Below are positions 1 to 36,849 of a stretch of 36,849 nt of DNA, piece after piece. Location of the stretch: contig JAGTRD010000019.1 of the NCBI GenBank assembly GCA_018396915.1, forward strand, positions 1-36,849, read 5' to 3'. The notes under the pieces were generated by a model. It was not told where the DNA came from. It did no database searches and saw nothing but the letters and a program-made list of their open reading frames with translations. A program made the translations under genes and the position numbers. Position 1 is the first letter of the stretch. Each line of letters opens with the position of its first letter. The stretch is from Candidatus Bathyarchaeota archaeon. GTDB lineage: Archaea; Thermoproteota; Bathyarchaeia; 40CM-2-53-6; RBG-13-38-9.

Positions 1-450
1 GAAGATGGAACATGTCGACTCCCAAGATACGAGTTTTACGAGTCTACAAGAACCAAACCCCACCTGCTCATAGCCTGTTCAGATGAAGGGATCTTCCTGG
101 ATGATCCTGAAGGTGGATACGACGTTATGGAGAATCTAACCCAAGTCTCTTCAGATCTTCAAGCATCAAACCTCATCCTCATAGACAACATTCAAGCTGA
201 ACCTGAAAACCTACTCTACGTTGCTTCCACAAGCAAGCGTCTCGCTGGAAGACTGAAAAATCTCAATGTAAAGTTTCTAGGCGACACTTGGCTCGCCGGT
301 CCCGCCGGAATACTGCTCGGGCTGTGCAATCTGAAATCGATAGATGGATTGGGCATATTCATAAACCAGACTTTTGAAGACAACCCTGAAAGGAAGGCTG
401 AGGCATCACTGAATCTTATTCGAGACCTATTCAAGATAGAATATGCGTAG
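1..450 (+). CDS. PAC2-family protein (proteasome assembly chaperone-like), 5' end outside window
   Basis: The reading frame is open from base 1, so the gene begins upstream of the window and about 149 C-terminal residues are visible. An internal ATG at 127 is probably not the start, because similarity begins before it. The visible part has the PAC2 pattern: a 'tKPHLLIACSDEG' strand, then a helix, then 'LILIDNI', and a glycine-rich segment 'LAGPAGILLGLC' followed by 'GLGIFINQTF..NPERKAEASLNLIRDLF'. Archaeal PAC2 proteins are relatives of eukaryotic proteasome assembly chaperones; their actual role in archaea is little tested. The stop lies 35 bases before the preferred tiaS start, so the two genes are probably co-transcribed. 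Confidence 0.7.
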   Translation, partial: EDGTCRLPRYEFYESTRTKPHLLIACSDEGIFLDDPEGGYDVMENLTQVSSDLQASNLILIDNIQAEPENLLYVASTSKRLAGRLKNLNVKFLGDTWLAGPAGILLGLCNLKSIDGLGIFINQTFEDNPERKAEASLNLIRDLFKIEYA

Positions 451-484
451 ATGGTTGGGGGAGGTTTCGAGACTGACACTCATC

Positions 485-1771
485 ATGGTTGGTATAGATG
501 ATACAGACTCAAAGAAGGGGATGTGCACAACATACGTAGGCGCTGTAGCACATGACAGGCTAATCGAGAGAGGATTCGAACATGTAGGATACCCCAAACT
601 TGTAAGGTTGAACCCCAACTGGCACCTGAAGACAAGAGGAAACTGCGCCATATCCCTAACCTTGAACCTAGAATCTGGAGATGAGGATACGTTGAAGAAG
701 ATTGTTCTAGATACTGTTGAAGAGTATGCTGAGCTCGACTGTGAGTCAACAAATCCTGGGGTTGTATTCTATAGGGGGGAGACTGTTCCAGCTGAACTTG
801 AAGAGTTCGCTGGAAGGGTCGTTCAAGATGTTGTCGAGATCAAAGATGCTGAGGTGACCGCCAAGAAGGTAGGAGCAGAATATTACAAGTTCAAGCTTGG
901 AAGGGGCATAGTAGGAGCCCTCGCAGCCATAGGTGAAACCTTGAAGCTCGACTCAACATATGAGCTCATAGCGTATAGAAGAGCCGAGTACAGAGGTAGA
1001 AAGAGAATGGTTAGCGTTGAGAGTGTATTCGAGATGGATAGAAGAACATTCCCAAGAACATTCGACAACATAGACCCAAACACAGGTGAAGTCAGAATAA
1101 CCCCCCACACACCTTGCCCAGTCCTATTTGGAATCCGCTCCCAAGACCCAGCCTCAGCGATCGAAGCCTTCAACCTCCTAAAGGTTGGTGAACCTATCGA
1201 GAGGTGGATAATATATAGAACAAACCAGGCTACGGACGCCCACCTCACCCCAACCAAGATAAACTCACTCAAACCTTTGACCTCAGCAATCGTCGACGGA
1301 GAAGTCTCAAGGGAACCGATAGTGATTCAGGGTGGACACGTAATATTCAAGGTCAAGGACCAGACAGGGGAGATAGACTGCGCAGCCTACGAGCCTACAA
1401 GAAAATTCAGAGAGATAGTGAAACAGCTGAAGGTCGGAGACAGAGTCGTAATCTATGGTGGTGTGAAGAAGAAGCCGAACCTACCCCTAACCCTGAACCT
1501 TGAGAAGATAAGGATCATAGAGTTGAGTAAGGAATATTTGAAGAGAAACCCGAAATGTCCACTATGCGGCAGGAGGGCGAAGTCTGAGGGTAAGGGTAAA
1601 GGTTACCAGTGTGAAGTCTGCGGGAGAAAGTTCCCACCAGGATCAGAGGAGCATATCGAGATTGAAAGATCTTTGAAGCCTGGGTTCTATGAGGTCCCAC
1701 CCAGGGCCCGGAGACACTTGGCGAAACCCTTGGTCAGGCTGACTGAGGCCCAAGATTCAAGGATCATCTGA
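485..1771 (+). CDS. tiaS: tRNA(Ile2) 2-agmatinylcytidine synthetase TiaS
   Basis: TiaS joins agmatine to C34 of the CAU-anticodon isoleucine tRNA in an ATP-dependent reaction so that it reads AUA; it is archaea-specific and normally essential. The protein starts with the family signature 'VGIDDTDSKKGMCTTYVGA'. It continues through the catalytic domains, has an OB-fold near residues 280-345 ('VIFKVKDQTGEIDCAAYEP'), and ends with a zinc ribbon (CPLCG...CEVCGRKF). About 428 residues is normal for the family. The frame is open back to an ATG at 443, which overlaps the preceding gene, but family members start right at the IDDTD motif, so ATG 485 is preferred. The substrate tRNA is not in this window; the tRNA-Ile at 13.1 kb has a GAU anticodon and is not a TiaS target. 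Confidence 0.95.
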   Translation: MVGIDDTDSKKGMCTTYVGAVAHDRLIERGFEHVGYPKLVRLNPNWHLKTRGNCAISLTLNLESGDEDTLKKIVLDTVEEYAELDCESTNPGVVFYRGETVPAELEEFAGRVVQDVVEIKDAEVTAKKVGAEYYKFKLGRGIVGALAAIGETLKLDSTYELIAYRRAEYRGRKRMVSVESVFEMDRRTFPRTFDNIDPNTGEVRITPHTPCPVLFGIRSQDPASAIEAFNLLKVGEPIERWIIYRTNQATDAHLTPTKINSLKPLTSAIVDGEVSREPIVIQGGHVIFKVKDQTGEIDCAAYEPTRKFREIVKQLKVGDRVVIYGGVKKKPNLPLTLNLEKIRIIELSKEYLKRNPKCPLCGRRAKSEGKGKGYQCEVCGRKFPPGSEEHIEIERSLKPGFYEVPPRARRHLAKPLVRLTEAQDSRII

Positions 1772-1805
1772 GATCTGTGGGGACTCTGTAAGATTAGAGG
1801 GTAAA

Positions 1806-2042
1806 TTATTTACCCTCGACTATTATCATTGTGAGGGTTGACCTAACCTTGTCGAGCCTCCTTATCTTCCAAGCCACAATCTCCTTGAGCTCATCCATCG
1901 TTCCAGCTTCAACCTTAGCGACTATATCATATACGCCGTAGACCACGTAAGCCTCCTTCACATTCGGAATCTTCTTAATATCTTTCAGAACCTCACCCTC
2001 GAAACCTATCTCAGCATTCACAAGAACATATGCGGAGGGCAT
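1806..2042 (-). CDS. Stand-alone Lrp/AsnC ligand-binding (RAM) domain protein
   Basis: A 78-residue protein that covers only the alpha/beta effector-binding domain of Lrp/AsnC regulators, with no helix-turn-helix. The pattern 'AYVLVNAEIGFEGEVLKDIKKIPNVKEAYVVYGVYDIVAKVEA' followed by 'RRLDKVRSTLTMIIVE' is typical. Single-domain versions are common in archaea and form dimeric or octameric rings that may bind amino acids or mix with full-length Lrp proteins. It is convergent with tiaS (34 bases between stops) and divergent from nnr. Confidence 0.88.
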   Translation of the reverse strand: MPSAYVLVNAEIGFEGEVLKDIKKIPNVKEAYVVYGVYDIVAKVEAGTMDELKEIVAWKIRRLDKVRSTLTMIIVEGK

Positions 2043-2197
2043 ATCGATTTCACAGTATATTATGATCGGGTCTTCTGGAAATTAAGGTTTCCCACCCATA
2101 CAACTTAGAAAGCTTTTAGAGGGCAGGTGACACCCATAATTGTGTAACCTATTAAATTTGGGGTTGCCGATTCAATTCTAAACAGTAAAATTAGGCT

Positions 2198-3739
2198 ATG
2201 GGATGTCTGATGTTTAACAGTGAGGTTTACCTCACATCCACAGATGTCAGGAGGCTAGATCTAAACTCTGAATATTTAGGTGTCTTGCCACTACAATTGA
2301 TGGAGAATGCAGGCGCAGCGGTTGCAGCTGAGATCGCCTCAAGATTCAAACCTGAATCCAAGATTCTGGTTCTCGCAGGTCCAGGCAGAAACGGAGGTGA
2401 CGGAATGGTTGCAGCCCGACACCTAGCCTCAAGAGGATTCAAAGTAAACGTGATCCTTGTAGGAAGCGAGGCAAACATAAAGGACGACATAGTAAGCCAG
2501 AACTGGTCGACCCTGAAGAATATGGCATCAACAATCCAGATTCAGACAGTCACAGACTCAACCGGAATAGGAGAGTTTGAAGCCGACGTCATAGTCGACG
2601 GCCTCCTAGGCGTAGGGTTCAAGGGCCCCCTCAGACAACCTATCTTAGAAGCTGTCAGAGTCTTGAACAGGTCCAGAGGATTCAAGGTCTCGATAGATGT
2701 ACCTACAGGGGTCGACTCAGACAGCGGCGAAGTCTACGGTGAAGCTGTGAAGGCAGACCTGACAGTCACATTCCACGCCGAGAAGGCAGGCTTCAAAAAG
2801 GCGAAGGATTATCTCGGAGAGGTCAAGGTGGCGCCTATAGGGATACCTCCCGAAGCCGACTTATACACCGGTCCAGGGGATGTCGAAGCAGTTTTGAAGG
2901 TTAGGCCGGCGAAATCTAAGAAGGGCGACTACGGCAGGCTTCTAATCATAGGTGGGAGCGAGACTTACAGCGGAGCGCCGGCCCTCGTAGCTCTAGCTGC
3001 CCTCCGCTCAGGGACAGACCTAGCCTATGTCGCAGCACCATACAGAACCGCTGAAGCAATCTCTTCGATGTCGCCGAACCTCATAACGATCAAACTTGCA
3101 GGTGAACATTTCAACCAAGCCAACCTAGGCCAACTCAGAACATATATCGAGAGGGCCACAACCGTCGCCGTAGGTCCTGGGATGGGCCTCCACAAAGAAT
3201 CTGTAGAAGCCTTCAAGAAGCTTCTGCCCATACTCCAGCAATATTCCAAGCCTACACTGATAGACGCCGACGGATTGAAAGCCTTAGCCACATTTAAGGG
3301 TCAACTAGGGTTTCCAGCGGTTCTCACCCCACATGCAGGAGAATTTGAAAACCTCTCTGGAAGGAAGGCCCCAGCTGAGATTGAAGGCAGAGCCACGGAG
3401 GCAAAGACCCTTGCATGCGAGTATGGTGCAGTAATCCTTCTGAAAGGTTGGGTAGACGTAGTATCTGACGGGGTGAAGGTGAAACTTAACAGGACAGGAA
3501 ATCCAGGGATGACCGTGGGCGGAACAGGAGACGTACTCTCAGGAGTAGTCGCCGGACTGATGGCTCAAGGGGTAGACCCATTCCAAGCATCAGCTGCAGG
3601 AGCCTTCATAAACGGTGCAGCCGGAGACATAGCCTACAAGGAGTATGGCCCACACCTTACACCTACAGATCTGCTCGAGAACATCCATAAGATCATGAAT
3701 AACCCAATGATCCATAAGGACGTAAAGTATGGAGGCTGA
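2198..3739 (+). CDS. nnr: Bifunctional NAD(P)H-hydrate repair enzyme Nnr (epimerase + dehydratase)
   Basis: This fused metabolite-repair enzyme first epimerises damaged NAD(P)HX and then dehydrates it back to NAD(P)H using ADP or ATP. The N-terminal YjeF_N domain (about residues 1-215) contains 'LAGPGRNGGDGMVAARHL' and 'DGLLGVGFKGPLR'. The C-terminal ribokinase-like domain (about 230-505) contains 'IIGGSETYSGAPALVALAAL', 'VLTPHAGEFENLSG' and the anion-hole/catalytic stretch 'NPGMTVGGTGDVLSGVVAG'. At 513 residues it is full length. A second in-frame ATG at 2210 could be the real start. The gene is followed directly, in the same frame, by the Tsr3 gene. Confidence 0.95.
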   Translation: MGCLMFNSEVYLTSTDVRRLDLNSEYLGVLPLQLMENAGAAVAAEIASRFKPESKILVLAGPGRNGGDGMVAARHLASRGFKVNVILVGSEANIKDDIVSQNWSTLKNMASTIQIQTVTDSTGIGEFEADVIVDGLLGVGFKGPLRQPILEAVRVLNRSRGFKVSIDVPTGVDSDSGEVYGEAVKADLTVTFHAEKAGFKKAKDYLGEVKVAPIGIPPEADLYTGPGDVEAVLKVRPAKSKKGDYGRLLIIGGSETYSGAPALVALAALRSGTDLAYVAAPYRTAEAISSMSPNLITIKLAGEHFNQANLGQLRTYIERATTVAVGPGMGLHKESVEAFKKLLPILQQYSKPTLIDADGLKALATFKGQLGFPAVLTPHAGEFENLSGRKAPAEIEGRATEAKTLACEYGAVILLKGWVDVVSDGVKVKLNRTGNPGMTVGGTGDVLSGVVAGLMAQGVDPFQASAAGAFINGAAGDIAYKEYGPHLTPTDLLENIHKIMNNPMIHKDVKYGG

Positions 3740-3772
3740 AAGATCTTCAGCCCAAAACTATACGTATACTTG

Positions 3773-4279
3773 ATGGGCCAGGACGACCCATCCAAATGCA
3801 CCTCAGCAAAACTTGTAAGATTCAACCTGGCAAAACCAATAAGATCCAGAAGACTGATCCCTAGAAGGGCAATCCTTCTAAATCCATCCTCAAACCTGGT
3901 TCTCACACCCTCGGATAAAGAAAACGTTGATGATGGAGGTGTCGTAGCGGTAGACTGCTCATGGAAGAGAATAGGGGAGACCTTCAATCGAAGATTCCCA
4001 GGATTGAACAGGCGCCTACCATCACTTTTGGCAGCTAACCCTGTAAGCTACGCCAAGATAGGAGTCTTAAGTTCAGCTGAAGCCTTAGCGGCCAGCCTCA
4101 TAATAACAAGCTATAATCAGGAGGGAGAGAGGATTCTGAAGATCTATAAGTGGGGCCAAACATTCCTAACATTAAACATGGAACCTCTGAAGGAATACTC
4201 AAGAGCGAAGAGTCTGGAAGATGTTTTGAAGGTTGAGGAGGCCTACTTCGGCTCAACAAACATCAAAGAAACAAGTTGA
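3773..4279 (+). CDS. tsr3: Tsr3-family rRNA aminocarboxypropyltransferase (DUF367)
   Basis: Tsr3 moves the aminocarboxypropyl group of S-adenosylmethionine to a hypermodified base in the small-subunit rRNA. Family marks seen are 'GQDDPSKCTSAKLVRFNLA', 'VVAVDCSWKRI', 'RRLPSLLAANPVSYAKIGVLSSAEALAASL' and a C-terminal 'WGQTFLTLN'. The start is unusual. The first canonical codons are TTG 3770 and ATG 3773, yet family-like sequence (KLYVYLMGQDDP) begins about six residues earlier. A GGAGG at 3731-3735 is correctly spaced for an AUC codon at 3743. Either a non-canonical start or a base error is likely. The frame is the same as nnr and is separated from it only by the TGA at 3737-3739. Confidence 0.9.
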   Translation: MGQDDPSKCTSAKLVRFNLAKPIRSRRLIPRRAILLNPSSNLVLTPSDKENVDDGGVVAVDCSWKRIGETFNRRFPGLNRRLPSLLAANPVSYAKIGVLSSAEALAASLIITSYNQEGERILKIYKWGQTFLTLNMEPLKEYSRAKSLEDVLKVEEAYFGSTNIKETS

Positions 4280-4361
4280 AGTAGATATTTTCCGAAATTT
4301 GGGGTGGGGACACCACACACAGATATGGAACGCCAGATACGCCTCTTTATAGTTCAAGACT

Positions 4362-4802
4362 TCATTTTAGGGAAAGAATGTGGATCCCATCCTTCTCTGC
4401 ATATTTCAATACATGATTTCCTAGGAGGTGCTTGTCTTCGGTCAGCAGATCAGCGTTGTGGACGATGGATGCAGCCAGATATGTGGCGTCTGAGGCGGAT
4501 AGACTGAGTTCAACCTCAACCTCCTTCGCTTTATCTAAGAGTCCACACATAGGTGCAAGCTCTATGAGGTTTAGAGACGCTGCTTCCTTCAATGTTGAAT
4601 AGGCTCCTTCAATCTTGAGCTTGGGATATCCAATCTTAACCAAGGCGCGAACAACCTCAAGAAGAAGTAGTTCAGGTGCAATAGCATGAACCTTCATTGT
4701 GAAGATATCGTCTCTGACTTTTAGCGCTTGCCGTTCATGAGCCTCACCTTTCTTGAACCATTTTACAACAATCGACGCATCCAAAGATATTTTTCCAACC
4801 AT
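4362..4802 (-). CDS. vapC: PIN-domain ribonuclease toxin (VapC family)
   Basis: A 146-residue PIN-domain protein, probably a magnesium-dependent endoribonuclease toxin. Acidic residues at the expected places are in 'SLDASIVVKWF' (Asp 8), 'APELLLLEVVRAL' (Glu), 'SASDATYLAAS' (Asp) and 'LLTEDKHL' (Asp). The ATG follows immediately on the TAG stop of the upstream antitoxin gene, the usual translationally coupled VapBC layout. No cellular target can be read from the sequence. Confidence 0.88.
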   Translation of the reverse strand: MVGKISLDASIVVKWFKKGEAHERQALKVRDDIFTMKVHAIAPELLLLEVVRALVKIGYPKLKIEGAYSTLKEAASLNLIELAPMCGLLDKAKEVEVELSLSASDATYLAASIVHNADLLTEDKHLLGNHVLKYAEKDGIHILSLK

Positions 4803-5045
4803 CTAAAATTCCTCTTCTTCATGCATCTCTGCCAACGCTTGGCCTACGCTTGGGTAAGCCTCGGTTCCTTCCCTGATCTTCTCTATACGCTGTAAAATCA
4901 TCTTTCCCTTCTGGACTCTTAAAAGTAACTTCAGAGCCTCTATGAAGGCCTCTGTCTTGCTTGAGTAGAGTCCGCTCTCAACCAGATATTCAACCTCCCT
5001 GAGTAAATCTTCCTCCAACTTCACATTCACTTGTATCTTAGCCAT
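4803..5045 (-). CDS. vapB: Ribbon-helix-helix antitoxin (VapB-type)
   Basis: An 80-residue protein with an N-terminal ribbon-helix-helix DNA-binding domain: beta strand 'KIQVNVKLEEDLLREVEYLVESG' followed by 'SSKTEAFIEALKLLLRVQ'. The acidic C-terminal tail (EMHEEEEF) would wrap the toxin. It is first in a two-gene operon with the PIN toxin. By family, it should both neutralise the toxin and repress its own promoter; an inverted repeat lies just upstream. Confidence 0.85.
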   Translation of the reverse strand: MAKIQVNVKLEEDLLREVEYLVESGLYSSKTEAFIEALKLLLRVQKGKMILQRIEKIREGTEAYPSVGQALAEMHEEEEF

Positions 5046-5076
5046 TCCTAGATCTCTTCTTAATCTATACTGTATG

Positions 5077-5095
5077 GATATATTTTAAGTATATC
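5077..5095 (-). promoter_or_regulatory. TATA box with inverted repeat upstream of vapBC
   Basis: The sequence GATATA-N7-TATATC is an inverted repeat centred about 40 bases before the antitoxin ATG. It overlaps an AT-rich TATA-like element on the minus strand. This is where a ribbon-helix-helix antitoxin would be expected to bind to repress its own operon. The assignment is by position and symmetry only. Confidence 0.45.
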
Positions 5096-5198
5096 TGTTA
5101 ATACTAGACTCAATTTCCGGCTTAATAGCAGTGAAAAATACTGTTTCCTTTAGGAAAAACTTACTATTTAGCCTGCGGACAGAATATTGGTGTGTTCC

Positions 5199-5825
5199 AT
5201 GCCTGATAGGGATCTCAATATATTGATAGTCTTCTATTCCATGTACGGTAACACCGCTAGACTGGCGAGGGCTGTTGCTGAGGGTGTCGGTGAGATTGAA
5301 GGTGTCAAACCGGTCCTCAGACAGGTTCCTGAACTCATCCCTCAACATATCATAGATTCGAACCCAAGGATAAAGGCTGTTAAGGATAGTCTCAGGGATA
5401 TTCCGGTTGCAAGTGCCAATGATCTGGCTGAGGCTGACGGGATTATATTTGGCACACCTACAAGATTCGGCAACATGTGTTCACAGATGAAACAGTTCAT
5501 AGATCAGACTGGAAGCCTCTGGCTTGAGGGGAAGCTTGAAGGTAAGCCTGCTGGAGTATTCACGTGCACCTCGACCCTGCATGGAGGTCAGGAGACCACC
5601 ATAATATCGACGATGATACCTCTACTCCATCATGGAATGATCATTGTCGGGGTCCCATACTCTGAGAGTAGGCTCCTCGACATGGATTTCGGAGGAGGCT
5701 CACCATACGGCGCCTCTGCCGTTGTTGGACCTGAATCTGAGAGGCCTCCGACTGAACGTGACTTGGCCATAGCAAGAACCTTGGGTAGAAGAGTAGCAGA
5801 GGTTGCTAAGAAACTTCGCAGCTGA
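5199..5825 (+). CDS. wrbA: WrbA-like NAD(P)H:quinone oxidoreductase (flavodoxin fold)
   Basis: A flavoprotein that performs two-electron reduction of quinones and protects against redox cycling. It has the FMN phosphate loop 'YSMYGNTARLARAVAEGV', the 'GIIFGTPTRFGNMCSQMKQFIDQTG' segment and 'TCTSTLHGGQETTIISTMIPLLHHGM', which are WrbA hallmarks, and ends with 'RDLAIARTLGRRVAEVAKKL'. The frame opens at TTG 5187, but ATG 5199 gives the usual short N-terminus. A TATA-like ACTATTTAG lies about 36 bases upstream. It appears to be a single-gene unit, convergent with the adenosyltransferase gene. Confidence 0.93.
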   Translation: MPDRDLNILIVFYSMYGNTARLARAVAEGVGEIEGVKPVLRQVPELIPQHIIDSNPRIKAVKDSLRDIPVASANDLAEADGIIFGTPTRFGNMCSQMKQFIDQTGSLWLEGKLEGKPAGVFTCTSTLHGGQETTIISTMIPLLHHGMIIVGVPYSESRLLDMDFGGGSPYGASAVVGPESERPPTERDLAIARTLGRRVAEVAKKLRS

Positions 5826-5831
5826 TCAACC

Positions 5832-6365
5832 TCAATACTCTATACCTTTTCTAGACTTTATCCCTCTTCTATATGGATGTTTCCTCTCAACGAACTCAGT
5901 CACATAGTCGGCGGCCTCGATGATTTCAGGCGGGCAGTCTCTGCCAGTGATCACAAGCTCCAAACCTTCAGGCTTACACCTGATCAACTCCATAACCTGC
6001 TCCAGCCTTATCATTCCAAGATTGATTGCGTGGGTCAACTCGTCCAGAATCAGTATATCACATTCACCTGTCTTAACCTTTGATACAGCTCGTTCGAAAG
6101 CCTCCTCAGCCTCCTCAATATCTTTTCTGCCAGGCTTACTCTTAATGAAATGTTTCTGACCGTAAGCTTCTATCTGGAACCCTGGAATGAGCTTAGCCGA
6201 ATACCTCTCACCATAAAGGTACCTACCCTTCAGAAACATTATCATGCAAACTTTCATTCCATGACCTGCAGCCCTCAAGGCCAAACCCAGAGCCGCCGTC
6301 GTCTTACCCTTCCCGTCGCCGGTATATACGTGGATCAGACCTTGCCTCCTGTTCATGTCAAACAA
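5832..6365 (-). CDS. cobO: Cob(I)yrinic acid a,c-diamide / corrinoid adenosyltransferase (CobO/BtuR type)
   Basis: This cytosolic enzyme transfers the adenosyl group of ATP to the cobalt of corrinoids, a step shared by de novo B12 synthesis and corrinoid salvage. It has the P-loop 'TGDGKGKTTAALGLALRAAGHG' (residues 15 onward), 'VCMIMFLKG', the Walker-B-like 'DILILDELTHAINLGM' and 'LVITGRDCPPEIIEAADYVTEF', all diagnostic for the BtuR/CobO family. It is full length at 177 residues; Met 4 (ATG 6356) is an alternative start. No other corrin-ring synthesis gene is near. Its neighbours are a DUF4430-type regulator and transcobalamin-like secreted proteins, which points to salvage. Confidence 0.95.
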   Translation of the reverse strand: MFDMNRRQGLIHVYTGDGKGKTTAALGLALRAAGHGMKVCMIMFLKGRYLYGERYSAKLIPGFQIEAYGQKHFIKSKPGRKDIEEAEEAFERAVSKVKTGECDILILDELTHAINLGMIRLEQVMELIRCKPEGLELVITGRDCPPEIIEAADYVTEFVERKHPYRRGIKSRKGIEY

Positions 6366-6478
6366 CCTTGCAACTCAAATAATTAATGAAACTCCTCGGC
6401 TTAAAATATTATATCAGCTGGACTACTGAATAATTGAATCTTGATGTGAGAATTTTTCTAAAATATATCTGAATTCAG

Positions 6479-6970
6479 TTAACGTATGTTAACAATAATC
6501 TTTTTCTCAGTTATTGGAATCAATCTCTTAAGTAGAATCTCGTCGTTATTTTTGACTTTGTAGTTGTTCATGGGTATGTCTGCGAGTCTACTATTGACTT
6601 CGTAGAGGTAGTATCCCTCCTTCCCATCTATAGAGATTAGAAGTTCGCTGTCGTTTACTCTCTTCGTTTCAACGGCGCAGGTCATCTTCAGAGCGTCTAG
6701 GACGCTGCTGCCTCTTGAAAGTTTTACATTCAATTTTTCCGCGAAGGCGTCGAATATCTCGTATATTCTGTCGCCTCTAGCTTTTAAGACGTGACTTCTT
6801 CCATATTCTTTCCTCTCGATCAGCCCCGCCTTCTCCAGGATCCTTACATGTTTGGCGGCTACTGGTACAGATATTCCTAGTCTCTTCGCCAGCGATGAGA
6901 TGTGCAGCTGGTCTTTCATCAGGGTTTTTATGATCTCTACACGTGTTTGGCTGCTTAGGGCTTTCAACAT
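6479..6970 (-). CDS. ArsR-family transcriptional regulator with DUF4430/transcobalamin-like C-terminal domain
   Basis: Residues 1-75 form a winged helix of the ArsR type ('ALSSQTRVEIIKTLM', 'ISSLAKRLGISVPVAAKHVRILEKAGLIERK'). Residues about 93-163 are not a usual ArsR tail. They read 'LLISIDGKEGYYLYEVN' then 'YKVKNNDEILL', which resembles the beta-grasp DUF4430 domain found in the two secreted proteins encoded just across the divergent promoter ('GWMYRVN...KINPNDRLLIYWG'). The inference is a repressor that senses the ligand handled by those proteins, probably a corrinoid. A 26-bp near-perfect palindrome sits between this gene and the divergent operon. The HTH call is firm; the C-terminal call rests on motif similarity by eye. 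Confidence 0.85.
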   Translation of the reverse strand: MLKALSSQTRVEIIKTLMKDQLHISSLAKRLGISVPVAAKHVRILEKAGLIERKEYGRSHVLKARGDRIYEIFDAFAEKLNVKLSRGSSVLDALKMTCAVETKRVNDSELLISIDGKEGYYLYEVNSRLADIPMNNYKVKNNDEILLKRLIPITEKKIIVNIR

Positions 6971-6990
6971 AATTCTACACCTTTTTACCC

Positions 6991-7016
6991 ATTTAGCTAA
7001 TATATATTACCTAAAT
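6991..7016. promoter_or_regulatory. 26-bp near-perfect palindrome, probable ArsR-type operator
   Basis: The left arm ATTTAGCTAATAT and right arm ATATTACCTAAAT are reverse complements at 12 of 13 positions, with no spacer. The site lies in the 94-base divergent region, about 20 bases upstream of the regulator ATG. It covers that gene's AT-rich core promoter and directly abuts the TATA box of the plus-strand operon. This is the expected position for a repressor controlling both directions. Confidence 0.7.
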
Positions 7017-7017
7017 C

Positions 7018-7030
7018 TTATATAATATTT
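7018..7030 (+). promoter_or_regulatory. TATA box of the transcobalamin-like operon
   Basis: TTATATAATATTT is a strong archaeal TATA element. Transcription would start about 25 bases downstream, near 7045-7050, right where a GGAGG ribosome binding site (7050-7054) precedes the TTG start at 7065. The leader would therefore be very short. The adjacent palindrome would let a bound repressor block TBP/TFB. Confidence 0.6.
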
Positions 7031-7064
7031 ACTAGACTGTCTAAGGGCTGGAGGCGAATAAATT

Positions 7065-9044
7065 TTGAAACTGATCAAAGGATCTTTAATGTTACTGATC
7101 CTATTAACATCTCTGGAAATAGTCTACATAATCCCCAAAGCTTCATCCTACCCATACAGCAAGACCAGCCAAGAAGTCGCCTCAGCCCTGGCATGGCTGA
7201 GAACAAACCAGACAGACAATGGAATGATAGGATCATTCGCCGTCTCATCTTGGGCAGCGATGGCCATTGCAGCCGCAGAAGGAGATCCAAACAAATGGAT
7301 GAAAAGCGAGTCGAGCCCAACATTAATCCAATATTTGAAAAGCAACAAGGCATCATTGAGTTCATGCACAGACTACAGTAGATTCATCTTGTCAATGATA
7401 GCCGCAGACATAGACCCAAAGAATGTGGATGGAGTAGACCTCATAGCTACACTCGAATCCTTCTACAACAATAATCAGTTCGGAGACCCAAACTTACTCA
7501 ATGACGATTACTGGGCAGTCATAGCCCTAATCTCCACAGGCAAATACAAGTCTGACCCAAAGATTCAGAGTGCGGTCAACTTCATAAAATCTCATCAAAA
7601 CTCGACAAACGGAGGTTGGAGCTTCGATGTGGCAGCTACATATGGACCTGACGTAGACAGCACCGCCGCAGCCATCATGGCCCTAATCTCAGCTGGCGAA
7701 AGTAGAACGTCAAACCATATAACGAACGGCCTAGCCTACATCAAATCGAAACAAGTTGCAAGCGGCGGCTTCGACGGTGGATGGGGGACAAGTGCAGAGA
7801 CAGATTCATGGGCTATACAAGCAATAGTAGCAGCAGGCCAAGATGTCACTGGACCAGACTGGACACACAGTACCAGTGGCAAGACACCTATAGACGACCT
7901 ACTCACCTTCCAGAATCCAGATGGCGGATTTAGAGACTACACTGGAAAATCAAGCGCATGGACAACATCATACGCGATCTCGGCGTTGATGGGGAAACCT
8001 TACCCGATCGTAAGAGGTGCAAGAGTGAATATCCGCATCGAAGGCCAACAATCCACAATATGGAAAGGAACGGTCTACGTAACTTGGTCGAACATCACAG
8101 AGGCTACACCTCAAGCCGGTAGGAAACATTACTATGGCCAGCCGACAGTCCTGGGAGCCCTGGACAAAGCTGCATCCGCAGCAAACTTCACTTATACTGT
8201 GGATTACTCATATGGTTCAGCCTATGTGAAAGCGATCAAAGATGAGGCGGCATCTGGTCTCAATGGTTGGCTGTTCAGAGTAAACAGCCATACAACCGGC
8301 AGTTATAGTTGTGACACATATGTGTTGAATAGTGTTTCACCGCCAGACCCCCCACACACAGATATTCTATGGTATTACGGCGGGTGGGGTGATAAGGTCC
8401 TAGGAATATCAGTCGACCGCACAACCATAAACGTCAACGAGACCATAGTAGTAACCGTCACATACTATGATGAGACAGAAGAATCTTGGCTTCCAGCAGC
8501 AGAGGCAACAGTATGGGCCGGCGCAAAATACTCAACAAACCAAAGTGGAAAAGTTCAGATTCAACTACAAAACAGTGGCACATACCAAGTATACGCCAAC
8601 AAGACAGGTTACGTCAGAAGTGACAAGATACAGGTGAGTGTTGCAGGCGGGGGAGGAACCGGCGGCGTAGATATCAAAGCAAATGTCATTCCGGCACTGG
8701 CACTTGAAGTGTCGCCTAACATTGTCGATTTCGGCACAGTCGGACCCAAGATGACAAGCCCAACATTCCAAATAACCCTAAAGAATACAGGCTCATTGAA
8801 CGGAACCATAACAGTAACTGTTACAGATCTGAACGCCACATCCTTATTCAGAGACTGCGTACAATTATCTGAGAACCCACCAGCATGGACGGCATGGGGA
8901 GGCTACCACACCTTCATCCGTGGACATAACGGAAACACGCCCGGAGAGAAGATCGTCCACATCAGACTGCAGATTCCGGAAAACTATCCGGTTGTTCCGG
9001 GGTCGAATAAAGGTAAGGTAACATTCTGGCTGGAACCGAGTTGA
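7065..9044 (+). CDS. Secreted transcobalamin/intrinsic-factor-like protein (alpha/alpha barrel + DUF4430)
   Basis: A 659-residue secreted protein. Residues 1-28 are a signal peptide. Residues about 36-315 are terpenoid-cyclase/prenyltransferase-type alpha/alpha repeats ('ALAWLRTNQTDNG', 'NFIKSHQNSTNGGWSFD', 'LLTFQNPDGGFRDY'). Residues about 318-441 match DUF4430 ('GALDKAASAANFTYTVDY', 'GWLFRVNSH', 'DILWYYGGW'). Residues 445-527 look like an Ig-type domain, and 540-657 like an ASH/CARDB beta-sandwich ('VDFGTVGP...FQITLKNTGS'). An alpha/alpha barrel followed by DUF4430 is the architecture of animal transcobalamin and intrinsic factor, which clamp B12 between the two domains. No enzymatic motif (DxDD, zinc ligands) is visible in the barrel. 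No membrane anchor is seen. The start is TTG with GGAGG 10 bases upstream. Corrinoid binding is inference. Confidence 0.82.
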   Translation: MKLIKGSLMLLILLTSLEIVYIIPKASSYPYSKTSQEVASALAWLRTNQTDNGMIGSFAVSSWAAMAIAAAEGDPNKWMKSESSPTLIQYLKSNKASLSSCTDYSRFILSMIAADIDPKNVDGVDLIATLESFYNNNQFGDPNLLNDDYWAVIALISTGKYKSDPKIQSAVNFIKSHQNSTNGGWSFDVAATYGPDVDSTAAAIMALISAGESRTSNHITNGLAYIKSKQVASGGFDGGWGTSAETDSWAIQAIVAAGQDVTGPDWTHSTSGKTPIDDLLTFQNPDGGFRDYTGKSSAWTTSYAISALMGKPYPIVRGARVNIRIEGQQSTIWKGTVYVTWSNITEATPQAGRKHYYGQPTVLGALDKAASAANFTYTVDYSYGSAYVKAIKDEAASGLNGWLFRVNSHTTGSYSCDTYVLNSVSPPDPPHTDILWYYGGWGDKVLGISVDRTTINVNETIVVTVTYYDETEESWLPAAEATVWAGAKYSTNQSGKVQIQLQNSGTYQVYANKTGYVRSDKIQVSVAGGGGTGGVDIKANVIPALALEVSPNIVDFGTVGPKMTSPTFQITLKNTGSLNGTITVTVTDLNATSLFRDCVQLSENPPAWTAWGGYHTFIRGHNGNTPGEKIVHIRLQIPENYPVVPGSNKGKVTFWLEPS

Positions 9045-9121
9045 ATCGCCGTAAAAACAGAGTATCTGGGGGATACTTGGAAAGAGTATCTCCACAGATC
9101 TTTTTTCGGAGGCTCTTAAGT

Positions 9122-11149
9122 TTGAAAGTAATGAAGGTATCTCTCACAATACTTTTCCTACTGATCCCGATAATGTTTGCTTGTTCTGAAGTTCAAGGTC
9201 TAGGTGTCGGAGTAAATCCTGCGGAACTCAATTACACAGTAAATTCGAACAACATAGTCTCCAATGAGATTTGGGTCTTCAACACAGGAGGAGGCAGAGC
9301 TAAATTCAGTCTATATTTTGACAGCCAATACCAGACGATGTTCTCATTCAACATAAATGATTTTGAGCTCAACCCAGGAAGTAGCCAGAAAGTTACTGTG
9401 AACTACGACCCATTAAAGAATAGAGCCTACACAGACCTGAACATACCGTTATATGTGAAGGCAACCGATGCGATATCCAATATGGAGTCTGGAATAAAGG
9501 TTCCTGTCAAGGTTAAACATTACTTGAGTACACAGACTATTTTCCCCCTGACCCCTACCGACCCTCAGATAGTCGCTGCTTTAAGATATCTCAGGAGTAT
9601 ACAGTGGCCTGACGGAAACATCGGCGGTTTCCATATCAGTTGCTGGGTGACTATGGCAATAGCCTCGGCAGGCCAGGACCCCCATTACTGGAGGAAAAGC
9701 AGTAGCTCCATAGTCGATTACCTCATCAAGAATAGAGGCCAGGTCGACACAATCAAGGTCACTGACATAGCGAAGTTCATCTTAGCCATGACCTCGGCGA
9801 GGGAGAATCCTAGAAACATAGGTGGGGTAGACTATGTATCTCTACTGTTGAGTAAGGAGAAGAGTGGTCAGTTCGGTGATGCAACGATGTGCAACGATGA
9901 CTTCTGGGCGATAATATCTTTAATCTCAGCTGGTATACCCTCAAACTCACAGCAGATCCAGAATTCAAGAACCTTCATTAAGAATCATCAGAATGCGGAT
10001 GGTGGATGGAGTTGGCAGGTCGGTGGACCAAGCGACGCCGACGACACGGCTGCCGCTATAATGGCTCTGATAGCGTCTGGCGAGGAGAAGAATTCACCTG
10101 CAATAGTCAAAGCTGTAAACTATTTGAAGAGCCAACTAGGTTCGAGTGGTGGATTCGTCTCTGAAGGTGTTGCAAACTCAGCATCAGACTCATGGGTTTT
10201 GATGGCCCTCGTCGCAGCGAATATAGACCCATCCAGCTCAGACTGGGTGAAGGATGGAGTAAACCCGGTAAATCATCTCATTCGATGCCAGAACTCGGAC
10301 GGATCATTCGGTTGGAGAGTCGGCGATGACGGAGATCCTTGGTGGACAGCATATGCGATTCCAGCTTTGCTGGGCAAACCCTATCCAGTCATCGCGAGCG
10401 AACTACACCCGCAGGTATATGTTAGAATAGAACATGTGAACGCCACTATCTGGAGGGGTTGGGTTGAGATCCTACCGTCGACGAATGTCACAGCCTACAA
10501 CAGCAACAAAGTCTACAATATTCAGGGCGATAATGCCCTAGCCTTGCTCGACAGAGCCTCGAGACTAGGAGGCTTCACATACCAGGTCTCAGACCAATGG
10601 TATCCCATGGGGCTATACGTCGACTCCATAGGAGGATACAAGGCGACAGGCGCATACGGATGGATGTACAGGGTGAACTATACTCTCGGGCAGGTGAGTA
10701 TGGACAAATGTAAGATAAATCCAAATGATCGACTCCTAATATACTGGGGAACATTAGGAGTTAGACCCTTAAAGGTTGAGGTAGAGCCTGTCGAGGTTCC
10801 TCTGGGCAAACCCTTCACAGTAACAGTTACCTTTCTAGACGACTCCACAGGAAAGTGGGTCACGCTCAAGAACGCCACAGTGAATGTAAACCCTAAGTAT
10901 CGGACGGACCAGGATGGGAGGGCCACCGTAACATTGACGGAGCCGAAAGTATACAACGTCTATGCTGAGAGGTGGGGTTCAACCGCCCAAGACCAGTATG
11001 TGAGAAGTGATCTAGTTCAGGTCGGGGTTGGGGTGCCAATTCCAGAATTCCAAAACATCCAAACACTCACAATAGTAATTCTCGCAGCCTTCACCATCAC
11101 ACTCCGGAGATACATCAAACAACCGACCAGTATACATCGCATTGCTTAA
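9122..11149 (+). CDS. Membrane-anchored transcobalamin-like protein with C-terminal IPEF-type anchor
   Basis: A paralogue of the preceding gene with reordered domains. Using TTG 9122, residues 1-26 are a signal peptide, about 28-140 an ASH/CARDB-like sandwich, about 143-423 the alpha/alpha repeats ('NHQNADGGWSWQVG', 'RCQNSDGSFGWRVG'), about 427-545 DUF4430 ('NALALLDRASRLGGFTYQVS', 'GWMYRVNY', 'KINPNDRLLIYWG') and 548-636 an Ig-like domain. The C-terminus is 'VPIPEF', a hydrophobic helix (about 645-661) and 'RRY', like archaeal PEF-type sorting or anchoring tails. The frame stays open back to 9041, overlapping the previous stop. GGAGG at 9108-9112, and the placement of the signal peptide, choose TTG 9122, copying the GGAGG...TTG-AAA layout of gene 1. 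It probably displays the ligand-binding module on the cell surface. Confidence 0.82.
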   Translation: MKVMKVSLTILFLLIPIMFACSEVQGLGVGVNPAELNYTVNSNNIVSNEIWVFNTGGGRAKFSLYFDSQYQTMFSFNINDFELNPGSSQKVTVNYDPLKNRAYTDLNIPLYVKATDAISNMESGIKVPVKVKHYLSTQTIFPLTPTDPQIVAALRYLRSIQWPDGNIGGFHISCWVTMAIASAGQDPHYWRKSSSSIVDYLIKNRGQVDTIKVTDIAKFILAMTSARENPRNIGGVDYVSLLLSKEKSGQFGDATMCNDDFWAIISLISAGIPSNSQQIQNSRTFIKNHQNADGGWSWQVGGPSDADDTAAAIMALIASGEEKNSPAIVKAVNYLKSQLGSSGGFVSEGVANSASDSWVLMALVAANIDPSSSDWVKDGVNPVNHLIRCQNSDGSFGWRVGDDGDPWWTAYAIPALLGKPYPVIASELHPQVYVRIEHVNATIWRGWVEILPSTNVTAYNSNKVYNIQGDNALALLDRASRLGGFTYQVSDQWYPMGLYVDSIGGYKATGAYGWMYRVNYTLGQVSMDKCKINPNDRLLIYWGTLGVRPLKVEVEPVEVPLGKPFTVTVTFLDDSTGKWVTLKNATVNVNPKYRTDQDGRATVTLTEPKVYNVYAERWGSTAQDQYVRSDLVQVGVGVPIPEFQNIQTLTIVILAAFTITLRRYIKQPTSIHRIA

Positions 11150-11181
11150 CGAACAGTAAACGTAAAGCAGAGAGTGAATGT

Positions 11182-11859
11182 TTGAGAGATCTTAGAAAAT
11201 ATCCAGTACTAATTCCAGTGATTCTATCGTCACTATTGATCATCTGCTATCCCTTATACTCCACCAATAATGAGACTGCCCAACTGTGGGGGTTAATATC
11301 TATGGCTACAGTGGTCTTTACAGTATCGACTGCGTCTCTAGAGCTTTCTCATCAAAAAGTTTCCGTCAGAGAAGTTGCCCTGATAAGTGTCTTAGGAGCC
11401 GTCACTGCAATGTTGAGGTTGCCATTCACATTCATACCGAATGTTCAACCATGCACATCCCTGATAATTTGCATAGGGATAAGCTTCGGCCCACACGCAG
11501 GATTCTTCGTAGGAGCCCTCACACCCCTAATATCTAACTTCTTCCTAGGGCACGGACCTTGGACACTCTTACAGATGTATTCTTGGGGCATGATCGGTGC
11601 CCTATCGAGTCTACTAAACAGTAATATCGGCCGCTGGAGGCTTGGGGCTGTCGGATTGTCTGCCGGTTACATGTACGGTTTCATCATGAACATATGGTTC
11701 TGTTATACTTTCCTGCAGCCCATCACACTAAACAGATTTGTGATGGCTGAACTGCAGGGATTACCCTTCGACACTATGCACGCCATAGGAAACTTCACAT
11801 TTCTAACATTGCTGGGAAAAAGAGTACTTCAAGTTTTCGACTACTTCAAAAGACTTTAA
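11182..11859 (+). CDS. ECF-type transporter substrate-binding (S) component, probably for a corrinoid
   Basis: A 225-residue membrane protein with about seven hydrophobic segments. Two lie at the N-terminus; the rest form a typical S-component core ('VREVALISVLGAVTAMLRLPFTFIP', 'PCTSLIICIGISFGPHAGFFVGALTPLISNFFLGHGPWTLLQM'). S components capture a vitamin-sized ligand and need EcfT and EcfA/A' for uptake; none of those is in the window, so this would share a module encoded elsewhere. TTG at 11182 is the best start and lies 32 bases after the previous stop, making it third in the operon. Ligand specificity is inferred from the two DUF4430 proteins upstream; S components of this general type sit beside DUF4430 proteins in bacteria. 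Confidence 0.8.
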   Translation: MRDLRKYPVLIPVILSSLLIICYPLYSTNNETAQLWGLISMATVVFTVSTASLELSHQKVSVREVALISVLGAVTAMLRLPFTFIPNVQPCTSLIICIGISFGPHAGFFVGALTPLISNFFLGHGPWTLLQMYSWGMIGALSSLLNSNIGRWRLGAVGLSAGYMYGFIMNIWFCYTFLQPITLNRFVMAELQGLPFDTMHAIGNFTFLTLLGKRVLQVFDYFKRL

Positions 11860-11917
11860 TAAACTAATTCACGGACATGCTACAAAGGCACATTCTGCAT
11901 TTAACAATATTGCTGAT

Positions 11918-12940
11918 TCAAATCTTTTTCTTTCCAGATATATTTGCCAGTAGAAATGTGAAGGTTAAGCCTCCTACCATGAGTCTGACCCAGAATGTTG
12001 ATAGACGGTTGAGGATCGCTGACCAAGCAGCCTCAGCGGGATCTAAACCTATATTTGATAGAATATATGTCACACCAACCTCTGGAACTCCTGGAATCAT
12101 GATCGGAGCTGACTGAAGCATCATCCCAATACTGTAAACAGATATCACCGAGACAACAGGCAAATATATTCTTATAGATATGAATACCAGATTTACTGTT
12201 AAGATCTCTAATATGAAACTGATGAAACTCAAAATTAAAGATAATATTACGCTCGAGATGTGATTTGACATAAATCTCAAACCCTCACAGTAAGACTCTA
12301 CGGTTCTCAACATTCTCTCCCTCCAATTGTTTAAGGTCTCCCTCCACCTTGCAGAAGCTAGAAGAATCTTGAATAGTAAGTTCACTATCGTCTCCGCCTT
12401 CTCAGGATGTGATATTGCAGCAGCCAAGAATAAGGCTACAAGAAATATTGGTGAATACAACGTTAAGACAAGTAGCATCGCCAGCGGACTGGCTTTAAGG
12501 TGAGATGTGAAGTACATCAACCCTACCAGACAAGCCACCAGGAAAGGTATAGTACTGCAGATTCTGTGAACAACTATTGTAGCCAAACCCTCACCCACAG
12601 AGTCGGGTATAACCTTGGATAGAAATATTATTCTAGCGGCCTCACCGCTGAGCGAGCCTGAAGGCAAGGCCTGATCGATGAAGATGTTGCACCACATCAC
12701 CTTCCAAGCCTCCTTGAAACTCATGTGAAGCCCCAAACCCCTCAGAAGGACATACCAAGCGTAAATGTATATGTGGCTGCTAATCAAGGCTGAGACTGGA
12801 GCAAGAATGAAAATGCGATAATCCATATTGGAGACAACTTCATAAACCTCCTCCAAACCTACAAAATCTATGAGGAAAAATAACAGTATAAGACCTGCAA
12901 CTGTAACTGCAACGAGCCTCAGGACTCTGAATTTTAACAT
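11918..12940 (-). CDS. Flippase-like integral membrane protein (LPG synthase TM / UPF0104 family)
   Basis: A 340-residue protein with about eight membrane helices. It shows the UPF0104 pattern 'YIYAWYVLLRGLGLHMSFKEAWKVMWCNIFIDQALPSGSLSGEAARIIFL', followed by 'VVHRICSTIPFL' and the C-terminal 'APIMIPGVPEVGVTYILSNIGLDPAEAAWSAILNRLSTFWVRLMVG'. The family includes the transmembrane part of lysyl-phosphatidylglycerol synthase; archaeal members probably move lipid-linked substrates across the membrane. No soluble catalytic domain is fused. It is convergent with the ECF gene. A TTAAATCTT-like AT-rich segment and the tRNA promoter lie upstream on the other side. Confidence 0.85.
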   Translation of the reverse strand: MLKFRVLRLVAVTVAGLILLFFLIDFVGLEEVYEVVSNMDYRIFILAPVSALISSHIYIYAWYVLLRGLGLHMSFKEAWKVMWCNIFIDQALPSGSLSGEAARIIFLSKVIPDSVGEGLATIVVHRICSTIPFLVACLVGLMYFTSHLKASPLAMLLVLTLYSPIFLVALFLAAAISHPEKAETIVNLLFKILLASARWRETLNNWRERMLRTVESYCEGLRFMSNHISSVILSLILSFISFILEILTVNLVFISIRIYLPVVSVISVYSIGMMLQSAPIMIPGVPEVGVTYILSNIGLDPAEAAWSAILNRLSTFWVRLMVGGLTFTFLLANISGKKKI

Positions 12941-13055
12941 TAACTGTCACTGCCGGCAGGCAAGTTGCAATAAGCCCATTAAGACTCTAGAAGCAGATTC
13001 TACATAACATTTACGTGGCCCATCTAAATATGAAAGAGATTGTATAGATAAAAGA

Positions 13056-13063
13056 TTTAATAA
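13056..13063 (+). promoter_or_regulatory. TATA box of the tRNA-Ile gene
   Basis: TTTAATAA lies 26-33 bases before the first base of the tRNA. This is the correct archaeal spacing for a transcript starting at or very near the tRNA 5' end. Confidence 0.6.
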
Positions 13064-13088
13064 GTCAGATGGACTCTCACCAATAGTT

Positions 13089-13202
13089 GGGCCGGTAGCT
13101 CAGCTTGGTTAAGTTGAAAAGCAACATCAAAGAGCACACGGCTGATAAACACATCACTGAGAAACCGTGGGGTCATGGGTTCAAATCCCACCCGGCCCAC
13201 CA
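13089..13202 (+). tRNA. tRNA-Ile(GAU) with two introns, CCA encoded
   Basis: Acceptor GGGCCGG (13089-13095) pairs with CCGGCCC (13192-13198), followed by discriminator A and an encoded CCA. The D stem is GCTC (13098-13101)/GAGC (13132-13135). The anticodon stem is CACGG (13137-13141)/CCGTG (13165-13169), with loop C-T-GAT-A-A giving a GAU anticodon. The T arm is ATGGG-TTCAAAT-CCCAC, with an A-C mismatch at its base. The first intron, 13112-13131 (20 nt), is in the D loop between positions 21 and 22. It sits in a canonical 3-4-3 BHB: bulges TAA 13110-13112 and AAG 13130-13132, central helix TGGT 13106-13109 with ATCA 13126-13129. The second intron, 13148-13163 (16 nt), is placed at the standard 37/38 site; its BHB is relaxed. 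Splicing gives a normal D loop and a seven-base anticodon loop. Confidence 0.92.
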
Positions 13203-13590
13203 CATTAAGAATTTAAAACCCCAAGGTAACCATTGATATCTACCTGCGAAGGCCAGAGCCGTCAGTAAAATCCGCGAAATGTCGATCCGTACACTTACGA
13301 GAGCAGAAAATCGTCAATCTTCTTATGAAGATTTCCACAGACATGGAGTCGGAGGGTTATACCGACGGCTATATTGGGAGGCGCAGTTGAGGCGGTGAAG
13401 TCTTAGTTCAGCCACAACATGGTTAAGAGTCCCAGTACTGACCAAGATCTACTGGGAGGAGACACCACGACACTCAAGAACCCTGCAGATCCGCAGAAAA
13501 TCTATACCAAGAATGTAAGAAAATGTCGGAAAGGAATTAATAAGGATCCTCCTCTAACAGATACTGTGCATAAAAAGGTGAGAAGTAGGT
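13203..13590. other. Intergenic stretch without a recognised gene
   Basis: Between the tRNA and the cohesin-like gene I see no convincing coding region. A 62-codon plus-strand frame (13419-13607) overlaps the end of the cohesin-like gene and has a composition unlike a protein gene. Local inverted repeats (for example CCGTC...GACGG) exist, but no known RNA family is recognised. Confidence 0.3.
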
Positions 13591-14196
13591 TCAGCGTCTC
13601 TTTCTGACAATTATGGTTACTGATACGGCTGCTATCAGTCCTGCCAATGCGAGGTAAGGTACAACCAAATTGAACTTGTTCACCGGCGTTAATACACCGC
13701 CTACAGGTGCTGGCTGCACTTGACTCACGGGGACTAAAACCGTATCAAGAATATTCTTACCTGTACCATCCTCATTAGGAGCTACCCAACCGTCCACTCT
13801 TAGTGTGGAAGATCCTTTGCCCAAACAATGGAAAGTGAGTAGTAGCCACTGTGCGTCAGCGCTGTATGGAGGGCCATAAGCAATAAGCACACACATGCCA
13901 TCATCCCAGTTCTCTCTATCAACAGTCCAACCCCTTGCTTCCACGAAAATCTCATGTCCAATAAGCTCAACCAATGCCTTATCATAAGAGATTGCCAGGC
14001 TAAACCGTCTCATGGGCTCTGAGAGACCCCTTATCGAGACTTTAAGGTTGAAGTGGCTGGAGACGGTTGTCGTTACATTGCTAGGCTCTACGGCTAAGGT
14101 AGCAGTGATTGCGGAGGCTGGGAGAGTAAGACCCATAACGCAGAGCGTCACCAGTAGAGACGAAAGTATGAGATTACTAAACTTCAAAAAGTTCAC
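13591..14196 (-). CDS. Secreted, membrane-anchored cohesin-like domain protein
   Basis: A 201-residue protein: signal peptide at about 1-29, then a cohesin-type beta-sandwich ('ATLAVEPSNVTTTVSSHFNLKVSI', 'MRRFSLAISYDKALVELIG', 'WLLLTFHCLGKGSSTLRVDGWVAP'), and a C-terminal anchor made of 'PVGGVLTPVNK', a membrane helix and 'RKRR'. Cohesin domains bind dockerins or mediate cell-surface assembly; no dockerin is seen in the window. The start is GTG 14196, with GCTTAAATA centred about 29 bases upstream, which fits leaderless or near-leaderless transcription. The VGG...PVNK tail recurs, to my knowledge, in surface proteins of uncultured archaea and Chloroflexota. Confidence 0.75.
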   Translation of the reverse strand: MNFLKFSNLILSSLLVTLCVMGLTLPASAITATLAVEPSNVTTTVSSHFNLKVSIRGLSEPMRRFSLAISYDKALVELIGHEIFVEARGWTVDRENWDDGMCVLIAYGPPYSADAQWLLLTFHCLGKGSSTLRVDGWVAPNEDGTGKNILDTVLVPVSQVQPAPVGGVLTPVNKFNLVVPYLALAGLIAAVSVTIIVRKRR

Positions 14197-14573
14197 CTTT
14201 ATTTTTTCCGTGCATAATAGTATTTAAGCTTTGCCATAGAATAGGGCTCTTTAATTTCAGCCATGCTTTTGCAACTGTTTGAGGGTGAGGCTGCATAGAT
14301 TCAAAGCATGGCGTCGGTCGTTAATGTCTTAAAACAGCGCATATCTGCCAGATGGTGCTCTAGGGTGATAACCGGTGCACATAAACGGATACATCAAGAT
14401 CCAACAATAAAAAAGAGTTGGATTTAGAGAAAGAACCGCTAACTTGGAGTTGTGACAATGCAGACATCGTCACCGAGTATGATGCCTCAGTCGACCAGCA
14501 TAACAATATGATGTGCCATATCCAGTGGCCTTGATTGAGGAAATGCGAAACACCAGAGAGTGGTCAAGCGCAC
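14197..14573. other. Intergenic stretch; promoter of the cohesin-like gene, otherwise nothing recognised
   Basis: The segment holds the minus-strand TATA-like GCTTAAATA (14220-14228). Beyond that there are no open frames of useful length and no RNA family I recognise. The decayed AlkD-like remnant begins immediately after it. Confidence 0.35.
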
Positions 14574-14806
14574 TCATTTTATTGACATCTTTCTTAATCT
14601 TTCTTGAACTGCTTCACTTGTCAATTCTCTAATAGCATCAGAAGCAATCCATTTTGCAGTTTCAATTGCTTTTTTGTCAATCTAAGATTTCGCTTCCCAA
14701 TCTGCCTTAATGCCCAGCTAACTACTTTCTTAACAAAATTTCTGTTATCGGTAAATACTCTTTTTATGGTTAAAAGAAATTGATCAAACCGTTCATCCTC
14801 TTTCCT
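14574..14806 (-). pseudogene. Decayed DNA alkylation repair (AlkD-like) gene, C-terminal fragment with frameshift
   Basis: Reading the minus strand gives 'DERFDQFLLTIKRVFTDNRNFVKKVVSWALRQIGKRNL', split here into 'TDNRNFVKKVVSWALRQIG' and 'KRNL', in one frame. Near 14675-14690 the similarity moves by one base to 'IDKKAIETAKWIASDAIREL' then 'TSEAVQERLRKMSIK' and a stop at 14574-14576. This is the conserved C-terminal part of the AlkD HEAT-repeat DNA glycosylase family (NFVKKAVNWALRQIGKRN pattern). The N-terminal two thirds are missing. The fragment is more AT-rich than its neighbours, suggesting a horizontally acquired gene now decaying. Confidence 0.7.
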
Positions 14807-15020
14807 TCACATGTTGTCTTAAAATGGTCATCATCTTTTCTGAAGCGACCATCCATGGATCAGAAAGATAGATTTCATGGTGGAGACCATTTTCAACAAT
14901 CTTCTTTTCTTCCATCAATTTTCTCATCTTTACTAATGATTCAGGCTCAGTTGAATATAGGCCAATATGCAAAATCTGAACGCGTTTGCCTTCATCAATT
15001 TCTTCAAATATCAGTGATAT
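14793..15020 (-). pseudogene. Truncated GyrI-like small-molecule-binding domain gene
   Basis: The minus strand encodes, without a usable start, about 75 residues with GyrI-like/effector-binding hallmarks: 'FEEIDEGKRVQILHIGLYS', 'EPESLVKMRKLMEE' and 'GLHHEIYLSDPWMVASEKM' followed by 'TILRQHV', then a stop. Full-length relatives have roughly 90 more residues at the N-terminus, but here an in-frame stop (15021-15023) cuts it off. It overlaps the start of the AlkD-like remnant by about 14 bases, so the two probably decayed together after transfer as a pair. Confidence 0.7.
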
Positions 15021-15065
15021 TCACAGTGAATGCTTTTATGTAATACAGCTTCGGCTAGCAGATCT

Positions 15066-15695
15066 CTACTGTTTGTATGTGACGTGTCTCTTAGCGGTGA
15101 CGGGGACCCATTCCCAACCATTGTTCTCCACAGTCAATATTATTGGTCCTCTTATCTCGTTTATGTCGAACTTGAAGTCATAGACCTTCCCAGGCTCTGG
15201 AGGCGCCAACTGTTTCAAGCCGTAACCTTTAGCATATTCTTTGCTGTAGAGGATTCTTCCGCCGAAATAGCTCTTACTATAACTGACTTTAGGAACGATT
15301 CCTTGTAAACCTACGGTCCAAGATATGCTTCCGAACTCCTCAAAACATCTAACAGCATGGCGGAGCTCATCAACCTGTAGGAAGGCTCTGTAAGCTTTCT
15401 TTAAACCGCTCTTGTTGAAGATCCCATACCATTCCGCGTCTACTATCTTCCACTCCGCAACAAGATCTGTTTCCAAATCTCTTCTAATATGGTAGGGTTT
15501 TGAAGGATTGTTCAAAGCAAGGAGCTTATCTACCAATTCCTGCTTACTGACAGGCGGAATGTTGGATCTTCTTTTTCCACCTAAATACTGGAAGAAACCC
15601 ATCACATATAACATGATCAAGAGTCCTGCAAAGCAGGCTGCCAGACCAGCCAGACCAGCCAGTAGACCTACATCCAACCCTGAGACCTCAACCAT
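15066..15695 (-). CDS. Hypothetical protein with one N-terminal membrane helix
   Basis: A 209-residue protein I do not recognise. Residues about 8-37 form a small-residue-rich membrane helix ('GLLAGLAGLAACFAGLLIMLYVMGF'-like, encoded partly by a CAGACCAGC direct repeat at 15641-15662). The rest, about 40-209, is soluble and mixed alpha/beta, with several aromatic-rich stretches (AEWKIVDAEWYGIF; SYSKSYFGGRILYSKEY). It is the last gene of a three-gene minus-strand unit, and its start overlaps the preceding gene by 8 bases. Confidence 0.65.
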   Translation of the reverse strand: MVEVSGLDVGLLAGLAGLAACFAGLLIMLYVMGFFQYLGGKRRSNIPPVSKQELVDKLLALNNPSKPYHIRRDLETDLVAEWKIVDAEWYGIFNKSGLKKAYRAFLQVDELRHAVRCFEEFGSISWTVGLQGIVPKVSYSKSYFGGRILYSKEYAKGYGLKQLAPPEPGKVYDFKFDINEIRGPIILTVENNGWEWVPVTAKRHVTYKQ

Positions 15696-16089
15696 AAACT
15701 ATGAAAAATACTAGGATTATGAAAGAGGCTAAATTCATAATCGTTGAAACCTTCAGAATCTTCTTTACGTTTATTGGCTTGTAGAGATATTTGAGAATCG
15801 ATGCTTCAACCAAAATATTGATCAATAATGCTACCGCAAATATTATGATGTTTTGATGATATGTTGAGATGTCTGCCCAGGAAAAGAAAAAGTATACAAG
15901 GTTCAAAAGTCCTGTGACCAAATTCACAATGAAAGATGAGGTTAAAGCCTTTGCAGCCTTCTTCTCCAGTAAGAGGTATATAAGAGCAGCCTCAACAAGC
16001 ACAGCAAATACTTCAAATAATATTATGAACGAAGTGATGAGGGGGCCAACGAGATCGACCAATAAGATTCCAAACAGAGTAGATACCAA
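15688..16089 (-). CDS. Small four-helix integral membrane protein
   Basis: A 133-residue hydrophobic protein with about four membrane segments (residues about 7-40, 48-70, 82-98 and 111-131) and a basic loop 'KPINVKKILK'. No family is recognised. It lies 50 bases downstream of the large transglutaminase-like gene and overlaps the next gene by 8 bases, so it is probably translated with both and may act with them at the membrane. Confidence 0.65.
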   Translation of the reverse strand: MVSTLFGILLVDLVGPLITSFIILFEVFAVLVEAALIYLLLEKKAAKALTSSFIVNLVTGLLNLVYFFFSWADISTYHQNIIIFAVALLINILVEASILKYLYKPINVKKILKVSTIMNLASFIILVFFIVYG

Positions 16090-16139
16090 CCTTACATTAT
16101 AGATTGAGATGCTTCCTCATCATCGATTGAAAGCATATT

Positions 16140-18884
16140 CTACGCTACTCCTTGCTTATCGCCACAACTCTGGCAATAGACCGCACCCTCAGGGATCTCT
16201 CTGCCACATTCCTCACAGTAATGGTGAGATGGTAAAATCTTACCGCAACTTACACAGTATCTATTAGATTTCGCATTCAAAACGCCGCAGCTTGGACAGA
16301 CAGATTGAGCCTCCAAACCTCTATCTGCCTTTAATATTCTAGGCTCAGCCTCCTCCCTTCCAGAGAACACAGGCATATACAACATACCCTTTCTACGTCT
16401 GGTAAAAAGTAGGATGGCGACAAGAATCGTAACGAGGACTCCTGATCCTATGAGCAGTATTCCTCCTGAACTACTGCCGTTCCGCCCATCACCTTCTCGA
16501 CCATCCTCCTCCAATGTTTCTACGATAATTGTCTTGGGCGCTATCTTTTCGCCGTTAGGCATCGTCAATAATTCACCATATCTTTCAGAGTCGAGTTCAA
16601 GTGAAGCTACCTCATCTTTCCTGATTGAGGCATTGTAATACTGGATGGAACCCGTTTTGGTCGTCAATATGTGGAAGCCACCTTCCATAATTCCCTTAAT
16701 TCTCACATAGTATTTTCCTTCTGGTAAAGTGAGATACCAGAAGAAGTCGGATCTTGACCTCTGGTTTATGTATAGTTGGGCTCCTTCTATGTCAGAGACA
16801 ATTCTTCCATCTAAGAGCCCAACATGTTTTCCCTTATCATTGTAAACGTCAATAAAGACTGGGCATTCAAATATTGTTTGTCCAGTACGAGTCTTTATAG
16901 ATGCTGGCAGTGGTGCTGTATCGGTTTTATCAGTTTTCGACTCTGGCTTCAGCGGTGGATAGAATGGGTTGCCACTTGAAGTACCAGTCTCTGGAGGGAC
17001 AACATATTTGACTCCCAATTCTTTCATCTCCAGATTCCAATATACCGCTCCGCCTACTATAGGAAATGCGTACCAGAATGGGTCGCCAAGCTTCCATTCT
17101 GGGTCACCGTAAGCATTCATGTAGACTCCTTCGTATGGTGGAGCCAGGTTAGCATAGAAGTAGCAGAAATCTTTGAGAGTGAAACTCTCAGGCTTCTGTT
17201 TAGGCCAAGGATCCAAAACTATATTCTTACTATTTGAAGCCCAGTTTCCCTTCTGCCGATAATTGTATAAGACCACGGCATGATGTTCATTACCGAAGAG
17301 TGACGTTATAGGTCCAGCGCACCGGACAATAGGCCCGTAATCTATTCCTCTGAGCAGACTCCTCTCAACATCGCTGTAGCCAATTCCAAACCTTAACTTC
17401 GTCAGAAACCTCAGAGTCTTTGAAGTATATCCTGGACAGTTGTATCCATTACTGACCGTGAAGACCTCATCGCCGATGCGAACATTCTTACAGAAAAGGA
17501 TGTTATTCAGCGCTCCATATTCCATGTCGGCTGGAGGCTTCGAATTCGGCCAGTGCTTATAATATTCTTCCTCTACTGCTTTCCTGTTGGATGGTACAGA
17601 ATCGCCCCTCTTGAAAAGTTCTATAATACTGTCGAATTGTTTCTGAGTAGGCTCGACTGGCGACTCATAAACTGTCAACGTGACTGTGTCTGCAATTCCT
17701 GGATATTGTGGAAAACCGTAGTACACCGGATTGACACCTACCTTGACCGTGTATGTGCCTGGCAGATAGGGTGCAAAAGGTTTGAACGAATATAAACCGT
17801 TTGAATCTGTTCTGATTTGTCTTTTAACTTCACCGCCGAAGCCAACTGATCTACTCAATCCATTTGGAAATGTGAATGTTGATAAGAAACTTATCTCCTT
17901 TACAACTTCGTATTTTCCACCTGTATAAGTGTTCGTCTTCTCATCATAGTTGTATGTTCCCTTGACAAGGCTCTCTATCCTCACTGTCAACAAGACCCTC
18001 TCACCAGACTCATACCTTTTATCTTCCTTATCACATGTTAACGAGATTCTCATCGGCGGCTGTACCTCTAATGTAGGAGTAGGCTGAGATTCTTGGAGCT
18101 CTCTTGATAGGCGACTACTCCAATTCCTAATCGCTGTTAAACCTGCGTCTCGGCATGGGGTCACCGGATCCAAGAACTCGATTCTGGCTCCAGTTGAGTC
18201 GATGAATGAAGTTGGATAATTACCTTCATACCATGTTGAGCTGAAAAAGGCAACTGCAGACTTGATCCTGAACATTGAACATAATATTCTCGTCTTAAGG
18301 TTCTCGCCGGGATATGAGCCTGTGACAATCCATGTGGAAGATTCATCACCATACTTCTCAGTCTTATCATCTGTGAAGGTCAACCCACTAGCCTGCTCTC
18401 CAGTAATCGCCTGTTCCTTCAGACCCTTCAAATTTGGACTATTTTGAGCATATTCTGAAGACGCGACAGCTTCATTGGGAAAGATGAACAGTGCCGCAAC
18501 CATGACTTCATGTGGTTTAGCCAACTCTATCCTTGAGCTTCCATCGGAGAAGATCCTTCTCAATCGAAAACTACGATCATAACCTGAATAGTAATCACAT
18601 TGAGGCTTCGTCTTCCAACTTGCAGCAATCATACGAAAGAATGTAGAGGATCTGCCGGGAAAGTCCTCAGGATTTCTGCCGGTTTGAAAAAAATTTAATC
18701 CACTGATTGGATTCTTAGCGTATCCTTGAAGTTCATCCGGCATATCCGTTGGATTGAATGCCAACTTTGAACAGTCGACCTGGTCACCATGAACAACACC
18801 TGAAATGTCTAGGAGTAAAACAGAAAGTAGAGCGGCGACTGCCAGTTTGTAGATTAGACCTTTGAGATTGAGACTTAATAGCAT
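16140..18884 (-). CDS. Large secreted/membrane protein: transglutaminase-like domain outside, double zinc ribbon inside
   Basis: 914 residues. The signal peptide is at about 1-33. The extracellular part includes an Ig-like region (about 275-405) and a papain/transglutaminase-like region (about 455-620) with a possible triad: Cys 483 in 'NGYNCPGYTS', His 535/536 in 'GNEHHAVVLYNY' and Asp 558 in 'IVLDPWP'. One membrane helix lies at about 807-828, followed by 'RRRK'. The cytoplasmic tail carries two four-cysteine ribbons (Cys 863, 866, 877, 880 and 890, 893, 904, 907). Transglutaminase-like folds act as proteases, crosslinkers or inactive binding modules; the activity here is unknown. It is first in a three-gene operon, with an AT-rich promoter (CTTTAAACA on the minus strand) about 35 bases upstream. 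Confidence 0.75.
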   Translation of the reverse strand: MLLSLNLKGLIYKLAVAALLSVLLLDISGVVHGDQVDCSKLAFNPTDMPDELQGYAKNPISGLNFFQTGRNPEDFPGRSSTFFRMIAASWKTKPQCDYYSGYDRSFRLRRIFSDGSSRIELAKPHEVMVAALFIFPNEAVASSEYAQNSPNLKGLKEQAITGEQASGLTFTDDKTEKYGDESSTWIVTGSYPGENLKTRILCSMFRIKSAVAFFSSTWYEGNYPTSFIDSTGARIEFLDPVTPCRDAGLTAIRNWSSRLSRELQESQPTPTLEVQPPMRISLTCDKEDKRYESGERVLLTVRIESLVKGTYNYDEKTNTYTGGKYEVVKEISFLSTFTFPNGLSRSVGFGGEVKRQIRTDSNGLYSFKPFAPYLPGTYTVKVGVNPVYYGFPQYPGIADTVTLTVYESPVEPTQKQFDSIIELFKRGDSVPSNRKAVEEEYYKHWPNSKPPADMEYGALNNILFCKNVRIGDEVFTVSNGYNCPGYTSKTLRFLTKLRFGIGYSDVERSLLRGIDYGPIVRCAGPITSLFGNEHHAVVLYNYRQKGNWASNSKNIVLDPWPKQKPESFTLKDFCYFYANLAPPYEGVYMNAYGDPEWKLGDPFWYAFPIVGGAVYWNLEMKELGVKYVVPPETGTSSGNPFYPPLKPESKTDKTDTAPLPASIKTRTGQTIFECPVFIDVYNDKGKHVGLLDGRIVSDIEGAQLYINQRSRSDFFWYLTLPEGKYYVRIKGIMEGGFHILTTKTGSIQYYNASIRKDEVASLELDSERYGELLTMPNGEKIAPKTIIVETLEEDGREGDGRNGSSSGGILLIGSGVLVTILVAILLFTRRRKGMLYMPVFSGREEAEPRILKADRGLEAQSVCPSCGVLNAKSNRYCVSCGKILPSHHYCEECGREIPEGAVYCQSCGDKQGVA

Positions 18885-18994
18885 AGAATCTACTCATGGG
18901 ATTGGTCAGTAAACTTTTGTTTAAAGTAAAGTTATGGCGCCTATTAAGATTTATGTGAATTTACTTGCATCTATTGATTTCTCAAGATCTATCT

Positions 18995-19411
18995 TTATGG
19001 GATCCTATGGAGCCCGAAAACGTCAAATTCTTTGTCGAAAGTGAAGATTTCATGAATGCCTTGTTTCTGGGCTAGTCTTATGCTTGTGCAATCTGTCAAG
19101 CTGAGATCCAGCTCTTTGAAATCTTTGAAAAGTTTCCATGATTCTGTGAAAGTGTTTTCGTCGACTTTGAGGATAACGATCGATTTCGATGTTAGAATCG
19201 CCTCTCCAAGTTCGACAGCCGCCTTATGACTGCGCGTTCTCATCCGACATGTTGTGACAGCCTCATCCACTATGTAGTCGGAACAGTATAGCTTTGTGTA
19301 AGGTAGCTCCCCTGAAGCTATTTTGTTGAAGATTTCTAGTGTCTCTTTGTGGTATCGGTCATCTCTATTATGTCTGGCGATGAATGGCCCGCTGTCTATG
19401 AACAATTTCAT
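18995..19411 (-). CDS. PIN-domain toxin (VapC family)
   Basis: A 138-residue PIN ribonuclease starting at ATG 19411 ('MKLFIDSGPFIARHN'). Catalytic acids are in 'FIDSG', 'DYIVDEAVTT', 'LSLTDCTSIRLA' and 'FTFDKEFD'. The frame runs open further upstream, but that would overlap the antitoxin gene by 50 bases and add residues no PIN protein has. It sits 7 bases after the antitoxin stop. It belongs to a different subfamily from the PIN toxin at 4.4 kb. Confidence 0.85.
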   Translation of the reverse strand: MKLFIDSGPFIARHNRDDRYHKETLEIFNKIASGELPYTKLYCSDYIVDEAVTTCRMRTRSHKAAVELGEAILTSKSIVILKVDENTFTESWKLFKDFKELDLSLTDCTSIRLAQKQGIHEIFTFDKEFDVFGLHRIP

Positions 19412-19418
19412 TTCCCCA

Positions 19419-19649
19419 TCACTTGTAGATTGTTTCATCCACCTTCGTGGATGCCTCTTCATCTCCATAAGAGATCGCGGTGAGCTTGAATATCGGGTCG
19501 CTTGGTTCGATCCCTGACTTTTCCTCGGTCCACTTTAGAATAGCCTCTTTGACAGCTTCACGGATGCTTATATCGAGTTTCTTAACTGTCTCAACTAGCC
19601 TCTTATATTCATCTTGTGATAGAATTGTCTGAACAATCTTTTTTTGCAT
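19419..19649 (-). CDS. Antitoxin partner of the PIN toxin
   Basis: A 76-residue protein: an N-terminal strand-helix-helix ('KKIVQTILSQDEYKRLVETVKKLDISIREAVKEAILKWTEE') resembling a short DNA-binding antitoxin domain, and a polar C-terminal tail that would contact the toxin. Its place directly before the PIN gene supports the role. A TATA-like TTTTTATATG lies about 40 bases upstream on the minus strand. Confidence 0.72.
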   Translation of the reverse strand: MQKKIVQTILSQDEYKRLVETVKKLDISIREAVKEAILKWTEEKSGIEPSDPIFKLTAISYGDEEASTKVDETIYK

Positions 19650-19884
19650 CTTTTTTCACATCAACATATAGATTACTAAAAAACATATAAAAACTTATCC
19701 CAATATGACTATATCATCCAGCAGTTCAATATGCCCCAAACTTTCAAAGCCACAATGAATGATTCTGCGTTTATAATAGGCCACAATCCCATTCTCTACA
19801 GAATATTGACAGCTTACCCAAAAATCTAAATCTATTGTTCCAATATAGTAGATGATTAAAAATAAAATTTAATTAATCTGATAG

Positions 19885-19926
19885 TAGCAAAAAATCTTTA
19901 ATATTTTTTAAAAAAAAATATTTTTA
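19885..19926 (-). terminator. Poly-T tract terminator after tbp
   Basis: On the minus strand the sequence immediately after the tbp stop contains several T runs, the longest about ten T, without a strong hairpin. Oligo-T tracts are the standard intrinsic terminators of archaeal RNA polymerase. The rest of 19650-19937 is AT-rich intergenic DNA with no gene seen. Confidence 0.55.
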
Positions 19927-19937
19927 ATGTGTAGCCT

Positions 19938-20501
19938 TCACTGGTAATGTATGAGATCTTTCTTCTCAAGAGTTTCCTGGAGTGTCGTCATAGCTCGATT
20001 CACGTCTTCCTGCCTCTTAGCACCTGTGATCACGAATTTTCCACTTGTAAATAGTAGAATGACTACCTCAGGATCACCCATCCGATATATCAGGCCTGGA
20101 AACTGTTCAGGTTCATATATCGTTCCTCTCAGTGAATAGGCTGACTCCTCCAGATCCACTACACCACCCAAGCCCCCTGAAGCAACTATGTTCTGGATCT
20201 GAATCTCAGGATCCCGCCTTATCTCTATTCCACCCTGCTTCAGATCCTCCATAACCTTCATCACAGCCCTTCTAGCCTGCCTCTCAGACTTCGCGCCGAT
20301 ACAAACCATCTTACCTGAACCGAATATGAGGGCTACAGTCTTAGGCTTCTTAAGCCTGTAAACGAGACCTGAGAAATGCCCCGGCCTATATACTACTCCC
20401 TGAAAAGTTTGGGCTATAGATGTTAGGTCGAGAACTTGATTCATAGAGGCTGAAGCCACAACATTCTCTATATTCACGAAAGTCTTCCCCAATCCCCACA
20501 C
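19938..20501 (-). CDS. tbp: TATA-box-binding protein
   Basis: The archaeal general transcription factor that bends promoter DNA and recruits TFB and RNA polymerase. Two tandem saddle repeats are clear: about residues 8-92 ('NIENVVASASMNQVLDL', 'RPGHFSGLVYRLKKPKTVALIFGSGKMVCIGAK') and about 98-182 ('IQNIVASGGLGGVVDL', 'EQFPGLIYRMGDPEVVILLFTSGKFVITGAKR'). It is complete at 187 residues. The start is GTG 20501 or TTG 20492; the GAGGT at about 20505 is better spaced for the TTG. Confidence 0.97.
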   Translation of the reverse strand: MWGLGKTFVNIENVVASASMNQVLDLTSIAQTFQGVVYRPGHFSGLVYRLKKPKTVALIFGSGKMVCIGAKSERQARRAVMKVMEDLKQGGIEIRRDPEIQIQNIVASGGLGGVVDLEESAYSLRGTIYEPEQFPGLIYRMGDPEVVILLFTSGKFVITGAKRQEDVNRAMTTLQETLEKKDLIHYQ

Positions 20502-20648
20502 CTCTAAACAACCACCAATACTAGAAAGACAACAGAATATTCGGTGACACTTCTTCTTAAATTAACTGTAACCGAGAATAGTCGATGATGGTTACTTGAT
20601 CTGGCTGGGAAAGAAAATTAGACTATATGTAATATTCAAGTCTTTTCA

Positions 20649-21008
20649 TTATAATCCCAGACGCTTCCTCAAGTCCTCAACATACTCCAGAAGAGTCCAG
20701 TTCTCATGCTCAATAAACTCCGATCCAATCCTGCTGCACAGAGTTTTTACGATGAGTCGTTCAATGACTCGTGTGCTGGCGGCGCCAAAAACACTTTCAA
20801 GAGTCTCATGCAGAACCTCGAGCCTATTAGGAATCTCGTCACGTTTAACTTGATACCGCCTCTCAATATGGGAGTATAGAGCCTGCCTGGCGATCTCGCC
20901 TAGAACGAGTAGACCATCATCGATGGCCTCAAGCAGACCCTCTTTGAACCTACCCTCGAATACTTCCCCCCCCCAGTCGAATTTACGAGTTTCATCTATA
21001 ACAGTCAC
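20649..21008 (-). CDS. Small helical protein coupled to a KaiC-like ATPase
   Basis: A 119-residue, mainly alpha-helical protein with no family I recognise. Its ATG overlaps the stop of the KaiC-like gene by 4 bases, so translation is coupled and a partner role is likely. The middle part ('LEVLHETLESVFGAASTRVIERLIVKTLCSRIG') is reminiscent of small archaeal proteins found next to KaiC/GvpD-type ATPases, but this is only an impression. Confidence 0.7.
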   Translation of the reverse strand: MTVIDETRKFDWGGEVFEGRFKEGLLEAIDDGLLVLGEIARQALYSHIERRYQVKRDEIPNRLEVLHETLESVFGAASTRVIERLIVKTLCSRIGSEFIEHENWTLLEYVEDLRKRLGL

Positions 21009-22429
21009 ACCAATGGGGTAAGCTTAGGTGAGGGAAAGCCTTTCGAGGTATCCATCTCCACCCCCCACAATAATGTCCTAGGTTTAACCCCATACAGGAT
21101 CTGGACGCCGTGCTCTCTCACCATCTTCAAGTGAATGTCGGCTATCGAGCTGAGTCTCCTCGCAAGAAGCCTCCTACCAGCCTTAACAAGATATATGAGC
21201 GTTGAGGAATATTCCCTAACATAGGACGAGAGAACGTTCATGAATCTTTCACATCCTACCTCACCATACCAATTCACCAACGTATCTGAACCTACAATGC
21301 ACAATATTCCGGCTCCCATCCTATGAGTGAGTTCCTCGAGTCTATCCATGATAGTCCGGAGGTCATCGTTCAAACTCGCCCCCTCCAGCCTAAGGATATT
21401 CGGCATATCCCTACCAATCCTTTGAAAACTTGAAATCGATACATATTCTTGAAACTCCTCTTCAGAGAGCCCGTAGCTGAATCCCAATTTCCTGAGCATA
21501 TCATAGTTCACCCCACTTGAAGGCAACAAGTATACTCCTCTACATTGAGCTGCGAAGTTGACTGCCATCGGAGCTACGACAGTATGATATGCGATCGTAG
21601 GGGTCTTCTCATCGATCTCAAGCATGATCGAGGAACCTCTAGGGACCCCGCCACCCAGCATAATGTCCAAGTCAGATGAACCTGTCGAGAACATCCCCTG
21701 AGGGTCTGGGATGGGCTTGAATCTCCTAGGCTGCTCGACAGGTTTGACTGTGAATGGTGGGATGGTTTTGAATCCGCCTCTGAGTGTAAAAACAAGTTTC
21801 CTCTCTGTGATTTCTGTCGACCTGATCTTGATAATAGTCAGGTCCCTGAGCAGCCGCTCATCTAACTCTTTCGCCCCGACCTTAATGACCCCGTCGGCGA
21901 CAAACTCCTCCAAACCAAAACTTAACCTATTCTCACCGATCGGAATCTCCTCAACCATGATTGTTGTGCAACCCATCCTGCGTACAAGCCGGCTCAGAAT
22001 AGTCTGCACTATGATCCTCACCTCTATAGGTTCCTTCAGGGCTTGAGCCAAGGCTGTGAAAGAGTCTATAACAAGCCGTTCAGCCCCAACACCCTCAACC
22101 TCACCCAACATCATGTCCAAATATGCTGATACACCACGATCCCTAACAGCGACGAAGTCTAGAATCCTGATCTTGTCGCCTTCTACAAAGCTTTTGACGT
22201 CACATCCAAGATGTCTCGAAACATTCTTGATGAGCAGCTCCTTCTCCTCAGCAACTGAAACGTATACGCCAGGCTCATCAGCCTCAGCGCCTTTAACAAG
22301 AAATTGCATTGAGAATACTGTCTTACCTGTGCCTGGGTTGCCTGCAAGAAGTATCAGGCTACCCCTAGGGAAGCCCCCTCCAGTCACAGCGTCCAAGCCG
22401 TCTACGCCGGAGGAAATCCTCTCAGACAA
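21005..22429 (-). CDS. KaiC-like RecA-superfamily ATPase, second domain lacking a P-loop
   Basis: 474 residues in two RecA-like domains. Domain 1 (about 5-230) is intact: 'GLDAVTGGGFPRGSLILLAG', Walker A GNPGTGKT at 30-37 and Walker B 'RLVIDSF' around Asp 122. Domain 2 (about 247-470) repeats the 'DLDIMLGGGVPRGSSIMLE' entry, but the P-loop position is 'EIDEKTPT' (271-278), so it cannot bind ATP in the usual way. Archaeal KaiC-like proteins are mostly signalling or assembly ATPases, not clock proteins. The start is TTG 22429. It is followed by a 4-base-overlapping partner gene and lies divergent from the sensor kinase. Confidence 0.88.
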   Translation of the reverse strand: MSERISSGVDGLDAVTGGGFPRGSLILLAGNPGTGKTVFSMQFLVKGAEADEPGVYVSVAEEKELLIKNVSRHLGCDVKSFVEGDKIRILDFVAVRDRGVSAYLDMMLGEVEGVGAERLVIDSFTALAQALKEPIEVRIIVQTILSRLVRRMGCTTIMVEEIPIGENRLSFGLEEFVADGVIKVGAKELDERLLRDLTIIKIRSTEITERKLVFTLRGGFKTIPPFTVKPVEQPRRFKPIPDPQGMFSTGSSDLDIMLGGGVPRGSSIMLEIDEKTPTIAYHTVVAPMAVNFAAQCRGVYLLPSSGVNYDMLRKLGFSYGLSEEEFQEYVSISSFQRIGRDMPNILRLEGASLNDDLRTIMDRLEELTHRMGAGILCIVGSDTLVNWYGEVGCERFMNVLSSYVREYSSTLIYLVKAGRRLLARRLSSIADIHLKMVREHGVQILYGVKPRTLLWGVEMDTSKGFPSPKLTPLV

Positions 22430-22760
22430 GACGACGACAAACCTCTAATTGGATATGTTGTTGAAAGAGCTATACAAGCCTTGCCATCCAGAGAACTCAG
22501 TCCACAATTGTACATTGTGGGGATAGATTGAAGTCGATTCTTAATAATCATCGGCGCCCCAAAAATTACATCTAGAATGACAGGCGTATGGAGGTGAATG
22601 ACATTAAATAAAATGTTTTCATGCACAATCTTGAGCATATCGACTGAAATGGGGAATTACTGCAAAAATGTTTTAAGTCAGCTCTAAACAATTTAAAAAT
22701 CTTGTCAGGAGAGCTGGAAGTGGCCTCCAAAAGAACAGCCTGAACGTGATTGGCCTCCGC

Positions 22761-22770
22761 TATAAATAAA
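22761..22770 (+). promoter_or_regulatory. TATA box upstream of the small ORF and sensor kinase
   Basis: TATAAATAAA is a near-consensus archaeal TATA element. Transcription would begin near 22786-22790, just before the ATG of a 26-codon frame at 22791 and about 110 bases before the kinase. The remaining DNA from 22430 to 22760 shows no gene I can recognise. Confidence 0.55.
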
Positions 22771-22790
22771 GGCGAGGGAAGATTCTAAGG

Positions 22791-22871
22791 ATGAGTGAAG
22801 ATACGTTAGATTCGGAACCATCTCCGAGGCCAAGCATAGATCCCATCCTCAACAGATCCTATTCGGTTTAA
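22791..22871 (+). CDS. Possible 26-residue small protein or leader peptide
   Basis: ATG 22791 opens a 26-codon frame ending in TAA (22869-22871), encoding an acidic, proline- and serine-rich peptide (MSEDTLDSEPSPRPSIDP...). It starts about 30 bases after a strong TATA box, so it would be read from an almost leaderless mRNA. Its stop is 27-33 bases before the kinase start, so it could couple or regulate kinase translation. No family is recognised, and a chance frame cannot be excluded. Confidence 0.3.
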   Translation: MSEDTLDSEPSPRPSIDPILNRSYSV

Positions 22872-22904
22872 ACGCTCTTTTGGAATAGAAGGTAAGTCTT
22901 GAAG

Positions 22905-25613
22905 ATGAAAAAACCCCGCACAAGAAAAAAGACTGGAGATAAGAGAAGACGAATTGTGAAAGTAAAGCCCCCATTAATGCCTGAGGTCCTAAACAATATG
23001 TTGGACTGTGTAGCAGTAATCGATGAAGACTATACATACCAATATTTGAATAGGGCTGCTGAGCGTTTATTCGGAAACGTGGTTGGAGAGAAATGTTACA
23101 GAGTCACAAGAAAACTTGAGAGTCCATGCCATCATAAAGGCATAAGATGCGAAGTGCATGAACTCCTCGAGAAGAACTACGGATTCTTCGAAGAAACAAG
23201 ACAGGCAGAGACCTCAACCGGCAAAGTCTTCCATGTGCGAGCCAGCCCAATAAGTAAAGTTGGAGGGAAGAGGGGGGTAGTCGTTGTATTCAGGGATGTG
23301 ACTGAACAGCAAAAAAATATTGAGATGCTGGAGAGTCTCAGGAGGGAACTTCAAGAGAAAATAAATTTGATGCAGCAAGTAATAGACAACATTCCAAGCC
23401 CGATATTCTACAAAGATGTAAATGGTATATATCGAGGCTGCAACGTAGCCTATGAGAAATATGTAGGTCTACCAAAAGAGAAGATTGTTGGAAGAAACGT
23501 TTACGAGATACATCCAAAAGAGTTGGCTGATATATACTACGAGAAGGATAATGAGCTTATCCGTAACCCAGGAATCCAAGTATATGAGACTAGAAACATA
23601 TATGCAGACGGGACATGGCATGACGTAATATTCAACAAGGCCACATATAGAGGTCCTGATGGAAGAGTCGCCGGAATAGTAGGGGTCATCACAGATATCA
23701 CTGAATTAAAGAATATTGAGAAGTCCCTCAAAGAGTCTGAGCAACAGTTCAGACAGACATCAACATTCCTCAATAATGTTCTATCCCAAATGTCCGATCT
23801 CGTTGAAATCATCGATGAGGAATACACTATCAGATTCCTAAATGAGGCGGCGAAGAAAATCTTCGGAGATGTTGTAGGTGAGAAATGTTACAGGGTGATG
23901 AGAAACTTTGACAGACCATGCCACTATGAAGGTCTAAGATGTGAAGTACGTGAGCTGTTAGAGGTGGGAGGAAACCTCTTCGAGGAGACTCGGCTCATCC
24001 CAACAGTCAACAGAGTAGTGAGTATCCGCGCAACATCAACATCGATGCCTGATGGAAAGAAGGCTGCAATAATAGTTTCAAGGGATGTTACAGGGGAGAA
24101 GGAGGCGGCAGATAGGCTCAGGGAGAGTGAGAGAAGATATCGAACCCTATTCGAGGAGTCGAGGGACGCCATCGGCATCACCACCCCTGAAGGAAGATAT
24201 GTAGATGTCAACCGAGCCTACGCAGACCTATTCGGCTACACAAAGGAAGAGCTTCTCAAAATAGATGTCTATGAGACGTATGTGAGTCCAGAGGATAGAA
24301 GAAGACTTTTACAGGAAATAGAGTTAAAAGGCTCCGTAAAAGATTACGAGGTGAAGAGACGGAGAAAAGATGGGTCGGAGATTTATTGCCTAGTAACCTC
24401 AACACCCATCCGCAGTGATGATGGACACATTGTTGGGTATCAGACGATTATTCGCGATGTAACTGAAAGGAAAAGAATGGTGGAGGAGCTCCAGAGCTAT
24501 TCAGAACGTTTGGAGGCCTTGGTTGAAGAGAGAACACGAAAATTAAGGGAGAGTATGGAGAGGGAGAGACAGACATCAACATTCCTTGGCAGCATTCTAT
24601 CACAGATGTCAGACTACGTCTTCCTCATCGATGAAGATTATAATGTCAGATTTGTCAATAGATCTGTCAATGAAATCTTCGGACCGGTTGAAGGAGAGAA
24701 ATGTTACAGGGCTTTCAGAGGACTCGACAGGCCGTGCCACCACACAGGCATACTCTGTGAAGTACATGAATTATTACATAAGGGGATGAACTATTTAGAG
24801 GATATTCGACAGACGGGACCTAGAATAACTCATATTCGCTCAGTGCCTACGGTGACATCTGATGGTCGAAGAGCAATACTGACAGTCTCCAGAGATGTAA
24901 CAGAGCTTAAAGAGGCAGAGAAGAAGATGCGACTTATGGAAAGGCTATCTGCGATCGGTGAGGCTGCGGCGATGATAGGCCATGACCTACGCAACCCATT
25001 ACAGTCAGTAGTCAGCTCAATATATCTAGCCAAGATGAAGATTGGAGCCATGACACCACCATTTAAGAAGATTATAGAAGACTCCGACATACTGGAGATT
25101 TTTAATACATTAGAGAGTCAGGCAAAATACATGGATAAGATTGTTACAGACCTTTATGAGTTTTCCAGACCATTATATCCACATTTAGCCGAAAAAAATC
25201 TACTGCAAATATTTGATGGGGTCATCTCAACGATAAATATTCCAGAGAATATTAAGGTCACATTGAATGTTGATAGAGAAACAACTCTAAAGGTTGACCC
25301 AGACTTGATTAGGAGATTATTCACCAACTTGATAACGAACGCCATCCAAGCGATGCCTGACGGAGGCCAACTCACTATCAAAACATCAAAGAATGATAGG
25401 GAAGTGTCCATCAGCTTCCAAGATACAGGGGTAGGCATACCGGAGGAGAATATAAATAGGCTCTTCGACCCATTCTTCACTACGAAAGCTAAAGGTCAAG
25501 GATTAGGATTGTCAATATGCAAGAGAATCGTTGAAGCCCATGAAGGATCTATATCAGTTGAGAGCAAGGTTGGAGTAGGCTCAACATTTACCGTAAAACT
25601 GCCAATAAAATAG
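22905..25613 (+). CDS. Cytoplasmic sensor histidine kinase with five PAS domains, three carrying a Cys motif
   Basis: About 902 residues with no membrane helix, so a cytoplasmic sensor. PAS domains lie at about 28-138, 155-270, 288-398, 412-525 and 560-670 (numbered from TTG 22899). The HisKA phospho-acceptor is His 695 in 'AMIGHDLRNPLQS'. The HATPase region has the N box 'NLITNAIQAMP', G1 'DTGVGIPEE', the F box 'FDPFFTTK' and G2 'GQGLGLSICKRIVEAH'. PAS1, PAS3 and PAS5 each contain C-x10-C-H-x5-C (Cys 66/77/84, 330/341/348, 602/613/620), which suggests metal, haem or thiol-based redox sensing. ATG 22905 and TTG 22899 are both possible starts. The response regulator gene follows 25 bases later, making a complete two-component pair. 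Confidence 0.93.
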   Translation: MKKPRTRKKTGDKRRRIVKVKPPLMPEVLNNMLDCVAVIDEDYTYQYLNRAAERLFGNVVGEKCYRVTRKLESPCHHKGIRCEVHELLEKNYGFFEETRQAETSTGKVFHVRASPISKVGGKRGVVVVFRDVTEQQKNIEMLESLRRELQEKINLMQQVIDNIPSPIFYKDVNGIYRGCNVAYEKYVGLPKEKIVGRNVYEIHPKELADIYYEKDNELIRNPGIQVYETRNIYADGTWHDVIFNKATYRGPDGRVAGIVGVITDITELKNIEKSLKESEQQFRQTSTFLNNVLSQMSDLVEIIDEEYTIRFLNEAAKKIFGDVVGEKCYRVMRNFDRPCHYEGLRCEVRELLEVGGNLFEETRLIPTVNRVVSIRATSTSMPDGKKAAIIVSRDVTGEKEAADRLRESERRYRTLFEESRDAIGITTPEGRYVDVNRAYADLFGYTKEELLKIDVYETYVSPEDRRRLLQEIELKGSVKDYEVKRRRKDGSEIYCLVTSTPIRSDDGHIVGYQTIIRDVTERKRMVEELQSYSERLEALVEERTRKLRESMERERQTSTFLGSILSQMSDYVFLIDEDYNVRFVNRSVNEIFGPVEGEKCYRAFRGLDRPCHHTGILCEVHELLHKGMNYLEDIRQTGPRITHIRSVPTVTSDGRRAILTVSRDVTELKEAEKKMRLMERLSAIGEAAAMIGHDLRNPLQSVVSSIYLAKMKIGAMTPPFKKIIEDSDILEIFNTLESQAKYMDKIVTDLYEFSRPLYPHLAEKNLLQIFDGVISTINIPENIKVTLNVDRETTLKVDPDLIRRLFTNLITNAIQAMPDGGQLTIKTSKNDREVSISFQDTGVGIPEENINRLFDPFFTTKAKGQGLGLSICKRIVEAHEGSISVESKVGVGSTFTVKLPIK

Positions 25614-25638
25614 AAATGTGGAAGGAGGTGAAAAACAG

Positions 25639-26094
25639 ATGGATAAGAAGAGAATATTGGTTGTGGAGGATGATCAGACAATTCTGAAGAGCATCAGGGA
25701 GATTCTTGAGTTGGAAGGATACATAGTCGACACCGCCGAGAGGGGTGAGGAAGCGGTTAAGAAGTCTGAGACAAACCTCTACAATCTAGCCCTGATAGAC
25801 ATTCGGCTCCCAGACATGGACGGTACGAAACTGTTGAGCATGCTTAAGGAGACGACGCCCAAGATGTCCAAGATAATCCTCACAGGCTACCCTTCAATGG
25901 AGAGCGCGATTGAAGCAGTCAATAAGGGAGCCGACGGCTACCTTGTGAAGCCAATAGACATGGAAACCCTGCTGAGTAAGGTGAAGGATCAGTTGAGGAG
26001 ACAGGATGAAGAGGAGAAGTACAGTGAAGAGAAGGTTAAAGAGTTCGTTGAGAGGAGGATTAGAGAACTGGAGTCTCAAAACATAAAACCATAG
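25639..26094 (+). CDS. Response regulator (receiver domain only, charged coiled-coil tail)
   Basis: A 151-residue receiver protein. It has the acidic pocket 'VVEDDQT', phospho-acceptor Asp in 'LALIDIRLPDMDG', the switch Thr in 'IILTGYPSMESA' and Lys in 'GYLVKPIDMETLL'. After about residue 120 comes a charged helix (DEEEKYSEEKVKEFVERRIRELE) and no DNA-binding domain, so output must be by protein contact. The frame opens at GTG 25618, but a near-perfect ribosome binding site (AAGGAGGTGA, 25621-25630 region) sets the start at ATG 25639. It is co-transcribed with the kinase. Confidence 0.93.
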   Translation: MDKKRILVVEDDQTILKSIREILELEGYIVDTAERGEEAVKKSETNLYNLALIDIRLPDMDGTKLLSMLKETTPKMSKIILTGYPSMESAIEAVNKGADGYLVKPIDMETLLSKVKDQLRRQDEEEKYSEEKVKEFVERRIRELESQNIKP

Positions 26095-26264
26095 AAAGCA
26101 AAATCTAGAAATTTTTCCCATACATAAAAATCAGATTTCATCAAGCTGAGAGCATAAAATTTTTAGAGGCCAGAAATTTTCGTCAATATAAATGGGGCAA
26201 CTTTTAAGTTTAACAATACAAATCAATTAGATACCAGCTTTTCAGTTAAGGTGAATTGTTAGGG

Positions 26265-27170
26265 TTGAGCGCAAAGAGGAGGGTAGGCTTCATAGGCCTT
26301 GGAGCGATGGGTTCACGTATGGCGGTGAACCTGCTTAAGAAAAATTTTGATTTAACAGTCTATGACATTAGAAACGAAGCTGTAGAATCTCTAGTGTCTA
26401 AGGGCGCCAAACCTGCAAACAATCCTAAAGAGGTTGGTGAGAGGTCGGAGGTTGCCGTCTTATCCCTACCGTCCCAAATAGAGGTCTCAAACACAGTCCT
26501 CGGTGAGAACGGTCTACTGGAGGGTCTTGATAGTGGGGGGATAATAGTCGACACGAGTACTATAGACCCCTCCACAGCGAGAAGGATCTGGTTGAAAGCA
26601 AAGGAGAAGGAGGTTGGCGCAGTCGATGCGCCCGTCAGCGGCGGGACCGTAGGCGCCGAGATGGGCACATTGACAATAATGGTCGGCGGTGAGAAAGAGA
26701 CTGTAGATGCCTGTATGGATGTTCTCAGGGCTATAGGGAAGAATATTTATTATGTTGGGGGTCCGGGCTCAGGACAGATCTTTAAACTGTTAAACAACAT
26801 GCTTGTTGGAATAAATTTGGCAGCTGTAGGTGAAGCCTTGGTACTAGCGTCTAAGGCTGGTGTAGACTTGAAACTCCTATATGAAGTCATCAAGACCAGT
26901 GCAGGAAACTCCTGGGCTTTCGAGAATAAGGCGCCGAACATGTTCGAGAACAGGTTTGAGCCTGGATTCAGGGTTTGGCTACAACATAAAGACTTGGGCC
27001 TAGCCTTGAATATGGCCTCTGAACAATCCATCCCTACACCTCTACTCGCCTTCACATATGCCATGTTCGAGTCAGCCAAAGCCTTGGGTCTCGAGAATAT
27101 GGACCATTCATCTATCGTAAAGGTATTCGAGGCCATGTCGAACACGAAGGTAAGCCGCTACAAACCTTAA
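26265..27170 (+). CDS. Beta-hydroxyacid dehydrogenase (3-hydroxyisobutyrate dehydrogenase family)
   Basis: A 301-residue NAD(P)-dependent dehydrogenase of the HIBADH/tartronate semialdehyde reductase/GLYR family. It has the Rossmann motif 'RVGFIGLGAMGSRMAVNLLK', the substrate signature 'VDAPVSGGTVGAEMGTLTIMVGG' and the catalytic lysine region 'GSGQIFKLLNNMLVGINLAAVGEAL'. The exact substrate cannot be told. Of two TTG codons, 26265 is preferred because AGGTGA (26249-26254) is about 10 bases before it; TTG 26256 is too close. Confidence 0.9.
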   Translation: MSAKRRVGFIGLGAMGSRMAVNLLKKNFDLTVYDIRNEAVESLVSKGAKPANNPKEVGERSEVAVLSLPSQIEVSNTVLGENGLLEGLDSGGIIVDTSTIDPSTARRIWLKAKEKEVGAVDAPVSGGTVGAEMGTLTIMVGGEKETVDACMDVLRAIGKNIYYVGGPGSGQIFKLLNNMLVGINLAAVGEALVLASKAGVDLKLLYEVIKTSAGNSWAFENKAPNMFENRFEPGFRVWLQHKDLGLALNMASEQSIPTPLLAFTYAMFESAKALGLENMDHSSIVKVFEAMSNTKVSRYKP

Positions 27171-27194
27171 AAATCTCAGCAGACAAAATGTAGA

Positions 27195-27545
27195 TTGAGT
27201 CGTAGGCTGAGAGGAATGGTTTCGGGGGCAAGCAAGATTGGAGGAGTGCCACTCGTCCATATTCTATTCTTCATAAACGGCATCCTGATGATTGCGACAA
27301 TGTACACTTTCACAGGTGTCATATCCTCAACATTTGGACCTCAAGCCGCCGAGTTCGCAACAGCCATGTACCTAATACTAGGAATATTAGCCCTAGCGGC
27401 TGGGTGGGGCATGTTCAAAAGAACCCGTAAAGGGATGGTGGCTGTCGCTGTACTTGGGTTATTTGCTGTCCCAATAGCAACAATACTCAGCGCGATCATA
27501 CTCTGGATCCTACTCAAGCCTGAGGATAAGAGAAAACTCACTTAA
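27195..27545 (+). CDS. Small membrane protein, three to four helices
   Basis: A 116-residue hydrophobic protein with segments at about 20-46, 52-75 and 82-108 and a basic C-terminal tail (KPEDKRKLT). It is not recognised beyond a general resemblance to small archaeal membrane proteins of unknown function. It starts at TTG 27195, 24 bases after the dehydrogenase stop, and is probably co-transcribed with it; its stop is 33 bases from the convergent transporter gene. Confidence 0.7.
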   Translation: MSRRLRGMVSGASKIGGVPLVHILFFINGILMIATMYTFTGVISSTFGPQAAEFATAMYLILGILALAAGWGMFKRTRKGMVAVAVLGLFAVPIATILSAIILWILLKPEDKRKLT

Positions 27546-27578
27546 CATTTTAACCTTCAAAAAAATGGGGGAGGATGG

Positions 27579-29039
27579 TCACATCAGTTTGAATGTTACA
27601 CCTAGATACCATATGCTGAGGGCAAGGTAGACTATTGTTACTATGATGCCCACTATCAACCATCCTACGCCGGGCCTGGTCCACGTAGCTATCGTCTTCG
27701 GTATCTTGTAATAGTTCATATAGATTAAGACAGGGCAGTATATGGTCATCGATATGAAGTTGAGTATACCACCAGCCAGCAGCAGCTCGGCAGGCTGAAC
27801 AAGCACCATTGTCACGCATGTTGAGAGTGTCAGGATCCCTACCCAGATATAGTACCATTGCCTGAATGTCAGTTTCCTCAGCTTCCTGAAGGTTGAGAAT
27901 AGAAAGTCTGCGTGCATCCTCGAGACCGCGTCGCATGCACCAAGCCAACTGTCAGCGATGAATGCGGCGCCTATGATCCACATGAGGATGTAACCCCAAT
28001 AACCCCAGAGAGATCCGAACCACTCAGCCTGCACAGAGACAAGCTTCCATCCGGAGGGCACAAGACCTTTAGGATGAAGTATTGCAAAACCTAGGAACGT
28101 TGTGAAGGTAACTGTCAACATGTTTACGAACACAGCTATCGCATTGTCTACGTACAGGTACCTCAACCATTTCTTGTACCTCTGATGGTTCTCAGGAGTG
28201 TCTCTCGGAGCAACCCCTGTCGCTGGGATAGTCTCAGGTTTGCCCGTGATAGGGCTTGTGACACGGCCAATATATGAGGCGTTGCCCACATGCTTGTCCC
28301 TAACCCAGTAACTGTACATCACATTCCAGAAGCCTCCCATCCCAGCGAAGCAGACGGCGGTCAAGAATGTCGAGGAATCTTTTGGATCCCAATTTGCTGG
28401 GAAACCTTGAACTTTGAATGCCGCCGCTATATATTTCGGCCAGTATGGAGCAACCATCGGATGGACTATAGCTGCGAGTAACCCAACAACGCAAACTATT
28501 GTCACAACCGTCATGAATTTCTCTATACCATTATATATTACGGGGAACAGTGTCAACGCCAGGACGAATATGAGCACTGTCAAGTAGGCCCAGAAGAGTG
28601 TCTGACCCCTAGCGTCCCACCCTGGCGGAAAGTTTGTGAGGGCGGCTAGGGCCGTTCCGCCACCTGAAGCATAGCCTCCAAACCACAAATATGTGATGAA
28701 CAACATGATCCAGAGGAAGACTGCGAAGATCTTGTTGAACCTGGTGAACCCTCCAAAGATCCCTTCTCCCGTCAAGGTTGTGTACCTGATTATTTCAAGG
28801 TTGACCCAGTACTGTAGCAGGCATGCAGGCCACAGCCACCAGATGAATGCTTCACCATACTTCGCCGATAAGTAAGGCCACCATATCAGCTCCCCACTGC
28901 CCTGAGCCAGAGATGCCCAGATTATGCCTGGACCCATCATGGCGAGTATGCCGGGAAATGCCGGAAAATCTACGAGTTTCAGGGGGTCGATTTTGCCTAG
29001 ATGAACAACCTCTTCCTTCTTCTCACTCTGTGAGGGCAA
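27579..29039 (-). CDS. Divergent Nramp-family (APC-fold) transporter lacking canonical metal-site motifs
   Basis: A 486-residue polytopic membrane protein with about 11 helices. The overall layout and helix 1 ('GPGIIWASLAQGSGELIWW', residues 36 on) recall Nramp transporters. However, the helix-1 DPGN motif is GPGI, and the helix-6 MPH motif region reads 'CFAGMGGFWNVMYSYWVRDK' (about 230-249). Canonical Mn/Fe Nramps need both motifs, so the substrate may differ: Mg2+, as in Nramp-related Mg transporters, or something organic. A long loop (about 250-300) carries 'ATGVAPRDTPENHQRYKKWLRY'. The start is TTG 29039. The 203 bases upstream hold its promoter (a TTATATTATG element near 29083); a 71-codon minus frame there is not convincing. 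Confidence 0.82.
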   Translation of the reverse strand: MPSQSEKKEEVVHLGKIDPLKLVDFPAFPGILAMMGPGIIWASLAQGSGELIWWPYLSAKYGEAFIWWLWPACLLQYWVNLEIIRYTTLTGEGIFGGFTRFNKIFAVFLWIMLFITYLWFGGYASGGGTALAALTNFPPGWDARGQTLFWAYLTVLIFVLALTLFPVIYNGIEKFMTVVTIVCVVGLLAAIVHPMVAPYWPKYIAAAFKVQGFPANWDPKDSSTFLTAVCFAGMGGFWNVMYSYWVRDKHVGNASYIGRVTSPITGKPETIPATGVAPRDTPENHQRYKKWLRYLYVDNAIAVFVNMLTVTFTTFLGFAILHPKGLVPSGWKLVSVQAEWFGSLWGYWGYILMWIIGAAFIADSWLGACDAVSRMHADFLFSTFRKLRKLTFRQWYYIWVGILTLSTCVTMVLVQPAELLLAGGILNFISMTIYCPVLIYMNYYKIPKTIATWTRPGVGWLIVGIIVTIVYLALSIWYLGVTFKLM

Positions 29040-29242
29040 AAATTTTATCCCTCACTTACTCTCAGGTGTTGAGCCACATAATATAAGATGATATGTCGGA
29101 ATTCGACATATCCAATATCGGCCTCTTGACCAATTCATTACCGACATTTTGAATCTGGGTCTCATTCAAATCTCTAGCTGAGCTCAAAATAACGATTTTA
29201 CCATAAAGCAGATACATGCTCACAAAATCGAATACTGCCTTT

Positions 29243-30394
29243 TCAAGAAAACATCTTTCTAATTGCTGCCAACGCAAATATTGTTATAATTATTAGAGCT
29301 GCAACCACATAAGGTGTTGTATAGTCTTCCCTCCAGGTGGCGACCAATGTCTTTGGACCATCCACATATACATTCACAACGTTACTCTCTGAAGATACGT
29401 CGCCACTCCACCCCTCAAAGACTCTTCTGCCGCCTAGAAACCCTACGAAACCTTGCATAGGCGCCTCTCTCTCAATCTTCACCATCGCCGTGTAGCCTTC
29501 TCTGAACCATCCGCTGCCTGAAGGATTCCCATATTCAGATCTGACTGTGAGATAGTACTCTCTATGATACTCAGCCTTCGCCTCCGAAGGTTTATTCAAA
29601 ACAATGTTTATGGTCGACCCTTTTTCTTGTTCTCCGTTTACATTCCAGTAGTCGAAGATGTCTCTAACTCCTTGGGCGACTTCGAGAATCTCAGGCGTGG
29701 AGAGATGGACTAGTGTGTCTTTGTTGTGCCATCCAGAGTTCTTGGCAGCCTCACCGTAAGGGGTAGATACTGCTAGGAGATATTGTGTCGTATAATGGAA
29801 TGTTTTTGTTGCCTTAACTCCTTCTATTGGTTGGTCGGAGCTTTCCAGATGCCAAGTGTTATCCGCGCAGTAAAATCTTTCACCTCTTGTCCCTTCGATG
29901 TATGGAGCGACTGAGATGGTGTGGCCTATTCTCAGGTCGACCTCAACCTGTAAGGTTGATCCACCTCGAATCTTTCCTGATGGTGAGCCGTCAATCGTCA
30001 ATTCGGCAACGTATTGGGGTGGGAGACCATCAACACTTACTGAGACTATGGCTGGTGACGGTTTGACAGTCGCTCTCTCAAGGTAGAAGTTGATGGTTGT
30101 GTCTGAGCCGTGCCAAATCGCGACTGTGACCGATTTGACATAGAGAAGCGTGAATGTTGAGAGTGTGGCTGTCATATTGTAGACTCCAACCGGTAAATAG
30201 ATGATGAAGTAACCTTCCTGGTCTGTAGATGTGTAGGTTTTGAAAGAGTCACCTATCACAGTGATCGTTACGAACCCTGCTGGAACATAGTTTCCAAGGG
30301 CGTCTCTGGCGTAGACTCTTCCCCTTACAGCCCCTCCCTGACCTTCAACAGTCTGAGAGTTGAATGTTGAGGCCATTATAAATACCAAGATCAA
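29243..30394 (-). CDS. Surface protein with carboxypeptidase-regulatory-like domain and C-terminal anchor
   Basis: About 383 residues. After a hydrophobic N-terminus comes a CarboxypepD_reg-like beta-sandwich at about 20-105 ('GAVRGRVYARDALGNYVPAGFVTITV', 'YTSTDQEGYFIIYLPVGVYNMT'). Then come segments with the repeated 'YYLTVRSEYGNPSGSGWF' / 'YLLAVSTPYGEAAKNSGWH' pattern common in archaeal surface proteins, and a C-terminal membrane helix (about 360-380) with 'RKMFS'. The N-terminus looks damaged. The only canonical start, TTG 30394, leaves a signal peptide without its basic part, while an SD (GAGGAG)-ATG pair at 30446-30428 lies one base out of frame. See the finding. Confidence 0.75.
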   Translation of the reverse strand: MILVFIMASTFNSQTVEGQGGAVRGRVYARDALGNYVPAGFVTITVIGDSFKTYTSTDQEGYFIIYLPVGVYNMTATLSTFTLLYVKSVTVAIWHGSDTTINFYLERATVKPSPAIVSVSVDGLPPQYVAELTIDGSPSGKIRGGSTLQVEVDLRIGHTISVAPYIEGTRGERFYCADNTWHLESSDQPIEGVKATKTFHYTTQYLLAVSTPYGEAAKNSGWHNKDTLVHLSTPEILEVAQGVRDIFDYWNVNGEQEKGSTINIVLNKPSEAKAEYHREYYLTVRSEYGNPSGSGWFREGYTAMVKIEREAPMQGFVGFLGGRRVFEGWSGDVSSESNVVNVYVDGPKTLVATWREDYTTPYVVAALIIITIFALAAIRKMFS

Positions 30395-30820
30395 GACTGT
30401 AATCTGCTTGATGAATCTTGATCACCATCATGATTGATCACTCCTCGCCCCTATAATGTTTCCTACACTACAGTAGTCTTGCTCCTTCGGGATTTAGGTT
30501 GATCAAGACTTCAGAAACATCTCAAACCATATCATGCTCAACCAAGGTGGAAGGCTCCACCTAACGTGTTCTGTGTAAAATCTACTGAACATGACCTCTT
30601 GACCTCAATCACAACGCTCCTCAAAAGATCAGTAGTAATGGCACGTTTATGTGAGCGTCGCATGGCGGCATATTGTTGATGTAGACATTTTTCTAGACTT
30701 TCCTCCCCTAGCCGCTATCCTAAAGGTAGCAGGCAGGCCTAAACGTCCCTATACAAAGGTTTCCCAAAAGTGTTTTATTTATGCTCTGCCTATTCTGAAG
30801 TTGTTAGGGAAAAGATAGTC
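30395..30820. other. Divergent intergenic region
   Basis: No gene is recognised. It contains the out-of-frame SD-ATG of the preceding surface protein (30428-30446), a compact hairpin GGTGGA-AGGC-TCCACC near 30548-30563, and an AT-rich TATA-like TTTTATTTAT near 30771-30780 that could drive the Tyr/Gln-rich gene. Confidence 0.35.
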
Positions 30821-31255
30821 ATGGTCTCTATATCTTTTGGAGCCAAGGTGGGCCTGCTCGTCATCGGCGCAGGTATCATCGCTACAGGTGTAATAGTATT
30901 CGTTCTGACATATACTTGGTGGGGTAGCTGGTTTGACAGTATGCTCTTCCTATTCCTCTTTCTACCTATGGGTATGCTGCCGATGTTAGCGGCTGCGATC
31001 CTAGGAACCAAACCCAGATATCCAAGCCAATTCTATCCTTACTATCAGACCCAGATACCGCAGTATCCCCAGCAACCCCAAGATATGGAGTACCAACAGA
31101 AATTCTACAAGCAGATGTATGATCAAGCATACCAATATGGTTACCAGCAAGGTTACATGCTGGGCCTCCAGAAGGCTTATGAACAACTATACAAGTTGCA
31201 GGGCCAGCAGGTCTACCAGTATTACCAGCCTTACTATCAACATTATCGTAGGTAA
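30821..31255 (+). CDS. Membrane protein with Tyr/Gln-rich low-complexity tail
   Basis: About 144 residues from ATG 30821 ('MVSISFGAKVGLL'). Two membrane helices (about 8-32 and 38-60) are followed by a roughly 80-residue tail made mainly of Tyr, Gln, Pro and Met ('FYPYYQTQIPQYPQQPQ', 'QAYQYGYQQGYMLGLQKAYEQ', 'QVYQYYQPYYQHYRR'). It resembles prion-like, phase-separating sequences, but no function can be assigned. The frame opens earlier at 30770, yet those residues are not signal-like. It is convergent with the HExxH gene. Confidence 0.65.
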   Translation: MVSISFGAKVGLLVIGAGIIATGVIVFVLTYTWWGSWFDSMLFLFLFLPMGMLPMLAAAILGTKPRYPSQFYPYYQTQIPQYPQQPQDMEYQQKFYKQMYDQAYQYGYQQGYMLGLQKAYEQLYKLQGQQVYQYYQPYYQHYRR

Positions 31256-31271
31256 ACACAAAACTTCAAGA

Positions 31272-32183
31272 TCAGAGGATCTGACCTATCAGCCTCCGCA
31301 CCGTCAGGTCTGCTGTCACCTCGACCTTACTGAATGTGTCGAGGTGCCTCATCCCTGTTAGGGCCCAAGAAACCTCAGCTAAGCCCTTAAGTGTAACCTC
31401 GGGCAGGTACCTCAGCTCCTCCAGCATATTTGTATCCTCAACCCTTTTGAATCCTTGATATTTAGATACAGCTACTGTGCAAGCTAAATCCTTGAATCTG
31501 CCAAGAACCGTTAATAACTCCTTAACCGGATCACCCTTTGAGAGATTCCAAGCCTGCAGATCCTCCTGGCTTGTCTTAATCAAATGTTTCGAGTATGCAA
31601 CTTGGTCTTCGACGAAGCCGTTATCCAATAGGAGGCTTGTAACCTCATAATCCTTCACACCTATCGATATCAAGTATAATATGTTATTTACATATTGTCT
31701 GGGGAGTCCATGTTTAGATGCCGCCTTGCTTAGAGATGTTGGGATTGGAAATATGTAGTATTCAGGGGATCCGTGAAGGATAGAGTGGGCAACCTCATGT
31801 CTGACGGTAGCTTCCCTCACCATAGGCTCCAAGCAATGAAGCCTATCCATAGATATCAGAATCTTGGGTATTCCAGTCCAAGCCTCATGTGTAGCCACGA
31901 AGCCAGATTCTAAACCCGTAAACTCGACTCCAATTAAACCCTGCTCCTTGATCGAGTAAGCCTCCATCCCCGAAGACGTCTCAAAAAGCATAACGTCAAC
32001 CATCTCAACATCATGTGGGCTGAGTCTCCTGTAACAATCCTCCATCAACCTGACAACCTCACGTCTAGCTTCCTCTGATACTCTACCGAACGTCTCAATA
32101 ATTAACTCCAGGGATCTATATTCCTCCGAATTATTGATCCACCTTATTCTCATATGATTTTTTGCATATGACCATTTGAACAA
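31272..32183 (-). CDS. Putative zinc metallopeptidase-like protein with HEVAH motif
   Basis: 303 residues, with 'VRHEVAHSILHGSPEY' giving an HExxH zinc motif (His 129, Glu 130, His 133) after an N-terminal alpha/beta region. No signal peptide is seen, so it is cytoplasmic. The rest is helical. The third zinc ligand cannot be assigned by eye, and the family is not recognised; it may be an archaeal group of unknown function. TTG 32183 or ATG 32153 (residue 11) may be the start. It is divergent from the citramalate synthase gene. Confidence 0.75.
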   Translation of the reverse strand: MFKWSYAKNHMRIRWINNSEEYRSLELIIETFGRVSEEARREVVRLMEDCYRRLSPHDVEMVDVMLFETSSGMEAYSIKEQGLIGVEFTGLESGFVATHEAWTGIPKILISMDRLHCLEPMVREATVRHEVAHSILHGSPEYYIFPIPTSLSKAASKHGLPRQYVNNILYLISIGVKDYEVTSLLLDNGFVEDQVAYSKHLIKTSQEDLQAWNLSKGDPVKELLTVLGRFKDLACTVAVSKYQGFKRVEDTNMLEELRYLPEVTLKGLAEVSWALTGMRHLDTFSKVEVTADLTVRRLIGQIL

Positions 32184-32253
32184 TAGCCTTCATGAACTGT
32201 TAGTCTTCAAAACGTTTTTAAACATCTGTATGCTCCTGTTACGGGTTGCTTGA

Positions 32254-34002
32254 ATGAGGGAAAGGGATTGGGTGACCGCCAAATTCCAGTCTGAACCACT
32301 GAAGAGATCTTTCAGAGACCTGCCAGACAGCTTTGACGCCAACTCGAGCTTGGAACCCTCCCTAGTTCTCGAAGATATGCTCAGGAATAAACCTTCCATT
32401 TTGAAGGTTGAGCTCTACGATACAACATTACGTGACGGAAACCAAGGTGTAGGAGTAAACTTTTCAGTAAATGATAAACTCAAGATAGCAAGGCGCCTCT
32501 CAGAGTTTGGAATAGACATAATTGAGGGGGGATGGCCAAGCGAATCGAATCCTTCAGAGGTTGAGTTCTTCAAACTCTACAAAGAGGAAGGGGTCGATGC
32601 GGCGGTCTCAGCCATAGGTGCTACTAGAAAGCCAAACTCTAACCCTCGAGCCGACAGAAATCTTGAGGCTTTAATATCCATAGAGTCTGACTATGTAACT
32701 CTTGTAGGTAAGTCTTGGAGGCTGCATGTAGAGAAGATTCTGGATACAACATTGAAAGAGAACCTTCATATGATAACAGATTCTGTTGAGTATCTGAAGG
32801 AACATGGATGCAAAGTGATCTTCGACGCGGAACATTTTTTTGACGGATTCAAGGATGATCCAGCCTACTCTGTCCAGACTCTAAAGGCCGCGGTGGATGG
32901 TGGAGCATCCACCGTTGTCCTATGTGACACTCGAGGAAGTTCTACCCCATATGAGGTATACGATGTTACAAGACACATTACAAAGACTGTGAGTGTACCT
33001 GTAGGTGTACATGCTCATAATGATAGGGGCCTGGCGACGGCAAACTCCATATTCGCAGTCATGGCGGGTGCTGAACACTTTCAAGGAACAGTGAATGGGA
33101 TAGGAGAGAGATGCGGAAACGCAAATATGATAGAGTTTATTGGAAACCTGGAATTCAGCTTAGGTTACAGGACTGGACTTGACCTGAAGAGGTTGAGACA
33201 ACTCTCAGAGTATGTGTATGAGATTGCAAACTTGACTCCTAACAATTACATGCCTTTCGTAGGCAAATATGCTTTCGCCCATAAGGCTGGGATCCACGGC
33301 CACGCCGTCACTAAACTGCCAAGGGCCTACGAGAGCATAGATCCAAGCCTTGTCGGAAACTCTAGGAATGTAACAGTATCAGGCCAAGCCGGACTCACAA
33401 ACATCATAACGAAAGCACAGCAACTGGGCTATAGGCTCGATAAGTCAGATCCCAAAGCCAAGGAATTTCTCATGAAGATAAAGAGAATGGATTCCTCAGG
33501 CTACAATCTTGAGAATGCTAATGCAACCTTGGAACTACTTTACGCCCGGACCCTCGGTGAGAGGCTGGACTACTTCACCATGATAAACTGGAGAGCCTTC
33601 GTAACCGGAGAGAACGGTGTCCTCCATTCAGAGAGCACAGTCAAGCTGAAGGTTAAAGACGAATCTATAATTTCAGCAGGTGAAGGAAATGGCCCAGTCA
33701 ACGCCTTCGACAACGCTCTGAGGAAGGCCCTGGAAACTCATTACCCTGAGCTATGCAGAGTCAGACTCGTAGGTTATAGGGTTAGGGAGATAGATGTCGA
33801 GAGAGGTACAGCGGCTGCTGTAAGGGTCTTCATAGAGTTTGAGGCTGATGGAGAACGCTGGTCTACAGCGGGGGTTTCAACGAACATTCTAAAGGCCAGT
33901 GAAGAAGCCTTGCTAGACGGCTACATATACTTTCTATACAAGAATAAAAGTGGCCGTGTGGAGGCCCGCCAACATAGGTCTATGAAAGGTTCAGAGGATT
34001 AA
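32254..34002 (+). CDS. cimA: Citramalate synthase / alpha-isopropylmalate synthase family (CimA-type)
   Basis: A long-form HMGL/LeuA-family enzyme that condenses acetyl-CoA with a 2-oxoacid. The CimA type uses pyruvate to make (R)-citramalate for isoleucine synthesis. It has 'VELYDTTLRDGNQGVGVNFS', the metal/substrate motif 'GVHAHNDRGLATANS', 'GTVNGIGERCGNANM' and 'GIHGHAV', followed by the LeuA-type regulatory dimer domain (about 440-570: 'TVKLKVKDESIISAGEGNGPVNAFDNALRKAL'). The domain order and long inserts fit the CimA subgroup better than LeuA. ATG 32254 gives a 41-residue extension; ATG 32377, just before the barrel, is the alternative. A TTTTTAAA TATA-like element lies about 37 bases before the first ATG. 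Confidence 0.88.
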   Translation: MRERDWVTAKFQSEPLKRSFRDLPDSFDANSSLEPSLVLEDMLRNKPSILKVELYDTTLRDGNQGVGVNFSVNDKLKIARRLSEFGIDIIEGGWPSESNPSEVEFFKLYKEEGVDAAVSAIGATRKPNSNPRADRNLEALISIESDYVTLVGKSWRLHVEKILDTTLKENLHMITDSVEYLKEHGCKVIFDAEHFFDGFKDDPAYSVQTLKAAVDGGASTVVLCDTRGSSTPYEVYDVTRHITKTVSVPVGVHAHNDRGLATANSIFAVMAGAEHFQGTVNGIGERCGNANMIEFIGNLEFSLGYRTGLDLKRLRQLSEYVYEIANLTPNNYMPFVGKYAFAHKAGIHGHAVTKLPRAYESIDPSLVGNSRNVTVSGQAGLTNIITKAQQLGYRLDKSDPKAKEFLMKIKRMDSSGYNLENANATLELLYARTLGERLDYFTMINWRAFVTGENGVLHSESTVKLKVKDESIISAGEGNGPVNAFDNALRKALETHYPELCRVRLVGYRVREIDVERGTAAAVRVFIEFEADGERWSTAGVSTNILKASEEALLDGYIYFLYKNKSGRVEARQHRSMKGSED

Positions 34003-34051
34003 GATGGCAGCTAGTTCCAACTATAAGCGCATGCGAAGATATAGAGAGAAG

Positions 34052-34067
34052 AGAAGTTTATATAATA
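34052..34067 (+). promoter_or_regulatory. BRE/TATA promoter of the rRNA operon
   Basis: A purine-rich BRE (AGAGAAG region) is followed by TTTATATAAT, the strongest TATA match in the window. The start point would be near 34088-34092, giving an approximately 220-base leader before mature 16S. Confidence 0.7.
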
Positions 34068-34107
34068 CATACATACTTTAGATAGTCTTGCGCATATTGA
34101 TGCGAGT

Positions 34108-34186
34108 CCGTGAATCGGTGGCGGCGTCAACCCGACGGTGAGGGCTCAAAGCCCAAGAATGAAAGGTTGACCTCCAGTCACGGATA
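34108..34186 (+). ncRNA. Multi-stem hairpin in the 16S leader, possible guide-RNA-like element
   Basis: Three nested helices form one hairpin: CCGTGA 34108-34113 with TCACGG 34178-34183, GTCAACC 34126-34132 with GGTTGAC 34165-34171, and GGGCT 34142-34146 with AGCCC 34150-34154. The large internal loop above the lowest stem, and an ATA triplet right after it, recall an archaeal H/ACA pseudouridylation guide, but a proper kink-turn is not clear. It may simply be leader structure. A second leader hairpin follows (GGACCAAA 34196-34203 with TTTGGTCC about 34231-34238). Confidence 0.35.
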
Positions 34187-34257
34187 AAAGATGAGGACCA
34201 AAACAAACCTAGAATATGCCTCTAGGACGCTTTGGTCCAAGACTGGTTTATAGCCTA

Positions 34258-34281
34258 ATCCTGCCAATCCTCAACCCAGAC
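34258..34281 (+). other. 5' half of the pre-16S processing stem (BHB)
   Basis: ATCC-TGCC-AAT-CCTCAACCCAGAC pairs with the 3' half at 36057-36080. The outer helix is ATCC/GGAT and the central helix TGCC/GGCA (4 bp). The bulges are AAT (34266-34268) on this strand and TAA (36074-36076) on the other, and the inner helix is 13 perfect pairs. This is the canonical 3-4-3 BHB that splicing endonuclease cuts to release, and usually circularise, pre-16S. Confidence 0.85.
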
Positions 34282-34308
34282 AGGAATACCTGACTATATA
34301 ATCGTCCC

Positions 34309-36046
<1,738 letters not shown>

Positions 36047-36214
36047 GACAACCGAAGTCTGGGTTGAGGGGCATAAGGATCTGTGAACCATTCATGGATG
36101 CAGCCTCCAAAATCAGTTTTGGAGGCGAAGGGTTGAGTGAGCTACATATCAGGCTCACGGTGAAGACCATGCATAGGCCTTAAGACGCGAATCTAATGTG
36201 GGTTCCTGAGCGAG
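36047..36214 (+). other. 16S-23S internal transcribed spacer, no tRNA
   Basis: The spacer is about 170 bases. Besides the BHB half, it contains a perfect 10-bp hairpin GCCTCCAAAA-TCAG-TTTTGGAGGC (36103-36126) and a second one, GTGAGC/GCTCAC (36137-36142/36153-36158). No tRNA-Ala is present, unlike most Euryarchaeota, which agrees with a Thermoproteota-type operon. Confidence 0.75.
36057..36080 (+). other. 3' half of the pre-16S processing stem (BHB)
   Basis: GTCTGGGTTGAGG-GGCA-TAA-GGAT is the partner of 34258-34281. It starts about ten bases after the mature 16S 3' end, so the stem closes directly around the 16S gene. Confidence 0.85.

Positions 36215-36849
<635 letters not shown>

Follow-up and report, generated by a model that had tools for sequence, protein, structure and literature searches.

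On the uptake side, the closest described system is ECF-CbrT of Lactobacillus delbrueckii (PDB entry 6FNP), a proven importer of cobalamin and cobinamide; haemin does not compete with its activity, and its gene forms part of nrdJ-cbrS-cbrT-pduO (PMC5997447). On the capture side, animal transcobalamin, intrinsic factor and haptocorrin are secreted proteins in which an alpha/alpha barrel precedes a beta-domain, DUF4430 being the C-terminal domain of TCN (PMC4350170). The archaeal locus described here resembled both and added a regulator of the ArsR type that itself carried a DUF4430 domain. It lies in a window of 36,849 nucleotides, the whole stretch that was analysed, which is the complete contig C19 of a Bathyarchaeia MAG (1.63 Mb, 96% complete); the closest named kin of this MAG are Candidatus Bathyarchaeota MAGs. 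We put at roughly 85% the probability that this locus, with its full mechanism, serves to capture, import and sense corrinoids (the B12 family). That it captures and takes up corrinoids is very likely, and the ArsR-DUF4430 protein is probably a corrinoid-responsive repressor.

The five genes named in the initial annotation were all recovered, at the coordinates given there, by Pfam and TIGR00708 matches (Table 1). The adenosyltransferase scored 186.8 bits against TIGR00708, above the curated equivalog cut-off of 167.75; its gene also adjoined the locus in a sister species (G001, 95% identity) and was not seen beside it in other genera. No match to the cobalamin riboswitch RF00174 was found in the window. 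The same contig carries an archaeal 16S rRNA gene (34310-36044) whose match is 1,735 bases long for a model of 1,478 positions, leaving some 250 bases in the gene to an intron or insertions.

Table 1. Features of the putative corrinoid capture, import and sensing locus (window positions).
Feature	Position	Strand	Evidence or remark
CobA/BtuR-type corrinoid adenosyltransferase (predicted)	5832-6365	-	PF02572 E 3e-63; TIGR00708
Second palindrome GTTAACGTATGTTAAC	6478-6493	.	overlaps ArsR stop codon; 113 bp before cobA
ArsR-DUF4430 regulator	6479-6970	-	Pfam HTH_5 + DUF4430
Operator-like palindrome, intergenic between regulator and first capture gene	6996-7011	.	overlaps likely TATA box of regulator gene
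Secreted transcobalamin-like protein 1: alpha/alpha barrel + divergent DUF4430 + Ig-like tail	7065-9044	+	
Surface transcobalamin-like protein 2: Ig-like + barrel + DUF4430 + Ig-like + C-terminal membrane segment	9122-11149 (alternative start 9041)	+	
CbrT-like ECF S component, predicted corrinoid-binding membrane subunit	11182-11859	+	PF12822 E 8e-9

The two capture proteins are paralogues, with 39% identity over about 500 aa spanning barrel and beta-domain in their alignment. Protein 1 displayed a signal-like N-terminus (MKLIKGSLMLLILLTSL) and no C-terminal anchor was seen in its sequence, whereas protein 2 ends in a membrane segment that follows VPIPEF. A barrel joined to DUF4430 had been proposed for both. 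This held for protein 2, whose DUF4430 (residues 517-570, E 1.5e-6) was over the Pfam cut-off; in protein 1 the domain stayed under Pfam detection and was called because it aligns to that of protein 2. The barrel, of the alpha6/alpha6 type, was recognised by Pfam SQHop/Prenyltrans matches (SQHop_cyclase_C in protein 1, E 5e-9) and by fold matches. An AlphaFold model of protein 2 running from the barrel to the Ig-like domain (pLDDT 86) was searched against PDB folds, and ranks 1 to 15 were all occupied by transcobalamin, haptocorrin and intrinsic factor (E 6e-11 to 6e-8), in agreement with the structural resemblance proposed initially. TM scores were 0.33-0.37 over the query and the RMSD was about 24 A because the domains of protein 2 are placed otherwise than in holo structures; the match thus concerns parts and their order (topology) and not a closed clamp. 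Searches by sequence gave another picture: a profile of the capture proteins (A2) matched cyclases and prenyltransferases among PDB chains and no transcobalamin at E <= 1, and a stand-alone DUF4430 protein used as query did not find human transcobalamin in the PDB. Protein 2 is accordingly not claimed as a member of the transcobalamin family by sequence, but is predicted from its modelled fold to work like one. Further differences from the animal carriers are the extra Ig-like domains, the membrane anchor of protein 2 and the location of the genes in an archaeal operon together with an importer.

Could the barrel proteins be secreted enzymes of the terpene or prenyl type, or adhesins, with the S component next to them by coincidence? 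Their barrel is indeed closest by sequence to squalene-hopene cyclases. By fold, however, the transcobalamin family ranked above all cyclases and prenyltransferases, with about 450 aligned columns, extending beyond the barrel, against about 330, and the linkage of barrel, DUF4430 and S component was found again both in Lactobacillales and across several families of Bathyarchaeia, so that we consider this explanation highly improbable.

Import of corrinoids is indicated by the S component. Searched against all PDB chains, its sole significant match was 6FNP_A (E 9e-12 as a single sequence, 6.6e-17 as a profile of four sequences), residues 59-223 aligning to positions 6-173; no other solved S component was significant. 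On the specificity of the S component, the initial annotation is thereby supported, the match being to the cobalamin S component CbrT. A transporter for another tetrapyrrole or vitamin (haem, nickel corphin or riboflavin) might be invoked, since the S component also matches a riboflavin-type family in Pfam and the barrel is common to terpene cyclases and prenyltransferases. This is very unlikely: CbrT was the only significant S component although others are in the PDB, haemin does not compete with CbrT-mediated uptake (PMC5997447), cobA lies next to the locus, and in bacteria the homologues are found beside nrdJ, an adenosyltransferase gene or queG.

The operon in the window contained no EcfT or EcfA. 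Both components, which the initial annotation had asked for, were found elsewhere in the genome, as a stand-alone EcfT-EcfA-EcfA' module on contig C2 without an S component beside it; as for ECF-CbrT of L. delbrueckii, a shared (group II) ECF module is possible for the S component of the window. The two systems are also alike in their homologous S components and in an adjoining adenosyltransferase, although the latter is of the CobA type here and of the PduO type there. They differ in that the present locus is archaeal and comprises barrel capture proteins as well as a predicted ArsR-DUF4430 repressor.

Related operons were more complete. In G014, from another family of Bathyarchaeia, the regulator operon continues with DUF4430, EcfT, EcfAA and S genes, and in G040 a transcobalamin-like (TC) gene, DUF4430, EcfT, EcfAA and S form one operon. 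EcfAA and S are apparently fused in G097. A 941-aa frame (L244:6982-9807, minus strand) combines an N-terminal part of the ABC type with a C-terminal CbrT-like S component, and comes after genes for EcfT, DUF4430 and a barrel protein. Synteny was thus maintained among relatives, where the pairing of TC and S genes and the corrinoid or cobalt neighbours were kept. Lactobacillales carry the same operon: Latilactobacillus curvatus (CP117684.1, 114052-119694) encodes a barrel-LPXTG protein, DUF4430, EcfT, EcfAA and a CbrT-like S component, in the gene order of Bathyarchaeia L240 and G040. It differs from the window by its LPXTG wall anchor and its lack of ArsR-DUF4430, while EcfT and EcfA are missing from the window operon. 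Likewise, a plasmid of Lactiplantibacillus plantarum groups nrdJ, an adenosyltransferase gene, DUF4430 and S, Enterococcus gilvus groups queG, DUF4430 and S, and a cobalamin riboswitch (RF00174) adjoins EcfT-EcfA-S in Lentilactobacillus kefiri. Downstream of that riboswitch, a surface protein (DUF5776; L246:789-3134, minus strand) resembles a further barrel-type capture protein, with no match to the TC profile. Since Lactobacillales share it, the uptake architecture is not unique to archaea and its unusual character is weakened; the uptake system is the archaeal version of an unnamed Lactobacillales system.

The genome context agrees with a need for imported corrinoids. No corrin-synthesis genes occurred in the window, as had been noted, and the corrin-ring marker CbiC was found neither in this genome nor in 40 relatives (41 genomes in all), while known producers were matched in the same search. 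The genome encodes 11 B12-binding proteins, and the organism is apparently unable to build vitamin B12. The initial view of it as a scavenger is retained, except that it is not a bare one: contig C10 encodes CobD, CbiB, CobT, CbiS, CobS, CobY, BtuC and BtuD together with a class II ribonucleotide reductase, and the genome is that of a corrinoid scavenger with nucleotide-loop assembly. As the genome also has BtuCD, with this nucleotide-loop cluster on another contig, the window locus would be a second corrinoid importer here. The C10 salvage cluster is compact (L223, G000:C10:33000-47832), with the reductase gene nearby. In two near-complete relatives with a TC locus, G004 (96% complete) and G014 (98%), which have 11 and 8 B12-binding proteins, respectively, CbiC, CobS and a strong BtuC match were all absent, making the locus their best candidate corrinoid importer.

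Described gene switches for vitamin B12 include cobalamin riboswitches, which are RNA, and CarH-type proteins, which join a MerR head to a Rossmann-type B12-binding domain. The regulator of the window would share with them gene control by a B12-family molecule, but it combines an ArsR head with the transcobalamin beta-domain. A literature search found no published archaeal B12 regulator; a comparative study of 2003 reportedly predicted that archaea have a 'CBL-box' belonging to an unknown B12 regulator. The ArsR assignment made initially was correct for the N-terminal half (winged helix at residues 1-75, Pfam match at 7-52, HTH_5 E 1.6e-9, over its curated cut-off) and incomplete for the rest, as residues 87-148 matched DUF4430 (E 1.8e-6) with 28.7 bits against a curated cut-off of 23.8. 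This protein and capture protein 2 were the only two matches in a DUF4430 search of the genome. Its AlphaFold model had a pLDDT of 87, and a fold search with the whole regulator was dominated by the winged helix and uninformative on DUF4430. Profile-profile similarity of its DUF4430 to that of the capture protein was weak (E 0.0025, probability 12%), so that the assignment rests mainly on Pfam.

About 60 full-length orthologues of the regulator were found in a scan of one genome per species, all of them archaeal (Bathyarchaeota, Methanophagales, Methanosarcina, Methanimicrococcus, Pyrohabitans/Hydrothermarchaeota, Thermoplasmata and Diapherotrites); bacterial matches in that scan were essentially HTH-only. 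Among 100 relatives searched besides the genome itself, 6 had full-length orthologues. The regulators conserve a G-[YF]-Y-x-Y-E-V motif. Many of these regulators sit beside corrinoid genes. The one of UBA186 (L051) heads a complete cbi operon, cbiT-cbiL-cbiF-cbiG-cbiHC-cbiD, and faces genes for precorrin-2 dehydrogenase, the haem pathway, SUMT, cobD and cbiB. Others neighbour CbiM-EcfT-EcfA-CbiX (L072), CbiM and BtuC (L073), BtuC, BtuD and a tetrapyrrole methylase (L074, L079) or CbiM (L038, L084). In Methanosarcina (L070, L075-L078) the neighbours of the regulator are CobN and DUF2162, which suggests control of this cluster by corrinoids, and in Thermoplasmata and Diapherotrites it adjoins a TC gene together with a membrane protein of the DUF6580 type or similar to CbrT. 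Within 7 kb, corrinoid, cobalt or TC genes accompanied 33 of 65 distinct regulator loci and 1 of 17 controls (HTH-only ArsR genes of the same genomes, the single match being a generic methyltransferase; Fisher p 5e-4), a comparison biased by seed genes partly drawn from the tested loci. No corrinoid neighbours were found at the ANME-1 and Methanimicrococcus loci.

Two neighbours are recorded here for themselves. In a Thermoplasmatota MAG, a DUF6580 membrane protein with a C-terminal DUF4430 (L082:638-1684, minus strand) adjoins TC and ArsR-DUF4430 genes; DUF6580 may be another corrinoid S-component-like family. Directly downstream of the L084 regulator, opposite CbiM, lies a ThiC-family radical SAM gene (1634-2857, plus strand) whose product could be a synthase of the lower ligand (benzimidazole) instead of the ThiC for thiamine.

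The palindromic divergent promoter described earlier is real: GCTAATATATATTACC, inside ATTTAGCTAATATATATTACCTAAAT, separates the regulator from the first capture gene. It covers an A/T-rich stretch at the expected place of the regulator's TATA box, a position that would fit autorepression. Its pattern, GNTAAYNNNNRTTANC with at most one mismatch, occurred within 110 bp before the regulator at 20 of 60 loci as against a mean of 1.0 and a maximum of 3 in 100 dinucleotide shuffles, a test that was not blind because the pattern had been read off some of the tested sequences. Its constant position, mostly 31-44 bp before the start, and matches that had not been used in forming the pattern nevertheless provide independent support. 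It was present in all 8 Bathyarchaeia, 6 of 7 Thermoplasmata and both DPANN. Only next to the regulator is the motif informative. A genome-wide regulon defined by it was considered and rejected: four of the six exact sites in the 1.63 Mb genome lie in or near unrelated genes, and counts in six other genomes showed no clear excess over a reversed-pattern control. The second palindrome of Table 1, another of these six sites, is a possible second operator; it is kept with one mismatch in G001, which may be explained by coding constraint as it overlaps regulator codons.

What the regulator senses is the less secure part of the reading. Many ArsR proteins sense metals, and the uptake genes could serve corrinoids while the regulator, with a DUF4430 that serves for structure or dimerisation, responds to cobalt or another metal, to a corrin precursor or to contact with a protein. 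CbiM cobalt transporters do occur among its neighbours, and it has the beta-domain alone where animal transcobalamins use two domains. In an alignment of 55 regulators, however, there was no invariant cysteine, no conserved cysteine pair and no obvious metal site, the invariant histidines (H23 and H41) both belonging to the HTH region; neighbours also include BtuCD, a cbi operon and TC genes, and DUF4430-only proteins occur in bacterial B12 operons too. Sensing of another signal of this kind is rather unlikely. Compared with ArsR/SmtB metalloregulators, the protein shares the winged helix DNA-binding domain and a palindromic operator over the promoter (here computed only), but has a C-terminal DUF4430 and lacks conserved metal ligands. 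We somewhat favour DUF4430 as a cytoplasmic corrinoid sensor in an archaea-wide family of one-component repressors with a common palindrome, placed over uptake in scavengers and over corrin synthesis in producers.

The view of binders, importer, activating enzyme and sensor as one salvage system gained support from the fold match, the CbrT match, synteny and the presence of EcfA and EcfT. Beside what was computed (gene content, homologies, fold match, conserved operon, shared palindrome, no marker of corrin-ring synthesis), we infer the ligand of each DUF4430, the order of hand-over, the use of the shared C2 module and the sign of regulation. Outside the cell, the corrinoid would be clamped between the barrel and the DUF4430 of two exported transcobalamin-like proteins, the first apparently released and the second anchored in the membrane. 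It would then be relayed from the secreted to the anchored binder and on to the CbrT-like S component, powered by the stand-alone EcfT-EcfA-EcfA' module, and adenosylated by CobA after import. The DUF4430 of the regulator would bind incoming corrinoid, its bound or unbound state setting the grip on the palindrome over its own promoter; derepression at low corrinoid would have the capture genes expressed when the vitamin is scarce.

With these results the domain pair of human B12 carriers acquires a setting in archaea and bacteria, and one domain, the transcobalamin beta-domain, would serve a single vitamin in its capture outside the cell, its hand-over at the membrane and the control of genes. 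The sensor would be the more original result compared with the uptake side. The regulator is a concrete candidate for an archaeal B12 sensor and suggests how archaea may sense B12; if true, this would add a third kind of B12 gene switch to the riboswitches and CarH-type proteins.
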